Below, piece after piece: positions 1 through 64,000 of a DNA stretch of 64,000 bases. The position numbers and the translations under genes were made by a program. The notes beneath the pieces are model-generated. The model worked only from the letters and a program-made list of their open reading frames with translations. It did not search any database and was not told the DNA's origin. Source of the stretch: Arcobacter sp. EP1. GTDB lineage: Bacteria > Campylobacterota > Campylobacteria > Campylobacterales > Arcobacteraceae. Location of the stretch: NCBI GenBank assembly GCA_001655195.1, contig LPNY01000132.1:227109-291108 (forward strand), written 5' to 3'. Each line of letters opens with the position of its first letter. The stretch's first letter is position 1.

Positions 1-528
1 CATAATATACTCGTATTTTCAATATTTAATCCCTTATATTAGGTATTTAGCATAGTTTTTTATTTCAAAACATCCAAAATCATATCTTTTATCTTAATCT
101 ACTAAGGTAATATCTGTATCATATTATTATATTAAAAAGTTTTATTTTTCACTTTAATTTTTTTAAATTATAAAGAAAAAAATTTAAAATATTTAAATTC
201 AAAAAATTCAGATATACTAAAGCACTGTCAATAATATTTGAACAATATTATACTTTTGTTTTTCTAATCCGATAAGAACACACAACTAAACTCTCAAACC
301 TATAATGACAAGAATTAAAACTCATTAGTTTTTATCATATTTAAAATAAGTAGTATTTTATAAAGGAATATAAATAATGGTTATCGAAATAATTACAACA
401 CAGAATACAAAAAGCATTTAAAATTGAAAAAAAATTAACTTATAATAATGTTATTGAATTAATGCTCCATAACCCACTAAAAAGAATCCCTTTAATATAA
501 AAATCTTCAATAATATAAGTGTAATATA
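1..528. other. gene-free AT-rich stretch
   Basis: No convincing gene was found. A perfect 8-bp dyad with a 5-nt spacer lies at 231-251 (ATAATATT / AATATTAT), but it is pure A/T apart from its spacer and could be chance. A 14-codon frame at 377-421 follows an AAAGGA sequence nine bases upstream of its ATG; its peptide has no recognisable feature. The stretch lies downstream of the diguanylate cyclase gene, which ends at 529, so it is probably non-coding spacer. Confidence 0.4.
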
Positions 529-1410
529 TTAAGTGATTTCTGCAATACTATTTCGTTGTTTTTTTGCTAAATATAAAGCCTCATCTACGCGTTTAAAACA
601 TGAGTCTACATCATCTTCAATATTTACTTCTATCACTCCTGCACTAATAGTAACACTAGGCAACTCTAAGTCTTTATATTTTTCAATATCATAACGAATT
701 TCTTCTGCTTTAATAGAAGCTCCCTTTATGTCAGTTCTTGGTAATAGAATAATGAATTCTTCACCACCCCAACGTGCAAAAATATCATTAAGACGTAGTT
801 TTTTCCTTATAAGTTCAACTACAGAAATAAGAACAAGATCACCAGTAAAATGTCCATAGTTATCATTCACTAATTTAAAATGATCTAAATCTATTAAAAT
901 AATAGAGAGTGCATCGCCATATCTTTTTTTATTTTCTAATTCTTTCAAAAATAATTCATCAAATTTCTGTCTATTAAATATTTTTGTTAGATGGTCATAA
1001 CTTGCAAAGTATTCATATTCATTCTTCTCTAGAATAAATTTCGTAATGTCGTTAAAAACAATAATATATTCTGACTCATTTCTTATTTTTTTTAAAGTGA
1101 TTTCAAAATCTCTTAAATCTTTATCAATGTTCATCATTGTAACAACACGACTTACATTAGAATGTGAAAACAAATAATCAGCCCAAGACTCATTATCTTT
1201 AAGTTCCGAAGAAGAGAAAAAACCATTATTTTTTATAAAAAGTGTATCCATTGAACTATAGGTCTTATTGAATTTTTCTACAGACGAAAGAGAAAAGAAA
1301 TTTAAAAATGCACTATTTGCACTTTGTATTTTATTATCTCTAATTACAATGACAGGATTAGGTATTGTATTAATTACAGAAAATACAGTCTGTTCAATAT
1401 AGTGCTTCAT
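529..1410 (-). CDS. PAS-GGDEF diguanylate cyclase
   Basis: This 293-residue protein probably makes cyclic di-GMP from two GTP. Residues about 9-125 look like a degenerate PAS sensor domain, and residues about 135-290 form a GGDEF domain. The active-site loop reads GGEEF at 215-219, and the metal-binding DLDHF lies at 174-178. An RxxD inhibitory site (RLND, 206-209) sits five residues before GGEEF, so feedback inhibition by the product is expected. No membrane segment or signal peptide is seen, so it should be cytoplasmic. It stands alone, and the signal sensed by the PAS domain cannot be read from the sequence. Confidence 0.9.
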   Translation of the reverse strand: MKHYIEQTVFSVINTIPNPVIVIRDNKIQSANSAFLNFFSLSSVEKFNKTYSSMDTLFIKNNGFFSSSELKDNESWADYLFSHSNVSRVVTMMNIDKDLRDFEITLKKIRNESEYIIVFNDITKFILEKNEYEYFASYDHLTKIFNRQKFDELFLKELENKKRYGDALSIILIDLDHFKLVNDNYGHFTGDLVLISVVELIRKKLRLNDIFARWGGEEFIILLPRTDIKGASIKAEEIRYDIEKYKDLELPSVTISAGVIEVNIEDDVDSCFKRVDEALYLAKKQRNSIAEIT

Positions 1411-1634
1411 AATTTAAGTATATCATATATTATTGAATTTAATCAATTTTGAGTACACCTTTATAGTAATTAAAACATCTTTATGTTCAAATATTTTAGA
1501 TACCAAAAAATTATATATGCTTCTTTCTTTAATGCCTAATTGATATAAAGTATTAAATCTATCCATCATCCCTAAGTTTAAAACATAAATATGTTAAAAT
1601 CAACTTTTAAAACTATATATTTCAAGGTGTTTTT

Positions 1635-2024
1635 GTGTCAATTTTTGCGTTACAATCAATAGCAGGTGGATTTCTAGATGAAGATATGGAACATTTTAAT
1701 AAAAATTTCGATGATTGGTGTATTCAATTTGAGGATTATGAAGAAGCTATGGATATCATGCAAACTCTTGAGAATCAAGAAACAATTGATATTGTTGAAA
1801 TAACACCATTAAGTTATCCAAAATATTTTTTCAATGCTTTACAAGGTACCATTTATACAACACGACAGATTGAAGATGACATTATTTGTGTTGTAGAACC
1901 TGTTATGGGTGCTAGTTTTAGAATTGCTATATGTGATCTTAAAACAAAAAATGTAAGACTAACAAAGACTCGTTACAAAAGTATTCCAAGTATTGAAGGT
2001 GCTTTTGCTAATTTTGGAGAGTAA
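1635..2024 (+). CDS. hypothetical protein, 129 aa
   Basis: I do not recognise this protein. The frame opens with GTG at 1635, with AAGGTG about six bases upstream as ribosome-binding site. The product is acidic and soluble, with no signal peptide, membrane segment or cysteine motif; it holds four scattered cysteines. It is monocistronic, with about 220 bases of spacer on its left. Regular codon structure and the ribosome-binding site support a real gene. Confidence 0.6.
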   Translation: MSIFALQSIAGGFLDEDMEHFNKNFDDWCIQFEDYEEAMDIMQTLENQETIDIVEITPLSYPKYFFNALQGTIYTTRQIEDDIICVVEPVMGASFRIAICDLKTKNVRLTKTRYKSIPSIEGAFANFGE

Positions 2025-2146
2025 TTATTCTACTTAGGATAAAACTTCAGCTGAATATGACTCTATATCTACTTATTATTCATGATGCAATAGCCTTATT
2101 TGAGACAACAACTCCCCATATTTAAACGTTAAATTTCTCTTTTATT

Positions 2147-3289
2147 TCATATAATATACCTATGAGGATACTCTGAACTACGGTTTTGAAATGATAAAAT
2201 AGCATCATTTTGAATTATACCCTCTTCAATATTGATTGCTTTTCTAATTGTTTCATCTTTTTGCCAACTTTCACGACCAGCCAATACCGTTGATAAGTAA
2301 ACAATTAAAGCACCTGATATTGATCTTGTTGCACTCTCCCAAAGATAACTAGGAGTATGATCAACGGCATAATAATCAATGGTTTTATATTTAAACATTG
2401 GTTTTTTAAAGGTTGTTGGTTTGGCAAAGAAAAATCCCATGCCTTCATCACAACTTACATCGATGATTAGGCTATTAGGTTTAAGACTTGCGCTTTCGTT
2501 TTGGGTAATAAAATTTGTGGGATTTTGCGTATCTTGGAGTACTCCATTTACAATAATATCAGACTGTTTAATCAAGTGTGTCAGTAGTTTGATTGAACCA
2601 TCATGTTCGACTATTGTCATAGGTTCTTTATCACTATTACCTTTTTTTAAATTTACATAATGACAATCAAGTATCTCCTCACGCACTTCATGATCTGGAC
2701 GCTGTACACAAATTGTAATATCTCTAAATCCATGTGCTTGAAGAGCATATACTGCTCCACGGCTCACTGCCCCAAAGCCAAAAATAAGTGTTTTACGTTG
2801 ATTTCCATAGTGCCCATCAATACCTTTGAGTTGTAGTGCATGTTTAACCGCACAATAACCAGCCATTTCATTATTTTTATAAAAGGTGTGTCGACCTTTT
2901 CCATGGGAAGACCATGTAAACATATCCTCGAAAGCAATTAATGTTTGTTTACGTTTTATGGCTATTTGAGTAATATCTTGCTGTTGTACGCAGTGGACAT
3001 AACCCCATAGTGTTCCTCCAATACGAAGTTCTTCTAAGTCACTTAATACTGGCTTGTTTATAATAACCGTACCAATTTTATTTAATAAATCATAACGGCT
3101 GGCAATTCCGCCAGTTTTAAAGGCAATTTGTTCATCTGTGATACCAAAAGGTATTCCATATCCTTCTTCAAATATCAACTGCTTACGAAGTTCTTCTGGA
3201 ATACGTGATAGATGTGCTGGATGGATAGGATATCGTTGTTCATTCTCTTTTCTTGATGTACCAATGACACCAACTTTTAATTTTTTCAT
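2147..3289 (-). CDS. N5-(carboxyethyl)ornithine synthase-like dehydrogenase
   Basis: A 380-residue member of the alanine dehydrogenase / pyridine nucleotide transhydrogenase fold. Its N-terminus (VGVIGTSRKENEQRYPIHP) matches the N5-(carboxyethyl)ornithine synthase branch, which reductively condenses pyruvate with the side-chain amine of ornithine or lysine using NADPH. A dinucleotide-binding loop (IFGFGAVSRGA) lies near residues 169-179. The ATG at 3289 has AAAGGT eight bases upstream. The gene is monocistronic. The family is best known from lactococci, so its presence here is unusual. The exact amino acid substrate is inferred only from family resemblance; an opine-type dehydrogenase with another substrate remains possible. 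Confidence 0.75.
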   Translation of the reverse strand: MKKLKVGVIGTSRKENEQRYPIHPAHLSRIPEELRKQLIFEEGYGIPFGITDEQIAFKTGGIASRYDLLNKIGTVIINKPVLSDLEELRIGGTLWGYVHCVQQQDITQIAIKRKQTLIAFEDMFTWSSHGKGRHTFYKNNEMAGYCAVKHALQLKGIDGHYGNQRKTLIFGFGAVSRGAVYALQAHGFRDITICVQRPDHEVREEILDCHYVNLKKGNSDKEPMTIVEHDGSIKLLTHLIKQSDIIVNGVLQDTQNPTNFITQNESASLKPNSLIIDVSCDEGMGFFFAKPTTFKKPMFKYKTIDYYAVDHTPSYLWESATRSISGALIVYLSTVLAGRESWQKDETIRKAINIEEGIIQNDAILSFQNRSSEYPHRYII

Positions 3290-3448
3290 TATGATTACCT
3301 TTTTAGTGAAAACTTAAATATATATGATTTTTTGAACGAACTAATGATTTCGTCGATAATTCTGTTTATTCTATCTTGAATTAATAAGGTGAATTTTAGA
3401 AATAAGAAGGTGGTGAATCAACTTTAATGAACACCTTGAGGGACAGTA

Positions 3449-3462
3449 TACGTGTATACGTA
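3449..3462. promoter_or_regulatory. short dyad upstream of the CEO synthase-like gene
   Basis: TACGT-gtat-ACGTA is a 5-bp inverted repeat about 160 bases before the start codon at 3289, and TATACGT occurs twice in direct orientation at an 8-bp step. It is one of few GC-containing symmetric sites in this AT-rich spacer, so an operator is possible. The evidence is weak. Confidence 0.2.
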
Positions 3463-3578
3463 AAACGTTTATCTTACTACTATATCCAATAGTAACTTCA
3501 ATATACTGTTAATTTAGTTTTTAAGCTTTTTTGTTATAAAAGGTCAATAGGATTTAAGAAAAAAAATCATCTTATAGT

Positions 3579-3821
3579 TTAGTTACAACACCCATTACCA
3601 CAACAATTTACAACTCTCCAAGAACGATCTAGTGCAATAACATAATCATCCCCACTCTCTTGTAATATAAAACTGTGTTTGTCACAAAAAGTATTGTTCA
3701 TTTGATTCAATATTTTCATTGCACGCATCACAGCACTCGTTTGTGAAGTAAAGGTCATATTGTTTTCAAGACCACTTTTTTTAAAACAGTCACACTCATT
3801 TTGAATTTTTACGGTATACAA
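3579..3821 (-). CDS. small Cys-rich hypothetical protein, 80 aa
   Basis: I do not recognise the family. The frame starts with TTG at 3821, supported by a strong AGGGAG site about ten bases upstream. The 80-residue product has cysteines near the N-terminus (ECDCFKKS), one in the middle (FCDKH) and a C-terminal cluster, CCGNGCCN, which could bind metal or an Fe-S cluster. No signal peptide or membrane segment is present. It is a single-gene unit between two spacers of about 170 and 290 bases. Confidence 0.6.
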   Translation of the reverse strand: MYTVKIQNECDCFKKSGLENNMTFTSQTSAVMRAMKILNQMNNTFCDKHSFILQESGDDYVIALDRSWRVVNCCGNGCCN

Positions 3822-3991
3822 TAATGTTTCTCCCTAGAATCTATTTTTATGATAATAGCAAGTTTGATTAGTCTTTTTCTTTATTCATAATAGTTAAATT
3901 TTTTAATTCATTTAATATTCAACATCTTGTTAATTTAAACATCATCAATAAAATAGTATCCTTATTTTTAAACTATACGATAAGGATATCT

Positions 3992-4561
3992 ATGAAAAAA
4001 ATACTACCAATATTAATGCTAATTAACACCTACTTATTAAGTGCTGGGCTAGAAGGGTTCTTAGGAACAGAGGATAAAAACAGTTTAAAAAAAGAAGTAG
4101 CAGTAGTAGAATACCAAATTGTAAGATATAAAGATATTATGAATAATATGGAATCAGGAGCCAGTGGCCAAATAAACATAGGGAGAGGATTATCTAAGCT
4201 TCAAGACAGTGAAAACTTTAAAGATATTATAAGTGGAGATAAAAAGTCATTTTCAAATAACATTGAGAAAATAATCATCAAACATTTAATTGTATCTAAT
4301 TCATTAATTGAGAGAGGTATCTATGAGAAGATTATTCTATCATTTGATATTGATAAAAGAAGTGATATTTCAAATATAAAAATTGTCAAGGGTTCTACAT
4401 ATAACGAAATAAATGAAAACTTTAAAGAGGCTATTTTAAAAGCAGCACATAAAATTAAAATCAAAGAAGATAAAAAGAATATAGTTGTAAAGTTTGACTT
4501 AAAACTTAAAAAACGTAAAAATATAAATATACCTATGAACATCAATAGAGATCAATATTAA
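3992..4561 (+). CDS. secreted protein with TonB/TolA C-terminal-like domain
   Basis: The 189-residue product begins with a cleavable-looking signal peptide (residues about 1-18), so it should be periplasmic. Residues about 108-175 resemble the TonB/TolA C-terminal fold, in which a beta strand (ILSFDIDKRSDISNIKIVKG) is followed by an amphipathic helix carrying FKEAILKAA. Unlike a true TonB it has no membrane anchor or Pro-rich linker, and no ExbB/ExbD lies beside it. AAGGA stands seven bases before the ATG. The role is unknown; a lone domain of this kind could bind an outer-membrane partner. Confidence 0.6.
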   Translation: MKKILPILMLINTYLLSAGLEGFLGTEDKNSLKKEVAVVEYQIVRYKDIMNNMESGASGQINIGRGLSKLQDSENFKDIISGDKKSFSNNIEKIIIKHLIVSNSLIERGIYEKIILSFDIDKRSDISNIKIVKGSTYNEINENFKEAILKAAHKIKIKEDKKNIVVKFDLKLKKRKNINIPMNINRDQY

Positions 4562-4849
4562 AAACAAACATACTTACTCAAAAAATGAACTATAATTCAT
4601 TAAATAATAAAAAAGTTATAGAGTTATAACATTTATTTTTATTAATAAAATAAAAATAAAATAACTAAAATAACTTTTTATTATAAAAGTTTTATACTAT
4701 TAAAGTGCTAATATTTCCTATTATTTTTAATATTATAGTTATTTTAAAATCACTAAGAATATAAAATAACTATAAAGTAAAATATTATTTATCCTTATAA
4801 TGAATAAATAATAATCAAAAAATAAAAATTAATAATTTAAAGGAATACG

Positions 4850-5179
4850 GTGAGTATTAACGAAAATATTAAAGTAAGTGAACTAGAACTCATTTCTGAT
4901 GCTTATTCGAGTAGAGATCCAAAACAGTTAGAACTACTATCTAAATCTGTTTATATGAATGTACGAAAAGCAGTTGCTAGAAATCTACATACGAGCTCAA
5001 CTGTTATTAATCAAATGGCGCAAAGGGAAATCACGGCATCAGTAGTTTATTGGTTACTTAAAAACCCAGCATGTCAGTCGAATAGAAAACTATCCCAAGA
5101 AGATTTAAATACAAAATGCGTTACCTGTGATTTACCAGAGATAAAACTACATAAGAGTTGTGCAAGCTGTACCTTATAG
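4850..5179 (+). CDS. mini leucine-rich-variant protein with two CxxC pairs
   Basis: The 109-residue frame opens with GTG at 4850 behind AAGGA. Residues about 14-66 contain helical repeats of the leucine-rich-variant (LRV) type: the stretch VRKAVARNLHTSSTVINQMA fits the LRV pattern V-R-x-x-V-A-x-N-x-x-T. The C-terminus carries CVTC and CASC separated by ten residues. In described LRV proteins an Fe-S cluster sits next to LRV repeats, so a 4Fe-4S or zinc site is a reasonable guess. The 288-base spacer before the gene is low-complexity A/T with no recognisable element. Function is unknown. Confidence 0.65.
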   Translation: MSINENIKVSELELISDAYSSRDPKQLELLSKSVYMNVRKAVARNLHTSSTVINQMAQREITASVVYWLLKNPACQSNRKLSQEDLNTKCVTCDLPEIKLHKSCASCTL

Positions 5180-5187
5180 TTTTAAAC

Positions 5188-5219
5188 CACAATAAGCTTG
5201 ATACCCTATTGTGATTTTT
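5188..5219. terminator. bidirectional terminator-like hairpin
   Basis: CACAATA (5188-5194) pairs with TATTGTG (5207-5213) around a 12-nt loop and is followed on the plus strand by ATTTTTC. It lies between convergent genes ending at 5179 and 5206. Confidence 0.5.
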
Positions 5220-6309
5220 CTCTATTCTGCAGTTCTATTTGCTCTAATTTATACTTCAAATAGGGTGTTGTCATATCATGAAATGGAGCTACTTGAGTAA
5301 AGTCTTCTTCTTGTGTCATCTTTTGAATTAAAGATTTAACAGCAAGAATACGCTCTTGGTCAAGCTCTTCATGAACCCCCACGTATTTATTAAGTAAGGT
5401 ATCAAAGGCAAAATTATAGTGATAGGCTAACTCCCCCTTATCATTGAGTAATTTTTTCAAGAAAACCCATCGATCAAAGATAATACTCCATGCTTTTTTC
5501 TGCTCTGTTGTAAAACAGAGTTTGTTCACTAATGACTTCCAACTAAAAAGAGCAAAATAGGCTTGATGACTCACCCAAAGCTCACGTATCCACCAATCTT
5601 GATATTTGGGAAATCCAACAAACTCTATTTTGCTAGTCTGTTCTAGTTCAAACATCTCTTCTTCTGAACTATTTTCCATTAAATCATCTTGGTTTTTTTC
5701 TACTTTTTCATTATGTTCGTTGGTATTCTCTTTTATATTATTAGCTAAAATATAAAAATGTAAAATAACTATAGGAATTAGAAAATCAATAGTCGCAAAC
5801 TCTTGCATGCTTCGATTGTCATTATCTTTTGTCATTTGTGAAAAATCTTTTCGTATCTCCTCAAGTTTACTAACAACTTCATTGAGTTCAGGTAATGACA
5901 ATGATATAGATTTTGTCGCCATTTCAAAGAGTTCTTCATCTTCAAACTGTACATCAACAGGAAGTTCACCAATAATACGCAGTACTTCTAATTTTATATC
6001 GTTCTCTTTTTCAACATTGAGTTTTATACGAGATTCTTGTGCATCAAAGTATTTTTTACGCATAGCTGCTGTATGAAGACGCTCTTTTTCTTCTAACTCT
6101 TCAGGAGTAAACTGTGAGAGTCTTTCTAACATACCCTTATATTTTTCAAGTAGTTCGGTAGCTTCTTCAAGATTGGATTCAGTTGAGGCTAGTGCCATTG
6201 CAGAGAGGGGTCTCTCACCACTAAGGTGTGAGTCTAACTGCCGCTGTTGCAAGGCAACTTTTTCTTCATTCTCTTTGATTAACTCTTCTAATGCAATAAT
6301 ACTTTCCAT
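5206..6309 (-). CDS. coiled-coil hypothetical protein, 367 aa
   Basis: I do not recognise this protein. Residues about 1-165 are strongly charged and heptad-like (a long predicted coiled coil). A hydrophobic stretch (FLIPIVILHFYILANNI) near 172-190 could be a single membrane segment or a buried helix. An acidic linker and a tryptophan-rich C-terminal half (DWWIRELW, then SWKSL) follow. The ATG at 6309 has AGAGG upstream. The gene follows the aldo/keto reductase by 26 bases on the same strand and is probably cotranscribed with it. Confidence 0.65.
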   Translation of the reverse strand: MESIIALEELIKENEEKVALQQRQLDSHLSGERPLSAMALASTESNLEEATELLEKYKGMLERLSQFTPEELEEKERLHTAAMRKKYFDAQESRIKLNVEKENDIKLEVLRIIGELPVDVQFEDEELFEMATKSISLSLPELNEVVSKLEEIRKDFSQMTKDNDNRSMQEFATIDFLIPIVILHFYILANNIKENTNEHNEKVEKNQDDLMENSSEEEMFELEQTSKIEFVGFPKYQDWWIRELWVSHQAYFALFSWKSLVNKLCFTTEQKKAWSIIFDRWVFLKKLLNDKGELAYHYNFAFDTLLNKYVGVHEELDQERILAVKSLIQKMTQEEDFTQVAPFHDMTTPYLKYKLEQIELQNREKSQ

Positions 6310-6335
6310 GCTAACCTCTTTGCTCTTTATTAATA

Positions 6336-7355
6336 TTATCCCATAGGATACATAGTGTTTTTTTGAATCTCTTCAATTTTTGCTAAAACTTCAGGACTTA
6401 AATCTAAATCCATCGCGGCTAAGGATTCATCTAATTGTTCTAAAACACGTGCGCCAATAATTGTTGAAGCGATAAAATCAAACTGCTTTGAATAAGCAAC
6501 TGCTAAAGTTACAGGTGAAATACTAAGCTCTTGTGCTAATTGCACGTATTGTTCAGTTGTAGTTTTAGTTTTTTCATTTACAAAACGTGTTGCCATAGCT
6601 TGCACACGAGGGTTTTTATTTTTCATATAACTAGTAAATCGTGCCCCTTCTGGGTAAAATTTCCCATTATATTTCCCTGATAACATTCCTCCTCCTATTG
6701 GAGAATATGGTAACAAAGAAATCTGCTCTTTTTGACACACTGTTTTTAGTTCATCTAAAAATCTCGGATTGTTTAATGAAAAATTATTTTGAATAGATTC
6801 AAATCGCGAAATACTTAATCTCTTTGATGTTTCATTGGCTTTTGTTAACCCATAAGCAGTATCATTGGATGTTCCAAGGTATCGAACCTTTCCTTCACGA
6901 ACAAGCTCATCAAAGGCTTTTAAAGACTCTTCAATAGGTACAACCGTATCAGGCCAATGCATTTGGTACAAATCAATATAATCTGTTTGTAATCGCTGTA
7001 AGCTCTGCTCCACCGCTCGTTTTATATGAAAAGAATCAATAGCAGTTAATCCATGTCGAATAGGCGGTACAAACCAACCTGAAGCTGCACCTGCAACTTT
7101 TGTTGCTAGGATGACTGAATCTCGAGGTTTTGTTTTTAACCACTCACCCACAATAACTTCAGTATCTCCTGCTAAATCTGCTCGTGGTGGTACTGGATAT
7201 AATTCTGCTGTATCATAAAAATTAATGCCACTATCGTATGCTTTATCTAAAATTTTAAAGGCTTCTTCTTTTGAAGTAAAAGTTCCAAAGGTCATAGTAC
7301 CCATACAAATAGGACTGACTCGTAAACCTGTTTTTCCAATATATCTATGTTTCAT
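6336..7355 (-). CDS. aldo/keto reductase
   Basis: A 339-residue NADPH-dependent aldo/keto reductase of the Tas/YajO-like group. The catalytic tetrad is visible: Asp and Tyr in FYDTAELYP, Lys in LATKVAG and His in YQMHWP. The cofactor-binding C-terminal motif (STIIGARVLEQLDESLAA) is also present. The start follows AAAGGT. It lies 56 bases after the TehA-like gene and 26 before the coiled-coil gene, all on one strand. The carbonyl substrate cannot be predicted. Confidence 0.92.
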   Translation of the reverse strand: MKHRYIGKTGLRVSPICMGTMTFGTFTSKEEAFKILDKAYDSGINFYDTAELYPVPPRADLAGDTEVIVGEWLKTKPRDSVILATKVAGAASGWFVPPIRHGLTAIDSFHIKRAVEQSLQRLQTDYIDLYQMHWPDTVVPIEESLKAFDELVREGKVRYLGTSNDTAYGLTKANETSKRLSISRFESIQNNFSLNNPRFLDELKTVCQKEQISLLPYSPIGGGMLSGKYNGKFYPEGARFTSYMKNKNPRVQAMATRFVNEKTKTTTEQYVQLAQELSISPVTLAVAYSKQFDFIASTIIGARVLEQLDESLAAMDLDLSPEVLAKIEEIQKNTMYPMG

Positions 7356-7411
7356 TTTATACCTTTATTACATTCAATAAAGAGGTATTATATCCTTTAA
7401 AAACTAAAGAG

Positions 7412-8383
7412 TTACTCCATAATACAAATCTCTTTTCTTGTCATGTGTACGATTGTTGTATATGCCACAATAGCGATAACAATAGTTACGAAGAGAATTA
7501 ATCCATAAGAAAGATACAAATAAAGAGAATCATGAAGTTGTTCATACATTAACAGTGTTGCTAATGTAATCGTAGCTAGGGGAAAAGTAAATGCCCACCA
7601 TGAAATAAAGAACTGAATTTTTAAAAATTTTTTATACATAAATAGAACCAAAAGGGTAAAAAACAGCCCTAAATTAAACAAAATCATAGCAAACATATCG
7701 ATAGTTTGTGTCATTTTAAAATAGGCTAACAACCCAATAGATGGTGGTGCTATTAATATAAACAATGTTGGCATAAATTTTGGAGCAAACTGTTTATGAA
7801 AAATGATTCGATTTAAAATAATTGAGAGCATAATAATCCAAAAGAAAATACCAATAGAGAAATAAAACATCAAAATCTTATTACTAAAAAACCCTACTCC
7901 ACCAACTGGTACTATTAAGTTTCCTACAATAGGAATAAACCAAGCAGGATTTGAGTGTTGTATTTCAACTGATTTATTAATCCAAAAACTCAACGTGTTA
8001 AAAGTAAAAAAAAGATGCAACAATGCCCCAATAACAAAGCATAAATAAGCAATATCATAGTTCATTGGTTTTGTTAGAATTGAAATTAAAACAAAAGAGA
8101 TTGATATAGCTGCAAAAAAGTTAATACGAATAGGATGGGAAAGCTCTTGTTTGAACTGTTCCTTATATTTAAATATTTTAATTATATACGTTACTAAAAT
8201 ACTAACAAATAGAACAATACTCAAAACGGATAAAACATCAGCTATAACAGCACTAAATCCTAGTATTTCATGGGCCTTTTTATAAACAATTGCCAAACCA
8301 GAAACACCCATTACCATAGCAAACATCATAACTGGGAAAAACCGTAAACGATTGGGAACTAACTTTATTTCTTCATTATTCAT
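7412..8383 (-). CDS. TehA/SLAC1-family membrane transporter
   Basis: The 323-residue product is almost wholly hydrophobic, with about ten predicted membrane helices, and has the family's opening (LRFFPVMMFAMVMGVSGLA) and the PIVGNLIVPVGG loop. The family comprises tellurite-resistance TehA, C4-dicarboxylate exporters and plant anion channels, so anion or dicarboxylate efflux is likely. It heads a three-gene minus-strand unit. Its start codon is only 39 bases from the divergent start at 8423, so promoters on the two sides must overlap coding sequence. Confidence 0.85.
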   Translation of the reverse strand: MNNEEIKLVPNRLRFFPVMMFAMVMGVSGLAIVYKKAHEILGFSAVIADVLSVLSIVLFVSILVTYIIKIFKYKEQFKQELSHPIRINFFAAISISFVLISILTKPMNYDIAYLCFVIGALLHLFFTFNTLSFWINKSVEIQHSNPAWFIPIVGNLIVPVGGVGFFSNKILMFYFSIGIFFWIIMLSIILNRIIFHKQFAPKFMPTLFILIAPPSIGLLAYFKMTQTIDMFAMILFNLGLFFTLLVLFMYKKFLKIQFFISWWAFTFPLATITLATLLMYEQLHDSLYLYLSYGLILFVTIVIAIVAYTTIVHMTRKEICIME

Positions 8384-8422
8384 TTTTTGTTATCCTTACA
8401 AAACTTTAACATAGGGGTTTTA

Positions 8423-8626
8423 ATGGCTAAAAAAAGCGAAATCATTAACTTTTCAAAGCAAAATATTATGTACAGAGAAAATGATATTGAGTATAAAGTA
8501 CTGCACCTCAAAAAACCTCAAATGACCGTTGAACTTGAGTTTACTCAAAACAACCAAAAAGAGAAAAAGACCATACCTTTTGCCCATCTTCCAAAAAAAA
8601 TAAAACAAAAAGTCAAATCAAACTAA
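8423..8626 (+). CDS. small conserved-looking basic protein, 67 aa
   Basis: The start is placed at the ATG at 8423, which has AGGGG about six bases upstream; an in-frame TTG 12 codons earlier lacks a ribosome-binding site and runs into the divergent gene's leader. The product (MAKKSEIINFSKQNIMYREN at its start) is lysine-rich, soluble, and has no cysteine or membrane segment. I do not recognise it. It is divergent from the TehA-like gene and convergent with the cbiMKL operon. Confidence 0.6.
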   Translation: MAKKSEIINFSKQNIMYRENDIEYKVLHLKKPQMTVELEFTQNNQKEKKTIPFAHLPKKIKQKVKSN

Positions 8627-8666
8627 TTTGGCGAATTGTACTCTTAAAAAAATTAATAATTGATTA

Positions 8667-8697
8667 GGAATATTATAAGTTTTACTTATAATATTCC
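8667..8697. terminator. perfect 14-bp hairpin between convergent genes
   Basis: GGAATATTATAAGT (8667-8680) and its exact complement (8684-8697) are separated by three T's. There is no long T run, but the position between genes ending at 8626 (plus) and 8750 (minus) suggests a transcription stop or an mRNA 3'-end stabiliser. Confidence 0.45.
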
Positions 8698-8707
8698 CTG
8701 ATAGTAG

Positions 8708-8725
8708 TTAGAGTCAAGACTCTAA
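8708..8725. repeat. 18-bp palindrome
   Basis: TTAGAGTC-aa-GACTCTAA is a perfect 8-bp dyad with a 2-nt centre, 10 bases from the preceding hairpin. The tiny centre favours a dimeric protein site or part of the cbiL 3'-end structure over a simple hairpin. Confidence 0.35.
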
Positions 8726-8749
8726 TATATTTGTAGAATAAAAAGTTTT

Positions 8750-9418
8750 TTATTGCGCCTTTACAAAATCAATAAACAGTGTCATGTATTTTTCAACATG
8801 CTCTTTTCGATAAGAAGAAATCGTCTCACCTTGATAATTTAGATTTTCAAAGGTGCATAACTCTCCACTTTGTGGAATATCTTCTGTACTCATGCCAATT
8901 TTAGGACGCATATAAACCGTCGTGTTAGGTACATTTTTTTTATGTAAAGGTACAATTGAAAAAGAACTATCACCCACACAAAGGGGCTTTTTAATTTTAG
9001 CAGATGCATCAGAAAAGGATGTCACACCAGGAATAACTTCACTATTTTTATAAAGCTCTGGGTTTTGTACCTCAATTAAATCTAAGAGATAATAAACGGT
9101 ACTATAGACCGCGCTATCTCCTAAGGTAACGAAACTTAGAGTATCATACTGTTTAAAAGATTCTTGCAAAATATTGACTTGATTTTGCCAATCTTCAACT
9201 TTAAAACGCATAGGAGTATACATAGGAATGATAGGCTTATCAAACCCATGCTCATCCATCAACGCTTTGACAATTTTGTAGGTCATTGAACGTTTAAAAC
9301 TATTGTCTTCACTTTTTGTTGGAACACAAATCGCATCAGCATTTTTAAGTGCTTTTAATGCTTTTAGTGTAATCAAATCATAATCACCAGGACCTAAGGA
9401 TACCATATATAACTTCAT
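8750..9418 (-). CDS. cbiL: cobalt-precorrin-2 C20-methyltransferase CbiL
   Basis: A 222-residue tetrapyrrole methylase that adds the C20 methyl group to cobalt-factor II / precorrin-2 using S-adenosylmethionine. The glycine-rich N-terminal motif (SLGPGDYDLITLKALKAL) and the VIPGVTSFSDA loop are typical of the subgroup. The ATG at 9418 is preferred over the TTG one codon upstream. It is last in the cbiM-cbiK-cbiL unit, eight bases after cbiK. Two hairpins lie downstream. Confidence 0.9.
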   Translation of the reverse strand: MKLYMVSLGPGDYDLITLKALKALKNADAICVPTKSEDNSFKRSMTYKIVKALMDEHGFDKPIIPMYTPMRFKVEDWQNQVNILQESFKQYDTLSFVTLGDSAVYSTVYYLLDLIEVQNPELYKNSEVIPGVTSFSDASAKIKKPLCVGDSSFSIVPLHKKNVPNTTVYMRPKIGMSTEDIPQSGELCTFENLNYQGETISSYRKEHVEKYMTLFIDFVKAQ

Positions 9419-9426
9419 CAATGCCC

Positions 9427-10266
9427 TTAGTACGTCAATTCTTTATGAGCAATTCCCATCATCGTGAAACTTTCTTCAATCTCTTTAAAAATAATCTTTT
9501 GAGTTGATTCTAACTCAATAAGATTAAACTCTTTTCCTTTTGTCAACGAAGATACAAGAGATGAATCAAAGTCTGAAGTTAAATCATCTTTGATCTCATA
9601 CATATCTTTAATATAGTGATTTCCACTTACAAGTAATAATGGTACCACTTGCACTTTTTTAAAACCTGCACTTTTTATCTTTGCTTTTAAACTCTCACTA
9701 ATTTCATTATAAGGCATTGCCCCTTCTAATGAACAAGTGAAATTTTTAGGGCTAATTGCTTCTAAAAATTCAGCTGTGTAATTAATAGAATCAATTCCAG
9801 GAGTATCTAATCGTGGCGTTCCATGAATCACATAAAGATTTGCTGTCTCTTCTTGTGAAATTGCACTATTTAAACCCTTTAAAAACGAGGTTGTCTCTTT
9901 TGTTTTAGTCAAAAGAGCATTGGTACAACGTAAATTTGCCAATGAAAAGTTTTTGAAGCCATCAACAATACGTTTTAAAAACTCATGTTCATCAGTTGGA
10001 TAAATATTTACCGAAGAGATAACAACATGTTTAAAACCCATCATATCAACATCGGCTAAGGTTTGAGGCAGATTTTTATACACTTCATCTTTTTTCTTTA
10101 ACATCTTTAAAACCATACGAGAAGAAAAAGAGATAAAAACTTCACAATCAGGAAACTTATCTTCTACAACACTTTTTAAATCAAGATACTTTTGCTGTTC
10201 AATAACTGAACCAAAACAAGCGAGGACGATTGCCCTCTTCTTGCTGTAATGTCTAAATCTTTTCAT
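9427..10266 (-). CDS. cbiK: anaerobic sirohydrochlorin cobaltochelatase CbiK
   Basis: This 279-residue class II chelatase inserts Co2+ into sirohydrochlorin, the first committed step of the cobalt-early cobalamin route. The two metal-binding histidines expected for CbiK are visible as H148 (VIHGTPRLD) and H217 (SGNHYIKDM). No signal peptide is present, so it is cytoplasmic. Its ATG overlaps the cbiM stop codon (TAATG), which suggests translational coupling of cobalt import with insertion. Confidence 0.88.
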   Translation of the reverse strand: MKRFRHYSKKRAIVLACFGSVIEQQKYLDLKSVVEDKFPDCEVFISFSSRMVLKMLKKKDEVYKNLPQTLADVDMMGFKHVVISSVNIYPTDEHEFLKRIVDGFKNFSLANLRCTNALLTKTKETTSFLKGLNSAISQEETANLYVIHGTPRLDTPGIDSINYTAEFLEAISPKNFTCSLEGAMPYNEISESLKAKIKSAGFKKVQVVPLLLVSGNHYIKDMYEIKDDLTSDFDSSLVSSLTKGKEFNLIELESTQKIIFKEIEESFTMMGIAHKELTY

Positions 10267-10946
10267 TATTTTGCTGAGTTATACAGTCTTTGTTCCACAT
10301 AAGAACTGTTTTGAAATGAGCTTAATGTTTTAGCACCTGCTAATACAGCTAAATCTACTAGTGGCTCTAATAATACAACACTCATATATGCTGCTCCAAA
10401 AGAGAATACTGCACTTAAGTTCTCTACTCCAAACCCTTGACCGTAAAATGCCCAAAATGCAACCCATGCAACAATTCCACTTTGGAATGTTAATGATAAC
10501 TTTAATGCATCTTTATAAGCAATATCTTTGTATGCAATATTTTGAGGAATAATTCTTTTTGCAAGTAAAGACATTGCAAATAAAGGCATTAATAATGTTG
10601 TTACATTAACCCCATATTGTGGTAAGTCAAACGGAGCAAAGAAAAGCCCTTGAAGTAATAGCCCTGCTGCTAATGCAAAGGCTGCTGGTGCTGCACCAAA
10701 AATTAAAAAGAGTGTTGAACCTAAAATGAAATGTACTTCAGAAACACCCACTGGATAGTGAGGTAATACTTGAAAAAACATAAACACTAAAACCGTAGCC
10801 ATTAATGTTTTTGCAACCATAGGAACCATCCCTGATTGTTTAATATTATCCACTGCTAATTTTGCAGCAATACCAAATGAAACAGCAGCTGTTCCATAAC
10901 TTAAAACCATCTTTGCACCTTGTACTACACCGGCTTCTATATGCAT
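10266..10946 (-). CDS. cbiM: CbiM-type cobalt transporter subunit
   Basis: The 226-residue membrane protein is the substrate-binding component of an ECF-type cobalt importer. It begins MHI, and in the CbiM/NikM family Met1 and His2 coordinate the metal; the internal VSEVHFILGS motif also fits. Five to seven membrane helices are apparent. The usual partners CbiN, CbiQ and CbiO are not in this window. Its start follows AAAGGA, and it heads the leftward operon, divergent from cbiA across 263 bases. Confidence 0.85.
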   Translation of the reverse strand: MHIEAGVVQGAKMVLSYGTAAVSFGIAAKLAVDNIKQSGMVPMVAKTLMATVLVFMFFQVLPHYPVGVSEVHFILGSTLFLIFGAAPAAFALAAGLLLQGLFFAPFDLPQYGVNVTTLLMPLFAMSLLAKRIIPQNIAYKDIAYKDALKLSLTFQSGIVAWVAFWAFYGQGFGVENLSAVFSFGAAYMSVVLLEPLVDLAVLAGAKTLSSFQNSSYVEQRLYNSAK

Positions 10947-11102
10947 AACTTGTCCTTTATTAAGTAAGTTTTATTTTTTGTTAATTTGTTGTTATAAAAA
11001 TGTTATTTGATTAAAAAAAAGTGGAGGATCTGAAGATTCTATCTTGTTTTCGTAAGCACTTTTATGGTATAACATGTTTGTCTCAATTTTTGATAACTTA
11101 TT

Positions 11103-11154
11103 AATTGTCGAATACATCGCAATAGTTGACAATTTAAAATATCGTTTATTATAC
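11103..11154 (+). promoter_or_regulatory. cbiA promoter with overlapping dyad operator
   Basis: A consensus -35 box TTGACA (11126-11131) is followed after 17 bases by TTATAC (11149-11154), giving a start near 11160 and a leader of about 50 bases. A 9-bp inverted repeat, AATTGTCGA / TTGACAATT with a 14-base spacer (11103-11134, one mismatch), covers the -35 box. A repressor bound there would block the cbiA operon and, being between divergent genes, might also control cbiMKL. No cobalamin-riboswitch B12 box was found. Confidence 0.55.
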
Positions 11155-11209
11155 CCTCTAAGATTCTTCATAAGGCAATTTTAGCCAAAAAAAATTATAA
11201 AGAGGTAAA

Positions 11210-12481
11210 ATGAAAGCTTTATGCGTAAGTGCTATAGCATCTAATCAAGGTAAAACTATACTTACCACAGCACTTTTATATCATTTTAAAAACAGTGTGC
11301 GTCCATTTAAAATAGGACCTGATTATATTGACCCCCAATTTCATAAAGCTATTTGTCAAACCCAATCAATCAACCTTGATAGTTTTATTATGAACAAGGA
11401 ACAAGTGCAGTGGACGTTTAACCACTATAGTGATAAAAAGTTCTCTATTCTTGAGGGAGTTATGGGGTTTTATGATGGTATGGACAAAGGAAGTTCCGCT
11501 TATGATGTAACAACTTTTTTAGATATTCCTACAGTTTTATTATTGGATGGTAGTGGCTCATATATTACAATTAGTGCCGTTTTAAAGGGACTTAAAACCT
11601 ACGAAAAAGACAACACCATCAAAGCAGTTATTTTAAACAAACTCTCTTCAAGTATGCACTATGCCCTTATAAAAAAACAAATTGAGAGTGACTTTGATGA
11701 TATAGAAGTTTTAGGTTGGATTCAAAAAGATATTCAAGCACTTAAAGATACCCATTTAGGTTTAGACCTAATCAATGCTAATAAAACCATACTGGAAACC
11801 ATATCTAAAGCGGTTTTAGAAAATATCGATTTAGAAAGACTTGAAACAGTATCAAGCTATAAAAAACAAGAAAACAGCACCTACCCTTTTTCAAAGTTTA
11901 AACAAACTGAAAAAAAACTAACTATAATAAAAGATAAAAATTTCTCTTTTATCTATTATGATAATATACAATTTTTAAAAGAGGTTTTTAAAACTGTTGA
12001 GTTTGTAAATCCAAGTTTAGATGAGACAATAAACAGCGATAGTGACGTGGTTTATATTCCTGGTGGTTATGTGGAAACACCTTTAGCATATGAGAGTATC
12101 AAAGATTCTCATAAGTTTAAAGAATCTCTCATAGAACATGCAAAAACAAAACATGTTTATGCAGAATGTGCAGGACTTTTATACTTAGGAAACAGGGTTG
12201 ATGATAAAAAGATGTCATCTATTTTAGATGTTGATTTTACCCTCACACAAAAGCGTGCACGACTTGGATATTATTTTGCTAGTTCAGGTTTAAAAGGTCA
12301 TGCATTTCACTATACCAAACCCGTCAATGAAGATAAACATGATGGTGTTGATATATTAAGTAAAAAGCCGCAAGGTAAAGGTGAGTATGGAAGTTGGCAA
12401 AACAACAACGTATTTGGAACCTACTTGCACACCATGTTTAGAAACAATATTAATACAATAAAGGATTATTTTGGAATTTAA
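11210..12481 (+). CDS. cbiA: cobyrinate a,c-diamide synthase CbiA
   Basis: A 423-residue ATP- and glutamine-dependent enzyme that amidates the a and c side chains of cobyrinate. The N-terminal P-loop domain carries ASNQGKT (10-16). The C-terminal glutamine amidotransferase domain has its nucleophile C320 (AECAGLLYLG) and a C-terminal His in FGTYLHTMF. The start follows AGAGG. It opens the rightward cbi operon and overlaps cbiC by 11 bases. Length is slightly below the usual 450-460. Confidence 0.93.
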   Translation: MKALCVSAIASNQGKTILTTALLYHFKNSVRPFKIGPDYIDPQFHKAICQTQSINLDSFIMNKEQVQWTFNHYSDKKFSILEGVMGFYDGMDKGSSAYDVTTFLDIPTVLLLDGSGSYITISAVLKGLKTYEKDNTIKAVILNKLSSSMHYALIKKQIESDFDDIEVLGWIQKDIQALKDTHLGLDLINANKTILETISKAVLENIDLERLETVSSYKKQENSTYPFSKFKQTEKKLTIIKDKNFSFIYYDNIQFLKEVFKTVEFVNPSLDETINSDSDVVYIPGGYVETPLAYESIKDSHKFKESLIEHAKTKHVYAECAGLLYLGNRVDDKKMSSILDVDFTLTQKRARLGYYFASSGLKGHAFHYTKPVNEDKHDGVDILSKKPQGKGEYGSWQNNNVFGTYLHTMFRNNINTIKDYFGI

Positions 12482-13181
12482 AATTGAAGAACCACCAATT
12501 AATATTGGTGCTGATATATCTGTAAAATCATTTGAAATGATAGAAGAAGAGTTACAAGAGTTTGAAAAAGTAAAAGACTATACACCCGACCAAGTTGAAG
12601 TTATCTCACGATTAATACATACAACAACCTGTTTTGAAGAAGTATTAGAGAATATTTATTTCTCAGATAATGCTATTAAAAAGATTCAAAACTTGCTCCT
12701 TAATAAAGCAAAAATCATTGTTGATGTTAATATGATTAAAGTCGGTTTGAGTGATTTTTATCTAAAAAAATATGAAAATGAAGTTGTTTGTTACATCAAT
12801 GAGCCATTTACTTATGAAATGGCAGAAAAAAACAAAACCACTCGTTCATACGCAGCAGTAGTAGAAGCAATCAAGCGGCATAAAGACGAACCTATGATTC
12901 TAGCATGTGGAAATGCTCCTACATTTATTTATGCAGCTATTAACACGTTAATTGAAGAGAAAGTTGATCTATCAAATGTTGCCCTACTTCTCTTTCCTGT
13001 TGGTTTTGTAAATGTTGTTGAATCAAAAGATTACGGAAGACGATTCTGTGACCATTTTGATGTTGCAGGAGTCATTATGGAAGGACGATTTGGAAGTTCT
13101 ACTATGACCGTTGCTACGTTACATGCAATTTATAAACTAATCAAAGATTATGATGGAAAAGAAAAGTACAATGGAAAATAG
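12471..13181 (+). CDS. cbiC: cobalt-precorrin-8 methylmutase CbiC
   Basis: A 236-residue enzyme that moves the C11 methyl group to C12 to form cobyrinate. The catalytic histidine is H50 in SRLIHTTTC, and the conserved VDVNMIKVG stretch follows. The best start is TTG at 12471, with AAAGGA upstream, overlapping the cbiA end. The C-terminal part has the expected PVGFVNVVESK and GRFGSSTM motifs. The TTG start and overlaps imply tight translational coupling. Confidence 0.9.
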   Translation: MEFKIEEPPINIGADISVKSFEMIEEELQEFEKVKDYTPDQVEVISRLIHTTTCFEEVLENIYFSDNAIKKIQNLLLNKAKIIVDVNMIKVGLSDFYLKKYENEVVCYINEPFTYEMAEKNKTTRSYAAVVEAIKRHKDEPMILACGNAPTFIYAAINTLIEEKVDLSNVALLLFPVGFVNVVESKDYGRRFCDHFDVAGVIMEGRFGSSTMTVATLHAIYKLIKDYDGKEKYNGK

Positions 13182-13644
13182 CGTCAAAAAGGACGAAAAG
13201 CTTTATAATATTATGGGCAGTGAAGTGGTTGATGGCTTTACTTGTAAACCCAAAAAGCTCGACCCTGAAAAACCTATTATGCATTTTAAAACACAAATAT
13301 TTATGTGTCATGACGAACGTTGTGGAGCAGCACATAAAAGTGAAAACCTAGCGGCTGATTTACGAGAACTTTTAAAAGATATGGGCTTAGCAAAAGGTGA
13401 AAATAGAATCAAAATATCACGAACAGGATGTTTTGGGGCATGTCGATTTAGAAGTGTTGCTAATATTTATGAAAACACACGTATCAATGGTCATGAAAAC
13501 AATAATAATCTTTGGATTCGTAACGTTCATAAATACGACGAGTCTCAATGGCGAGCACTTTTCACTGCACTAGCTAGCAATAAAGATATTGATGATTTAG
13601 CCTTTGAACAAATTCCAATGAGTGAGCCAAAACGATATAACTAA
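13171..13644 (+). CDS. thioredoxin-like [2Fe-2S] ferredoxin within the cbi operon
   Basis: The 157-residue product has a thioredoxin-like [2Fe-2S] ferredoxin domain at about residues 40-135, with cysteines in CHDERC and in GCFGAC. No signal peptide is present. The ATG at 13171 overlaps cbiC by 11 bases; an alternative ATG lies 21 bases upstream. The gene is nested between cbiC and cbiD, whose ATG shares a base with this stop codon, so it is surely cotranscribed. A role as electron donor for a reductive corrin step is inferred: the dedicated precorrin-6A reductase gene cbiJ is not seen in the window. Confidence 0.75.
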   Translation: MENSVKKDEKLYNIMGSEVVDGFTCKPKKLDPEKPIMHFKTQIFMCHDERCGAAHKSENLAADLRELLKDMGLAKGENRIKISRTGCFGACRFRSVANIYENTRINGHENNNNLWIRNVHKYDESQWRALFTALASNKDIDDLAFEQIPMSEPKRYN

Positions 13645-14666
13645 TGGAAAAAAAGATACTAAGAAAAGGCTATACCACGGGAACCCATGCATTTAATGCA
13701 TTTTGTAAAACCCTTGAAGCCTACTTAGTAACCCGTGAAAAAAGTTATAGTAAAACGATAAAAGTAGACAATGATGATTTAGATGTTACCAAAGGGTGCG
13801 AAATTATCGTTACAATAAGTCATGATATCAATGAATTAGAGATTAATCGAACTGAGCATGAACCGCAAGTTTTTACTCAAGCTTCAAATAATTTAAAGCT
13901 CTATGCAGGATTAGGTGTTGGGGTAGTAACAAAAAAGGGATTAAAAATTAAACCCGGTTTTCCAGCTATCAATCCACAACCCCTAGAAGCTATGAAAAGT
14001 TTCTTCGAAAAAAAAGTTGCAGAGTTAAAAAACTTGCAGTTAGTTTGTACGATTAGTGTTGTAGATGGTGAAACCATAGCTAAACAGACCGCTAATGCAA
14101 AAGTGGGTGTTTTAGGAGGTATCTCAATTTTGGGAACAACAGGAATCGTTAAACCAGTATCAAGTTCAGCTTATATTGATTCAGTGAAAACAGAAATTGA
14201 GTTTGCAAAAGGAAATGAGTATTCAACCCTTTATTTTACCCTTGGAAACTCAGCATTTAAAGTTGCAACTTCAAAAATAAATGAAGAAGCAGTTATTGAA
14301 ATAGGTAACTTTGTTTATGATTCCATAGAGATAGCTTCTCAGCTAAAAATAGAAAAAGTTGTTTTTTTGTGTGGAATAGGGAAAATGACAAAAGTATACC
14401 AAGGGTTTAAAAATACCCATAATCGATTTGGAACCATCGATTTTAAACAGTTACAACAAGATATTAAAGAAGAACTAAATTATAAAGTTGATATAGAATC
14501 AACGTTAACCGTAAAAGGAATTTCTCAAGAGCTTGAAAAAGTTGGGCTTTTAGAAAACTTTTATGAAATGATAACAAAAAAAGCAAACCAACAAATAAAA
14601 ATATGGTTTAACAACTCAAATGTAGACGCCATAATACTTGAACAAAAGGAGGTTTTAGGATGGTAA
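13644..14666 (+). CDS. cbiD: cobalt-precorrin-5B C1-methyltransferase CbiD
   Basis: A 340-residue enzyme that methylates C1 after ring contraction. The signature N-terminus KGYTTGTHAFNAF is present; many relatives have Cys where this has His. Further motifs include KPGFPAINPQP and GILGTTGIV-like GGISILGTTGIV. It overlaps cbiET by 7 bases. Cytoplasmic. Confidence 0.9.
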   Translation: MEKKILRKGYTTGTHAFNAFCKTLEAYLVTREKSYSKTIKVDNDDLDVTKGCEIIVTISHDINELEINRTEHEPQVFTQASNNLKLYAGLGVGVVTKKGLKIKPGFPAINPQPLEAMKSFFEKKVAELKNLQLVCTISVVDGETIAKQTANAKVGVLGGISILGTTGIVKPVSSSAYIDSVKTEIEFAKGNEYSTLYFTLGNSAFKVATSKINEEAVIEIGNFVYDSIEIASQLKIEKVVFLCGIGKMTKVYQGFKNTHNRFGTIDFKQLQQDIKEELNYKVDIESTLTVKGISQELEKVGLLENFYEMITKKANQQIKIWFNNSNVDAIILEQKEVLGW

Positions 14667-15838
14667 CAATTGCTGGAAATGGTATGGGTGCCTATGATTT
14701 TACCAATGTAAATCTTGACACCACAACTTACGACAAAATTATTTGTGATCAAAACTTCACAGAAAATGCACACAACATCTTGAAACTAAAATTTAAAGAT
14801 GCAAAAGAGTATATACTTCAAAACTATAACAAAGAGAACATTTTATACATTGTTACAGGTTCACCACTATTTTTTAGTGCAGGAACACTGCTTGCAAAAA
14901 AGCTTCCAAAAGATGAAGTTAAGATTATAAATAATACCTCTTCAAAGAGTTATTTATTAGAAAAACTCTTTATTAGTGAGACCGATGTAAATGTTGTTTC
15001 ACTACATGGTAGAACTGCCATTGACTTAACAACATTCTTAGTTAATAAATACACCTTTGTTGTTTGTGACAAGCTCTCAATAAAGCGTTTAAACGAAGCA
15101 ATGGCTTATTTTAAAGATGACTCTATCACAACAACAATTGGTTATAAACTAGGATATGAGGACGAAATTATTCAAGAGGTGAATCTATTTGATTTTCCAA
15201 AAGAGAAGTTTGATTTAGACCAACCCTTTGTACTAATAATTCAAAGAAACTTTGAACACAAAAAGCATGTGTGTGATGATATGGAGTTTGAAACAGAACG
15301 TGGAATGATTACAAAAAAATATAAACGACACCTAAGTTTACAAAACTTAGATTTAGAGCCTAACCAACTTTTATGGGATATTGGAGCAGGTAGTGGGAGT
15401 TGTGGTATCGAGGCCTATAAACGGTATAAAACTCGCACACACTTTTTTGAAAAGAATGAGACCCGTGTTGAGTTTATAAAAGCAAATCTAACCAACCATT
15501 ATGTATGTGACTGCCAACTCTTTATTGGTGAAGCCCAAGAGATTTATCCAAGCTTAGAAGAGAATCCACAACGAATTTTTGTTGGTGGAGGTGGTGAAAA
15601 AGTGATTGCAACACTACCCTATCTTTATGAACGACTAACAGAAGATGGGATTATGTTAATTAACGCCATTACATTAAAACATTTAAGTCAAATGATTGAG
15701 GTCTTAAATAGTGCAAATATTGCCTATGATACACACTCTATTTCGTTGACAACCTATAAAGGAAAGCTTGACTTAGTCGAACCTGAACGTCAGCTATTCC
15801 AATTAAAAATATATAAAAAAACTATCAAGGAATCATAA
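14660..15838 (+). CDS. cbiET: bifunctional cobalt-precorrin-7 C5-/precorrin-6B C15-methyltransferase CbiET
   Basis: The 392-residue protein is a natural fusion. Residues about 1-200 form a tetrapyrrole methylase (CbiE, C5 methylation) with TGSPLFFSAG. Residues about 215-385 form a Rossmann methyltransferase (CbiT, C15 methylation and decarboxylation) with the SAM loop DIGAGSGSCGIEA. Fused CbiET is common (CobL in the aerobic route). An AGGAGG-type site (AAAGGAGG) precedes the ATG. It ends two bases before cbiF. Confidence 0.92.
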   Translation: MVTIAGNGMGAYDFTNVNLDTTTYDKIICDQNFTENAHNILKLKFKDAKEYILQNYNKENILYIVTGSPLFFSAGTLLAKKLPKDEVKIINNTSSKSYLLEKLFISETDVNVVSLHGRTAIDLTTFLVNKYTFVVCDKLSIKRLNEAMAYFKDDSITTTIGYKLGYEDEIIQEVNLFDFPKEKFDLDQPFVLIIQRNFEHKKHVCDDMEFETERGMITKKYKRHLSLQNLDLEPNQLLWDIGAGSGSCGIEAYKRYKTRTHFFEKNETRVEFIKANLTNHYVCDCQLFIGEAQEIYPSLEENPQRIFVGGGGEKVIATLPYLYERLTEDGIMLINAITLKHLSQMIEVLNSANIAYDTHSISLTTYKGKLDLVEPERQLFQLKIYKKTIKES

Positions 15839-15839
15839 A

Positions 15840-16589
15840 ATGATCTATTTTATTGGTGCAGGACCGGGTGATCCTGATTTAGTTACTGTAAAAGCACAAA
15901 AAATACTTCAAGTTGCTGATGCGGTACTTTATACAGGTTCACTTGTTCCAAAAGAAGTGCTCTCTTGGTGTAAAGAAGATGCAATTATAGAAGATTCTCA
16001 AGGTATGAAATACCCTGAAATCTTTGAGTTTTTACAAAATCATAAGGATAAAGTTGTAGCACGTGTTCATACAGGTGATCCTTCTATTTACTCAACCATT
16101 GCAAAACAAATTGAGTATTTAGAAGAACAAAACATTGAATACAGTGTTATTCCAGGAATTACAGCAGCATTTGGAGCGGCAGCCTCTTTAGGTATTGAAT
16201 ATACCATTCCAGGGGTATCTCAAACGATTATTTTGACCCGAGTAGAAGGAAAAACACCAAATCCTGAAAAACTTGAAAATATCTTAGCGTGTAAAAACTC
16301 TTCTTTGGCATTTTATCTATCTATTCTTTTACTTAAAAAACTTAAAAAGAAAGCCTTAGAGATGGGCTACAGTGAAGATACTCCATGTTGGGTTGTTGAA
16401 AAAGCCACATGGAAAGAAGAGAAGATTTACAAAGGAACAATTAGTGATATTGAAAATCAAGTATCTCATATCAAAGGGGTAGCGTTGATTTTATTTGGTG
16501 ATTATTTAAATCAAAAAGAGACTGAAGAGTCACATCTATATGTAAAACCTCTTGTTAAAGAGTTAGAAAAAGGAAAAACAGATGCCTAA
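15840..16589 (+). CDS. cbiF: cobalt-precorrin-4 C11-methyltransferase CbiF
   Basis: A 249-residue tetrapyrrole methylase. The N-terminal YFIGAGPGDPDLVTVKAQ, the DADAVLYTGSLV-like AVLYTGSLVP, VHTGDPSIYS and VIPGITAAFGAAA motifs match CbiF/CobM closely. It sits one base after cbiET and overlaps cbiG by eight bases. Confidence 0.94.
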   Translation: MIYFIGAGPGDPDLVTVKAQKILQVADAVLYTGSLVPKEVLSWCKEDAIIEDSQGMKYPEIFEFLQNHKDKVVARVHTGDPSIYSTIAKQIEYLEEQNIEYSVIPGITAAFGAAASLGIEYTIPGVSQTIILTRVEGKTPNPEKLENILACKNSSLAFYLSILLLKKLKKKALEMGYSEDTPCWVVEKATWKEEKIYKGTISDIENQVSHIKGVALILFGDYLNQKETEESHLYVKPLVKELEKGKTDA

Positions 16590-17598
16590 ACTTAAAATTG
16601 CAGTTGTGACTATCAACCAACCAAGTTTAGACTCTGCATGTAGACTTGTTCCTTATTTACATGACTATGAGGTTGATGTTTACGGGAAAAAAGAGTTAGA
16701 CCACAACTTGGAGAGTTTTACTACTTTTAACAAAATTGATGACATTCTACCAACTGCATGGGAAAATTACGATGCTATTGTTGCTATTTTAGCTATGGGA
16801 GCCGTTGTTAGAAAAATTGCCCCATTTTTAGAAGATAAAGCAACAGATCCTGCAGTTATTGTTATCAATCTAGCTCTAGATAAAGTAGTACCGCTACTAA
16901 GTGGTCATTTAGGTGGGGCAAATGAATTAAGTGATGTTATTGCTTCACGATTACCAGAGTGTATTAACTTTGTTTCAACGGCAACGGATCAAACTAAAAC
17001 TCTAGCTTTTGAAATGTTTGCAAAGAAAAATGATTTAGAAATCCATAACCTAAAAGAGTTAGCTCTTATTTCAAACTCTTTACTCAATAAAAAAGAGGTT
17101 GAAGTATTAACTTATGAATCCATTTTTGAAACCATTCCTAATAAAAAGAATCTCAAACTTGTTAATGAACAATCAAGTGAGTTATGTGTGAACATAACTC
17201 CCTATGATAGTGAACTACTAACATTTAAACCTAAAGTTTATTTAGGTATTGGATGTAATAGAGATACCAGTTTAGAAGATATAGAAGCAGGTTTTTTATG
17301 GTTTTTAGACAAACACAACTTAAAAGCAGAACAAATCGAAAACATTGCCTCTTTTGAAGCAAAAGCAGATGAGAAAGGTCTCTTAGAATTTGCACAAAAA
17401 TACAATTTTAATATCACCTTTTATAATGAAGCGCAAATTAATGCCTTACAAGGCGAATTTAGTCCTTCACAAGCAACCAAGTTTTTTGGACTAAAAGGGG
17501 TGGCTGAGCCCTCTTCTATTTTAGTATCAAAATATAACGAATTAATCATACCTAAAGAGGTATATGAAAAGAAAATAACCATTGCAGGAGCAGTTTAA
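16582..17598 (+). CDS. cbiG: cobalt-precorrin-5A hydrolase CbiG
   Basis: This 338-residue protein opens the delta-lactone of cobalt-precorrin-5A, releasing acetaldehyde. N-terminal and central domains carry AILAMGAVVRKIAPFLEDK and PLLSGHLGGANEL, which are CbiG hallmarks. The C-terminal domain has GIGCNRDTSLEDI. Its start lies within the end of cbiF, and cbiH follows two bases after its stop. Confidence 0.93.
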   Translation: MPKLKIAVVTINQPSLDSACRLVPYLHDYEVDVYGKKELDHNLESFTTFNKIDDILPTAWENYDAIVAILAMGAVVRKIAPFLEDKATDPAVIVINLALDKVVPLLSGHLGGANELSDVIASRLPECINFVSTATDQTKTLAFEMFAKKNDLEIHNLKELALISNSLLNKKEVEVLTYESIFETIPNKKNLKLVNEQSSELCVNITPYDSELLTFKPKVYLGIGCNRDTSLEDIEAGFLWFLDKHNLKAEQIENIASFEAKADEKGLLEFAQKYNFNITFYNEAQINALQGEFSPSQATKFFGLKGVAEPSSILVSKYNELIIPKEVYEKKITIAGAV

Positions 17599-17600
17599 AT

Positions 17601-18380
17601 ATGAAAAAATTATATATCGTATCAAGTGGAGCGGGTGGAACAAGCTACATTACACCGGAAGCAAAAGCAGCCATAGAGGAGTGTGAAGTTGTAGTTTCGT
17701 ATAGTAAATATGCAAGAGAATTAAGTGAACTCATCGAAGGAAAAGAGCTTTATACATCAGGAATGACTCACGAAATCGAGAGATGTACCCAAGCTATACA
17801 ATATGCCAATGAAGGTAAAACAACATGTATTATCTCAAATGGTGATGCAAACGTATTTGGTATGGCAACACTTGTCGTAGAACTGATGGATGAAAAGAAT
17901 CTTTGGGATGAAATTGAACTTATCTCACTTCCTGGAGTAACGTCATTTTTAGCAGCCGCTGCAAAAGTTGGAGCTCCTGTATCTCAAGACTTTGCTGTTA
18001 TATCACTATCTGATAGATTAACAGATATAAATATGATTGATAGACGGGTTAAAGGTGCTTTAGAGACTGATTTTATTTTAGGTATTTATAACCCACGTTC
18101 TAAAAAACGGGTTAAACCATATGAAAACTTCTTAAATGCTTTAGCAGCACAAGAAGAGAGAATCGCTGTTATTGCTCAACATGTAGGAAGAAGTGAAAAA
18201 GAAAAAATCACAATCACGACAACAACAGAGTTAGTTGATACTGGTGTTGACCACCCAGATGTAGGAATGTCAACACTGATTATTGTCTGTAATTCCAACA
18301 CAAAATTAACTAAAAATGGTCTAGTATTAACTCCACGAGGTTATTTAAATAAATATGAACTCAGTGGTAAACTCAAATAA
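17601..18380 (+). CDS. cbiH: cobalt-precorrin-3B C17-methyltransferase CbiH
   Basis: A 259-residue tetrapyrrole methylase that couples C17 methylation to ring contraction in the anaerobic route. The GAGGTSYITPEAK N-terminus, ISNGDANVFGMA, LPGVTSFLAAAA and GIYNPRSKKR motifs are typical. It lacks the C-terminal Fe-S extension of the long CbiH60 form. It is followed two bases later by cobD. Confidence 0.92.
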   Translation: MKKLYIVSSGAGGTSYITPEAKAAIEECEVVVSYSKYARELSELIEGKELYTSGMTHEIERCTQAIQYANEGKTTCIISNGDANVFGMATLVVELMDEKNLWDEIELISLPGVTSFLAAAAKVGAPVSQDFAVISLSDRLTDINMIDRRVKGALETDFILGIYNPRSKKRVKPYENFLNALAAQEERIAVIAQHVGRSEKEKITITTTTELVDTGVDHPDVGMSTLIIVCNSNTKLTKNGLVLTPRGYLNKYELSGKLK

Positions 18381-18382
18381 CA

Positions 18383-19417
18383 ATGAAAAAATTTGAACAT
18401 GGAGGGGATATAAAATCATTTGCAAAGGAACTTAAGTGTCCAGCAAATGAGATTATCGACCTCTCTTCAAATATTAATGTGATACAACCAAACTGCAAAG
18501 TGGACTTTAATACGTTAAGCATATCCGCTTACCCTAACTATGAAAAACTTTATAAAAAAATTGCCAAACATTATGGAGTTAATAAAAATCAACTGGAACT
18601 CTTTAATGGAGGCAGTAGCGCTATCTTTACGCTTTTTAGGCATTTAGGACTAAAACATTGTACGATTTATTCACCTGCTTATTTAGAGTATAAAAAAGCC
18701 AGTGTGATTTATAACTACAAATTAAATCTAATTAATCGTTTTCAATCAAAATCATCAAAGATAAAAAAGAACTCTCTAGTTATATTTGTAAACCCATCAA
18801 CCCCTGATGGACAATATTATGATATTAAAAAGCTTTTAAAACTTTGGAAAAAGAAAAATTGTACCGTACTTATAGATGAAAGTTTTTTAGAGTTTATCAA
18901 CAAAGGTTCTAAAGCTTCTGCAGTTGAGTTTACCAAAGAATACGACAAACTCTATATTCTAAAATCAATGACAAAGTTTTATAGTAGTGCGGGTATTCGT
19001 ATAGGAACACTCCTCTCTAATAAAAATAATATTGAAAAACTCAAAGCAAAAGAGCCCATGTGGAAGCTCTCCCAGTTTGATATGAATTATATTCTTAGTG
19101 TCATTAAAGATAAAGCCTTTGTAAAAAAAACCATACAAACCACTAAAAAAAATAGACAACAACTCAATAGTGCTTTAAAAAAATACACTTTTATTAAAAA
19201 GGTTTATAAAAGCAGTGCTAATTATCTTTTAGTTGAATTACAAGATATTGATGCCAACGCTCTTCAAGAAGATCTAAAGACATTTAAAATCATGATACGA
19301 AGTTGTGAGAACTTTGACTTTTTGAACAAATATCATGTTAGAATTGCCATCAAAGACAAACAAAGTATCAAAACACTTTGTGATGCTTTAGATACGATTA
19401 TAATAAAGAAAGACTAG
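18383..19417 (+). CDS. cobD: CobD-like threonine-phosphate decarboxylase (PLP)
   Basis: A 344-residue class I/II aminotransferase-fold enzyme. The opening HGGDIKSFAKEL matches CobD/CobC, which decarboxylates L-threonine O-3-phosphate to the (R)-1-amino-2-propanol phosphate linker of the nucleotide loop. The PLP lysine is K198 in SMTKFYSSAG, preceded by the VLIDESFLEF strand. Position directly before cbiB, whose product consumes the linker, supports this assignment over histidinol-phosphate aminotransferase. Confidence 0.85.
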   Translation: MKKFEHGGDIKSFAKELKCPANEIIDLSSNINVIQPNCKVDFNTLSISAYPNYEKLYKKIAKHYGVNKNQLELFNGGSSAIFTLFRHLGLKHCTIYSPAYLEYKKASVIYNYKLNLINRFQSKSSKIKKNSLVIFVNPSTPDGQYYDIKKLLKLWKKKNCTVLIDESFLEFINKGSKASAVEFTKEYDKLYILKSMTKFYSSAGIRIGTLLSNKNNIEKLKAKEPMWKLSQFDMNYILSVIKDKAFVKKTIQTTKKNRQQLNSALKKYTFIKKVYKSSANYLLVELQDIDANALQEDLKTFKIMIRSCENFDFLNKYHVRIAIKDKQSIKTLCDALDTIIIKKD

Positions 19418-19424
19418 AAAACCC

Positions 19425-20306
19425 ATGTACCTACTAATTGCGCTATTAGCCTATATTATTGACTATTTCTTTTCAGAATTTGAAAAAGTAAAGTTTATCA
19501 AACATCCAATTATTCTCATGGGAAATTATATTAACTGGTTTGAAAAGAGATTTTATAAAGACTCTATTTTAAGAGGTTCTTTTTTAACCTTATCCCTTAT
19601 TAGTTTAGTTTTTTGTATCGCATTTTTATTAAGTCTTATTGATAATATTCTAATTCAAAGTTTCTTAGCCTCTTTTACATTAGCTGGTAAAATGTTATAT
19701 GATAGTGTGTTTGAGGTCATCTCTTCAAATGACAAAAAAACAAAACTCTCTTATTTAGTAAGTCGAGATACAAAAGATATGTCTGACAGTGATATCAATA
19801 AAGCGTGTGTTGAAACCTACGCTGAAAATTTAAGTGACGGAGTTATTGCTCCTTTATTCTATCTTGTTTTATTTGGTATAGTTGGTGCATTTGTTTATAA
19901 AGCCATAAATACTTTAGATTCTATGGTAGGATATCGCAATAAAAAATATGAAAATTTTGGTAAATTTTCAGCACGACTTGATGATGTTGCTAACTATATT
20001 CCTTCACGAATAACCGCTCTTTTAATTGCCCTATTTTTCTTCTCAAAAAAAGCTTTTTTTGGTTTTTATAAAGAAGGGAAAAAGCATGAAAGTATCAATG
20101 CAGGACATCCAATTTCAGCAATGGCACTGGCTTTAAATATTAAGTTAGGTGGTCCAACTTCCTATTTTAACAAAGTTAAAAACAAACCCTATTTTGGAAT
20201 AGGTGAAGTAAAAATAACAAAAGAGCATGTGCTTAATTCTCTGGTTTTTAAGCACTATTTTGATCTATTCATATTTATTATTTTTGTTTTATATTTTCTA
20301 TTTTAA
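19425..20306 (+). CDS. cbiB: adenosylcobinamide-phosphate synthase CbiB
   Basis: A 293-residue inner-membrane protein with several hydrophobic helices. It attaches aminopropanol (phosphate) to adenosylcobyric acid. Conserved motifs TYAENLSDGVIAPLFY, DSMVGYRNKKYE and GHPISAMALAL are all present. It ends the rightward cbi operon. Cobyric acid synthase and the late nucleotide-loop genes are not in the window. Confidence 0.92.
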   Translation: MYLLIALLAYIIDYFFSEFEKVKFIKHPIILMGNYINWFEKRFYKDSILRGSFLTLSLISLVFCIAFLLSLIDNILIQSFLASFTLAGKMLYDSVFEVISSNDKKTKLSYLVSRDTKDMSDSDINKACVETYAENLSDGVIAPLFYLVLFGIVGAFVYKAINTLDSMVGYRNKKYENFGKFSARLDDVANYIPSRITALLIALFFFSKKAFFGFYKEGKKHESINAGHPISAMALALNIKLGGPTSYFNKVKNKPYFGIGEVKITKEHVLNSLVFKHYFDLFIFIIFVLYFLF

Positions 20307-20384
20307 ACTTAAAAGAATTTCAAAATTTAAATTATTTTTAAGAAATGAAGATTATTAAATAAATACATTATTATAATTCTATGC

Positions 20385-20403
20385 ATTTTATACTATATAA
20401 AAT
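20385..20403. terminator. AT-only hairpin between convergent genes
   Basis: ATTTTATA and TATAAAAT flank a 3-nt centre between cbiB (ends 20306) and the TauE-like gene (ends 20435). It may serve as a weak terminator; the low complexity makes chance plausible. Confidence 0.3.
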
Positions 20404-20434
20404 TATATTTTTATATCTATTATACAACTATAGG

Positions 20435-21151
20435 TTATTTGCTTTGATAATTCGTTACAGGTAGAGCACTTTTATTATTTATTAAATTATAACCATTATA
20501 TGCAGTAAAGAAACCAAATAAGACAACTAACACAGCAGCTACTTTAATAATAATGTTTCTTAACTCATTTTGTTTTAAAAGCCCTACAAAAAACCCTAAA
20601 GAGAACATGGCAGGGATAGTACTCAATCCAAAAATCAACATCACAATAGCACCCCAAAAAACACTAGCAGTACTGGCTGCTGTTATGGCAAAAACATATA
20701 CAAAACCACAAGGTAATAATCCATTTAAAAGTCCTAAAAAATAGAAACTAAAAAAGCTGTTTGATGACAACAGTTTTTTAAATATTTTTTTGTACCATGG
20801 CATTTGAGAAATTGAATGTTCAATGTTTGTTAGAAATTTTAATTTACCAACAAGAGACAACCCTACTAAAATCATCAAGATTCCAGTTCCTAAAAGAAGT
20901 AAACCATTTGCCATAGAGGAAAAGGTAACAACACTTCCTACAAATCCAAAAATAGCTCCTAGAATTGTATATGTTGTAATACGTCCAAAAGCATATAATA
21001 AATGAGAAATACTTTGAGTCGTTTTATTCCATGAGTCATCCACTTTTGTTGAAGTATATGCCAAAACAATACCACCGCACATGCCAACACAGTGTCCAAA
21101 TGAACCTAAAAAAGCAATAAGAATTATTGAAGCAAGATTGAGAGATTCCAT
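20435..21151 (-). CDS. TauE/SafE (DsbD_2-like) membrane protein
   Basis: The 238-residue protein has six or so membrane helices. The first carries GHCVGMCGG, the conserved His/Cys motif of the DsbD_2-like sulfite exporter TauE/SafE subgroup, and a second conserved loop reads GLLPCGFVY. Relatives are often linked to copper or thiol handling in cytochrome assembly, so a metal or thiol transport role is inferred. The start is set at 21151 because AAAGG lies seven bases upstream; a longer frame to 21196 lacks such a site. It is monocistronic, and a minus-strand terminator lies 56 bases upstream. Confidence 0.8.
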   Translation of the reverse strand: MESLNLASIILIAFLGSFGHCVGMCGGIVLAYTSTKVDDSWNKTTQSISHLLYAFGRITTYTILGAIFGFVGSVVTFSSMANGLLLLGTGILMILVGLSLVGKLKFLTNIEHSISQMPWYKKIFKKLLSSNSFFSFYFLGLLNGLLPCGFVYVFAITAASTASVFWGAIVMLIFGLSTIPAMFSLGFFVGLLKQNELRNIIIKVAAVLVVLFGFFTAYNGYNLINNKSALPVTNYQSK

Positions 21152-21206
21152 AGTAACCTTTAAAAATGATAAACGAATTTTATCAAACTCAACCAAATTT
21201 AACTAT

Positions 21207-21244
21207 AAAAAAAGCCCTACTTTGGTGTTAAAAGTAGAGCTTTT
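21207..21244 (-). terminator. intrinsic terminator upstream of the TauE-like gene
   Basis: Read on the minus strand, a 14-bp stem with one mismatch (AAAGCTCTACTTT...AAAGTAGGGCTTT) and a 7-nt loop is followed by seven U's. No minus-strand gene ends here. It therefore either ends an unannotated minus-strand RNA from the 21.25-21.40 kb spacer or acts as an attenuator in the leader of the gene starting at 21151. Confidence 0.65.
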
Positions 21245-21292
21245 GTATCTTTATTTGAAATAATAAAGTTTGTATATAAACAGGAGGGGTTG

Positions 21293-21340
21293 ATGTTACG
21301 ATTAATGGAGTGTAACATCACAGTGTTAATTAAACGTTAA
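21293..21340 (+). CDS. possible 15-aa peptide MLRLMECNITVLIKR
   Basis: The ATG follows a nearly perfect ribosome-binding site (AGGAGGGG, 21282-21289), stronger than those of most genes here, and a TATATA hexamer lies 21273-21278. The start codon is inside the 5' arm of a 9-bp dyad (TGATGTTAC / GTAACATCA, 21291-21320, 12-base loop), so an RNA hairpin could hide it. The peptide has one Cys and ends in KR. It may be a leader peptide for the HAD gene 88 bases downstream, or the dyad may simply be an operator. Confidence 0.35.
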   Translation: MLRLMECNITVLIKR

Positions 21341-21389
21341 GTTTTTTAACTTGTCTTAGTTTTTTAACCGTTAATTAGTAAATAAAGCC

Positions 21390-21395
21390 TATAAT
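21390..21395 (+). promoter_or_regulatory. -10 box for the HAD gene
   Basis: TATAAT lies 34 bases before the ATG at 21429, predicting a short leader with AAAGGA at 21415-21420. The -35 region is poor. Upstream, the 11-base sequence AGTTTTTTAAC occurs twice (21340 and 21358), and two GTTAA copies are 11 bp apart (21325, 21336). Confidence 0.45.
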
Positions 21396-21428
21396 ACGCA
21401 CAAGTTATATACTAAAAGGATACGCTAA

Positions 21429-22052
21429 ATGAAGATGCTCATGTTTGATATGGACGGTACGCTTATTAACAGTGGTTCAATGATTGCAAATACGATTAAC
21501 CATGTAAGACAAAACCTCGGACTATCAATTATGGAAAAAAACTTTATTTTAAAAAGTGTTAATGACCCTGATATTAACGCAGCAGAGTTCTTTTATGGTA
21601 CTCACTATTTTACCGATGAACAAACCGTTTTATTTGAAGAGTATTACAATAAAAACTGTCTCAATGATTTAGAAATCTATGATGGTATTGCTAAACTACT
21701 TGATGAGTTAAAAAATGACTTTAATCTTACTGTTGCTACCAATGCTAGTAGTGATTTTGCCAACAAGATGCTCAATCACCTTGAGATTGGAAAATATTTT
21801 AATTCTGTTATTGGTTATAATGATGTTAAAAAACCAAAACCCCATCCTGAGATGATTTATAAACTTCTAAATACTCACAACATAAAAAAAGAAAACTCAC
21901 AGCTCATTGGAGATAGTCATAAAGATATTATGGCAGCAAACAACGCGGGAGTTGATTCTGTTTTAGTTAATTGGGGATTTTCTGATCATGAAGAAAATGC
22001 CATTGAAACTATAGAAGAGTTACGAACAGCAATTTACAAAAAGTTTAACTAA
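21429..22052 (+). CDS. HAD-family phosphatase (Gph/PGP-like)
   Basis: A 207-residue haloacid-dehalogenase-type hydrolase. The nucleophile motif is MFDMDGTL (D7, D9), and motif II (ATNASSDFANKM), motif III Lys (KKPKPHPEM) and motif IV (GDSHKDIMAA) are all seen. The helical cap places it in the phosphoglycolate phosphatase-like subfamily; its substrate is unknown. It is convergent with, and overlaps by eight bases, the histidine kinase gene. Confidence 0.9.
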   Translation: MKMLMFDMDGTLINSGSMIANTINHVRQNLGLSIMEKNFILKSVNDPDINAAEFFYGTHYFTDEQTVLFEEYYNKNCLNDLEIYDGIAKLLDELKNDFNLTVATNASSDFANKMLNHLEIGKYFNSVIGYNDVKKPKPHPEMIYKLLNTHNIKKENSQLIGDSHKDIMAANNAGVDSVLVNWGFSDHEENAIETIEELRTAIYKKFN

Positions 22053-22896
22053 CAACAATCTTTTTTAAATCAAGATAGACGGTTGTACCCTCTTCCAAAG
22101 ACTCAATTTTGATAGCAATTCCGTGTTTATCACAAAAGGCTTTGACAATATTTAAACCTAAACCAAAACCATCATTAGCACTATCTTCTTGGTAATATTT
22201 ATCAAACACCATAAAAAGATTTTTTGTATCAATGCTTTTGCCACTATTATAAAAACTCAATAGACTATTCTCACAACTAATTTTTACAAAGCCATCTTCT
22301 TTGTTGTATTTAAGCGCATTAGAAATAAGATTATCAAGAACCTTTATAAAACCATTTTTATCAGTGTTTAGAGTTAGTTCTTCAACCATAACATTAATAG
22401 TAATACTTTGTTTAATATCCTCAAACTTTTGCAAAGACTCATCTAAGCTTTGCTCTAAGGAGAAGCTTTGTAGTTCAACTTTATCAATCTCTTTTTTAAT
22501 AGAGTATTCCATTTCGTTGTAGAGTTTGATTAAATTTGCCGTTGCCTTTTGAATACGTTTTAACCGTTTTAGGCTCTTTTCATCCCGTAAATCTTTCTCA
22601 AGCATTTTAGCATTTAAATCAATAGTTGAAGCTGGAATATTTAGCTCATGAAGGGTCTCTTTAACTGCTTTTTGTAAATTTTCATCACTTTTAAACAGAG
22701 GTTCTAATAACGGTTTGGATAAAAGAAGATAAATACCCAATCCAAAGATGAGTAAAAAAAGAGTGATGAAGACAAAACTCTCTTGGTTAAAACCAAAGTT
22801 ATCCATTAAAAAGTAGTTTACAACAAGAGTCAGTAATAGTACAAAAAGAACAACGATAGATTGTGAAATCAGAAAATTCTTCTTTTTAGAATTCAA
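22045..22896 (-). CDS. sensor histidine kinase
   Basis: A 283-residue kinase. Two membrane helices (about 9-31 and 41-60) are separated by a very short loop, so there is essentially no periplasmic sensor domain. The phosphoacceptor is H83 in TLHELNIPAST, and the ATPase domain has N (DNLISNALKYN), F and G boxes (GFGLGLNIVKAFC). The frame starts with TTG at 22896 inside the last codons of the response-regulator gene, 11 bases of overlap, so the two are cotranslated. A membrane-embedded or cytoplasmic signal is likely. Confidence 0.9.
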   Translation of the reverse strand: MNSKKKNFLISQSIVVLFVLLLTLVVNYFLMDNFGFNQESFVFITLFLLIFGLGIYLLLSKPLLEPLFKSDENLQKAVKETLHELNIPASTIDLNAKMLEKDLRDEKSLKRLKRIQKATANLIKLYNEMEYSIKKEIDKVELQSFSLEQSLDESLQKFEDIKQSITINVMVEELTLNTDKNGFIKVLDNLISNALKYNKEDGFVKISCENSLLSFYNSGKSIDTKNLFMVFDKYYQEDSANDGFGLGLNIVKAFCDKHGIAIKIESLEEGTTVYLDLKKIVVS

Positions 22897-23551
22897 TTTT
22901 GTACCCTATTCCTTTGACATTTAAAATCATCTCTTTACCAAGAATCTTTTTTAGATTATTAATATAGACACGAATTGAGCCTTCGCTATACTCTTCATCA
23001 ATACTCCATAAAGCACCAACAATCATCTCTTTAGTAACAATTGCACCTCGGTTTTCTAAACACAGTTCAAAGAGTTGAACCACTTTAATAGGAACATTCA
23101 TATCTGTACCATCTTTTAAAAGCCGTTGTGTTACAGGATTATAACTCAATCCCTCGTGTAGTTCTACTTCTTGTACCTGTTTTCCACTACGTTTCAATAA
23201 AGAGTTAATTCTCAAAATTAACTCTTCCATATCTACAGGTTTTGTTAAATAGTCATCTGCTCCACATAAAAACCCCTCTTTGAGGGTCTCTTTATCTTTA
23301 TAAGAAGTCAAATATATCGTTGGGGTTTCATCTCCAGATTCACGTAAAGACTGTAAGAGTTCAAGTCCTGTCATACCAGGAACGTTAATATCTAGTAAAT
23401 AAAGATCAAAGTTGTTCTCATAATTCAATGCTAACGCCTCATCTGAATTTTTAGCAACACGAATAGAAAAGCCTTCATCCTCTAAAAAGTCTTCTAATGT
23501 TTCGCAAAAGAGTTCATCATCTTCTAACAATAAAATATTTATCAATTTCAT
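22886..23551 (-). CDS. OmpR-family response regulator
   Basis: The 221-residue protein has a receiver domain with acidic pair E10-D11-D12, phosphoacceptor D54 and K104, and a C-terminal winged-helix domain (about 130-221) ending in the GYKIEF motif. It is the partner of the overlapping kinase. A pair of GTTAA repeats exactly 11 bp apart lies 42-58 bases before its start, the spacing expected for OmpR/PhoB-type dimers, so autoregulation is likely. Similar repeats precede the TonB-dependent receptor at 28691. Confidence 0.92.
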   Translation of the reverse strand: MKLINILLLEDDELFCETLEDFLEDEGFSIRVAKNSDEALALNYENNFDLYLLDINVPGMTGLELLQSLRESGDETPTIYLTSYKDKETLKEGFLCGADDYLTKPVDMEELILRINSLLKRSGKQVQEVELHEGLSYNPVTQRLLKDGTDMNVPIKVVQLFELCLENRGAIVTKEMIVGALWSIDEEYSEGSIRVYINNLKKILGKEMILNVKGIGYKIEF

Positions 23552-23592
23552 TACCTAATTTTAGTTTCTAAAGGCATATTGTAGTATCTTTT

Positions 23593-23609
23593 CGTTAATT
23601 TTGAGTTAA
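23593..23609 (-). promoter_or_regulatory. 11-bp direct repeat upstream of the response regulator
   Basis: CGTTAA at 23593 and AGTTAA at 23604 (plus-strand reading) are 11 bp apart. The nearest copy is 42 bases from the start codon, nearly the same distance as the TGTTAA array has from the receptor gene start (41 bases). Likely binding site for the adjacent regulator. Confidence 0.5.
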
Positions 23610-23677
23610 TTATTTGTCCTAATTATCCCTTGAGTTTAAAACATTCTAAATATTACTCTGTGTTATAAAACTTTTTC

Positions 23678-24376
23678 TTAAGTCAAGGAATAAACAATAG
23701 GTACCCGAAGTCTTAATTGTTCATTTACTTTAGGAAAAGCTTTCGAAGCTTTTATTATGGCTTGAATAGCAGATTTTTTTAAAAGCCTATGTCCCTGTAT
23801 CGCTTCAAAGTTTTCAATTTTTCCATCTGTTCTAATGGTAAACTCAATCAAAACCTTTCCTTGTACATTAAAACGTTTAGCCCGTTTAGGATATGTGATG
23901 CTTTTTTGAATTAATACTATGATTTGGTGTAAATGATTTTCAATAAACTCTTTTTTATAATCCTTTTTGATAGCTGTTTTTACAAGTTTTTCTTGTTCAA
24001 GTTTTTCCTCTTTAACCTCTTTTATCTCCTCAATCTGGGGAACTGGTTTGGGTTTTTCTTTTTTTAAAACAGCTGTTTTTTTAACTTTGGTAGGGATGGT
24101 TTTAACTTTTTTAATTTTTCTAATTTTTTTGACAATACGTTTTGGTTTTTTTATTCTTTTTTTAACTTTTTTAGGGGGCTTCTTTTTTTCGACTCTCTTT
24201 TTTTCTACTTTTTTTATCACCTTTTTTTGTTGTACAAGTGAAATGTGGTTTAAGGAGAGTGTTTTTTCATTGTTTATAGTCACTTTCTTAACAAGATTAG
24301 TTTGATAAAAGATGGTAATACCTAACCCTATATAGAGCAAACTTGTGATGAAAAATGAGCTAAAATATCGTTTCAT
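23678..24376 (-). CDS. tonB: TonB energy transducer
   Basis: A 232-residue protein with a single N-terminal membrane helix (about 6-25), a long Lys/Pro-rich periplasmic linker (about 45-130, many KKP and KVKK units), and a C-terminal TonB domain (about 150-232) with the pattern IEFTIRTDGKIENFEAIQGH. It transmits proton-motive energy from ExbB-ExbD to the outer-membrane receptor. Its ATG overlaps the exbD stop by four bases. It ends the operon begun by the receptor at 28691. Confidence 0.93.
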   Translation of the reverse strand: MKRYFSSFFITSLLYIGLGITIFYQTNLVKKVTINNEKTLSLNHISLVQQKKVIKKVEKKRVEKKKPPKKVKKRIKKPKRIVKKIRKIKKVKTIPTKVKKTAVLKKEKPKPVPQIEEIKEVKEEKLEQEKLVKTAIKKDYKKEFIENHLHQIIVLIQKSITYPKRAKRFNVQGKVLIEFTIRTDGKIENFEAIQGHRLLKKSAIQAIIKASKAFPKVNEQLRLRVPIVYSLT

Positions 24377-24750
24377 TTTTTCGTTACTATTGAGATATTT
24401 TCAAACTGATTGATTTTTAACATATCCAAAATTTGAACAAATACGTCAAACTTTGCATTCTTATCACTATTAATCAAAATAGGTGTTTTTGTATCAATAG
24501 TTTCAACACTGGCACGTAGTGCTTCTAGTGAAATATGCATCTTGTCCAAATAGATAGTATTGTCCGCTTTGATAACAATTTTCATATCATCTTTCATCTT
24601 CATATCTGTACTACTTTTTGCCGTAGGAAGTGATATTGGAATCACTCCCTTTGCAATAAAAGTTGATGTCATTAATACAATAGCTAAAAGTACAAGTAAG
24701 ACGTCAATAAAAGGGATAACGTTAATAGAATCAAACTTCTTTAGTTTCAT
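24373..24750 (-). CDS. exbD: ExbD biopolymer transport protein
   Basis: A 125-residue protein with one N-terminal membrane helix holding the proton-carrying Asp in VIPFIDVLLVLLAI, followed by a small periplasmic domain. Family length is typical. The gene overlaps exbB by 20 bases and tonB by four, so stoichiometric translation is expected. Confidence 0.93.
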   Translation of the reverse strand: MKLKKFDSINVIPFIDVLLVLLAIVLMTSTFIAKGVIPISLPTAKSSTDMKMKDDMKIVIKADNTIYLDKMHISLEALRASVETIDTKTPILINSDKNAKFDVFVQILDMLKINQFENISIVTKK

Positions 24751-25156
24751 ACTCTGTTACTTTCACTTCTGCATATCGGGATAAAATATTATAAAAAATC
24801 ATTGAAACAATAGCAACAACTAATCCAACTGCTGTTGCTTTTAACGCCAATGCTAAAGAACTCATAATTTTAGTTGCAACGATATCCCCTTCACTCATAG
24901 TCATAAAAGTTAACATGATAGCTAATACGGTTCCTAACAGACCAATATAAGGCGAGTTTGATGCAATGGTTCCAATCGTTGTTAAATGCTTTGTTAAAGC
25001 AATTTCTAAAGCTTTAACTGATGAATAATTTTCAAGTTTTAACTTTTTGTAAAAAAACAATCGTTCAATGAAAAACATCACAGAGATAAAACTCATCACT
25101 AATAAAAGGACAATCACACCATAATCAACCAAATTTTTTAATAACTCAATGTCCAT
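24731..25156 (-). CDS. exbB: ExbB/TolQ-family proton channel
   Basis: A 141-residue MotA/TolQ/ExbB protein with three membrane helices; the conserved APYIGLLGTV-like NSPYIGLLGTVLAIM and the ATAVGLVVAI helix are present. The start is set at the ATG at 25156, which has AGGAG upstream and overlaps the polyferredoxin gene by 11 bases; a longer frame to 25204 would overlap more and lacks such a site. It forms the motor with ExbD. Confidence 0.92.
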   Translation of the reverse strand: MDIELLKNLVDYGVIVLLLVMSFISVMFFIERLFFYKKLKLENYSSVKALEIALTKHLTTIGTIASNSPYIGLLGTVLAIMLTFMTMSEGDIVATKIMSSLALALKATAVGLVVAIVSMIFYNILSRYAEVKVTEYETKEV

Positions 25157-26591
25157 TATGCGCTCCTTTTTGAACTTGATGTTGAGCATGGTTATGTCCT
25201 CCACGTTTTTTCACACCATACTCTTTAAATACGTAAACTTTATAAAGATTCATTCCCAAATAAAACACTATCAACAAACTAGCAAAGGGTAATGCAATCG
25301 CTTTTTTAAACGTTGTCGAATCCAATAATTTAATTCTGGCAAACATAATCACAAATGCCCAAATAACAGCAATATGATTAAAGACTGTAAAAATATGTAC
25401 CCACTTATCACGTCTCGTTGCTAAAGGTTTCATATACTCTGTCTCCATACCAAATGCTTGAATAAAAGCATTAACAATATCTGAAGCATAATGGTAAAAG
25501 AAAAATTCTCCCATATGAGAAAGACCACCAATAATAAACAGTGGAGCAAATGCATAACCCAACGTATAGAAGGTTTTTTCATAAGAGACATTCATAATCT
25601 TTGAAGCAATAAACATTCCAATAACACTTAACAATATACTAATTGCAACCGCATAAATAAAAGCGAACAGTCCTACGGTATCAATTGAACCAAAGTTTAT
25701 AAAGCCTTCAAAATAACGAGCCGTTTGTACCCAAAAGAACTCATCAACTATGGCGCTACGACCAAGTGCATGATGAAACCCCATTGTGATTGTAATAGCC
25801 GCAGTAATTAAAATAAATGCCCACACTTCTGCTTTCATAGTTTTAAATTTTGAAACTAAAGAACCTGATGGTTTGATTGCTTTAAAGGCAACTGCTTCAC
25901 AAGCACTACTACAATCCATACATAATGTACAATCTTCCATTGAATTCTTTTTTTCAAAAGTAAAAGGTTTTAGATTATACGAACATGCCGTTGCACACTC
26001 AAAAGTTTTACAATCTTGACAACTGCTTTTATAAGTTTCTAGTTTTGTAAAGCCAACTTTACTAAAAGCTCGTGTTAATAATCCAATTGGACATAACGAT
26101 TTACAGTACGCCATATCTTTATACAGAAAAAAGAAGGTAAATGAAAAAACCGTCAGCACTGTAAATACCAATGCTGTGGCATAGGGTGTTTTATAAAGTC
26201 CTGGAAACATATAATAAACAAACCACCATCCAAAAAATAGAATCATTAAACCAATAAATGGATTATTCAATGATTTGGGCATCTTCTTTTTAAGTCCAAA
26301 CCTTGTTATATACTTTCCTAAAAAACCGTGAGGACATATTCCACAAAAAACACGTCCTAAAAAAGCCAAGGTCAATACCATAAAAAAAGGCCAAAACAAT
26401 CCCCAAAACAATCCCGTAGTAAAAACATTCTGCTCTTTTGTTGGATAAATAAACCCAAACACTACGGCATAAACAAACAACGCTGTAATAACAATTTTTA
26501 ATACCAATAAAAAGTGTCTATTTTTAAATAAAAACCCTAATATTGGCATACCATAAATATCATTTTTGTCTCTTGTTACGAAATCAACCAT
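25146..26591 (-). CDS. membrane polyferredoxin (NapH/CcoG/NosR-like) with His-rich tail
   Basis: This 481-residue protein has about ten membrane helices and two CxxC/CxxxC pairs at helix ends (C83/C86 in FCGICPHG, C163/C167 in YCKSLCPIG), as in the NapH-NosR group. A soluble di-cluster ferredoxin domain has C191, C194, C199, C203 and C221, C224, C227, C231, enough for two 4Fe-4S clusters. Four to five further helices follow, and the C-terminus has five His in 16 residues. It lies nine bases after the receptor gene and overlaps exbB. A role in reducing the imported metal or its chelate is inferred from context. Confidence 0.82.
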   Translation of the reverse strand: MVDFVTRDKNDIYGMPILGFLFKNRHFLLVLKIVITALFVYAVVFGFIYPTKEQNVFTTGLFWGLFWPFFMVLTLAFLGRVFCGICPHGFLGKYITRFGLKKKMPKSLNNPFIGLMILFFGWWFVYYMFPGLYKTPYATALVFTVLTVFSFTFFFLYKDMAYCKSLCPIGLLTRAFSKVGFTKLETYKSSCQDCKTFECATACSYNLKPFTFEKKNSMEDCTLCMDCSSACEAVAFKAIKPSGSLVSKFKTMKAEVWAFILITAAITITMGFHHALGRSAIVDEFFWVQTARYFEGFINFGSIDTVGLFAFIYAVAISILLSVIGMFIASKIMNVSYEKTFYTLGYAFAPLFIIGGLSHMGEFFFYHYASDIVNAFIQAFGMETEYMKPLATRRDKWVHIFTVFNHIAVIWAFVIMFARIKLLDSTTFKKAIALPFASLLIVFYLGMNLYKVYVFKEYGVKKRGGHNHAQHQVQKGAHNGH

Positions 26592-26600
26592 TAAAAATCC

Positions 26601-28691
26601 CTAAAATTTGTATGTATATGTGATCATTGCAGTTCTAGGAGCTGCCGCTTTGTACGATTTATCACCATCAATATCTTTTTCAGCTTGCATTGCATAATGT
26701 TTATCAAATAGATTTTTAACATTTAGTTGAACAGTGTGCTGTTTTTTTGAGTATCCAATCATTAAGTCTGTTACAAAATCGTACCCTGAGTACTTTTCAG
26801 TATTAGCATTATCCATGTAATAACTGCCACTACTTCGCGTTTCTATTCGTGATTTAAACCCATTTTGTAAATTTAGTGTAGCAAACAGAGAGTATTTATG
26901 TTTTGGAATAAATGGTAAAAAATTGTTAGCTCTGTCATTAGTTCCCTCTTCCATAAACTCTTTAAATTTATAGTGAGAATAAGCATATGCAGCACCTAAG
27001 GAGACCTCTTTAGTAAGATTGTATGAACCACTAATTTCTAATCCTCTTTTTTGTGTTTTTCCCGCATTTTGGTAATAGGTTGTAAACCCTGATTTTGTTG
27101 CCGTGATTTCATCAGTTACATCATTTTGATAAAGTGCCACATCATAAGAGTATGCCGTAGTTCGCGCTTTTAAACCCACTTCATAGTTCACACTTTTTGT
27201 TTTTTCTAAACTTCCTTTATTTTCCACTCTATTTGTTTTTAACTCATTATCTGTTGGTGCTTGATTTGCACTAGCAACTGAAGAGTAAAGACTTAACGTA
27301 TCACTTAAAGAGTAAGAAAAACCTGCTTTTGGCGAAACTAGTGTATAAGACTCATCAATTGAGTAAACACCATCACCCGTTTTATAAGCATTTGCACCAA
27401 AGCCACTCCAGTTATATTCTAGGATTTCATTTCCATCAACATCAAAAGAGACTTTATCTACTCTAAGAGATAAGTCAACCAGAGTTTTAGGAGTTGGTTT
27501 AAAACTCTCTTGAATATAAGCCCCATATAGTGTTGCTGTAGAATCTTCAGTATTCGCTAAATCACCTTTTCTATCAGAGAGTGTTTTTGTAATACTTCCC
27601 GTACCCGTATAATCAGCATAAGTATATTTTTTAGCATCTCGTGTTCTATCTTGTTTTGCAGTTACCCCAAAAACTAAAACTGCCTCCTCAGAAAAGAGCT
27701 TATGGTTATAGTTTGCTTCTAAATCTGTTCCAAAAACATTGTTATTATCACTGTCATTAATCATAGAAGTTACTGGGTGAAAATGCTCCCATGTATTAAA
27801 ATAGATTCTTGGTTTAAAGGTCAGATTTCCAAACTCTTTTTCAAACTTTGAGTTTAAAAATAAAATCTTTGAATCTCTGGCACTATGTTGCCATGGTGAA
27901 GATGTATTGTTTTGTTTACCAGAACTTTTAAATGCTTGAAACTCTTCTTCTGTAGTCATTGTTGCTGGTAATTGCATATTTGATTCGGTATAAGCAATTT
28001 CACCCTCTATTGTTGAGTCATCTTTAAAGATATGTCCATACTTTACACTTAACTGTTTAGAGTCTATTTCATTATTATCTCGCCATGAGTTTTTGTTACC
28101 TGTAGTACTAAAGGTTGCAGAGATGAAGTCTTCATCACTAAGTTTTGTACCATATTTGATATTTGTTTGATAACTACTATTTGTTCCAAAACCAAATTTA
28201 ATTCTATTTTCAGGCTCAGAAAAAACTGATTTAGTAAGCAGTTGAATAACCCCTCCTGTTGCATTTGCTGCATAAATAGAACCTGGTCCTTTTTGAACTT
28301 CTACGGCTTTAACATCTTGCATATCAATAAAATCAAATCGTGTAAAAGAGTCTGGGTCCGTCATAGGAACACCATCTTTTACAATCATAATTTCACGCAC
28401 CCCATAACGTGCTTTTAATCCAGCACCACGAATTACAAGTCTTGGAGAAGAAGAGTTACTAGAACTTTCAGCAATAACCCCAGGAATTGTATTAATCGAT
28501 TCAGACATCAACGTAATATTTTTATCATCAACTTCTTTTTCATCTATTACAGCGATACTTTGACTCACATCTTTTGTTGCTCGTTCAATTTTTGTTGCTG
28601 TTACTGATAACTTATCTACTTCAATTACATCACTTGCCATTGTAAAAGAAGAGATACATGCAATCGCACACAATGAGTACTTTAATTTCAT
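26601..28691 (-). CDS. TonB-dependent outer-membrane receptor
   Basis: A 696-residue receptor. It has a signal peptide (about 1-19), a TonB-box-like DVIEVDKLSVTATK, a plug domain (about 40-155) with VIRGAGLKARYG and GPGSIYAANATGGVI, and a beta-barrel ending in the aromatic YTYKF needed for outer-membrane insertion. It resembles CirA/FepA-type receptors; the ligand (ferric siderophore, haem, copper or other) cannot be read. It heads the operon receptor - polyferredoxin - exbB - exbD - tonB. AGGA precedes its ATG, and a four-copy 11-bp repeat lies just upstream. Confidence 0.92.
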   Translation of the reverse strand: MKLKYSLCAIACISSFTMASDVIEVDKLSVTATKIERATKDVSQSIAVIDEKEVDDKNITLMSESINTIPGVIAESSSNSSSPRLVIRGAGLKARYGVREIMIVKDGVPMTDPDSFTRFDFIDMQDVKAVEVQKGPGSIYAANATGGVIQLLTKSVFSEPENRIKFGFGTNSSYQTNIKYGTKLSDEDFISATFSTTGNKNSWRDNNEIDSKQLSVKYGHIFKDDSTIEGEIAYTESNMQLPATMTTEEEFQAFKSSGKQNNTSSPWQHSARDSKILFLNSKFEKEFGNLTFKPRIYFNTWEHFHPVTSMINDSDNNNVFGTDLEANYNHKLFSEEAVLVFGVTAKQDRTRDAKKYTYADYTGTGSITKTLSDRKGDLANTEDSTATLYGAYIQESFKPTPKTLVDLSLRVDKVSFDVDGNEILEYNWSGFGANAYKTGDGVYSIDESYTLVSPKAGFSYSLSDTLSLYSSVASANQAPTDNELKTNRVENKGSLEKTKSVNYEVGLKARTTAYSYDVALYQNDVTDEITATKSGFTTYYQNAGKTQKRGLEISGSYNLTKEVSLGAAYAYSHYKFKEFMEEGTNDRANNFLPFIPKHKYSLFATLNLQNGFKSRIETRSSGSYYMDNANTEKYSGYDFVTDLMIGYSKKQHTVQLNVKNLFDKHYAMQAEKDIDGDKSYKAAAPRTAMITYTYKF

Positions 28692-28713
28692 TATTCATCC
28701 TAAAAAAAATTTC

Positions 28714-28770
28714 AAAATGATATGTCATTTTTGTTAATTTCCTGTTAAGTATCTGTTAAGTTTTTGTTAA
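28714..28770 (-). promoter_or_regulatory. four-copy 11-bp direct repeat plus dyad at the receptor promoter
   Basis: TGTTAA occurs at 28732, 28743, 28754 and 28765, each exactly 11 bp apart (TTAACA on the coding strand), 41-79 bases before the start codon. This is the helical spacing of OmpR/PhoB-family sites. The nearest repeats cover the -35 position of a candidate -10 (TATCAT, 28722-28717). A dyad AAAATGA-tatg-TCATTTT (28714-28731) overlaps that -10 and could be a second, Fur-like or other repressor site. Confidence 0.65.
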
Positions 28771-28908
28771 TTATTATTTTTAAGTTTTAGTAAAGTTTAT
28801 ATAAAATCTTCCATAAAGCGTCACAACTCTTGGTAGATTGGGATATTTAGTATTAATGAAAATATGAAAAAAAAAGTTTATAAAAATATATATTTGTTAT
28901 AATACATA

Positions 28909-30672
28909 ATGTTTAAAAAGATTTCAATACCACTACTCTTACTTATATTAGGTTATTTTGTTATTGCTGATGAGAATATTAAAACAATTCTATCAGGAAT
29001 TGCCATCTTTATTATTGGTATGAACTTTATGGAAGATGGATTTAAACTCTTTTCTGGAGGAACTTTAGAAAAGCTTCTTGAAAAGTTTACAAACAACCTA
29101 CCAAAAGCTGTTTTTACGGGCTTTATAACCACTTCTGTTGTACAAAGTTCTTCCTTGGTTTCAGTGATTGTTATCTCTTTTTTATCTGTTGGACTCTTAA
29201 CTCTTGCTCAAGGAATAGGAATCATCTTTGGAGCTAATTTAGGAACGACAACAACCGCATGGTTAGTTACCTTATTTGGTCTTAAACTAAAAATTTCAGC
29301 TTATGCAATGCCAATGATTATTTTTGGTGTTGTATTTAAGTTCTTTAAACTGCGCACCTATAAAGGATTAGGAAATATTCTATTAGGTTTAGGGTTTATT
29401 TTTTTAGGTATTGCTTATATGAAAGAGGGTTTTGAAACTCTTAAAGATGCTATTGATTTAGCTTCTTATGCAATTGATGGCTACTTAGGTGTTCTTGTCT
29501 ATATTGGTATTGGGTTTATTGCGACTATTGTTATTCAATCTAGTAGTGCAACTATGGCCATTATTATTACTGCTCTTGCGGCAAATCAAATTATCTATGA
29601 AAATGCTTTAGCATTAGCCATTGGAGCAAATGTTGGTACAACAGTTACTGCAATATTGGGAGCTTTGACCTCCAATGAAAATGGAAAACGTCTAGCAGCG
29701 GCTCATTTTATTTTTAATATTATTACAGGATTAGTTGCATTTATTTTTATTTATCAACTAAGCAGTTTTGTTGATGTTATTGCCCATGTTTTTGACGTAG
29801 AACAGAATAACTATACCATCAAACTAGCAATTTTCCACACAATATTTAATCTTCTTGGAATCCTTGTAGTATCACCTTTTATTCAGCAAATTGTTAAAGG
29901 AACTCAAAAAATATTTCAAGATAAAACCCAATCAATCTCCCATCCTAAATTTATCAATGATGTACTTATTGATGTACCAAACTCTGCACTTAAAGCCCTA
30001 GAAGAGGAACTTGATAATCTTTATAATAAGAGTCAAAAAGCTATTTTACACGCCATTTCTTTACATCGACACGATATTTTTAAATCAAAAGACATTAAAA
30101 AAACCGTTAAAAAATCAAAAACAAAAATTGAAACCAATGTGGATGATATCTATAAACGTAATTTAAAAACCCTTTATAGTGCTATTATTCGTTTTTCATC
30201 TCTTTCTCAAAAGTATATGAACCAAGAGCAGATGAATCGTGTTTATAATCTAAAAGTTGCCTCAAAAGAGATTATAGATGCTGTAAAAGAGGTGCGACGA
30301 CTGCAAAAAAACACCACTTTCTTTTTAAACTCAAGCAATGAATCCATTCAAAAAGAGTATACAGCACTGCGAACTATTATTGCAGACACGGTAAAAGAGA
30401 TTGAAACATTACGAGAAAATCATTGTGATGATATTGATAAAATGACACGTATTGAAACCCTCAAAGAGAAAATTAATCGTTTAGATATTATAGAAACAGG
30501 AAAAATTGATTTACTTATTCGAGAAGACAAAATCAGTTCTAAAATGGCAACATCGTTGATAAATGATACATCAACAGCCCATAATATCTGTAAAAAACTT
30601 GTAAGTATTGCAACAATTATTTATATACAAAGTGAACATTTACTTGAAATAGGAGAAGACGATGAGTATTAA
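28909..30672 (+). CDS. Na/Pi cotransporter (NptA/PhoU-domain type)
   Basis: A 587-residue sodium-dependent phosphate transporter family protein. Residues about 1-330 hold the duplicated membrane repeat with paired QSS motifs (VVQSSSLVSVI and VIQSSSATMAI). Residues about 355-560 form a helical PhoU-like cytoplasmic domain. No ribosome-binding site is seen before the ATG, and an extended -10 box (TGTTATAAT, TATAAT at 28898-28903) ends only five bases upstream, so the mRNA may be leaderless. It is divergent from the TonB-dependent receptor. Confidence 0.88.
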   Translation: MFKKISIPLLLLILGYFVIADENIKTILSGIAIFIIGMNFMEDGFKLFSGGTLEKLLEKFTNNLPKAVFTGFITTSVVQSSSLVSVIVISFLSVGLLTLAQGIGIIFGANLGTTTTAWLVTLFGLKLKISAYAMPMIIFGVVFKFFKLRTYKGLGNILLGLGFIFLGIAYMKEGFETLKDAIDLASYAIDGYLGVLVYIGIGFIATIVIQSSSATMAIIITALAANQIIYENALALAIGANVGTTVTAILGALTSNENGKRLAAAHFIFNIITGLVAFIFIYQLSSFVDVIAHVFDVEQNNYTIKLAIFHTIFNLLGILVVSPFIQQIVKGTQKIFQDKTQSISHPKFINDVLIDVPNSALKALEEELDNLYNKSQKAILHAISLHRHDIFKSKDIKKTVKKSKTKIETNVDDIYKRNLKTLYSAIIRFSSLSQKYMNQEQMNRVYNLKVASKEIIDAVKEVRRLQKNTTFFLNSSNESIQKEYTALRTIIADTVKEIETLRENHCDDIDKMTRIETLKEKINRLDIIETGKIDLLIREDKISSKMATSLINDTSTAHNICKKLVSIATIIYIQSEHLLEIGEDDEY

Positions 30673-30892
30673 CAAAGTTATTGAAAAACTAAACAGTTAT
30701 TTCTCTTTATCCAATAAAAAGAAAAAACAAAGAGAAGAGGAAATCAAAAAGATTATTGAAAAACTTGAAGCCAAAAAGAAAAAACTCAAAAAAGTATTAA
30801 AAAACACCAATAATAAACATGAAAAAGATATTGTAAAAATAGAGTTAGAAGCCGTTAGTAAGCTTCTTAAAAAATCAAAGAAGCTTATTTAG
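30662..30892 (+). CDS. small Lys-rich coiled-coil protein, 76 aa
   Basis: The frame overlaps the Na/Pi cotransporter gene by 11 bases and has AGGAGAAG just before its ATG, so it is probably translated in coupling. About 40 percent of residues are lysine, with heptad-like Leu/Ile spacing suggesting a helical coiled coil. No domain is recognised. It may bind the cotransporter's PhoU-like domain or nucleic acid; both are guesses. Its stop codon abuts the convergent trmL stop. Confidence 0.55.
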   Translation: MSINKVIEKLNSYFSLSNKKKKQREEEIKKIIEKLEAKKKKLKKVLKNTNNKHEKDIVKIELEAVSKLLKKSKKLI

Positions 30893-31357
30893 TTAGTTGA
30901 AGTCAGCAAAGTTTTGACGTAGTGCCTCGTAAGCAATAATTGATACAGAGTTTGCAATATTTAAACTTCGTGCATCATTGGTCATAGGAATAGTAATACA
31001 ACCCTCTTTATGCATATGGAGCAGCGATTCAGGTAGTCCTTTATCTTCTCTTCCAAAATAGAGAAAATCTCCGGTGTTAAATGTGGCTTCAAAGTAGACT
31101 TTTTTTGTTTTTGTGGTTGCAAAGAAGTGTCGCTCGTTTAAAGGGTTCTTTGACCAAAAATCTTCGATATTTTCATACTCACGTACATCTAAATCATACC
31201 AGTAATCAAGTCCAGCGCGTCGAACCTCTTTTTCAGTAATTTCACCAAAACCATAAGGTTTAATAAGATGAAGTGTACAGTTCATGGCAAATGCAAGTCG
31301 CCCAATAGTTCCAACATTTCCTGGAATTCTAGGTTCTAATAAAACAATATTAAACAT
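30893..31357 (-). CDS. trmL: tRNA (cytidine(34)-2'-O)-methyltransferase TrmL
   Basis: A 154-residue SPOUT-class methyltransferase of minimal TrmL length. It 2'-O-methylates the wobble base of tRNA-Leu isoacceptors. Motifs VLLEPRIPGNVGTIGR, FGREDKGLP and ARSLNIANSVSI (the trefoil-knot SAM site) are visible. AAAGGA lies upstream. Single gene, convergent with the Lys-rich protein. Confidence 0.92.
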   Translation of the reverse strand: MFNIVLLEPRIPGNVGTIGRLAFAMNCTLHLIKPYGFGEITEKEVRRAGLDYWYDLDVREYENIEDFWSKNPLNERHFFATTKTKKVYFEATFNTGDFLYFGREDKGLPESLLHMHKEGCITIPMTNDARSLNIANSVSIIAYEALRQNFADFN

Positions 31358-31719
31358 AGTAGTAATTGTCCTTTATAAAGTATTTATTTTATAAAATACT
31401 CCTTATTTTTCGTGCCGAACTATAACATCAATTTTATTAAATCGCATTTAATATTTTAGTTGAATATGTGACATAAACACATCACATAGGAATTATAAAA
31501 AACTCTATATGCATATAAATAATATTTTATCAAATTATTAAATAATTAATAATTATTTTTTACATACATTACAAATATACCATAATATGGTCAATTATTT
31601 GCAAACTATATAATAATTATAACTTTTATATTTAAAAATAATTTTATTTTTGTAATAAAAATTAAATTAAATAACTAAAATTATGCTAAAATAATTAAAT
31701 CAATGTATTGGAGCTGATT
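31358..31719. other. 362-base AT-rich spacer
   Basis: No gene found. It separates the divergent trmL and surface-protein genes. A symmetric site ATGTGA-N10-TCACAT lies at 31466-31487; the spacer is too long for a CRP-type site. The right half is nearly all A/T with long runs and probably carries the promoter of the gene at 31720. Confidence 0.4.
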
Positions 31720-32817
31720 ATGAAAAAAGCATTTGCCGATATTATTTTACTTGGTTTTGTATTAGTTGCTGGTGTTATTGCACTTATTGGAACCGTATCA
31801 GATCAAGATATGGCAATCAATAAATCCTTTAATTTAAAAACTCTTTCTCATACAGCTACACGAGCTCTTGCTAAACATTACATCTATAATGAAAATATGA
31901 GTGAAGCAGAAGAAGTTTCTAATAACATACTAAGTAGATCAAAACTAGGAGCAGAAGTTGTTTCTCAAAATCTCGTAACCTATACCTGGACAGATACATC
32001 AGGAGATGGAAATCCAAATGTTGTTACGACAACTATTCAAGGATACGTACAAGATAATTTCTGGTTTCGCTTTTTTAAGGTAGATACATTTAGTTTGCCA
32101 AAAGTAGAAACTTCTTCTCATGTGACAAAAGAAGAGTCAGATATTGAATCGATTGTTATTAGATATGGAGGTTCAAATGCTGGGTATTTTAATATGGTTG
32201 GAACCTATGAGTTAGATGATAATGGATGTATTCGAAACCCACAACTTATACTAGCAAATAAAACAGACTACGATATAGGAGATAAACTCGGTCAAGTAGA
32301 TAATATCGATACCCGTTTTTTTGTTATTGCAAATGGATATAATCTTTTTGGAAATCAAACTGCAACAGAAGATAGTAGTCTTTCTGTAAGTGGTTGTATA
32401 GGTGAGGAAGCAAGTGTAACAATCGATAATATAACAAATGCTGCTCCTACGTATTTCCAAGATACTAGTTTTAATAATGACAATGGCTATGATCATATGC
32501 ATGAAATAGGAAAAACTTATTTTGATGATTATGAAGCTTTTATTAATACGCCAATTGAGTACTGTAGTCGATACAGAAGAGGTAGCTGTCGGGAATGGTC
32601 TGACCGTGATCCAACATGGGAAGATTGGGATGAATATGCTACAAACAATGGAATAGATTATAATAATGACCCAAATGATGAGTATATTATTACTATGGAA
32701 GATTTACCCGATGGTGGTGATAAGGATTTTAATGATATTAACTTAGATACAACAAAGGTTAGGATTCCCAGAAGTATTGATACAGATGAAATTAGTGGTG
32801 ATGAAGTTGAAACATAA
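31720..32817 (+). CDS. membrane-anchored secreted protein with DUF4114-like C-terminus
   Basis: The start is set at ATG 31720, which has GGAG seven bases upstream. The 365-residue product has one N-terminal membrane helix (about 6-26) without a prepilin or lipobox site, resembling pilus-assembly (TadE/G-like) anchors. The rest should be outside the cytoplasm. Cysteines occur in apparent pairs (CIRNPQ / CIGEEA; YCSRYRRGSC). Residues 328-342 read as the acidic repeat DLPDGGDKDFNDINL, close to the Ca-binding end of DUF4114 domains. Monocistronic; function unknown. Confidence 0.65.
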   Translation: MKKAFADIILLGFVLVAGVIALIGTVSDQDMAINKSFNLKTLSHTATRALAKHYIYNENMSEAEEVSNNILSRSKLGAEVVSQNLVTYTWTDTSGDGNPNVVTTTIQGYVQDNFWFRFFKVDTFSLPKVETSSHVTKEESDIESIVIRYGGSNAGYFNMVGTYELDDNGCIRNPQLILANKTDYDIGDKLGQVDNIDTRFFVIANGYNLFGNQTATEDSSLSVSGCIGEEASVTIDNITNAAPTYFQDTSFNNDNGYDHMHEIGKTYFDDYEAFINTPIEYCSRYRRGSCREWSDRDPTWEDWDEYATNNGIDYNNDPNDEYIITMEDLPDGGDKDFNDINLDTTKVRIPRSIDTDEISGDEVET

Positions 32818-32818
32818 T

Positions 32819-32847
32819 GAGTTATACAAATAATACTTGTATAACTC
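32819..32847. terminator. 11-bp hairpin between convergent genes
   Basis: GAGTTATACAA (32819-32829) pairs perfectly with 32837-32847 around a 7-nt loop, between genes ending at 32817 (plus) and 32858 (minus). T-rich sequence follows shortly on the plus strand. Confidence 0.6.
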
Positions 32848-32857
32848 TAAACTGGTT

Positions 32858-33691
32858 TTATAAAATTACTGTTTTATTTCCATAAACGAAAACTTTATCT
32901 TCAAGTAAAAGCTCTAAAGCATTTGATAACACAACTTTTTCTACGTTTCGACCTGCACGTCTCATATCTTGCCAGGAGAAGGTATGATCCACTCGAACAA
33001 CGTCTTGGGAAATAATTGGACCTTCATCTAAATCATTGGTTACATAGTGTGCTGTTGCTCCAATAATCTTAACCCCTCTATGATGTGCTTGTTTATAAGG
33101 ATTAGCTCCAATAAATGCAGGTAAAAATGAGTGATGAATATTAAGAACTTGTTTTGGGAAGGTCTCCACAAAATTTGATGTTAGAATACGCATATATTTT
33201 GCTAATACAATGATTTCAGGGTCGTACTCTTTGATTTGTTCAATAACTAAATCTTCATGAGCTTCACGCTCCATACCATCAGCACTAATGTGATGATAAG
33301 GAATCCCAAACTTCTCAACTAAGTCTCTTAGGTAGTCGTGGTTTCCAATAACTGCTTTTATATTTGCATTAATTTCACCATCAAAATATCGAATTAATAA
33401 ATCACCTAATACATGTGATTCTTTTGTTGCAAGTAAAACAATATCTTTTTTTGCTTTAGTTGTTAGTTTAATTGTTGAATCAACAGGGAGTACTTCTTTG
33501 AGTTCTTTAAGTAAAATATTTTGGTTTAAATCCCCAGAGATAACCGTACGCATAAAGAATTTTTTTGTCTCTTCATCAACATATTCTGAGTTTTGTTCAA
33601 TGTTTAAATTGTTTGCAAAAAGTACTTTAGAGATGTTATAAACAAGTCCTTTTGCATCGGTTGTATCAATTAAAAGTATATATTCTTTCAT
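32858..33691 (-). CDS. purU: formyltetrahydrofolate deformylase PurU
   Basis: A 277-residue enzyme that hydrolyses 10-formyl-tetrahydrofolate to formate and tetrahydrofolate. Residues about 1-80 form an ACT regulatory domain (LLIDTTDAKGLVYNISKVL). Residues about 85-277 form the formyltransferase-like domain with HHSFLPAFIGANPYKQA and ATAHYVTNDLDEGPII. It lies 61 bases after the malic enzyme gene on the same strand and may be cotranscribed. Confidence 0.93.
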   Translation of the reverse strand: MKEYILLIDTTDAKGLVYNISKVLFANNLNIEQNSEYVDEETKKFFMRTVISGDLNQNILLKELKEVLPVDSTIKLTTKAKKDIVLLATKESHVLGDLLIRYFDGEINANIKAVIGNHDYLRDLVEKFGIPYHHISADGMEREAHEDLVIEQIKEYDPEIIVLAKYMRILTSNFVETFPKQVLNIHHSFLPAFIGANPYKQAHHRGVKIIGATAHYVTNDLDEGPIISQDVVRVDHTFSWQDMRRAGRNVEKVVLSNALELLLEDKVFVYGNKTVIL

Positions 33692-33752
33692 GTAGTTGTG
33701 TGCCTTAACAGTATTATTCCAAATTTAATTCGGAATAATACCATTAATTTGA

Positions 33753-35012
33753 TTAAATCATTTTAGAGAGTTCTTCTCTATAGGCTTCTAAGTCAAAGTT
33801 TTTCATTTTTGAAACACCTGAATCAATTGCTGCTTGAGCAACTGCAGATGATACTTCAACAATAAGTCGTTTATCAAATGGCTTTGGAATGATATACTCT
33901 TTTGAGTATCCTAAATCATCACCGAAAATAGCTTTAACATTTTCAGGAACTGGTTTTTTAGCTAAATCAGCAATAGCATATGCTGCCGCTTTTTTCATTT
34001 GCATATTAATTTTTTTAGCTTGAACATCAAGTGCACCTCTAAAGATAAAAGGGAATCCAATTACATTGTTTACTTGATTATTAAAGTCACTTCGTCCAGT
34101 TCCTACAATCGCTTTATCTCTGATTTTTAAAACATCTTCAGGGAAAAGTTCTGGCGTTGGGTTCGCTAATGCAAATACAATAGGTTCATTTGCCATAACA
34201 GCAATATGTTTTTCAGTAAATGTTCCTGGTCGAGAAAGTCCTAAAACAACATCTGCTTCTCTAAATGCTTCAGTTTTAGTCATGGCTTCACTAATAGAGA
34301 ACTCTTTTTTATATTTATTTAAATCATCTCTTTGGTCATGAATAACACCCTTAGAGTCACACATAATAATATTTGTTACACCAACAGCTTTATACATTCG
34401 AGCACAAGAAATTGCTGCGGCACCTGCACCTACAACTACTACTTTTAAATCTTCTAAGTTCTTACCAATAATATCGCAGGCATTGATTAATCCAGCTGTT
34501 GTAATAATTGCAGTTCCGTGTTGGTCATCATGCATTACAGGAATATCTAATTCATCAATAAGTTTTCGTTCAATTTCAAAACACTCTGGTGATTTAATGT
34601 CTTCTAAGTTAACTCCTCCAAAAGTAGGAGAGATAGCTTTAACTATTTTACAAAACTCTTCAACATCAGTTTCATCAACTTCAATATCAAATGAGTCAAT
34701 TGCAGAGAATTTTTTAAATAAAACAGATTTACCTTCCATTACTGGTTTAGATGCTAGTGCACCAATATTTCCTAGACCTAGTACAGCTGTTCCATTTGAG
34801 ATTACGGCTACTAAATTTCTTTTTGCAGTATATTTAAATGCAGTTTGCGGGTCTGCTTCAATTGCTAAACATGGATGAGCAACACCTGGAGTATATGCTA
34901 ATGATAAGTCTCTTTGTGTTTCCAGTGCTGTAGTTGTTGCAATTCCTAATTTACCTGGTTTATTAAATTCATGATAAAATAACGCTTCTTCTTTTGTTAC
35001 ATTTACGCTCAT
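33753..35012 (-). CDS. malic enzyme
   Basis: A 419-residue short-form bacterial malic enzyme that oxidatively decarboxylates malate to pyruvate and CO2. Motifs SLAYTPGVAHPCLAI, the catalytic Lys region (KPVMEGKSVLFKKF), metal ligands in GGVNLEDIKSPECFEIE and MHDDQHGTA, and the dinucleotide loop VVVGAGAAAISCARM are present. It lacks the C-terminal phosphotransacetylase-like domain. NAD versus NADP preference is not decided. AAAAGGCGG precedes the ATG. An 11-bp repeat array lies 103-142 bases upstream, so it is probably controlled by a two-component regulator. Confidence 0.93.
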   Translation of the reverse strand: MSVNVTKEEALFYHEFNKPGKLGIATTTALETQRDLSLAYTPGVAHPCLAIEADPQTAFKYTAKRNLVAVISNGTAVLGLGNIGALASKPVMEGKSVLFKKFSAIDSFDIEVDETDVEEFCKIVKAISPTFGGVNLEDIKSPECFEIERKLIDELDIPVMHDDQHGTAIITTAGLINACDIIGKNLEDLKVVVVGAGAAAISCARMYKAVGVTNIIMCDSKGVIHDQRDDLNKYKKEFSISEAMTKTEAFREADVVLGLSRPGTFTEKHIAVMANEPIVFALANPTPELFPEDVLKIRDKAIVGTGRSDFNNQVNNVIGFPFIFRGALDVQAKKINMQMKKAAAYAIADLAKKPVPENVKAIFGDDLGYSKEYIIPKPFDKRLIVEVSSAVAQAAIDSGVSKMKNFDLEAYREELSKMI

Positions 35013-35114
35013 AATCCGCCTTTTAAATTTTAAGTTGCGAATTGTAACAGATTAAAACTTAATTTTAATTTGATATGATATTTATATGACATTAATCTTT
35101 ATTTAAGTTAGTTT

Positions 35115-35154
35115 TTGACATGACTTTGACATTTTTTTTACATCACATTGACAT
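35115..35154 (-). promoter_or_regulatory. four-copy TTGACAT array with 11-bp period
   Basis: TTGACAT at 35115, 35126 and 35148 and TTTACAT at 35137 are all exactly 11 bp apart. The array ends two bases before the stop codon of pgeF and lies upstream of the malic enzyme gene, just above a candidate -10 (TATCAT on the minus strand, 35080-35075). Spacing is that of OmpR/PhoB-family operators; the unit differs from the TGTTAA array near 28.7 kb, so another regulator is implied. Confidence 0.65.
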
Positions 35155-35156
35155 TT

Positions 35157-35834
35157 TTAGCTCTCATGTAACATAATTAGCCCTGCAAACCGCCCTGTAT
35201 GCTTATCTAGACGGTATGAAAAATATGGAGCAGATGAACATTTTGTACATATTTCACTAATTTCTACATGATTTACTCCCAAATCCAAGAGTTGTTTTTT
35301 ATTGATACCTTGTAAATCAATAAGACGATTATTGACAAACTCAACCCCAAAAGAATTTGCCACAATAGTTGCTAATTCACTACTTACTTCATAACAACAT
35401 TTTTGAATAGAGGGACCTAATTGGGCATGAATATTCTCAGATTTACATGCAAAAGTATCAATCATTTTGCCTACTGTTTCTTGAACAATTTCTTGAAAAG
35501 TTGAGTTTCTACCCGCATGAACTGCTGCAATTACACCTTGAATTTCATCCCATAATAAAATAGGAATACAGTCAGCTACCATTACCATTAAAGGTAGATT
35601 TTTTTCATTGGTTATTATGCCATCACATGACTCTATTAATAATGGAGAGGTTGAAGTAACAATTTGAACTGTGTTTCCATGAACTTGTTCCATATAGCGC
35701 AATTTATCGCCATCATAGTTGTATTTTCTTGCAATTATTTTTCTATTTTTTTCGACATTTAAAGGATCATCACCCACGTGAAATGCAAGGTTCCCATCAT
35801 GGGTATTTGTAAACGTTTTCATTATTTTTAACAT
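35157..35834 (-). CDS. pgeF: peptidoglycan editing factor PgeF (multicopper-oxidase-fold laccase)
   Basis: A 225-residue YfiH/DUF152 protein. The metal-binding motifs MVADCIPILLWDE and AVHAGRNSTFQEI and the C-terminal FSYRLDKHTGRFAGLI are present. Most relatives have HAGWRG where this has HAGRNS. In other bacteria the family corrects L-Ser misincorporation in UDP-MurNAc peptides. The ATG at 35834 has AAAGGG seven bases upstream. Confidence 0.88.
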   Translation of the reverse strand: MLKIMKTFTNTHDGNLAFHVGDDPLNVEKNRKIIARKYNYDGDKLRYMEQVHGNTVQIVTSTSPLLIESCDGIITNEKNLPLMVMVADCIPILLWDEIQGVIAAVHAGRNSTFQEIVQETVGKMIDTFACKSENIHAQLGPSIQKCCYEVSSELATIVANSFGVEFVNNRLIDLQGINKKQLLDLGVNHVEISEICTKCSSAPYFSYRLDKHTGRFAGLIMLHES

Positions 35835-35958
35835 TGTAACCCTTTGTCATATCTTTATATTATATTCTTACTTTTGTAGTCATTTTAATATACTCTTATT
35901 TTACTTTAGTTAAAATCGCGTAATTATAAAAGAGTATCTTTTATACAAAAGGGAATTA

Positions 35959-36762
35959 ATGGCAGAAAATAGTGAACAAAAGTTTGTAATATTTGGTAAT
36001 CCAGTTGAACATTCAAAATCGCCACAAATGCAAAATGCAGGATTTAAACACTTAGGATTTGAAGCAAACTATGATAAATATTTACTTGAAGATGGAAAAA
36101 AATTAAAAAAATCATTTATATCAAATAAGATACAAGGTGCAAATATTACTGTTCCTCATAAAGAAGAAGCTTTTAAACAAGCTGATGAAGTAGTAGGAAT
36201 CGCACAAAAGATTGGCGCAGTTAACACTTATATACTAGATAACGGAAAAGTAAAAGCTTATAATACTGACGCCCCAGGATTTATGAAAGCAATAGAGAGT
36301 TTTAAAGATGTTCAAAAAGTGCTGATTATTGGTGCAGGTGGAACAGCAAAAGCCATCGCCTTTGCTTTACAAGAAGCAGGAAAAGATGTAACCATATTAA
36401 ACCGAAGCCGAGAAAAACTAACGTTTTTTAAAGATAATGGCTTTGAGACCTATACATGGGATAGCTTTAGACTTGATAACTTTGATTTAGTTGTGAACTC
36501 TACAAGTGCCGGACTAAAAGATGATAACTATCCTTGTAATAAAACACAGTTAGAAAATATTTTTATCAATGCAACAAACGCTTTTGACTGTATTTATGGA
36601 AAAGAGACTCCTTTTTTAGCCCTAGCAAAAAAAGAGGGACTTAAAACTAAAGATGGAGAAGATATGCTTTTATATCAAGGTGTACTTGCTCTTGAGTACT
36701 TTACAAACAAAGAAGCAAACTCGACACTAACTGAAATTATGAGACAAGCACTGAAGCAATAA
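35959..36762 (+). CDS. aroE: shikimate dehydrogenase AroE
   Basis: A 267-residue NADPH-dependent enzyme of the chorismate pathway. The N-terminal substrate domain has NPVEHSKSPQMQN and the catalytic Lys in ANITVPHKEEA; the dinucleotide domain has IIGAGGTAKAIAFAL. AAAAGGG lies upstream. Single gene. Confidence 0.94.
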   Translation: MAENSEQKFVIFGNPVEHSKSPQMQNAGFKHLGFEANYDKYLLEDGKKLKKSFISNKIQGANITVPHKEEAFKQADEVVGIAQKIGAVNTYILDNGKVKAYNTDAPGFMKAIESFKDVQKVLIIGAGGTAKAIAFALQEAGKDVTILNRSREKLTFFKDNGFETYTWDSFRLDNFDLVVNSTSAGLKDDNYPCNKTQLENIFINATNAFDCIYGKETPFLALAKKEGLKTKDGEDMLLYQGVLALEYFTNKEANSTLTEIMRQALKQ

Positions 36763-36858
36763 CATGCTTTAGTCTGTCATCATAAAATCTAACAACTATA
36801 GATTAACTTTTATTGCACTCTTTATAAAAAAGAATATAATTAAAAAAAAGCATCCATA

Positions 36859-37017
36859 ATGAAAAAGATAAAAAAGTTATGTGACATAAAAAAATCAAAC
36901 TTTCATGCCTTTGAAAAAGAGATTGAAAGTATCATAAAAACACCCAAGTTTATGTGCAAAAAATGCTTACGGGTTGCAAACCGTAAAAAACACCTCTGTA
37001 AAAGTAAAGCTCTCTAG
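36859..37017 (+). CDS. small CxxC zinc-ribbon-like protein, 52 aa
   Basis: A short frame with ATG at 36859 and TAG at 37015-37017. The peptide is very basic (about 18 Lys/Arg/His) and contains an N-terminal Cys (KKLCDIKK) and a C-terminal CKKC...HLC cluster that could hold zinc. No membrane segment. No strong ribosome-binding site is seen. Between aroE and the lipoprotein gene, on the same strand as both. I do not recognise a named family. Confidence 0.55.
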   Translation: MKKIKKLCDIKKSNFHAFEKEIESIIKTPKFMCKKCLRVANRKKHLCKSKAL

Positions 37018-37117
37018 TTTTTCTTCTATTTAAAACTTCCTTTCATCATTTTCATATAAACTATTTAGTAATATAAACACTTTAAATTTAATAATGAATC
37101 CAAATAAGGAATGACAC

Positions 37118-37759
37118 TTGAAAAAAAGAAATCATATTAAAAAAATATCAGATTATGCAATGGTTGGAGGTCTTGGCGCTGCTTTAGTAGTTGGACTTGT
37201 GGGTTGTGAAGATAAAGGAACAGCTGGTCAACAACAAGGACAAAATAACGCTTTTACAGCTGCTAGCCAAGCGCAAGGAGCTTTTGTAGTTATTGAAGCA
37301 CTTCCAAATGGTGGTTATACTATTGCAGATGAGTTCCCAGCAGCTAAAACTACTATTGTTTTGCGGCAAACAGATGGAAGTGAAAGAATTCTCTCTAAAT
37401 CAGAAATTGATGCTCTCGTAAAAGAAGAAAATGCAAAAATTGATGCAGGAACTTCACAACTAACAAACCCTAACCAAGAACAAGTAAGTAATGGTGGTAT
37501 GGGTCTTGGTGGTGTACTTATGTCATCAATTGCAGGTGCGATGATTGGTTCATGGATTGGAAATAAACTATTTAATAACCAAAACTATCAAAACCAACGT
37601 AAAACAAACTACAAATCACCACAAACTTACTCACGAAGTAAAGATAGCTTCTCAAAAGCATCTGCTGCAAAAAAAACAAGTAGTTCAAGTAAAAAAAGTG
37701 GTTTCTTTGGAAACAAAAGTTCAGGTTCAAAATCTACATCTGGTTTCTTTGGTGGGTAA
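37118..37759 (+). CDS. UPF0323-type lipoprotein
   Basis: The frame starts with TTG at 37118 behind AAGGA. The 213-residue product has an N-terminal signal with the lipobox VVGLVGC (Cys about 30), then a globular region and a Gly-rich hydrophobic segment (GGVLMSSIAGAMIGSWIGN), ending in a Ser/Lys/Gly-rich tail. It resembles Campylobacterota UPF0323 lipoproteins and, more distantly, E. coli YgiB (DUF1190). The next gene, two bases away, is a YgiC-like ligase, the same pairing as ygiB-ygiC. Confidence 0.8.
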   Translation: MKKRNHIKKISDYAMVGGLGAALVVGLVGCEDKGTAGQQQGQNNAFTAASQAQGAFVVIEALPNGGYTIADEFPAAKTTIVLRQTDGSERILSKSEIDALVKEENAKIDAGTSQLTNPNQEQVSNGGMGLGGVLMSSIAGAMIGSWIGNKLFNNQNYQNQRKTNYKSPQTYSRSKDSFSKASAAKKTSSSSKKSGFFGNKSSGSKSTSGFFGG

Positions 37760-37761
37760 TC

Positions 37762-38937
37762 ATGAAATTACAAAAACTTGAACCCTTAACCAATGACTAT
37801 TTAGAGTCTATTGGATTTTTATGGCACACTGATGATGATAAAACCTCTTATGTAAGTAACGAAATTTTACAAATTAATGAAGAAGAAGCTAACGCCTATT
37901 ACGAAGCAGCAAATGAACTGTATGATATGTTTTGTGAAGCGGGTGAATATGTTATTGAAAATGACCTTTTTCATGATATCAACATTCCATTTAACCTTGT
38001 AGAACTTATCAAAACTTCATGGGAAGATGATGTACATTGGCATCTTTATGGTCGTTTTGACTTTGCAGGAGGTATTGATGGAAAACCCATCAAACTTATT
38101 GAGTTTAACGCAGACACGCCAACATCACTTTTTGAAACAGCCATTGTACAGTGGGCAATGCTAAAAAAGAATGGATTAGAAGAAGCTAGCCAATTTAACA
38201 ACCTATATGAAGCGCTCAAAGATAACTTCAAGCGAATTATCACGTTAGACAGCGATGTAGAAAAATTCGAAGAGTACTACAAAGACTTAGGTTGGAAGAT
38301 TCTATTTACCTCTATTTCAGGAAGCAGTGAAGATGAAAATACTACAAAACTATTACAACACATTGCAAATGAAGCGGGATTTAACACTGACTTTGAATAT
38401 ATTGATCAAGTAAATTTCAATGATGAAGGTATTTTCAAAGATGACCAAAACTTTGAATTCTGGTTTAAACTTATTCCTTGGGAAGATATTGGTATTGATG
38501 AAGGCGAATTAGCAACAATCTTAACTGAAATTCAAACAAATAAAAAAGCAATTATTTTTAATCCTGCATATACACTTATGTTTCAAAGTAAAGGATTTAT
38601 GAAAGTACTGTGGGACTTATACCCAAATCATCCCCTACTTCTTGAAACTGACTTTGAACCACTTTCATGTAAACAAGTAGAGAAAAAATGTTTTGGACGA
38701 GAAGGTGCAAATACATCTATTATCAACGAAGATGGAAGCATTGATTGCCAAACTGATGGTGAGTATGATGGACATAAATCAATCTTTCAAGAGTATGTAG
38801 AACTCCCTACAGATGAAAATGGGGATTCATACCAAGCGGGTGTTTTTTATGCTTATGAAGCGTGTGGACTAGGGTTTAGAAAAGGACCAAAGATTTTAAA
38901 TAATATGTCAAAATTTGTAGGACATATAATTAAATAA
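37762..38937 (+). CDS. glutathionylspermidine synthase-family ATP-grasp ligase (YgiC-like)
   Basis: The 391-residue protein corresponds to the synthetase half of glutathionylspermidine synthase, as in YgiC/YjfC. Typical motifs include YGRFDFAGGIDGKPIKLIEF, NADTPTSLFE and the C-terminal KCFGREGANT. The amidase half is absent. YgiC-type proteins have not been shown to make glutathionylspermidine; a peptide or protein ligase role is more likely. It is cotranscribed with the lipoprotein and followed by the 127-nt palindromic element. Confidence 0.88.
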   Translation: MKLQKLEPLTNDYLESIGFLWHTDDDKTSYVSNEILQINEEEANAYYEAANELYDMFCEAGEYVIENDLFHDINIPFNLVELIKTSWEDDVHWHLYGRFDFAGGIDGKPIKLIEFNADTPTSLFETAIVQWAMLKKNGLEEASQFNNLYEALKDNFKRIITLDSDVEKFEEYYKDLGWKILFTSISGSSEDENTTKLLQHIANEAGFNTDFEYIDQVNFNDEGIFKDDQNFEFWFKLIPWEDIGIDEGELATILTEIQTNKKAIIFNPAYTLMFQSKGFMKVLWDLYPNHPLLLETDFEPLSCKQVEKKCFGREGANTSIINEDGSIDCQTDGEYDGHKSIFQEYVELPTDENGDSYQAGVFYAYEACGLGFRKGPKILNNMSKFVGHIIK

Positions 38938-38945
38938 TTCAAATT

Positions 38946-39072
38946 AATAAAAGCCATATTTTTAAGTAAAATCAAGGCGGATAAGAAAATTTATGAAGGA
39001 GCATACAAACAGTATGTGACTGATTAAATTCTCTTATTCAACGCAGAGTTTGCTAAAAAGATGGCTTTTATT
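38946..39072. repeat. 127-nt palindromic element
   Basis: Two arms pair without gaps about base 39009. The outer 12 bp (AATAAAAGCCAT / ATGGCTTTTATT) are perfect, followed by TTTTTA/TAAAAA-type pairs, an ATAAGA block, an AATTTA block and a GCATAC/GTATGT tip around a 5-nt loop; roughly two thirds of positions pair. The inner sequence is GC-richer than its surroundings. It lies between convergent genes, overlaps the stop codon of the minus-strand gene, and could be both a bidirectional terminator and a mobile palindromic repeat (REP/MITE-like). Confidence 0.75.
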
Positions 39073-39448
39073 CACTTAGCCATTGTAAGGCTGGAGTTAT
39101 CTCTTCAAAAGATTTCACTTCTCCACTTACAAACCATGTGCCAACCTTTGAAACCAATCCCATCCAGTTTTTATGACTAACCACTGCAATCTTTTCAAAC
39201 TCATTACCATGTTTTAATCCAAATCTAAAATCATCCCACACAGCATGCATTGTCCAACCATCAAGTTCACTCATATCTACCAAGGCTTTAATATGTGGTT
39301 GTTTGAGTCCTTGCATGGCATTTTCAATCATAGGAACCATCATCTCATAATCTTCATGAGTAAGTTCACCTACAATTTTAATCCCTAAATAGAACTCTTC
39401 GTTCACTCTTTCAATCCCAATAGATAATCCATGTCGTACACAATTCAT
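39068..39448 (-). CDS. SpoIIAA/STAS-like protein
   Basis: A 126-residue protein of the SpoIIAA-like family: a beta strand (GIKIVGELTHEDYEMMVPMI), a second (IKALVDMSELDGW) and a third (KIAVVSHKNWMG) fit an STAS-type fold. There is no obvious phosphorylatable Ser in the canonical place. AAAGGAG precedes the ATG. Its stop codon is formed inside the palindromic element. Role unknown; relatives may bind lipids or regulators. Confidence 0.8.
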   Translation of the reverse strand: MNCVRHGLSIGIERVNEEFYLGIKIVGELTHEDYEMMVPMIENAMQGLKQPHIKALVDMSELDGWTMHAVWDDFRFGLKHGNEFEKIAVVSHKNWMGLVSKVGTWFVSGEVKSFEEITPALQWLSE

Positions 39449-39539
39449 AACCTACTCCTTTAGAAAGAAATATCTACCTAATTATAACACTTTATAAGCA
39501 TTTAATAACTTTTATAGATTTTGACTTATTATTGAGTTC

Positions 39540-40811
39540 CTATTCGTCATTTAATACTTGAATTGTTTCATATATGGCATCAATGAGTTTTTGTAGCTCG
39601 TTTTCTTTGGTGATATATGGAGGCATAATATAAATCAAATTCATAAAGGGTCTAATCCACACCCCTCGTTTTACAAACTCTTGGGTTGCTTTGGCTAAAT
39701 CAACATTATCATGCAATTCTACAACCCCTATGGCACCAATAACTCTAACCTCTTTGACACTTTGTATCTCATTACATTTAGTTAGATTTTGTTTTAAATA
39801 GTTTTCAATTCGTGATACATTACCTTGCCAATCATTTTCAAAAAGTAAATCAATACTTGTAGAAGCAACTTTACACGCAAGGGGATTTCCCATAAAAGTA
39901 GGTCCATGCATAAGAATATTACCATCTTCTTCGATTCCTTTAGCAACTTTTGTGGTGGTAATCGTTGCTGCCATAGTCATATATCCACCGGTAAGTGCTT
40001 TACCAATAGTAAGAATATCAGGAACAACACCCGCATGTTCATAGGCAAATAATTTTCCTGTTCGTCCAAAACCAGTAGCGATTTCATCAAAGATAAGTAA
40101 AACATTGTATTTATCACAAAGAGCTCTTAAACCTTGTAAATACGCTTGATGATAGATACGCATTCCCCCTGCACCTTGAACAATTGGTTCAATAATAACA
40201 GCAGCAATATTTTCATGCTCTTTTTCTAAAACGTCTTTCATCTCATCTAAATCATGTTCATCAAAAGTTCCATCAAACTTTGATTTTGGTTCACTCACAA
40301 AATAGTTTTGCATGAGGTTTTCACTAAAAAGTGAATGCATACCTGTAACTGGGTCACAAACAGACATAGCACCAATAGTATCCCCGTGATAACCCCGTCG
40401 TACACTCAAGAATCGATTTTTTGTACTCACGTTTTCTTTATACTGATATTGTAGTGCCATTTTCATGGCTACTTCAACAGAAACAGAACCAGAGTCACTG
40501 TAAAAAATATGTTCTAAAGAGTCATCCAAAATAGTAAGTAATTTTTGTGTCAGCTCAATTGCAGGTTCGTGGGTGAGTCCACCAAACATTACATGGGACA
40601 TCTTTGAAGTTTGTTCCTTGATTGCAGTATTTAGTTTTTCATTGTTGTAACCATGAATTACTGACCACCATGAAGACATACCATCAATTAACTCTTTGTT
40701 ATCTTCAGTTGTTAGATAAACACCATTGGCACTTTTTATTTTGATTGTTTCTTTTGGATTTAATACACTAGCATAGGGGTGCCAGATATGATTTTTATCA
40801 ATACTATTCAT
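39540..40811 (-). CDS. bioA: adenosylmethionine-8-amino-7-oxononanoate aminotransferase BioA
   Basis: A 423-residue class III aminotransferase forming 7,8-diaminopelargonate, the antepenultimate biotin intermediate. HIWHPYAS at the N-terminus, SSWWSVIHGYN, the Asp in LIFDEIATGFGRTG and the PLP lysine in TIGKALTGGYM identify it. No other biotin gene lies nearby. A palindrome overlying its candidate -10 box suggests repression by a biotin-type regulator. Confidence 0.94.
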   Translation of the reverse strand: MNSIDKNHIWHPYASVLNPKETIKIKSANGVYLTTEDNKELIDGMSSWWSVIHGYNNEKLNTAIKEQTSKMSHVMFGGLTHEPAIELTQKLLTILDDSLEHIFYSDSGSVSVEVAMKMALQYQYKENVSTKNRFLSVRRGYHGDTIGAMSVCDPVTGMHSLFSENLMQNYFVSEPKSKFDGTFDEHDLDEMKDVLEKEHENIAAVIIEPIVQGAGGMRIYHQAYLQGLRALCDKYNVLLIFDEIATGFGRTGKLFAYEHAGVVPDILTIGKALTGGYMTMAATITTTKVAKGIEEDGNILMHGPTFMGNPLACKVASTSIDLLFENDWQGNVSRIENYLKQNLTKCNEIQSVKEVRVIGAIGVVELHDNVDLAKATQEFVKRGVWIRPFMNLIYIMPPYITKENELQKLIDAIYETIQVLNDE

Positions 40812-40827
40812 AGGTACTCTTTTGTAT

Positions 40828-40856
40828 AAAATAAGGGCGTATTGTACCCTTATTTT
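40828..40856 (-). promoter_or_regulatory. palindrome over the bioA -10 box
   Basis: AAAATAAGGG and CCCTTATTTT form a perfect 10-bp dyad around nine bases that contain, on the bioA strand, TACAAT (40846-40841), a good -10 box. The dyad is 17-45 bases before the bioA start. It may be an operator for a biotin-responsive repressor; alternatively the hairpin plus TTTTAT on the minus strand is the terminator of the lpxK operon, which ends 83 bases upstream. Confidence 0.55.
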
Positions 40857-40938
40857 AATTTATAACTATTTAGTTGATTAAACTTTATTTATTCCTGTTT
40901 AAACAAATTTATATCTATAGAATGTGTAAAATTTAAAA

Positions 40939-41925
40939 CTATGCGTAGTGGTTTTGATATGCTTTGATAAAATCTTCAATGGGAGTCAAATCAACTTTAT
41001 CATTTAATTGAAGCTCTAAATCCATCAAATAGATATCATTGAGGTTAAATTTTTTGAGTTTAACTAAATCTTTTGAGGTTGTTATTATAGAATACTCTGG
41101 GTATTCACTTAAAATTCTATCAATATCTTCTTGGGTAAACTCATAATGATCTGGAAATGCTTCCATTTTAGTAGTTTCTGGTAAAAAATCTAAAAGACGA
41201 TTAGGTTTTGAAATTGCTGTTAGTAGAAGTAACTTTTGCGGTAAGATAGACATATTTTGTCCATTTAGTTTGTACATAACATGGCGTTGAAAATCTTCGC
41301 CTTCACGTAAAACCATATGTGCCATAGAGTACATCATCTTTGGTTCTCGATAGCCACCACTTGGCAAACACAAGATATTGGTAGGTTCCTCTTTTGGACG
41401 AAGTAAAATATCAAACTTTGCAATATTATATTTAGAAAAACCATCATCAAGAAGAACCAGTTTACACCCTAGTTCTTTGGCTTTTAGAATTCCTTTACTT
41501 CTGTCTTCACTAACAATTATTGTAGCATTTGGCAAGGTTTGAGCTAAAAGCATCGCTTCATCACCACTAACATCCACATTTTCTAAAATATTACCCCGTT
41601 TACTAATAACATAAAGTCCTTTGGATTTACGTCCATACCCCCGTAAGATAATAGCTACATTTTCTCTATTTTTTGCTAGAAAAATTGTAAAGGGAGTCTT
41701 TCCACTTCCTCCAACAATAATATTCCCAATAGAAATAACAGGCACTCCAAAGTCAACAGGTTTAGCACCCGCTCGTTTAAAAGCAATAATTATCATATAA
41801 ATTAATGTAAAGGGAAGAAAAAGTAAGGAGATTAGTTTTTGGAAAGGTGTTGGAAAGAAGAGATACTCTTCTGCCCAACTATAAAATTTTTGATTCAAAT
41901 TAGACCCACTCAGAGGCAATCTCAA
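40939..41925 (-). CDS. lpxK: tetraacyldisaccharide 4'-kinase LpxK
   Basis: A 328-residue inner-membrane kinase that phosphorylates the lipid A precursor at the 4' position. An N-terminal hydrophobic helix (about 30-50) anchors it; the Walker A motif is NIIVGGSGKTPFT, and a DDG motif (LVLLDDGFSKY) follows. It is the last gene of the seven-gene minus-strand unit. The ATG at 41925 overlaps the previous gene by 26 bases; a TTG nine codons later is an alternative start. Confidence 0.9.
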   Translation of the reverse strand: MRLPLSGSNLNQKFYSWAEEYLFFPTPFQKLISLLFLPFTLIYMIIIAFKRAGAKPVDFGVPVISIGNIIVGGSGKTPFTIFLAKNRENVAIILRGYGRKSKGLYVISKRGNILENVDVSGDEAMLLAQTLPNATIIVSEDRSKGILKAKELGCKLVLLDDGFSKYNIAKFDILLRPKEEPTNILCLPSGGYREPKMMYSMAHMVLREGEDFQRHVMYKLNGQNMSILPQKLLLLTAISKPNRLLDFLPETTKMEAFPDHYEFTQEDIDRILSEYPEYSIITTSKDLVKLKKFNLNDIYLMDLELQLNDKVDLTPIEDFIKAYQNHYA

Positions 41926-43036
41926 TTATTTTATCACAAATGTAATTCACATCATCATCCGTTAGACTTGGATAGATTGGAAGTGATAAAATTTGTTGAT
42001 ATGATGTTAATGCACTACCAAACTCAGTAATCTTAATAGAGTACTTAGTTTTGTAATACGTTAATAGATGTAATGGAATATAGTTAAGTCCCGTATTAAC
42101 ACCCTGCTCTTTTAAAGCTCTCGCAAAAGCATCTCTGTTTCGTGAAATTTTAATAATATATTGTGTAAAGATATGCTCTTCTTTATGACTTGGAACAGCA
42201 ATATGCTTAACACCAGAGAGTCGTTCTTCATAAATTTTTGCAATCTCTTTTCTACGCTTGATAAATTTATTTGTTTTTTGTAGTTGTGCTAATGAAAAAG
42301 CAGCATCAAGTTCAGACATATCATATTTATGTCCAATATCAATCACATCATAAATATAGTCTAAGTTTCCATAATCATCATAAGTTGTTGTAACAGCATG
42401 CGTTCGTAGTAATCGCGCACGTGTTGCAATCTCTTCGTTATTGGTTACAATAACACCTGAGTTACTAATATCTGTTCGTCCATTTGACGGGTTTGTTGAA
42501 AAGATAGTCATATCTGCTCGTAATGCTCCAACAGTGTCATCTTTATAAGTAACACCCAATGCTGTAGTTGCATCTTCAATCAAAATAATTCCATACTTTT
42601 CACAAATATCATACAATCTATTTAAGTTTGGTGTTTGTCCTGCAATAAAAGATATAATAGCCCCTCTAAGTTTTTTAGAACTGTTCTCTTCTAAAGCTTT
42701 TTCAAATTTATTTAAATCAATATTCATATCATCAACATTAATATCAATAAAAATTGGCTCTGCATCAAAATGTCGAACAACCTCTGGAACATTAACAAAA
42801 GAGTTAACAGACATCAGGATTTTATCACCACGCTTTAATTTAATAGCACTAAGTGCTAAATGTAAAGCAGCTGTTGCATTACATGTTGCTACTGCGTGTT
42901 TAACACCAATAAAGTTTGCCATATTCTCTTCAAATTCAACAACTTTTGAACTATCTTTATCAGAATCAAGTACCACTTCTAGCTGATTTAACTCTTCTTC
43001 TCCCACCGAAGACTTATAAAATGCAATATCTTTCAT
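41900..43036 (-). CDS. DegT/DnrJ/EryC1-family protein lacking the PLP lysine
   Basis: A 378-residue member of the DegT sugar-aminotransferase fold. The family Asp that contacts the pyridine nitrogen is kept (D155 in LIEDATTALG). The loop that normally carries the Schiff-base lysine (pattern FSFHxxK) reads FSTNPSNGRTDISNSG (179-194); the Lys position is N185 and no lysine occurs in the loop. So it is unlikely to be an ordinary aminotransferase. Its ATG overlaps the nadE stop (TAATG), and it overlaps lpxK by 26 bases. A regulatory, structural or altered-chemistry role is possible. Confidence 0.85.
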   Translation of the reverse strand: MKDIAFYKSSVGEEELNQLEVVLDSDKDSSKVVEFEENMANFIGVKHAVATCNATAALHLALSAIKLKRGDKILMSVNSFVNVPEVVRHFDAEPIFIDINVDDMNIDLNKFEKALEENSSKKLRGAIISFIAGQTPNLNRLYDICEKYGIILIEDATTALGVTYKDDTVGALRADMTIFSTNPSNGRTDISNSGVIVTNNEEIATRARLLRTHAVTTTYDDYGNLDYIYDVIDIGHKYDMSELDAAFSLAQLQKTNKFIKRRKEIAKIYEERLSGVKHIAVPSHKEEHIFTQYIIKISRNRDAFARALKEQGVNTGLNYIPLHLLTYYKTKYSIKITEFGSALTSYQQILSLPIYPSLTDDDVNYICDKIIEIASEWV

Positions 43037-43797
43037 TATTCACTCCATTGTATTTGTGCGATTTGGGGTAATTTCCCTTTAAAAGCGTTGGCTTTTATTC
43101 TATACTCTAACATATCGATTAACTTCTCTTGAACACCCTTCTTAAGAAGTTCATCTTTACTTTTACCCTCATCAACAAGTTGTTTTAAAACATCATCCAT
43201 TTCTTTATAGGTATATCCAAGTTCCTCTTCATCACTTTGACCTTCCCAAAGATCAGCACTTGGTTTTTTATCTAAAATTGCTTGCGTAACACCTAAAAAT
43301 TTAGCAAACTCAAATTCATCACTTTTGTACATCTCACCAATAGGATTAATAGCACAAGCGATATCTCCAAAAATTGTTCCATACCCTAAAAGAATCTCAC
43401 TCTTATTAGAAGTACCCACAACTAATGATTTATCTCGTGCGCTTACATCATATAAAACTGACATTCGCATACGTGCAGAAAAGTTACCTATTCGCATGTT
43501 GTCTTCATCCATTTTATTTAAATAAGCGTTAACCATTGGAGCAACTTCAATCACTTCATACTCAATACCAAATTTTTTACATAATTCAAAAGCATCCTCT
43601 AAAGACGAGTCACTTGAAAATTGAGATGGCATTAAAACACCTGCCATGTTATCTCCAAACGCCTCTTTACATAAAATAGCTACAACAGCTGAATCAAGTC
43701 CACCTGAAATACCTACTGTAACACGTTCTAGTCCAGATTTTGCAACTTCATCTTGTAAAAAAGTGATAAGTTGTGTTTTGATATGTTCCCAGTTCAC
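43036..43797 (-). CDS. nadE: NAD synthetase NadE
   Basis: A 253-residue ammonia-dependent NAD synthase. The PP-loop GISGGLDSAVVA and the KSEILLGYGTIFGD and KKPSADLWEGQSDE motifs are clear; there is no N-terminal glutaminase domain. The start is set at GTG 43797, for which AAGG lies at a suitable distance; an ATG three codons upstream sits too close to that site. It is in mid-operon. Confidence 0.92.
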   Translation of the reverse strand: MNWEHIKTQLITFLQDEVAKSGLERVTVGISGGLDSAVVAILCKEAFGDNMAGVLMPSQFSSDSSLEDAFELCKKFGIEYEVIEVAPMVNAYLNKMDEDNMRIGNFSARMRMSVLYDVSARDKSLVVGTSNKSEILLGYGTIFGDIACAINPIGEMYKSDEFEFAKFLGVTQAILDKKPSADLWEGQSDEEELGYTYKEMDDVLKQLVDEGKSKDELLKKGVQEKLIDMLEYRIKANAFKGKLPQIAQIQWSE

Positions 43798-43829
43798 TAA
43801 AATCATCCTTAAAATGTCAAATTAAATAA

Positions 43830-44048
43830 TTATATCCCAACTTTTTTTGTTTTTTCATAAAGTTCGTCTACAAATTCTTTAGAATGTTCCTGATAGTTCG
43901 TTTTTTTAACTAATAAATTATCTTTTATCTCTTGAAGTTCCTCAAAAGAAAAATAATCTAAATAGTTTGGATTGATTTCTACTACGTCACCTTTTGCAGA
44001 TGTAATCAGCTCTTTTATTTCATTAATAATAATTTCTTTCTCTTCCAT
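43830..44048 (-). CDS. small acidic hypothetical protein, 72 aa
   Basis: The product is acidic and helical, with the stretch VEINPNYLDYFSFEELQEIKD. No cysteine, signal or membrane segment. Its ATG overlaps the preceding ferredoxin stop by one base, and nadE follows about 30 bases later, so it is an operon member. Not recognised. Confidence 0.6.
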   Translation of the reverse strand: MEEKEIIINEIKELITSAKGDVVEINPNYLDYFSFEELQEIKDNLLVKKTNYQEHSKEFVDELYEKTKKVGI

Positions 44049-44275
44049 TATTTTACAAACTTCTTTAAAATTTCACTCAAATATAGTTCCATTTTTTCGG
44101 CACCTATATCTTTTTCGGGGCTTTGACAACATTTACACGAGGTTCCAGCATCGGTTAGTTCACCAATCTGCTCTATGGTTGTTGCACCTTTCTCCTTGAT
44201 GGCATAAAGTATTTCACCTAAAGTAACATGCTTGCAATTACATACTTCATAAGAGTGAGCAAATCGTTTTCCCAT
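44048..44275 (-). CDS. BFD-type [2Fe-2S] ferredoxin (copy 1)
   Basis: The 75-residue protein matches the bacterioferritin-associated ferredoxin domain: CNC near residues 12-14 and CKCC near 47-50, spacing typical of the C-x-C...C-x2-C [2Fe-2S] site, with VTLGEILYAIKEKGATT between. AAAGGAA precedes its ATG. One base separates it from copy 2. It may feed electrons to, or sense clusters for, a partner outside this operon. Confidence 0.82.
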   Translation of the reverse strand: MGKRFAHSYEVCNCKHVTLGEILYAIKEKGATTIEQIGELTDAGTSCKCCQSPEKDIGAEKMELYLSEILKKFVK

Positions 44276-44276
44276 T

Positions 44277-44510
44277 CTATTCCTTTCCCTTTGTATAAAA
44301 TTTTAAAATTTCTTTACAGTAGAGTTTCTTTTTCAACTGTGAGGTATCTGCTTCTTCAAACATACAACATCGACACTCTGTTCCTGCACGGGTTGCGTCT
44401 TGTATCTGTCCGAGTGTTCTTGCACCCTCTTCTTTAATAGTATATATTATTTCACCTAAAGTAACATTTTGACAATGACATACTTCAAAAGAGTTATCAA
44501 ATCCTTTCAC
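44277..44510 (-). CDS. BFD-type [2Fe-2S] ferredoxin (copy 2)
   Basis: A 77-residue paralogue of the next gene, sharing the order CHC, VTLGEIIYTIKEEGART and CRCC. The two differ in their C-terminal helices, so this is an old tandem duplication. It follows the TerB-DnaJ gene by two bases. Confidence 0.82.
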   Translation of the reverse strand: MKGFDNSFEVCHCQNVTLGEIIYTIKEEGARTLGQIQDATRAGTECRCCMFEEADTSQLKKKLYCKEILKFYTKGKE

Positions 44511-44512
44511 AA

Positions 44513-45268
44513 CTATAAACCTCTATCCTTTTTTATCATTTCATACGCTTCATTGATCTCTTGTAGCTTTTTCGTTGCTTCATCAATAATACTTTGACTT
44601 CCACCTTGTCCTGAAATAATATCAGGGTGATGTTTTTTCACTAAACTTCGATACTTTTTCTTGATAGTATTGTTATCATCATCGGCATTTGATTCTAAAA
44701 TAGCGTAAGCTTGGTCTAAAGATACCGCTTGGTTATTAGCTTGTTCTTTATAGAATGTCTCAAATGCATTAATAAGTCGCTCAAAATCGGGTCGTTTTAT
44801 TTTTAAAGCATTAGCAATATCTTCACAAATCATAAACTCTGTTTGTGAGAAATCTTTATCTATAAAGGCTAAGTTTAATAGATACTCCATCACTTTAACA
44901 CGTTTAGTATAATCGCCTTTAGTTAACTTATAGAGTCGTTCACATATTTCTAAAGTATTTTCAAAACTCTTTTTTTGTTCACTATAAACACCTTTTAACT
45001 TCTCTCTAATTTCATCAGCATTTTTAAAGTGCGATGAGATATCACTAAAGGTATGTTTTAACATTTGTGCTTCTAGCTCACACACTTGTCCATCTGCTTT
45101 AGCAACTTTTGCCATAAGTGCGACTAAAAGACCAGCTTCATGGTGCATCAAGTCACCCGTAAAATTCTCTTTAACATCCAGTTTAATTTTTTCATACTTT
45201 TCTGTTTTATAGCCACGTGCAATAAAATAAAGAATAACACCAATAATTAATAAAACCAATAATTTCAT
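44513..45268 (-). CDS. TerB-DnaJ (DjlA-like) cochaperone
   Basis: A 251-residue protein with one N-terminal membrane helix (about 2-17), a TerB-like helical domain (about 45-150; LVALMAKVAKADGQVCELEA) and a C-terminal J domain (about 185-251) with the HPD motif in KKHHPDII. This is the DjlA layout, so it should recruit DnaK at the inner membrane. It opens the seven-gene minus-strand operon; AAAGGA precedes its start. Confidence 0.88.
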   Translation of the reverse strand: MKLLVLLIIGVILYFIARGYKTEKYEKIKLDVKENFTGDLMHHEAGLLVALMAKVAKADGQVCELEAQMLKHTFSDISSHFKNADEIREKLKGVYSEQKKSFENTLEICERLYKLTKGDYTKRVKVMEYLLNLAFIDKDFSQTEFMICEDIANALKIKRPDFERLINAFETFYKEQANNQAVSLDQAYAILESNADDDNNTIKKKYRSLVKKHHPDIISGQGGSQSIIDEATKKLQEINEAYEMIKKDRGL

Positions 45269-45360
45269 TCAAATCCTTTGTTTAAGCCTTAAATTAATAG
45301 AGAGATTTTATCAAACATTAGGTAAAATCTTGGACTTAAAATTATATTACAGGATTATAT

Positions 45361-45831
45361 ATGTTTGGAATGGGATTTATGGAAATACTTCTTATCGCAA
45401 TTGTTGCGATTGTTGCTTTGGGGCCAGAGAAGTTACCAAAAGCTATGGTAGAAGTAGCAAGGTTTCTAAAAAAATTTAAAAGTGGTGTTGAAGATGCAAA
45501 ATCAACCCTTGATAATGAACTCAATATTTCAGAGATGAAAGAAGAAGCTAATAAATTCAAAGCGCAAATTGATAATGCAAAATCAACTGCTTCCTTAGAA
45601 CATTTTGACTTAGGGGTTGATGACCTATTAAAAGATGAATTAGACGAAGATGAGGACGAAGCGCCTAAAAAAGATAAAAAAGATAAAGTATCTTTCAAAT
45701 CACAAAATAAAAAAAAGCAAAAAGTAAAAGAAGAACCTGAAGAGATTATTGAAGTGGCTGAAGTCGTAGACGAGCCTAAAAGTAGTCCTGCTGATAAGTT
45801 CAAAGTTAATCAAAATGAGGAGAATGCCTAA
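45361..45831 (+). CDS. tatB: twin-arginine translocase subunit TatB
   Basis: A 156-residue protein: N-terminal membrane helix (about 3-20) with FGMGFMEILLIAIVAIVALGPEK-type sequence, an amphipathic helix (LPKAMVEVARFLKKFK) and a long acidic/basic tail. The Glu in the first helix and the GP hinge are typical of TatB. It binds TatC to form the receptor for folded twin-arginine substrates. tatC starts at its stop codon. Confidence 0.92.
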   Translation: MFGMGFMEILLIAIVAIVALGPEKLPKAMVEVARFLKKFKSGVEDAKSTLDNELNISEMKEEANKFKAQIDNAKSTASLEHFDLGVDDLLKDELDEDEDEAPKKDKKDKVSFKSQNKKKQKVKEEPEEIIEVAEVVDEPKSSPADKFKVNQNEENA

Positions 45832-46568
45832 TGTTAGAAGATTTAAAACCTCATATTGCTGACCTACGTAAGAGGTTAATGTACTCTGGGATTGCTCTGT
45901 TTATTGGATTTTGTGCCTGTTTTTTCTTTTATGAACCTATTTTAGAATGGATGATGCTTCCAGTTGAGGCAGTACTTCCTCCAAACTCTACAATGGTTGC
46001 CGTTGAAATCCAAGAGACATTTTTTACAGCCCTTAAAGTTGCATTCTTTGCAGGATTCATCTTAGCATTACCTGTTATTTTTTGGCAACTGTGGCTTTTC
46101 CTTGCGCCTGGTCTTTATGACCATGAGAAAAAACTGGTTATTCCATTTGTATTTTTTGCAACATTGATGTTCTTAATTGGTTCTTCGTTTGCTTATTATG
46201 TTGTTGTACCTTATGGATTTGATTTCTTAATCAACTTTGGTAGTGCCGTTGTAACTATTTTACCAAGTATTGGTAAATATGTAGGGTTCTTTACAAAACT
46301 GCTCTTTGGTTTTGGTGTTGCTTTTGAGTTACCAGTAATCACTTTCTTCTTAGCAAAGATTGGTCTTGTTGATGACAAGATGTTAAAAGATTTCTTTAAA
46401 TATGCAATTGTATTAATCTTTATTATGGCATCACTATTAACTCCACCAGATGTAATCACGCAATTTTTAATGGCGGGTCCATTAATCTTACTTTACATCG
46501 TTTCTATTTGGATTGCAAAAGTATTTAACCCTCACGATACAACGCTAGATGAAGATGAAGAAGAGTAA
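45831..46568 (+). CDS. tatC: twin-arginine translocase subunit TatC
   Basis: A 245-residue six-helix membrane protein. HIADLRKRLMYS at the N-terminus, LALPVIFWQLWLFLAPGLY and FGFGVAFELPV are hallmarks; the glutamate in FELPV is the conserved signal-peptide contact. It shares one base with tatB and overlaps queA by about 20. tatA is not in the window. Confidence 0.95.
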   Translation: MLEDLKPHIADLRKRLMYSGIALFIGFCACFFFYEPILEWMMLPVEAVLPPNSTMVAVEIQETFFTALKVAFFAGFILALPVIFWQLWLFLAPGLYDHEKKLVIPFVFFATLMFLIGSSFAYYVVVPYGFDFLINFGSAVVTILPSIGKYVGFFTKLLFGFGVAFELPVITFFLAKIGLVDDKMLKDFFKYAIVLIFIMASLLTPPDVITQFLMAGPLILLYIVSIWIAKVFNPHDTTLDEDEEE

Positions 46569-47592
46569 TCTAGACCCTTTAAAAACTGCTAGTTATGATT
46601 ATGATTTACCCAAAGAACTCATAGCTAGCAAACCTGTTTACCCTGCTGATAGTGCACGTCTTTTAGTCTATAACAGACAAACGCAAGAGATAACTCACAC
46701 AACATTTAAAAACCTTTTAGATTTTTTACCTAAAAACCTTTCTGTTTTTTTAAATGATACCAAAGTAATCAAAGCACGAATCTATGGAACAAAACCAACA
46801 GGTGGAAAAGTAGAACTGCTATTTAATAAACCGCTGTTTATGAACCAATACCTAGTAATGATTCGAGGTAAAGTCAATGTAGGCTTAGAACTAGCATTTG
46901 ATTTAGGACTTAGTGCAAAAGTTATAGAACTACATGATGACGATGGTACACGTACGGTTGAATTTTTCAAAGATGGCAAAAAACTAGAATTTTTAGAGCT
47001 GGTTGATATTTTAAATGAAATTGGGCACTTACCTCTTCCTCACTATATGAATAGAGAAGATGAAGAGCAAGATAACAAAGACTATCAAACACTCTTTGCT
47101 AAAAACTATGGGGCAGTTGCAGCACCTACTGCATCACTGCATTTTACGCCGGAACTTTTAGAAAAAATCAATAATCACTACGAAGTAAACTACCTGACAC
47201 TTCATGTGGGTGCAGGTACATTTAAACCAGTAGATAGTGAAGATATTTTAAACCACCCTATGCACAGTGAATACTTTGAAATAGGACGTGAGGCAAAAAG
47301 TGCATTGGATAATGCACAAAAAACACTTGCTGTTGGAACAACAGTAACCCGTACCATAGAATACTATGCACGAATGAATAAAATACAAGGGGAGTGTGAC
47401 CTATTTTTAAACCCAGCAAACACACCTATAAAAGTAGACCATCTGTTAACCAACTTTCACCTACCTAAATCCACACTAATTATGCTCATTGCATCCTTTG
47501 TAGGTTTAGAAAAAACATTGGAACTTTATGACATCGCAGTAAAAGAGAAGTACCGATTTTTCTCTTATGGTGATGGAATGTTAATCATATAA
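46549..47592 (+). CDS. queA: tRNA preQ1 ribosyltransferase-isomerase QueA
   Basis: A 347-residue enzyme that transfers the ribosyl part of S-adenosylmethionine to preQ1 in tRNA to form epoxyqueuosine. DYDLPKELIASKPVYPADSA, VFLNDTKVIKARIYG, VGAGTFKPV and LLTNFHLPKSTL are typical. The start overlaps tatC; ATG at 46549 or 46555 are both possible, and neither has a clear ribosome-binding site, which suggests coupling to tatC. Confidence 0.94.
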   Translation: MKMKKSNLDPLKTASYDYDLPKELIASKPVYPADSARLLVYNRQTQEITHTTFKNLLDFLPKNLSVFLNDTKVIKARIYGTKPTGGKVELLFNKPLFMNQYLVMIRGKVNVGLELAFDLGLSAKVIELHDDDGTRTVEFFKDGKKLEFLELVDILNEIGHLPLPHYMNREDEEQDNKDYQTLFAKNYGAVAAPTASLHFTPELLEKINNHYEVNYLTLHVGAGTFKPVDSEDILNHPMHSEYFEIGREAKSALDNAQKTLAVGTTVTRTIEYYARMNKIQGECDLFLNPANTPIKVDHLLTNFHLPKSTLIMLIASFVGLEKTLELYDIAVKEKYRFFSYGDGMLII

Positions 47593-47619
47593 ATAATAAA
47601 TTAAATAAAAGGATTATAA

Positions 47620-48360
47620 ATGCCTAAATATGTACTTTTTGATACAGAAACTACAGGAAACCAAGAAGAAGATAGAGTGATTCAATTTGGAGCAATGATA
47701 GTTGACCAAACAGGAGCAGTTGAAGCCTATGATGAGTTCTGTAGCAGTGATGTTGAAATCAAAATTGAAGCAATGGAAGTACATAATATCACTCCTAATA
47801 TGATTGAAGGCAAACCACAAGCTACACAAACAACCTTTTACCAAAAACTATTAGAACTAAATAATGAAGAGAACTATTTAATTGCTCATAATATCTCTTT
47901 TGATATGGGAATGGTTAAAAAAGAGGGCTTTGAAAACAGCTATCAACTTATTGATACTCTACGATGTGCTAAACACCTCTATCCTGATATGCCCTATCAC
48001 AGACTTCAATACCTAAGATACGCCCTAGAACTTTATAAAACAGAAGAACAAGAAGCAGCAAAACATAACATTACTATTAAAGCCCATGATGCAATTGGAG
48101 ATGTTTTAGTGATGAAACTCTTTTTATCAAAACTTGTAATGAAATGTCGAGAAATTTATCCTGACTATAATCCAATGGAAAAACTAGTTGATTTAACCCG
48201 AACTCCAGTATTTATCAAAACATTTAAGTTTGGAAAATACCGAGGAAAAGATATCCAAGAAGTGGCTTCACAAGACGCTGGGTATTTAAACTGGATGAAA
48301 TCTAATATGGATTTAGATGAAGATTTAAAATACACCCTGGATAAAGTACTTTCTAACTAA
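47620..48360 (+). CDS. DnaQ/ExoX-family 3'-5' exonuclease
   Basis: A 246-residue DEDDh exonuclease: FDTETTG (D8, E10), HNISFDMGM and the HDAIGD motif. Residues about 190-246 form the C-terminal exodeoxyribonuclease X-type domain (FKFGKYRGKDIQEVASQDAGYL). The AAAGGA site lies upstream. Likely acts on single-stranded or mismatched DNA ends. It has its own short spacer after queA. Confidence 0.88.
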   Translation: MPKYVLFDTETTGNQEEDRVIQFGAMIVDQTGAVEAYDEFCSSDVEIKIEAMEVHNITPNMIEGKPQATQTTFYQKLLELNNEENYLIAHNISFDMGMVKKEGFENSYQLIDTLRCAKHLYPDMPYHRLQYLRYALELYKTEEQEAAKHNITIKAHDAIGDVLVMKLFLSKLVMKCREIYPDYNPMEKLVDLTRTPVFIKTFKFGKYRGKDIQEVASQDAGYLNWMKSNMDLDEDLKYTLDKVLSN

Positions 48361-48387
48361 AAAATTAAAATTAATAAAATTTTCTAC

Positions 48388-48424
48388 ACTTGACTTTAAT
48401 AGCCCATTGCTATAATTGTCAAGT
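48388..48424 (+). promoter_or_regulatory. promoter nested in a dyad, sensor kinase gene
   Basis: TTGACT (48390-48395) and TATAAT (48411-48416, with extended TGC) are 15 bases apart, slightly short. ACTTGAC (48388-48394) and GTCAAGT (48418-48424) form a 7-bp inverted repeat enclosing the promoter. Transcription would start near 48423, only about 14 bases from the ATG. Confidence 0.5.
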
Positions 48425-48436
48425 TAGGAAATTAGG

Positions 48437-50776
48437 ATGAGAAAACTTTACTATTTATTAATTTTTGCCTTACTCTTTCCCCTCTTTTTAAAAGCATCTC
48501 AATATAATATTTTAATTTTACACTCCTATCACCAATCTTACAAATGGACAGATGATATAAACCGTGGGATTAATGAAGTCTTCAAAAACAATATCAATCA
48601 GTTGAATTTTTATGTTGAGTATATGGACAGCAAACGCTTTATTGATAAAACCCACCACGATAATCTTTTTAAACTTTATAAACAAAAATATAACAACATC
48701 AACTTTGATGTTATTATTAGTAGTGATAACAATGCACTTAACTTTGTTAAAAAATACCACAAAACACTCTTTAAAAAAGCACCTGTTGTTTTTTTAGGAG
48801 CAAACTATTTTACAAAAAAAGAGATTGAAGGTTTTAGCAACTTTACAGGGGTTAACGAAGAAGCGAATATTCAAGCTAACTATGAACTTATCCAACAACT
48901 TCACCCTAATATAAAAAATATATATACAGTTGTTGATAATACAACAACGGGTCAAAAGATAAAACAAGAGATCAAAAAAATTAAACAAAAATTAAACAAA
49001 CATATCAATTTTGAGATAATCAGTGAAGTAACACTTAATGAATTGAAAGAAAAAATCAAAACCTTACCTAAAAATAGTGCTGTATTAATAACAGTATTTT
49101 TTAGAAGTAAAGATAACCAAGTATTTGAGTATTTTGATATTTCATCTATGATATCAAAACAAACAAATTCTCCTATTTATGGTCTTTGGGACTTTTACTT
49201 AGGGCATGGGATTATTGGTGGTTTTTTAACTAGTGGTTTCTTTCAAGGAAAAGAAGCAGCCCTAATGGCAAAAAAGATTCTACAAAAGACACCACTATTT
49301 AGAATCCCAATTTTATATAAAAGCCCCAATAATTACATGTTTGATTATCAACTCCTTGAAAAATATAATATAGATAAAACTCTCCTTCCTAAAAATAGTT
49401 ATATTATAAATGAACCGTTAAACCTATATGAGAGATATAAAAGAGAGATTCTATCTCTTGGTATTTTATTTAGTTTTCTCATTGTTATTATTATTTCATT
49501 ATTAATGATTTTACGACAAAAAGAACTGTCTAAACTACACATCAAAAAAGAGTTACGATTTCAACAAACATTAATTGATACAGTTGATGCTCCAATTTAT
49601 TATAAAAATACCAGTGGAGAATATATTGGTTGTAACAAAGCTTTTGAAACCTTTTTAGAGACATCAAAGGACTCTATCATTGGTAAAAATGTTTTTGATG
49701 TCATCCCCAAAGAGTTAGCCAATCTTTATACCCAAAAAGATGAAGAGATTATCGAAAATCCAAATCCTCAACAATATGAAGGACTACATATCTACCCAGA
49801 TGGTTCACATAAAAACCTTATTTTTTATAAAAATGTTTATTATGATGAAAAAGGCCAAGTCCAAGGAATAGTTGGAACAATCTTTGATATTACACACCTC
49901 AAAGAGATAACCAAAAAACTCGATAATCTTAATAAACATCTTGAAGAAAAAGTTCAAGAAAGAACCATTGAACTTGAAGAAACCAACACTGAACTTGAAC
50001 AAACCATTACCCACTTGGAGAGTATGCAAAAACGTCTTGTGGAAACAGAAGTAGTGAACAGTTTAGGAAATATTGTTGCAGGTGTTGCCCATGAAATCAA
50101 TACTCCTGTAGGTATTGGTATTACGGCATCAACTCACCTTGAAGAACTGGTAAATAAAATAAACCTTCTTTTCAAAAATGATGAAATTAGTGAAGAAGAG
50201 TTTGAAAATTTTCTAATAAAAAGCCAAGAATTATCACAGCTCATTCATGCAAACTTTGAAAAAACTGCCAAACTTATTAGAAGTTTTAAACAAGTCTCAG
50301 TAGAACAACTCAAAGAAGAGAAAAGAAGTATCATATTAAAAGAGTACCTACAAGATATCCTTGTAAGTATCAAAGCCTTGACAAAGTACCCTGACGGTAT
50401 TAGTATAAACATAGAATGTCAAGAGGAATTAGAACTTACTATCTTTACAGGAGCTTTATCAAAGATTATTACCAATTTGATTTTAAACTCAATTCATCAT
50501 GGCTTTGAAGAAACAAATAGAGGAAATATTAACTTAATTCTCTCTCGTACCAATCATCAGCTTCATATCACCTACACAGATGATGGAAAAGGGATAAAAC
50601 AAGAACATCTCAATAAAATATTTGATCCTTTCTTTACTACCAAACGTATCAAAGGACAAACAGGACTTGGGCTAAATGTTATCTACAATATAATCACCGC
50701 AACTTTTAAGGGTAAAATTAACTGTAGCAGCCAAGAAGAAAAAGGTGTCACTTTCACTATTACACTCCATATATAG
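48437..50776 (+). CDS. hybrid-sensor histidine kinase with ABC substrate-binding-like periplasmic domain and PAS
   Basis: A 779-residue kinase. After a signal helix, residues about 24-320 resemble the ABC substrate-binding (DUF534) type sensor (NILILHSYHQSYKWTDDIN). A membrane helix lies near 337-359, a PAS domain near 370-490, a coiled coil to 540, then the histidine domain with H552 (GVAHEINTPVGIG) and an ATPase domain with ILNSIHHG and GQTGLGLNVI. No response-regulator gene is next to it. A small periplasmic ligand is the likely signal. It has no receiver domain despite its length. Confidence 0.88.
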   Translation: MRKLYYLLIFALLFPLFLKASQYNILILHSYHQSYKWTDDINRGINEVFKNNINQLNFYVEYMDSKRFIDKTHHDNLFKLYKQKYNNINFDVIISSDNNALNFVKKYHKTLFKKAPVVFLGANYFTKKEIEGFSNFTGVNEEANIQANYELIQQLHPNIKNIYTVVDNTTTGQKIKQEIKKIKQKLNKHINFEIISEVTLNELKEKIKTLPKNSAVLITVFFRSKDNQVFEYFDISSMISKQTNSPIYGLWDFYLGHGIIGGFLTSGFFQGKEAALMAKKILQKTPLFRIPILYKSPNNYMFDYQLLEKYNIDKTLLPKNSYIINEPLNLYERYKREILSLGILFSFLIVIIISLLMILRQKELSKLHIKKELRFQQTLIDTVDAPIYYKNTSGEYIGCNKAFETFLETSKDSIIGKNVFDVIPKELANLYTQKDEEIIENPNPQQYEGLHIYPDGSHKNLIFYKNVYYDEKGQVQGIVGTIFDITHLKEITKKLDNLNKHLEEKVQERTIELEETNTELEQTITHLESMQKRLVETEVVNSLGNIVAGVAHEINTPVGIGITASTHLEELVNKINLLFKNDEISEEEFENFLIKSQELSQLIHANFEKTAKLIRSFKQVSVEQLKEEKRSIILKEYLQDILVSIKALTKYPDGISINIECQEELELTIFTGALSKIITNLILNSIHHGFEETNRGNINLILSRTNHQLHITYTDDGKGIKQEHLNKIFDPFFTTKRIKGQTGLGLNVIYNIITATFKGKINCSSQEEKGVTFTITLHI

Positions 50777-50868
50777 GGCTGACTTAAGCTTATTTAAATT
50801 CTAAAAGTCCTTTTCATTTCACTTATCTTAACTATAATTAATCTATATTGAAAATTAGGAGATGTTCA

Positions 50869-52209
50869 GTGAAAATGAACAGTTTTAGCCGTGTAGGCTT
50901 TATCCTTGCTGCAGCTGGTTCTGCAGTTGGATTAGGTAATATTTGGAGATTTCCATATATTACAGGAGAGTATGGTGGTGGAGCATTTATTTTAGTGTAT
51001 CTACTCGCAATTTTATTTATTGGATTAACTGTATTTCTTGCAGAAGCAGTTATTGGACAAAGTGGACAATCTGATGTTTCCACATCATTTGTTTCCCTAT
51101 CAAAATCTAAAAACAAAAACTGGAAATTTGCTGGTTTTATGGTCGCTACTGGATTAATTATTCTCTCATTTTATTCTGTAGTATTGGGATGGATTTTAGA
51201 TTATGTGATTACTTCATTTGGTACATTACCAACTGAGGCTAAAGTTGCAGGTGGAAACTTTGAAAACCTTATTACCAATGATATTGGTTCACTCATTGTT
51301 TATCATACATTAATCGCAGGTTCTGTGATTTTTATTGTATTAAAAGGAATTAAAGAAGGAATCGAAAAAATCAACCTTATTTTAATGCCACTTTTAGGGC
51401 TTATTTTATTTGGTCTTTTAATGTACGCATTTACCCTAGATTCATTCTCTCAAGCAGTATCATTTATGTTTACACCAGATTTTTCTAAAATTGATGGTGA
51501 TGCGTTACTAGCAGCTCTTGGGCAAGCATTCTTTACGCTATCTCTTGGTGTTGGTACTATTTTAACCTACTCAGCATCTCTTCCAAAAGAAGCAAACTTT
51601 GTAAAATCATCATTTATGGTTGCTATTGTTGATACATCAATTGCTTTAATTGCAGGGTTAATCATCTTTACTTACCTTTTTGCTGCTGGTGCACAAAGTG
51701 CGGCAGGTCCTGGGCTTGTATTTATCTCATTACCTGTAATTTTCTCAGGTTGGGGAACATTAGGTAATGTTATTGCTGTTTCGTTCTTCTTAGCATTAAT
51801 CTTTGCAGGAATCACATCAGCAGTTTCAATGATTGAACCATCACTTCGGTTCTTTATTGAACGATTTAAAATGACACGTCAAAAAGCAACAATTCTTTGT
51901 GGTGCAACATTTTATATCTTAGGTATCGTTGCTCTACTTTCAATGTCAAAATCATTTGGAGCAGAACTTACATTTTTTGGGAAAAATGCCTTTGATATTA
52001 TGGACTTCATGTCATCATCAATTATGATGCCAATTGCGGCTATCATAATCTGTATCTTCTTAGGATACTTTGTTGACAAAGAGCTTCTTGAGCAGAAGTT
52101 TACAAAACATACATCATCAGCAGTATTTCATACATGGTACTTACTTATTCGCTATGTAGTTCCTATTGCTATTATCATTCTATTTTTAAATAAGTTAGGG
52201 GCAATTTAA
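50869..52209 (+). CDS. SNF-family sodium-dependent transporter (copy 1)
   Basis: A 446-residue LeuT-fold sodium symporter for amino acids or related substrates. The sodium-site helix reads GFILAAAGSAVGLGNIWRFP near the N-terminus, with about 11 membrane helices. The start is set at GTG 50869, seven bases after AGGAG; a TTG seven codons upstream has no such site. A TATAAT lies at 50833-50838. Its stop overlaps the ATG of copy 2. Confidence 0.9.
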   Translation: MKMNSFSRVGFILAAAGSAVGLGNIWRFPYITGEYGGGAFILVYLLAILFIGLTVFLAEAVIGQSGQSDVSTSFVSLSKSKNKNWKFAGFMVATGLIILSFYSVVLGWILDYVITSFGTLPTEAKVAGGNFENLITNDIGSLIVYHTLIAGSVIFIVLKGIKEGIEKINLILMPLLGLILFGLLMYAFTLDSFSQAVSFMFTPDFSKIDGDALLAALGQAFFTLSLGVGTILTYSASLPKEANFVKSSFMVAIVDTSIALIAGLIIFTYLFAAGAQSAAGPGLVFISLPVIFSGWGTLGNVIAVSFFLALIFAGITSAVSMIEPSLRFFIERFKMTRQKATILCGATFYILGIVALLSMSKSFGAELTFFGKNAFDIMDFMSSSIMMPIAAIIICIFLGYFVDKELLEQKFTKHTSSAVFHTWYLLIRYVVPIAIIILFLNKLGAI

Positions 52210-53546
52210 TGCAAACAGGTTTTTCAAGAATTGGTTTTATTTTAGCAGCAGCAGGATCTGCTGTTGGTCTTGGTAATATATGGAAATTTCCATATGTTAC
52301 TGGTGAAAATGGTGGTGGGGCATTTGTAATTATCTATTTATTAGCCATTGCGTTTATTGGTCTTTCAATTTTTATTGCAGAGTCATACATAGGTAAAGAA
52401 TCCCGAGCAAATGCAGCTTCAGGTTATCAAGTAATTTCAAAATCACAAAGTAAACACTGGCGATGGGCAGGTTTTCAAATCTTTGCAGGGATTCTTATTC
52501 TATCATTTTATGCGTTTATTATTGGGTGGATTATTGATTATATTATCATTTCAATCTCTGGACTTCCTACAACAATCAAAGAAGCAGAAACGACGTTTAC
52601 AAATCTAATTACCAATGAAATTGGTACACAGATCTTCTTTCACACATTAGTTGTAGCAACGATGATTTTTATTGCCTTAAAAGGGGTAAAAAATGGAATT
52701 GAAAGATTAAATCTTATTTTAATGCCACTTTTAGCAATCATTTTATTTGGTCTTTTGATTTATGCAACAACTCTTGATTCGTTCTCACAAGCGATGTCAT
52801 TTATGTTTAGTCCAGACTGGTCAAAACTAACCGTTGATTCACTCTTAGCAGCAGTAGGACAAGCGTTCTTTACACTCTCGCTTGGTATGGGTATTATTAT
52901 TACTTATTCTGCTTCTATGGATAAAAAGGCTAACTTTATCAAATCGTCCGTATTTGTTGCCATCGTTGATACAGCAGTTGCCTTAATTGCAGGTATTATT
53001 ATCTTCTCATTTCTCTTTGCAGCAGGTGCAAAAAGTGTTGCAGGGCCTGGATTAGTATTTATTTCATTACCACTTATTTTTAGTGGATGGGGAATCTTTG
53101 GTCAAGTTATTGCTATTGCATTCTTTTGTGCACTACTGTTTGCCGGTATCACATCAGCGGTTTCTTTATTAGAGCCATCAGTGAGATACTTAATTGAGAA
53201 ATTTCAAATGACACGGGTGAAAGCAACCTTTGCAGCATCTGGGTTTTTATATGTACTTGGAATTCTTGCATTATTATCTATGAGTGCAGATTATGGTTCA
53301 ATGTTAACATTCTTTGGTAAAAATTTATTTGATTGGATGGATTATACAACCTCTTCAATTGCATTACCAGTTTCAGGTTTTGTAACGTGTATTTTCTTAG
53401 GATATTTTGTGGATAAAAATGTGTTAAAAACAAAATTCACTTCTCATACAAGTGTTGTAATATTCAACCTTTGGTATGCTCTTATCAGATACATTGTACC
53501 TGTAGCAATCGCACTTCTGTTTTTAAATAAACTAGGGGTACTTTAA
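52209..53546 (+). CDS. SNF-family sodium-dependent transporter (copy 2)
   Basis: A 445-residue paralogue of the preceding gene, similar along its full length (both hold GLGNIW[RK]FPY, LLAA[LV]GQAFFTLSLG, AGPGLVFISLP). The ATG shares a base with the previous stop. Tandem pairs of this family may have diverged in substrate or form a two-component transporter; the sequence does not decide. Confidence 0.9.
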   Translation: MQTGFSRIGFILAAAGSAVGLGNIWKFPYVTGENGGGAFVIIYLLAIAFIGLSIFIAESYIGKESRANAASGYQVISKSQSKHWRWAGFQIFAGILILSFYAFIIGWIIDYIIISISGLPTTIKEAETTFTNLITNEIGTQIFFHTLVVATMIFIALKGVKNGIERLNLILMPLLAIILFGLLIYATTLDSFSQAMSFMFSPDWSKLTVDSLLAAVGQAFFTLSLGMGIIITYSASMDKKANFIKSSVFVAIVDTAVALIAGIIIFSFLFAAGAKSVAGPGLVFISLPLIFSGWGIFGQVIAIAFFCALLFAGITSAVSLLEPSVRYLIEKFQMTRVKATFAASGFLYVLGILALLSMSADYGSMLTFFGKNLFDWMDYTTSSIALPVSGFVTCIFLGYFVDKNVLKTKFTSHTSVVIFNLWYALIRYIVPVAIALLFLNKLGVL

Positions 53547-53548
53547 AG

Positions 53549-53578
53549 AAAGGATAGAGGCAGTCTGCCTCTATCTTT
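53549..53578. terminator. strong bidirectional terminator
   Basis: GATAGAGGCA (53553-53562) pairs with TGCCTCTATC (53566-53575) around a 3-nt loop, flanked by AAA and TTT. It lies between the convergent transporter and Cache-protein genes. Confidence 0.8.
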
Positions 53579-53582
53579 ACTC

Positions 53583-54029
53583 TTATTTATAGAATCCTGT
53601 ACCAATAAACATATCACCATCAATTCGTTTGATATACGATCGTTTTGGTGCGATTTTCTTTTTAATTGGATGTGACCATTTATAGTCTAACCAACCTTCT
53701 CCATCATTTTGTGCAATTTTAATTAACTCTTGAATAAGCATTAATCCAGTTGCATCTTTTAACTTATAAAGATTTTTTCCAACGAGTTTAGCATTTGATC
53801 CTAAAGCTTTATTTACACCTTTAAAATCATAAGCAAACATGTATAGTTCACCACGAATAAATTTCCCATTTGGGTCATTAAACTCTTTTAAACAGACTTC
53901 TGTACCTTTTTCTTGACAAAGTTTAACACCTTCATCAACAAAAGCTTTTACTTCCTCTACACTTGCAGCGTATGCAACAGATGCTCCAAGAATACAAGCA
54001 ACAATAACCTTTGACAATCTTGCTAACAT
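53583..54029 (-). CDS. secreted single-Cache-domain protein
   Basis: The 148-residue product has a signal peptide (about 1-22, ending AYA) and an sCache-like domain with GELYMFAYDFKGVN and KNLYKLKDATGLMLIQELIKIA, ending GDMFIGTGFYK. Free periplasmic Cache proteins may pass a ligand signal to chemoreceptors or kinases. AAGGAGG gives a strong ribosome-binding site. Confidence 0.82.
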   Translation of the reverse strand: MLARLSKVIVACILGASVAYAASVEEVKAFVDEGVKLCQEKGTEVCLKEFNDPNGKFIRGELYMFAYDFKGVNKALGSNAKLVGKNLYKLKDATGLMLIQELIKIAQNDGEGWLDYKWSHPIKKKIAPKRSYIKRIDGDMFIGTGFYK

Positions 54030-54099
54030 TTTAGCCTCCTTATGTTTTACTTAAATTAAGTATAACTCTTCAATATAATAATCATATGATATTTTAAAT

Positions 54100-55341
54100 C
54101 TATAAAAAAAGATAAAGATTAAATCCCACAAATAGGATGTTAAGTAGAATAAATGCATATTTACTAATAATACTAAAAAAAGAAATAATAATATAGACGA
54201 GAAAAAACCACCAAGGAGTTAACACCTCAAATACAGTTAAAGAAGATGATAAAAGTACTAAAAGCACATCATCTAAAAAGGAACCATATCCTATAATATG
54301 TGCAAAAAGCTCTATTGGATAAAAGAGGGTAAAAAGAAGTGTCAAAATAGGTGAAAGAAGCTGCTCATAAGTTGTCTGAGAAAAGAAAAAGTGAACAATT
54401 GGATTAAAGCAAAAAAATATCCAAAAATTAAAAATAAATATGCTCAATATTTTAGGTAATTTTTCAAAGTATTTAATAAATAGGAAAATATAAAAGACCC
54501 CAGTCAAAGAGAACCAAAGAGATAAAGAGAAAAGATATTTAGGGAATAAAGCAATGATAATTAAAAAGGTAAACAACAGTGTCTCAAAAGAGAAAAGCTT
54601 AATATTATTTCTTAAAAGGATAACTCCTAGTACAAACATTATAAAGGCTCTTAATAGTGAAGGAACAATCCCTGTTAATAAAAGGTAGGAAAATAAAATG
54701 ACAGATGTAACTACAATAATATCGTGCTTCTTATTACGATAAGGGAAGTATCTTTGATGTATAGGAGCATATAATAAATTGAATACTCCATACAATACAA
54801 AAGAGAGAACACCTAAATGAAATCCTGAAATTGCAATAAGATGTGAAAGTCCCAAAGAAGCAAAAAAATCACGCGAATCTTCCCCTAAGGGATGAGCTAG
54901 AAAAAGAGCATTAAATAACTCTGATACATTACTATGTATATGTTGTTCATTGATTTTTTGTGATAATTGTTTTGCGAAATCGACACGATTTTTAGGATAA
55001 ATATTCAAACTTTGAGTATAGAAATTTTTTAGATAGTCTATAAAATCAACACGTTTAGTTAGTATCGTTAAATCAATAAAATCTTGTTTTTTAAAGCCGT
55101 GATTAAGAATAACCGAGGTAAAAAACGTGTAATCATTTGTTCTAACTTTTAAAACATCATAGTCATTTTTATGATATATGTTGACGATTTTACCTGAAGT
55201 TTCGATTAACTCTTCACTTTTAAAATCCTTGTATTTTACATACTCAAAACTAATAGTAAAGAAAAAAAGTATAAAAAGAAGTGTAATAAAAGATAAATAT
55301 TGAGAGGAGGAAGAGAATAAAGGAAGTTTTTCTGCTTTCAT
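54100..55341 (-). CDS. comEC: ComEC/Rec2-type DNA-uptake channel protein
   Basis: A 413-residue membrane protein. Residues about 35-110 form an OB-like domain, and residues about 150-400 are the competence channel with GLSHLIAISGFHLGVLSFV and many helices. The C-terminal metallo-beta-lactamase domain of long ComEC proteins is missing, as is usual in this phylum. It should pass single-stranded DNA into the cytoplasm. No ribosome-binding site is clear. Confidence 0.82.
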   Translation of the reverse strand: MKAEKLPLFSSSSQYLSFITLLFILFFFTISFEYVKYKDFKSEELIETSGKIVNIYHKNDYDVLKVRTNDYTFFTSVILNHGFKKQDFIDLTILTKRVDFIDYLKNFYTQSLNIYPKNRVDFAKQLSQKINEQHIHSNVSELFNALFLAHPLGEDSRDFFASLGLSHLIAISGFHLGVLSFVLYGVFNLLYAPIHQRYFPYRNKKHDIIVVTSVILFSYLLLTGIVPSLLRAFIMFVLGVILLRNNIKLFSFETLLFTFLIIIALFPKYLFSLSLWFSLTGVFYIFLFIKYFEKLPKILSIFIFNFWIFFCFNPIVHFFFSQTTYEQLLSPILTLLFTLFYPIELFAHIIGYGSFLDDVLLVLLSSSLTVFEVLTPWWFFLVYIIISFFSIISKYAFILLNILFVGFNLYLFL

Positions 55342-55406
55342 AGTAAAAGCATAACATAATTTAAATTATTATTTATTTGACAACTAATCCTAGGTTTGGA
55401 AAAAAC

Positions 55407-57506
55407 TTAACGTTTTTTCCAAACTGACATTTGAGAAAGTGTATGTTGATACTTTCGATTTGTCTCTTTTATAACAAAAGGAACATCAATTAAATCAACT
55501 AACTCAAACTCATTTTCAAGGTTCTTTTTTAAGGTATCTATTGTAGAGACCTCTTTATTGTCTTTGATAAATCCACCTAACCAGTTCTCTTTTGGCGTAT
55601 AGGCTTCAAGCCAAGTATAAGGGCTAAGCAATACAAAAAGCCCACCACTATTAACCCGTTTTGGAACATCATCTAGAAACTTTTGAGGATAATAGAGGCG
55701 ATCAATTAGATTTGAACAAAAGATAACATCATATCCTGTATAGAGGTCTTTTAAATTACACGCATCTCCTTGCATAAAGCTAACTCTTTGTTTAATATTC
55801 TCTAAACCAAAATCTTTTAAAGAGATACTATTTTCTTTAAAAAGTTCTCCCTCTGTAGCTATTTTATAAGTAAGTGATTCATATTTTTTAAGTTTAATAC
55901 CAACATTAATAAAATTGGCACTAAAGTCAATCCCTAATACCTCATCAAATATTGTTGCTAGCTCAAAACTACTTCGTCCCACTGAACAGCCTAAATCGAG
56001 AGCTTTTTCTTTTTTAACATCTTGTAAATACGGTTTTAATAATTCAACACTGTTTTTTGGGAAATTTTTAACCCCAAAGTTCTCTTGTCCATAATGAAAC
56101 TCACAATATTGAGAAATTTGTTCATCAGTTTCATAAACATTATCATTGAGTTTTTCACGATAAGGATTACTGGATTGTACATATCGAAATCCAGCGTGTT
56201 GAAAAAAGTGTTTTCTAAAGGCATAACGTGCACTTCTAAGGACTTCATTACCTAAACTAATAAATGAGCCACCTTTCATCAATGCATGTCTGTCATCAAA
56301 GGTAGGTGTCGTAAAATCATCATAAGCAGGATGCGCTTCAAAATCATCAAAAGGGTATGTTGGTGTTATGCTCCACTGCCATACGTTTCCTACGACATCA
56401 TAAAACTCACTCTCTTCTCCCATAGGATATTTATCTACAGGAGTTTGATTAAAGTACTTAAATCCAATATTAGCTTCACACTCTTGGGCTCTTACATAAT
56501 CATTTAAACGGTAAAACTCATCTTCACTAGGAAGTCGTACTTCAAAACCAAGCTGTTCACTTTTGTATTTACAAAAAGCTTCTGCTTCATACACATTGAT
56601 GTCTACTGGGTAATTTAATGGTAAGGGTACAATACGATTAATCTCACGTAAAAAATACACACCCTCTTTCTCAATCCAAAAGGTTGGTAATTTTGCTTGT
56701 GTGAAGTCTAACCATTTTAAACCATCTTTAGTAAAGTAATGCAGTTTAGAGTAACCGTCTGCTTTTACAAACTCTAAATACTCTCCGTTACTCACTAAAT
56801 ACTTACTCGCTTTAAATGTATCGATATAACTTTTATGAAAACTAAACTCATTATCCCAGCCGTAATAAATAGGATTGGCTCTATCTTTTTCTAAAAGAAC
56901 TTCTCCCTCTTCTACCGGTAATAATTCATTTTGTGGATATGTAGTTGAACCTTCATTATTATAGGTAAAAAGCTCCTCATCAATTAAGAACTCAATATCT
57001 AACTCTCGTAACAATACAGAAGAGGTCTCAATGTGAATATTCTCATGTTCTATTCCCATAAGTATAATCCACATAGGTGATTCCCAATTAATTGGCAGTG
57101 AAAACTCCATAGTATCAATCAACTCTAATACTAACTCTTTTACCTCATCTCTATATGCTTTGGTTTGTTCATATGTTGGCCACGTATAGTTTTCACTCTC
57201 TAAGTCATCCCAACTCATCTCATCAACACCAATAGCAAAAATAGCCTCATAGGTTTTATTGATACGGGTTTTAAGAATATTTGAAACATTAAGTTTATTC
57301 ATAAAAAACGTTGCAGTGTGTCCATAATAAAAAATCAATGGATGACGTAATCGATTGGGTTGTTCGTATAAACACTGTTTGTCTTTTAATAAATCAAAAA
57401 GCTTTTCATCAAGTTCATAGGTTTGTAAAAAGTAGTCTCGTATCTCTTGCCGTTTGGACTCTATGGTTCCTTCACTTAAATTGATTGTATCTTTTATAAA
57501 GTTCAT
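55407..57506 (-). CDS. ovoA: 5-histidylcysteine sulfoxide synthase / N-methyltransferase OvoA
   Basis: The 699-residue protein is a full-length OvoA. Residues about 1-170 are a DinB-like domain with iron-binding histidines (H63; H154 and H158 in GIEHENIHIE). Residues about 200-440 are an FGE-sulfatase-like catalytic domain (VGNVWQWSITP, GGSFISLGNE, AGFRYVQS). Residues about 455-699 form a methyltransferase (DLGCSVGRSSFELA). It joins Cys to His with O2 and then N-methylates, toward ovothiol A. The OvoB lyase is not in the window. It is the last gene of the operon from 60788. Confidence 0.92.
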   Translation of the reverse strand: MNFIKDTINLSEGTIESKRQEIRDYFLQTYELDEKLFDLLKDKQCLYEQPNRLRHPLIFYYGHTATFFMNKLNVSNILKTRINKTYEAIFAIGVDEMSWDDLESENYTWPTYEQTKAYRDEVKELVLELIDTMEFSLPINWESPMWIILMGIEHENIHIETSSVLLRELDIEFLIDEELFTYNNEGSTTYPQNELLPVEEGEVLLEKDRANPIYYGWDNEFSFHKSYIDTFKASKYLVSNGEYLEFVKADGYSKLHYFTKDGLKWLDFTQAKLPTFWIEKEGVYFLREINRIVPLPLNYPVDINVYEAEAFCKYKSEQLGFEVRLPSEDEFYRLNDYVRAQECEANIGFKYFNQTPVDKYPMGEESEFYDVVGNVWQWSITPTYPFDDFEAHPAYDDFTTPTFDDRHALMKGGSFISLGNEVLRSARYAFRKHFFQHAGFRYVQSSNPYREKLNDNVYETDEQISQYCEFHYGQENFGVKNFPKNSVELLKPYLQDVKKEKALDLGCSVGRSSFELATIFDEVLGIDFSANFINVGIKLKKYESLTYKIATEGELFKENSISLKDFGLENIKQRVSFMQGDACNLKDLYTGYDVIFCSNLIDRLYYPQKFLDDVPKRVNSGGLFVLLSPYTWLEAYTPKENWLGGFIKDNKEVSTIDTLKKNLENEFELVDLIDVPFVIKETNRKYQHTLSQMSVWKKR

Positions 57507-57530
57507 TCTATTCCTTTATCTTTATTCACT

Positions 57531-59747
57531 CTATGATAGAAAGTTAAAAGGTTTACATTTACCCTCTTGAACAAACCTATCATATATCAAACATAACTGC
57601 TCTTTTTCATAAGGTTGCATTAATGTCCATTGTTTTTCTAATCGTGCGGTTAATTCCACAGTATCTTCACCTAAAAGGCTTTTTGCAATAATATTCTCAC
57701 ACAACATAATACCTAAGCGTTTAACTGAATTGGTTACATCCAGTATTTTAATACCTTCAGTGGTTAATTCTATAACTTTTTGTAGAAGTTTTTTATCTGT
57801 AGTTTCTAAAACAACAAGTTTATATAAAATATTAAGTGCTTGATTGTGTAAAACAACTGGCATTTCATCCCTATCGCCAACAGAAGCTTTTAAGGCTACC
57901 CCTATACTTCCAAGTTTTATAGCGTTGTCGATAATATCAAAATTTTGTGAACTCTTTGTTAAGAACTTAAAACGATATGCTATAGCCATATTGACAAAGG
58001 TTGCTCCATACTCAAATGCACCCAAAGCAGGAATAGCTAAACACTTTTGATAATTGACAATAGCCTTATCATAATCTTCACTCCACTCTGCATAATTTGC
58101 TTTAATGTTATAGTAGTGCCATAACCATAAAGGTTCATTATCCTCATGGTGAGAAAATAAAATAGTCTCTAACTTTTTAAGAAGGTTTAACCCCTCCTCT
58201 TTTTTTACTGCTTCTCTTTGACTAACTATTATCCAAGACTTTCTTTGAAAATAACGAACTTGCGTATCCGTTGGTTTTTCAAAACTACTTTTTTCAATTT
58301 CCATATTTAAAGGCAGTGAATTATAAGCATTGTCAAATTGTCCCATACGTTCATATAAAGAACACTTATCAACAGCATATCGGTTAGGATTAATCTCATA
58401 TAGGTATAACGTAATCAATAAAGCTTGTTCAAAATGACCATTTCGTTCAAATAAAAACTTGAGGTTATTTAATGCCTCAATACTAAGCTTTCGATAGATA
58501 GAGTCTCTGGTCAAATCAAACTCTTCAAGTTTTGTTGCATCAAACATCTCTCCTGCAATTTGAAACCAAAAGGTATTGACTAGGGTATATTGTTGTTTAT
58601 TCTTAATGGTTAAAATAAGTTTTTCTAAAATTGCAATAGTACGTTTCTCATCCAAAACGATATCTTTAACATAATAGTACAATATAAGAAGAGATATAGG
58701 ATTATCAAAGTAGTTTAAACACTCTTCAATATGGTTACGTAAATAGTAAGAGAGTCTTCGTCTCTCATCATATAACTCTTTAGGTTCAACACTGTTTGTA
58801 AAGAAAACTTGTGCTGATTTTTCTTGGGCTAAAAAATTAAAATCATCAAAAGAGCGGTTAATAAAGTTTTGAAAGCCTGAAATTAACGAACTTTCACTAC
58901 TTTTATCCTCAAAAAAACTACGTCCGCAATACTCAAATAACTCCAAAGAGACAAAAGTTTTATCACATTGGGAATTTATATGAGAAGTTGAACTTAATAA
59001 CATCAAACTGTACAAAGTTTGCTCTTTAGAAGAGAGTAGCATTTGCATGTTATTTGCTTTCTTTTGAGTTTGACTATTTTCAAAACTGACTTCAAGAACC
59101 TTAAAGTTTTTAAGACGATTATTAAGGGTTTTCTTTTGATCATTTCGACAATGAAAAGAGATATTTTGAAAGTAATTCACAAAAGAGGGAATAACTAAAC
59201 GCCACATCCAATGGGATTCTTCCAACAAATCAATATTATAAAATGCAATTTGATATTTTTTATCCAAACTATGAAGTGAAACTTGGAGTCTTTTTTTCCG
59301 CCTAGTATCTTTATTGAACCACGATTGTAAACCATCTTTTAGTTGAGAACTCTCTCCATCAAGAATAGAAGGCATCATTAAAAGTCCAAAGAAAAAAAGT
59401 AATACAAAAAACATGGAGATGGTATCATCTGTACTCCATGCAAAAGGTGATTCAAAAATGACTTTTTTGAAAATATCTTCGTATAAAGAGGATGAAATCA
59501 AAGCAAAAAGAATAATCACAACGGAAATAACACTAAAAATGATAGTAGATAAACGTTTTTTCAAATGAAACAAGTCTGAAGAGTTTCCGCATAACCCATT
59601 GATATAGGCTTCAAAATCCTCTAGAGTATCATTTTTATTGTAAACAATTTCAATAGTATTATCATATTTTTTAACAATTGGCTCATTGATGAGTTGTCGC
59701 CTTTTTTCATGTAACGATTGGGTTACAACCGTACAGTTACTTTTCAT
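57531..59747 (-). CDS. large membrane protein with TPR-like C-terminal half, unknown
   Basis: The 738-residue protein has two N-terminal membrane helices (about 66-87 and 109-128), and residues about 380-720 look like degenerate tetratricopeptide repeats (ALNNLKFLFERNGHFEQALL, DYDKAIVNYQKCLA). The middle is unlike anything I know. It starts 11 bases inside the cyclotransferase gene and ends 24 bases before ovoA, so it belongs to the ovoA operon. A scaffold role is possible. Confidence 0.7.
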   Translation of the reverse strand: MKSNCTVVTQSLHEKRRQLINEPIVKKYDNTIEIVYNKNDTLEDFEAYINGLCGNSSDLFHLKKRLSTIIFSVISVVIILFALISSSLYEDIFKKVIFESPFAWSTDDTISMFFVLLFFFGLLMMPSILDGESSQLKDGLQSWFNKDTRRKKRLQVSLHSLDKKYQIAFYNIDLLEESHWMWRLVIPSFVNYFQNISFHCRNDQKKTLNNRLKNFKVLEVSFENSQTQKKANNMQMLLSSKEQTLYSLMLLSSTSHINSQCDKTFVSLELFEYCGRSFFEDKSSESSLISGFQNFINRSFDDFNFLAQEKSAQVFFTNSVEPKELYDERRRLSYYLRNHIEECLNYFDNPISLLILYYYVKDIVLDEKRTIAILEKLILTIKNKQQYTLVNTFWFQIAGEMFDATKLEEFDLTRDSIYRKLSIEALNNLKFLFERNGHFEQALLITLYLYEINPNRYAVDKCSLYERMGQFDNAYNSLPLNMEIEKSSFEKPTDTQVRYFQRKSWIIVSQREAVKKEEGLNLLKKLETILFSHHEDNEPLWLWHYYNIKANYAEWSEDYDKAIVNYQKCLAIPALGAFEYGATFVNMAIAYRFKFLTKSSQNFDIIDNAIKLGSIGVALKASVGDRDEMPVVLHNQALNILYKLVVLETTDKKLLQKVIELTTEGIKILDVTNSVKRLGIMLCENIIAKSLLGEDTVELTARLEKQWTLMQPYEKEQLCLIYDRFVQEGKCKPFNFLS

Positions 59748-60309
59748 TTCCTATTCCTGATTTAGCAAATTTGTTTTGTATGGGGTCACTAAAAGTGTAC
59801 TTTCCTAATTTAATAGCAAAGGGGTAACTATTATAAGAGGTTACAAACTTCTCTTTAAAAGATTGTGAATAGGGTTTTATACCCTCTTCGAGTAAACCAA
59901 TATAATTTTGAGGAATAAAACTATTTTTATCATCAGGTTGCGCGATTTTTTCACTGTTTGTTGTCATAAAGGTATAAACCTGACTTGGAGCATCAAAACC
60001 TATAATATCATGATTTTTAATTTCAATACAACTGTAGTTTTTTTCTCGTAATTTTAAAAACTCAAACTCTTCATCCGTAATTTCTAAAAGAACACCATTG
60101 GTTTGAGATGTCTCATTTTGACCTAAATTTAAAAAAACTCCATTAACAAAAGAGTCCTCATTCTCAAAATGAATATACTCAATAGCATTCCAAACTTTTT
60201 CATAACCTTTAACCGTTACTTCAATAAAATCTTTATGGGAAAGTTTTCGTTTAAATGATTTTTGGGCACTTGTTAGATTTACAAGTGACCCATAACCAAA
60301 GATATACAT
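59737..60309 (-). CDS. gamma-glutamylcyclotransferase-family protein
   Basis: A 190-residue member of the GGCT-like fold, opening with FGYGSLVN (substrate loop YGSL) and holding a conserved Glu in LREKNYSCIEI. The enzyme family releases 5-oxoproline from gamma-glutamyl compounds such as glutathione or gamma-glutamylcysteine. Next to ovoA it might supply cysteine for ovothiol, but other gamma-glutamyl amines are possible. Its ATG overlaps the rraA stop (TAATG). Confidence 0.82.
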   Translation of the reverse strand: MYIFGYGSLVNLTSAQKSFKRKLSHKDFIEVTVKGYEKVWNAIEYIHFENEDSFVNGVFLNLGQNETSQTNGVLLEITDEEFEFLKLREKNYSCIEIKNHDIIGFDAPSQVYTFMTTNSEKIAQPDDKNSFIPQNYIGLLEEGIKPYSQSFKEKFVTSYNSYPFAIKLGKYTFSDPIQNKFAKSGIGNEK

Positions 60310-60788
60310 TAAACGATTTTCTCTTTTGTTAAAATAATTCCATCAGTATCAGCATAAACATAATCCCCGTCATTAAACTGTACACCACAAAAAGAGAGTT
60401 CTACGTTTCTTTGTCCTTGTGTTACTGGAATATATTTTCGAGGACAAGTCCCTAAAGCAAACAGAGCCACATCGATATCTTTGATTTGAAAAGTATCTCG
60501 AATATATCCGTTAACAATAATTGCTTCATAGTTATTACCTACTGCAAATTTCATCAGGTTTTCACCCACAACGGCAAAATACTCTTTGTCCACATCCACA
60601 ACCACAACTTTACCTGTTCCATCTTCATCTCGAAGAATTTTGATAAGTTCACTATTGTTTCTCTCAAGCTTTACAGTAACTACTTCACCCATACATTTTG
60701 TTTTTGCACCATAATTTTTAAAATCATCATCAAGTACGTGAACAAGCTCTGGGTGCTCGTCACAAATATCTGCTGTAAAAAATTCCAT
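60309..60788 (-). CDS. RraA-family protein (probable aldolase)
   Basis: A 159-residue RraA/HMG-aldolase-like protein with the catalytic GYIRDTFQIKD motif and FALGTCPRK. In enterobacteria RraA inhibits RNase E, but Campylobacterota generally use RNase J/Y, so a 4-hydroxy-4-methyl-2-oxoglutarate aldolase or oxaloacetate decarboxylase role is more likely. AAAGGA precedes the ATG. First gene of the ovoA operon, divergent from glutamate mutase. Confidence 0.85.
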   Translation of the reverse strand: MEFFTADICDEHPELVHVLDDDFKNYGAKTKCMGEVVTVKLERNNSELIKILRDEDGTGKVVVVDVDKEYFAVVGENLMKFAVGNNYEAIIVNGYIRDTFQIKDIDVALFALGTCPRKYIPVTQGQRNVELSFCGVQFNDGDYVYADTDGIILTKEKIV

Positions 60789-60805
60789 TTTATTCCTTTG
60801 AATTT

Positions 60806-60979
60806 GTTCCCAAATTAAAAGGGAACCCTATATTATTAATGATTTCTTTTTAGCAGTGGAAATAAATTCCACTTAAAAGAAACAAAATCCTAAAGAAAGC
60901 AACGAATTGCTTTTAAATTTTAGATAAATATTATCTCATTTTGAAAGTTAAGTTTCACTTATTATGTACATAAGTTTCA
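60806..60979 (+). promoter_or_regulatory. hairpin-rich leader before glutamate mutase
   Basis: Three perfect small stems occur in series: GTTCCC/GGGAAC (60806-60826), AGTGGAA/TTCCACT with a 5-nt loop (60855-60873) and AAAGCAA/TTGCTTT with a 4-nt loop (60896-60913). Further on, AAGTTTCA occurs at 60950 and 60972, 22 bp apart. The third stem is followed by TTAAATTTT. They could be an mRNA leader or operators; no B12-riboswitch core was recognised. Confidence 0.35.
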
Positions 60980-61055
60980 ATTTATCAAACTTTTACCTAC
61001 TCTTGGGTATCCTAATGCCCCTTAATAAGAAAAATAAATAAATTTAGGCAATGAA

Positions 61056-61466
61056 ATGAAAGTAGTAACTGGCGTAGTTGGAAATGATATCCACGTTGTA
61101 GCTAACAGACTTATTGAACTCTCCTTAAAAGCAAGAGGTTTTGAAGTATTTAACCTAGGTGTAAATACCTACCTTGAAGAATTTATCGATGCTGTTGTTG
61201 AAACCAATGCAGATGTTTTGCTCATCTCTTCACTTAATGGTGAAGCAGAAGGTTGGGCACGAGAATTAAAAATTTTATTGAGCAAGTATGGTAACCTTTT
61301 AGATAATGTCACCTTTATGATTGGTGGAAACTTAGTTGTAGGAACAGGAAGTGCAGAAGATATCGTTCCAAAGTTTAAAAACTATGGATTTGATTTAGTC
61401 TTTCACCAAGTGGATTTAAATACGGGGTTAGATGAGTTAGAAAAATATTTAGAGGACAATAAATAA
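61056..61466 (+). CDS. glmS: glutamate mutase subunit S (cobalamin-binding)
   Basis: The 136-residue subunit binds coenzyme B12. The cobalt-ligand region reads GNDIHVVANR, so the classical DxHxxG motif has Ala in place of Gly (D-I-H-V-V-A). The SSLNGEAEGW and MIGGNLVVG segments around the nucleotide tail are as in the family. With subunit E it converts L-glutamate to threo-3-methylaspartate. The E gene begins on its stop codon. Confidence 0.92.
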   Translation: MKVVTGVVGNDIHVVANRLIELSLKARGFEVFNLGVNTYLEEFIDAVVETNADVLLISSLNGEAEGWARELKILLSKYGNLLDNVTFMIGGNLVVGTGSAEDIVPKFKNYGFDLVFHQVDLNTGLDELEKYLEDNK

Positions 61467-62830
61467 TGAGTCTACTACAAGAAGAACGAAATATTATATT
61501 AAACAATGAGTATGTAGATAATTTTGACTTCGCTGAAGTTGAAGAGTTTGTTAAAAATGCAAGCAAAGATCTCTTTATCTCTTATAACTTTAAAACTAAA
61601 AACAAAATGTTAGTACAACCAAGAGGTGGTTTTCCAACTTATGATAAGATGTTTGCACTTTATGAGTTTTTTGATGAAGCAGATGTTGATGTCTTGCCAT
61701 GTACTATTGACTCAAATACACGACTCAATGATTATGCAACCGCAAAAAAGATGTTACGACTATCAGAAGAGAATGAAGTAGATATGCTAAATGGTTATCC
61801 ATTAGTAAATCATGGGTACAGAACAACACGTAAAATGATGACCCACTTTAATAAACCAATCTCATTACGTCACGGAACACCGGATGCTAGACTACTTATA
61901 GAAACAGCAATTGCATCGGGTATCTTTGAGATTGAAGGTGGACCAATTACTTACCTTCTTCCATACTCTAAGAATTTCCCACTTGATAAAGCCTTTTTAT
62001 ACTGGAAATATGTTGAAAGAGTTTGTGCAAAATATTCTGAGCTCAATGAACCAATCAACCGAGAGTCTTTTGGTCCATTAACAGCAACCTTAGTTCCACC
62101 ATGTATTACTATCGTAATTCAACTTCTTGAGATGTTACTCTCTCTTGAAGAGGGAGTTAAATCATTCTCAGTTTCCTTTTCACAAACAGGTTCAATGAAT
62201 CAAGATATTGTCATGGGAGCAGTGATTAAAAAACTAGCTCGTTATTATGCCAATGAAATCAATTGTGGAGATGCAGATATACATTTAGTCTATCATCAAT
62301 GGATGGGAGCTTTCCCACTTGACCCTAATTTTGCGGGACAACTTATCAATATGAGTACGGTTATTGCTTCAATGGTAGGTGCAGATAAAATTATTACTAA
62401 AACAAAACAAGAGGCTTCAGGTATTCCAACAAAAGAAGCCAATGCAGAAACCGTAGCAAACACCCAATACACCCTTCGCATTTTAAATGGTTTACCAGCC
62501 ATTAAAGACGAAGAAGAAGAAGAAAATCTAACATTAGAAGTTATGGCGATTATGGAAGCAGTATTTAACGATAAAGCTGACACCTTATGGCGAAAAGTTT
62601 TTAACTCAATTAAAAATGGAACCATTGATGTACCATTTTCACCACATATTATTAATAACAATGAAATGATTACAATTCGAGATGCCAATAAAAATATTCG
62701 AATCATCAAACGAGGAAAAGTTCCTATTCCTGATAAATGTTTTGAATATGAAAAATCAAAATGTGACTTAACAAAAGACACAACATCAATAGTAAATGAT
62801 ATTATCCATGACATAGGAATTATGCAATGA
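61466..62830 (+). CDS. glmE: glutamate mutase subunit E (methylaspartate mutase)
   Basis: The 454-residue catalytic TIM-barrel subunit, slightly shorter than the usual about 480. Motifs FVQPRGGFPTYDKM-like VQPRGGFPTYDKM, CTIDSNTRLNDYATA, RHGTPDARLL and FGPLTATLVPPCI are present, as is the C-terminal TKTKQEASGIPTKEAN segment. Its stop overlaps the glmL ATG by four bases (ATGA). Confidence 0.93.
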   Translation: MSLLQEERNIILNNEYVDNFDFAEVEEFVKNASKDLFISYNFKTKNKMLVQPRGGFPTYDKMFALYEFFDEADVDVLPCTIDSNTRLNDYATAKKMLRLSEENEVDMLNGYPLVNHGYRTTRKMMTHFNKPISLRHGTPDARLLIETAIASGIFEIEGGPITYLLPYSKNFPLDKAFLYWKYVERVCAKYSELNEPINRESFGPLTATLVPPCITIVIQLLEMLLSLEEGVKSFSVSFSQTGSMNQDIVMGAVIKKLARYYANEINCGDADIHLVYHQWMGAFPLDPNFAGQLINMSTVIASMVGADKIITKTKQEASGIPTKEANAETVANTQYTLRILNGLPAIKDEEEEENLTLEVMAIMEAVFNDKADTLWRKVFNSIKNGTIDVPFSPHIINNNEMITIRDANKNIRIIKRGKVPIPDKCFEYEKSKCDLTKDTTSIVNDIIHDIGIMQ

Positions 62831-64000
62831 GCAAAATAAAAGATAAATTATTAATAGACATTGGAAGTACTTACTTTAAAGTAGGAACCGCATCCAATGT
62901 AGAACAACACTTTAGAGATTTTAATAAAGATATTTATGATGACTTAACTTATAAATGTGGAGAGACTCTGCATAACTATCACAAAGATGACATCTTTATC
63001 TGTTCTTCTGCAAATGGAGGATTAAGTACTCTTATCATCGGTATTACTGACTCTTTTTCACTAAAATATGCAACTAATATTGCCTTTAATTCAGGTATTA
63101 ATATCATCGATACGGTGTTATACAAAAATATTGAAAAAACATCGATTCCAAGTGATTTAATTGATGTAGTTATTGTTGTTGGTGGAATCAATAGTGTAGA
63201 AGGTATTTTTGATGAGAAACTCTACACTTTCTTAAAACAGATTAAATACTCAAATATCGTTTATGTAGGAAGCGAGCTTGATGCTCCAACCTTACAAAAC
63301 AATATTGAAAATCTTGTTGTTTTACCTAATATTATTGATAATAAACTGCACATTATTGAAGAGAACTTAAAAGAGTATTTAACAAACCTTTACCAAGCTG
63401 ATATTATGGGGAAAGATGACATCAAACACCTTTATGATATTACATCAAATCAAATCTATTCAACACCATATATTGTAAATAAGACCCTACCCTTAATCAA
63501 TTCAAAGTTTTCAGTAGTTGACCCTTATTTACTCGTTGATATTGGTGGAGCAACAACAGATATTCACTACTCAAAAGATTTAGTGGATGATAATATAGTC
63601 ACTGAAAATGAATATGACCGATTGGTTTTTAAAAAACTAGGTGTTTACAAATCAAAAGAATCACTTATTTTTGCCGCAAAAAACAATGAGTTTGTTTATG
63701 AATTACTTTCACACTTAAAAGTAACCGAAAATATTTTTGAAGAACAAAATGATAAAGCGCTTCGAGTACTCATGCAATTAGCAATCTTCTTAGTACTATG
63801 TAAGGTTTCTAACTATCGTAAAGCTTATGTAAATTTAAAGCTTTTATCGTTAAACTCACTGGTACTTACAGGGGGAATTACAAAAGTATTAACCCAAGAA
63901 GAGTGTGAAGATATTGTAGACTTTTTCTATAAAAAAATATTAAATTCAGAACATAATCCAACCATTGTTATGGATTCAAATTACGATATTTGGACGCTTG
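62827..64000 (+). CDS. glmL: glutamate mutase accessory protein GlmL (3' end outside window)
   Basis: The frame runs open to the window end; 391 residues are visible. It is an ASKHA-fold protein with ATP-binding motifs LLIDIGSTYFKVG, LLVDIGGATTDIHY and LVLTGGITKVL, as in MutL/GlmL, which reactivates B12 mutases by exchanging damaged cofactor. Gene order S-E-L differs from the S-L-E order known in clostridia. Confidence 0.88.
   Translation, partial: MSKIKDKLLIDIGSTYFKVGTASNVEQHFRDFNKDIYDDLTYKCGETLHNYHKDDIFICSSANGGLSTLIIGITDSFSLKYATNIAFNSGINIIDTVLYKNIEKTSIPSDLIDVVIVVGGINSVEGIFDEKLYTFLKQIKYSNIVYVGSELDAPTLQNNIENLVVLPNIIDNKLHIIEENLKEYLTNLYQADIMGKDDIKHLYDITSNQIYSTPYIVNKTLPLINSKFSVVDPYLLVDIGGATTDIHYSKDLVDDNIVTENEYDRLVFKKLGVYKSKESLIFAAKNNEFVYELLSHLKVTENIFEEQNDKALRVLMQLAIFLVLCKVSNYRKAYVNLKLLSLNSLVLTGGITKVLTQEECEDIVDFFYKKILNSEHNPTIVMDSNYDIWTL

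Follow-up and report, generated by a model that had tools for sequence, protein, structure and literature searches.

The active sites of DegT-family proteins lie at dimer interfaces. Within this family, the aminotransferase for UDP-4-amino-4-deoxy-L-arabinose, ArnB (PDB 1mdo, 4oca and 8snj), is the best match in the PDB, by sequence and by fold, to the protein described here, and PseC (TIGR03588; PDB 2fn6 and 2fnu) is another close fold match. ColD and the RfbH/E1 3-dehydratases have the DegT fold without a Schiff-base lysine; histidine takes its place, and these enzymes retain both the histidine and the rest of the motif. A fold-type I protein can also lack the PLP lysine and persist as a non-catalytic member of a complex, as is the case for SPT1/LCB1, which partners an active homologue as the lysine-less subunit of the PLP enzyme serine palmitoyltransferase (PMC6148460). 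Likewise, a dead paralogue acts as an activating subunit in trypanosomatid deoxyhypusine synthase (PMC3663545). Here we describe a gene, termed X, in a stretch of 64,000 nucleotides from Arcobacter sp. EP1 (the window), which encodes a DegT-fold protein of 378 amino acids that has neither the lysine nor the histidine and intact motif of the ColD/RfbH type.

All window features given below are on the minus strand. X (41900..43036) lies between nadE, encoding NAD+ synthase (43036..43806; PF02540, 1.8e-78), upstream, and lpxK, encoding the lipid A 4′-kinase (40939..41925; NF001892, 412 bits, above the cut-off), directly downstream. A sequence-only reading of this locus had stated that X overlaps both neighbours. 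This holds for nadE, whose stop codon shares one base with the start of X (TAATG). Because lpxK has two candidate TTG starts, its overlap with X depends on the choice between them: the first TTG (41925) gives 26 bases, while a TTG one base past the X stop (TAA-T-TTG), at 41898, gives none, and from the reading of the junction the latter is the likely start. We found no terminator-like site between 40700 and 44600, and a search of the X region against Rfam returned zero matches. Upstream of nadE is a gene with a DnaJ domain (44513-45268; DjlA/TerB-like, by eye), which remains near nadE in many relatives within the Arcobacteraceae.

The assignment of X to the DegT family in the same reading was confirmed by profile and by fold. 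The PF01041 profile (DegT/DnrJ/EryC1/StrS) matched over the full length of the protein with 274.9 bits (1.5e-81), against a curated cut-off of 19.8, and an AlphaFold2 model built from a 69-sequence alignment reached a pLDDT of 93.3 and a pTM of 0.92. When this model was searched with Foldseek, ArnB came first (TM about 0.88 over the whole length, 27-28% identity) and PseC was among the top matches, revealing the fold of a fold-type I aminotransferase. X differs from ArnB in its gene setting, in having Asn185 where ArnB has Lys188, and in a patch of conserved residues that is its own. The PseC profile, TIGR03588, was the top NCBIfam match at 266.1 bits, under its equivalog cut-off of 423.5; the small-domain Y-x-P and YY residues are common to X and PseC, whereas PseC-type paralogues retain the lysine that X lacks. 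The RfbH profile gave X 102.7 bits, against a cut-off of 423.

The pairing of Asn185 (codon 42482..42484) with ArnB Lys188 in a HMMER alignment to 1mdo bore out the central claim of the sequence-only reading, that asparagine stands where the Schiff-base lysine belongs. That reading had proposed an alignment of orthologues, in which a normal lysine would have counted against it. In 118 distinct X orthologues, with 33-83% identity, we found lysine at this column in none (0/118); the residue was N in 52, Q in 18, H in 17, P in 7 and D in 4, with other states including a gap in the rest. The lysine of the FSFHxxK loop was thus absent from the window protein and from all 118 orthologues, and was present in 41/41 of the paralogues in our tree. 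The former Schiff-base loop, residues 179-194 (FSTNPSNGRTDISNSG; 42455..42502), has drifted, with entropy ranks mostly 196-373 of 378, and in family f23 it is shorter by several residues. A lysine shifted within the loop was ruled out as the Schiff base: position 187, two residues past 185, is Lys in 63/118 and Arg in 12/118 orthologues, the window protein itself has Arg there, and 40/118 loops have no lysine at all. It is also unlikely that a lysine from elsewhere, K331 or K329, forms the Schiff base, as the geometry would be improbable. Sequencing error and lineage-specific decay were ruled out by the 118 distinct lysine-less orthologues together with the low dN/dS given below. In a maximum-likelihood tree of 45 X representatives and 41 lysine-bearing DegT paralogues, a branch supported at 100/100 separated the two sets. 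Because X forms a single lysine-less clade set against lysine-bearing DegT proteins, the lysine would most simply have been lost once, at the base of the X clade within the Campylobacterales. By descent X is best classed as a DegT-fold pseudoenzyme and, by the defining residue, not as a PLP aminotransferase.

We then compared the remainder of the cofactor site. T55, D155 and S180, like the lysine, are invariant in the 41 paralogues and drift in X. The Asp for the pyridine nitrogen, which had been described as intact, is indeed so in the window protein (Asp155, in EDATTALG; codon 42572..42574), but this does not extend to the whole family: Asp was found in 109/118 orthologues, and E, V, I or N in the other 9. 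Residue 158, the O3′ residue (His, Gln or Glu in paralogues), ranks 374 of 378 in conservation within X. When five PLP-site residues were scored, 40/41 paralogues had 5/5; 84/118 X proteins had 4 or 5 and 34/118 had only 1-3, with one or two left in some members of the Arcobacteraceae genus g5 and of families f14 and f13. Since the window protein retains most PLP contacts (T55, F80, D155 and S180), it could still bind the cofactor without a Schiff base. X might then still be an enzyme of the ColD/E1 sort, holding PLP or PMP non-covalently in the old pocket for dehydratase or other nucleotide-sugar chemistry, and the 84 orthologues with a nearly complete site and the retained small-domain residues P321, H323, Y327 and Y328 are consistent with this. 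We nevertheless consider it unlikely that a swapped catalytic residue is at work, because the replacement at position 185 is variable (N, Q, H, P, D or a gap) and offers no conserved catalyst, because the loop drifts and is shrunken in f23, and because some lineages lack both the pyridine Asp and phosphate-site residues; the poor conservation of residue 158 also speaks against it. The same genome carries an RfbH/E1-type 3-dehydratase homologue, L004 (G000:C68:207166-208341; NF011936, 402 bits over the scanned stretch, just below the 423 cut-off), with His for the PLP lysine in an otherwise kept motif, SFYAAHHITTGEGG, and this is a natural internal control for a lysine-replaced, motif-intact DegT enzyme. 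The parallel with ColD drawn in the sequence-only reading was not supported, as the replacing residue varies and the loop decays in X while L004 retains its motif. These features are better matched by a role without catalysis or by a new site located elsewhere on the protein. That X would no longer carry out PLP chemistry is well supported as an inference.

A different set of residues distinguishes the X clade when conservation in X is contrasted with that in paralogues. It comprises a patch in three parts, K68 R69 G70 D71 K72 (42821..42835), R88 H89 F90 D91 A92 E93 (42758..42775) and K121 K122 (42671..42676), a small-domain motif N300 R301 D302 x F304 A305 (42122..42139), and the pair K331 Y332 (42041..42046), which hardly varies in X but is seldom found in paralogues. 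For the patch we scored K68, R69, D71, K72, R88, H89, F90, D91, E93, K121 and K122, allowing K/R exchange at basic sites; all 11 were found in 108/118 X proteins, and paralogues had 0-6 of 11. All nine of N300, R301, D302, F304, A305, K331, Y332, L343 and Q347 occurred in 102/118 X proteins, compared with 0-5 in paralogues. Because the patch sites were themselves selected for conservation, which makes conservation alone circular, what carries weight is how these sites differ from their counterparts in paralogues and from the decaying PLP site. L098, L100 and L084 have a ruined PLP site yet the full patch, and L094, L096, L097, L103, L105 and L107 combine a ruined site with 8 of 11 patch residues. 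One X orthologue, L087 (G295; f10 g71), has 4 of 11 patch residues and all nine small-domain ones, and so offers a natural comparison of the importance of the two sets. In the secondary structure of the AlphaFold2 model, the segments 68-72, 88-93 and 121-122 stand just before strands 72-76, 93-97 and 123-129, while the PLP-site residues F80, D155 and S180 are at or past strand ends. Because of this strand topology, the patch would be placed on the large-domain sheet edge, on the side away from the cofactor pocket.

These observations are consistent with a scheme in which a DegT protein of the sugar-aminotransferase type lost its PLP lysine at the base of the clade, after which the remaining cofactor site drifted and a new, strongly conserved constellation was gained. 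X would then dispense with PLP chemistry and serve as a binding subunit, an adapter or a regulator, and the main candidate surface would be the basic and acidic patch (K68-R69-D71-K72, R88-H89-F90-D91-E93 and K121-K122) at the large-domain edge opposite the old pocket. Alternatively, the conserved K/R/H/D/E constellation could be the active site of a new enzyme whose substrate is, for example, a phosphorylated precursor of lipid A or another anionic molecule. The set is rich in catalytic and phosphate-binding types (K68, R69, D71, K72, R88, H89, D91, E93, K121 and K122, with R301, D302 and K331) and is more in keeping with a specific site than with general attraction to membranes. However, a single pocket formed by the conserved residues is putative, residues are lost in some orthologues (4 of 11 remain in L087, and 8 in L105 and L107), and an active site like this patch is not known to us from any fold-type I protein. 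We regard a new active site as improbable.

To place X in its genomic context, we examined its distribution and neighbourhood. Every one of the 104 Arcobacteraceae genomes searched gave a DegT match at E ≤ 1e-40; in all except G018 and G060 a match reached E ≤ 1e-80, where X orthologues score. Across the Campylobacterales, 277/399 genomes had a match at E ≤ 1e-70, a threshold to be read against the closest lysine-bearing paralogues seen, at 1e-62 to 1e-67. A search of all species genomes, which covers close relatives only, returned X solely from Arcobacteraceae records or Arcobacteraceae-like bins. The retention of X in the nadE/lpxK operon, as had been proposed, extends well beyond this genome: the order nadE-X-lpxK is kept in most Campylobacterales lineages, with the adjacency of X and lpxK the more constant link. 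In lineages that lack X, nadE mostly adjoins lpxK, as it does in f10 g43, f13 g63, g83 and one g32 genome, f15 and f17. In Campylobacter jejuni and Helicobacter pylori nadE presumably adjoins lpxK with nothing in between. As the X-less lineages are scattered in the LpxK tree (8 changes, at least 4 of them forced by supported branches), X would have been lost several times, with f12 and f15 possibly cases of primary absence.

Because the X and lpxK genes are usually adjacent, the likeliest partner or ligand of X would lie in the lipid A 4′-kinase step, either LpxK or a phosphorylated lipid A precursor. A link between X and LpxK is perhaps real, gene order being its whole basis. Several observations count against it. 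A comparison of LpxK columns co-varying with X presence gave nothing beyond the NadE control (4/73 compared with 7/86), family f23 has X without an adjacent lpxK, and several X-less lineages retain lpxK, so LpxK has no strict need of X. In f23, members L099, L104 and L095 retain X though lpxK is elsewhere in the genome. X is followed in L099 by a thiE-like gene and in L104 by a pdxJ-like gene (pyridoxine phosphate synthase) on the other strand, both identified by eye. One f23 genome, consisting of a single contig, lacks X and has lpxK split into three pieces in different frames (G140:C1:383888-384712; L217, L219 and L220); frameshifts in the assembly or decay of the gene might account for this. 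We judge the case to be evenly balanced for X as a non-PLP pseudo-aminotransferase that acts by binding through its new patch, most likely to a partner or ligand in the LpxK step. We put forward tentatively, as a possibility with some way to go before it is probable, that X serves lipid A synthesis in the Campylobacterales as a dedicated accessory factor or as a new enzyme, with its site opposite the old PLP pocket.

We also found strong constraint on X. Its dN/dS was 0.004-0.07 in the closest pairs, below that of nadE and lpxK in every computable pair, with a median of 0.135 over 267 wider pairs. In near relatives, median identity to the window was 78.8% for X, 72.7% for NadE and 64.1% for LpxK, and in distant relatives 48.7, 54.0 and 47.0%, respectively. 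These rates indicate that X is under strong purifying selection. It has to be considered that X is a decaying remnant retained through translational coupling of lpxK, as might be suggested by the coupled gene junctions and by the lineages in which X is missing and nadE adjoins lpxK, but the low dN/dS in close pairs and the intact, confidently predicted fold leave this strongly disfavoured and scarcely credible.

A further alternative is that X pairs with a lysine-bearing DegT aminotransferase as the inactive member of a heterodimer, by analogy with SPT1 and SPT2. The dimer-interface position of DegT active sites would suit such an arrangement, as would the precedents of a lysine-less partner subunit and an activating dead paralogue (PMC6148460 and PMC3663545). 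However, the operon contains no lysine-bearing partner, and X is not known to have one. Because DegT paralogues vary between genomes, a constant one was not seen in this non-systematic comparison, and we consider a heterodimer quite unlikely.

Collectively, these data suggest that X is probably a former enzyme with a new job, long retained across the Campylobacterales. A search of the open-access literature, outside which most subscription journals lie, for the DegT gene between lpxK and nadE or for lysine-less DegT proteins found no report on X. Annotation by homology would label X a sugar aminotransferase of the DegT family, yet the residue that defines such an enzyme is absent across the Campylobacterales. 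In near relatives it is constrained at least as much as its operon neighbours. Elsewhere, dead paralogues are already known to act as partner or activating subunits, with SPT1 and trypanosomatid deoxyhypusine synthase as examples. A role for X in lipid A synthesis, if real, would add an unrecognised component to an essential pathway, in a group to which both pathogens and major environmental bacteria belong. With or without that role, X would be a clear example of a PLP fold that has given up its active site and gained a different conserved surface in exchange.
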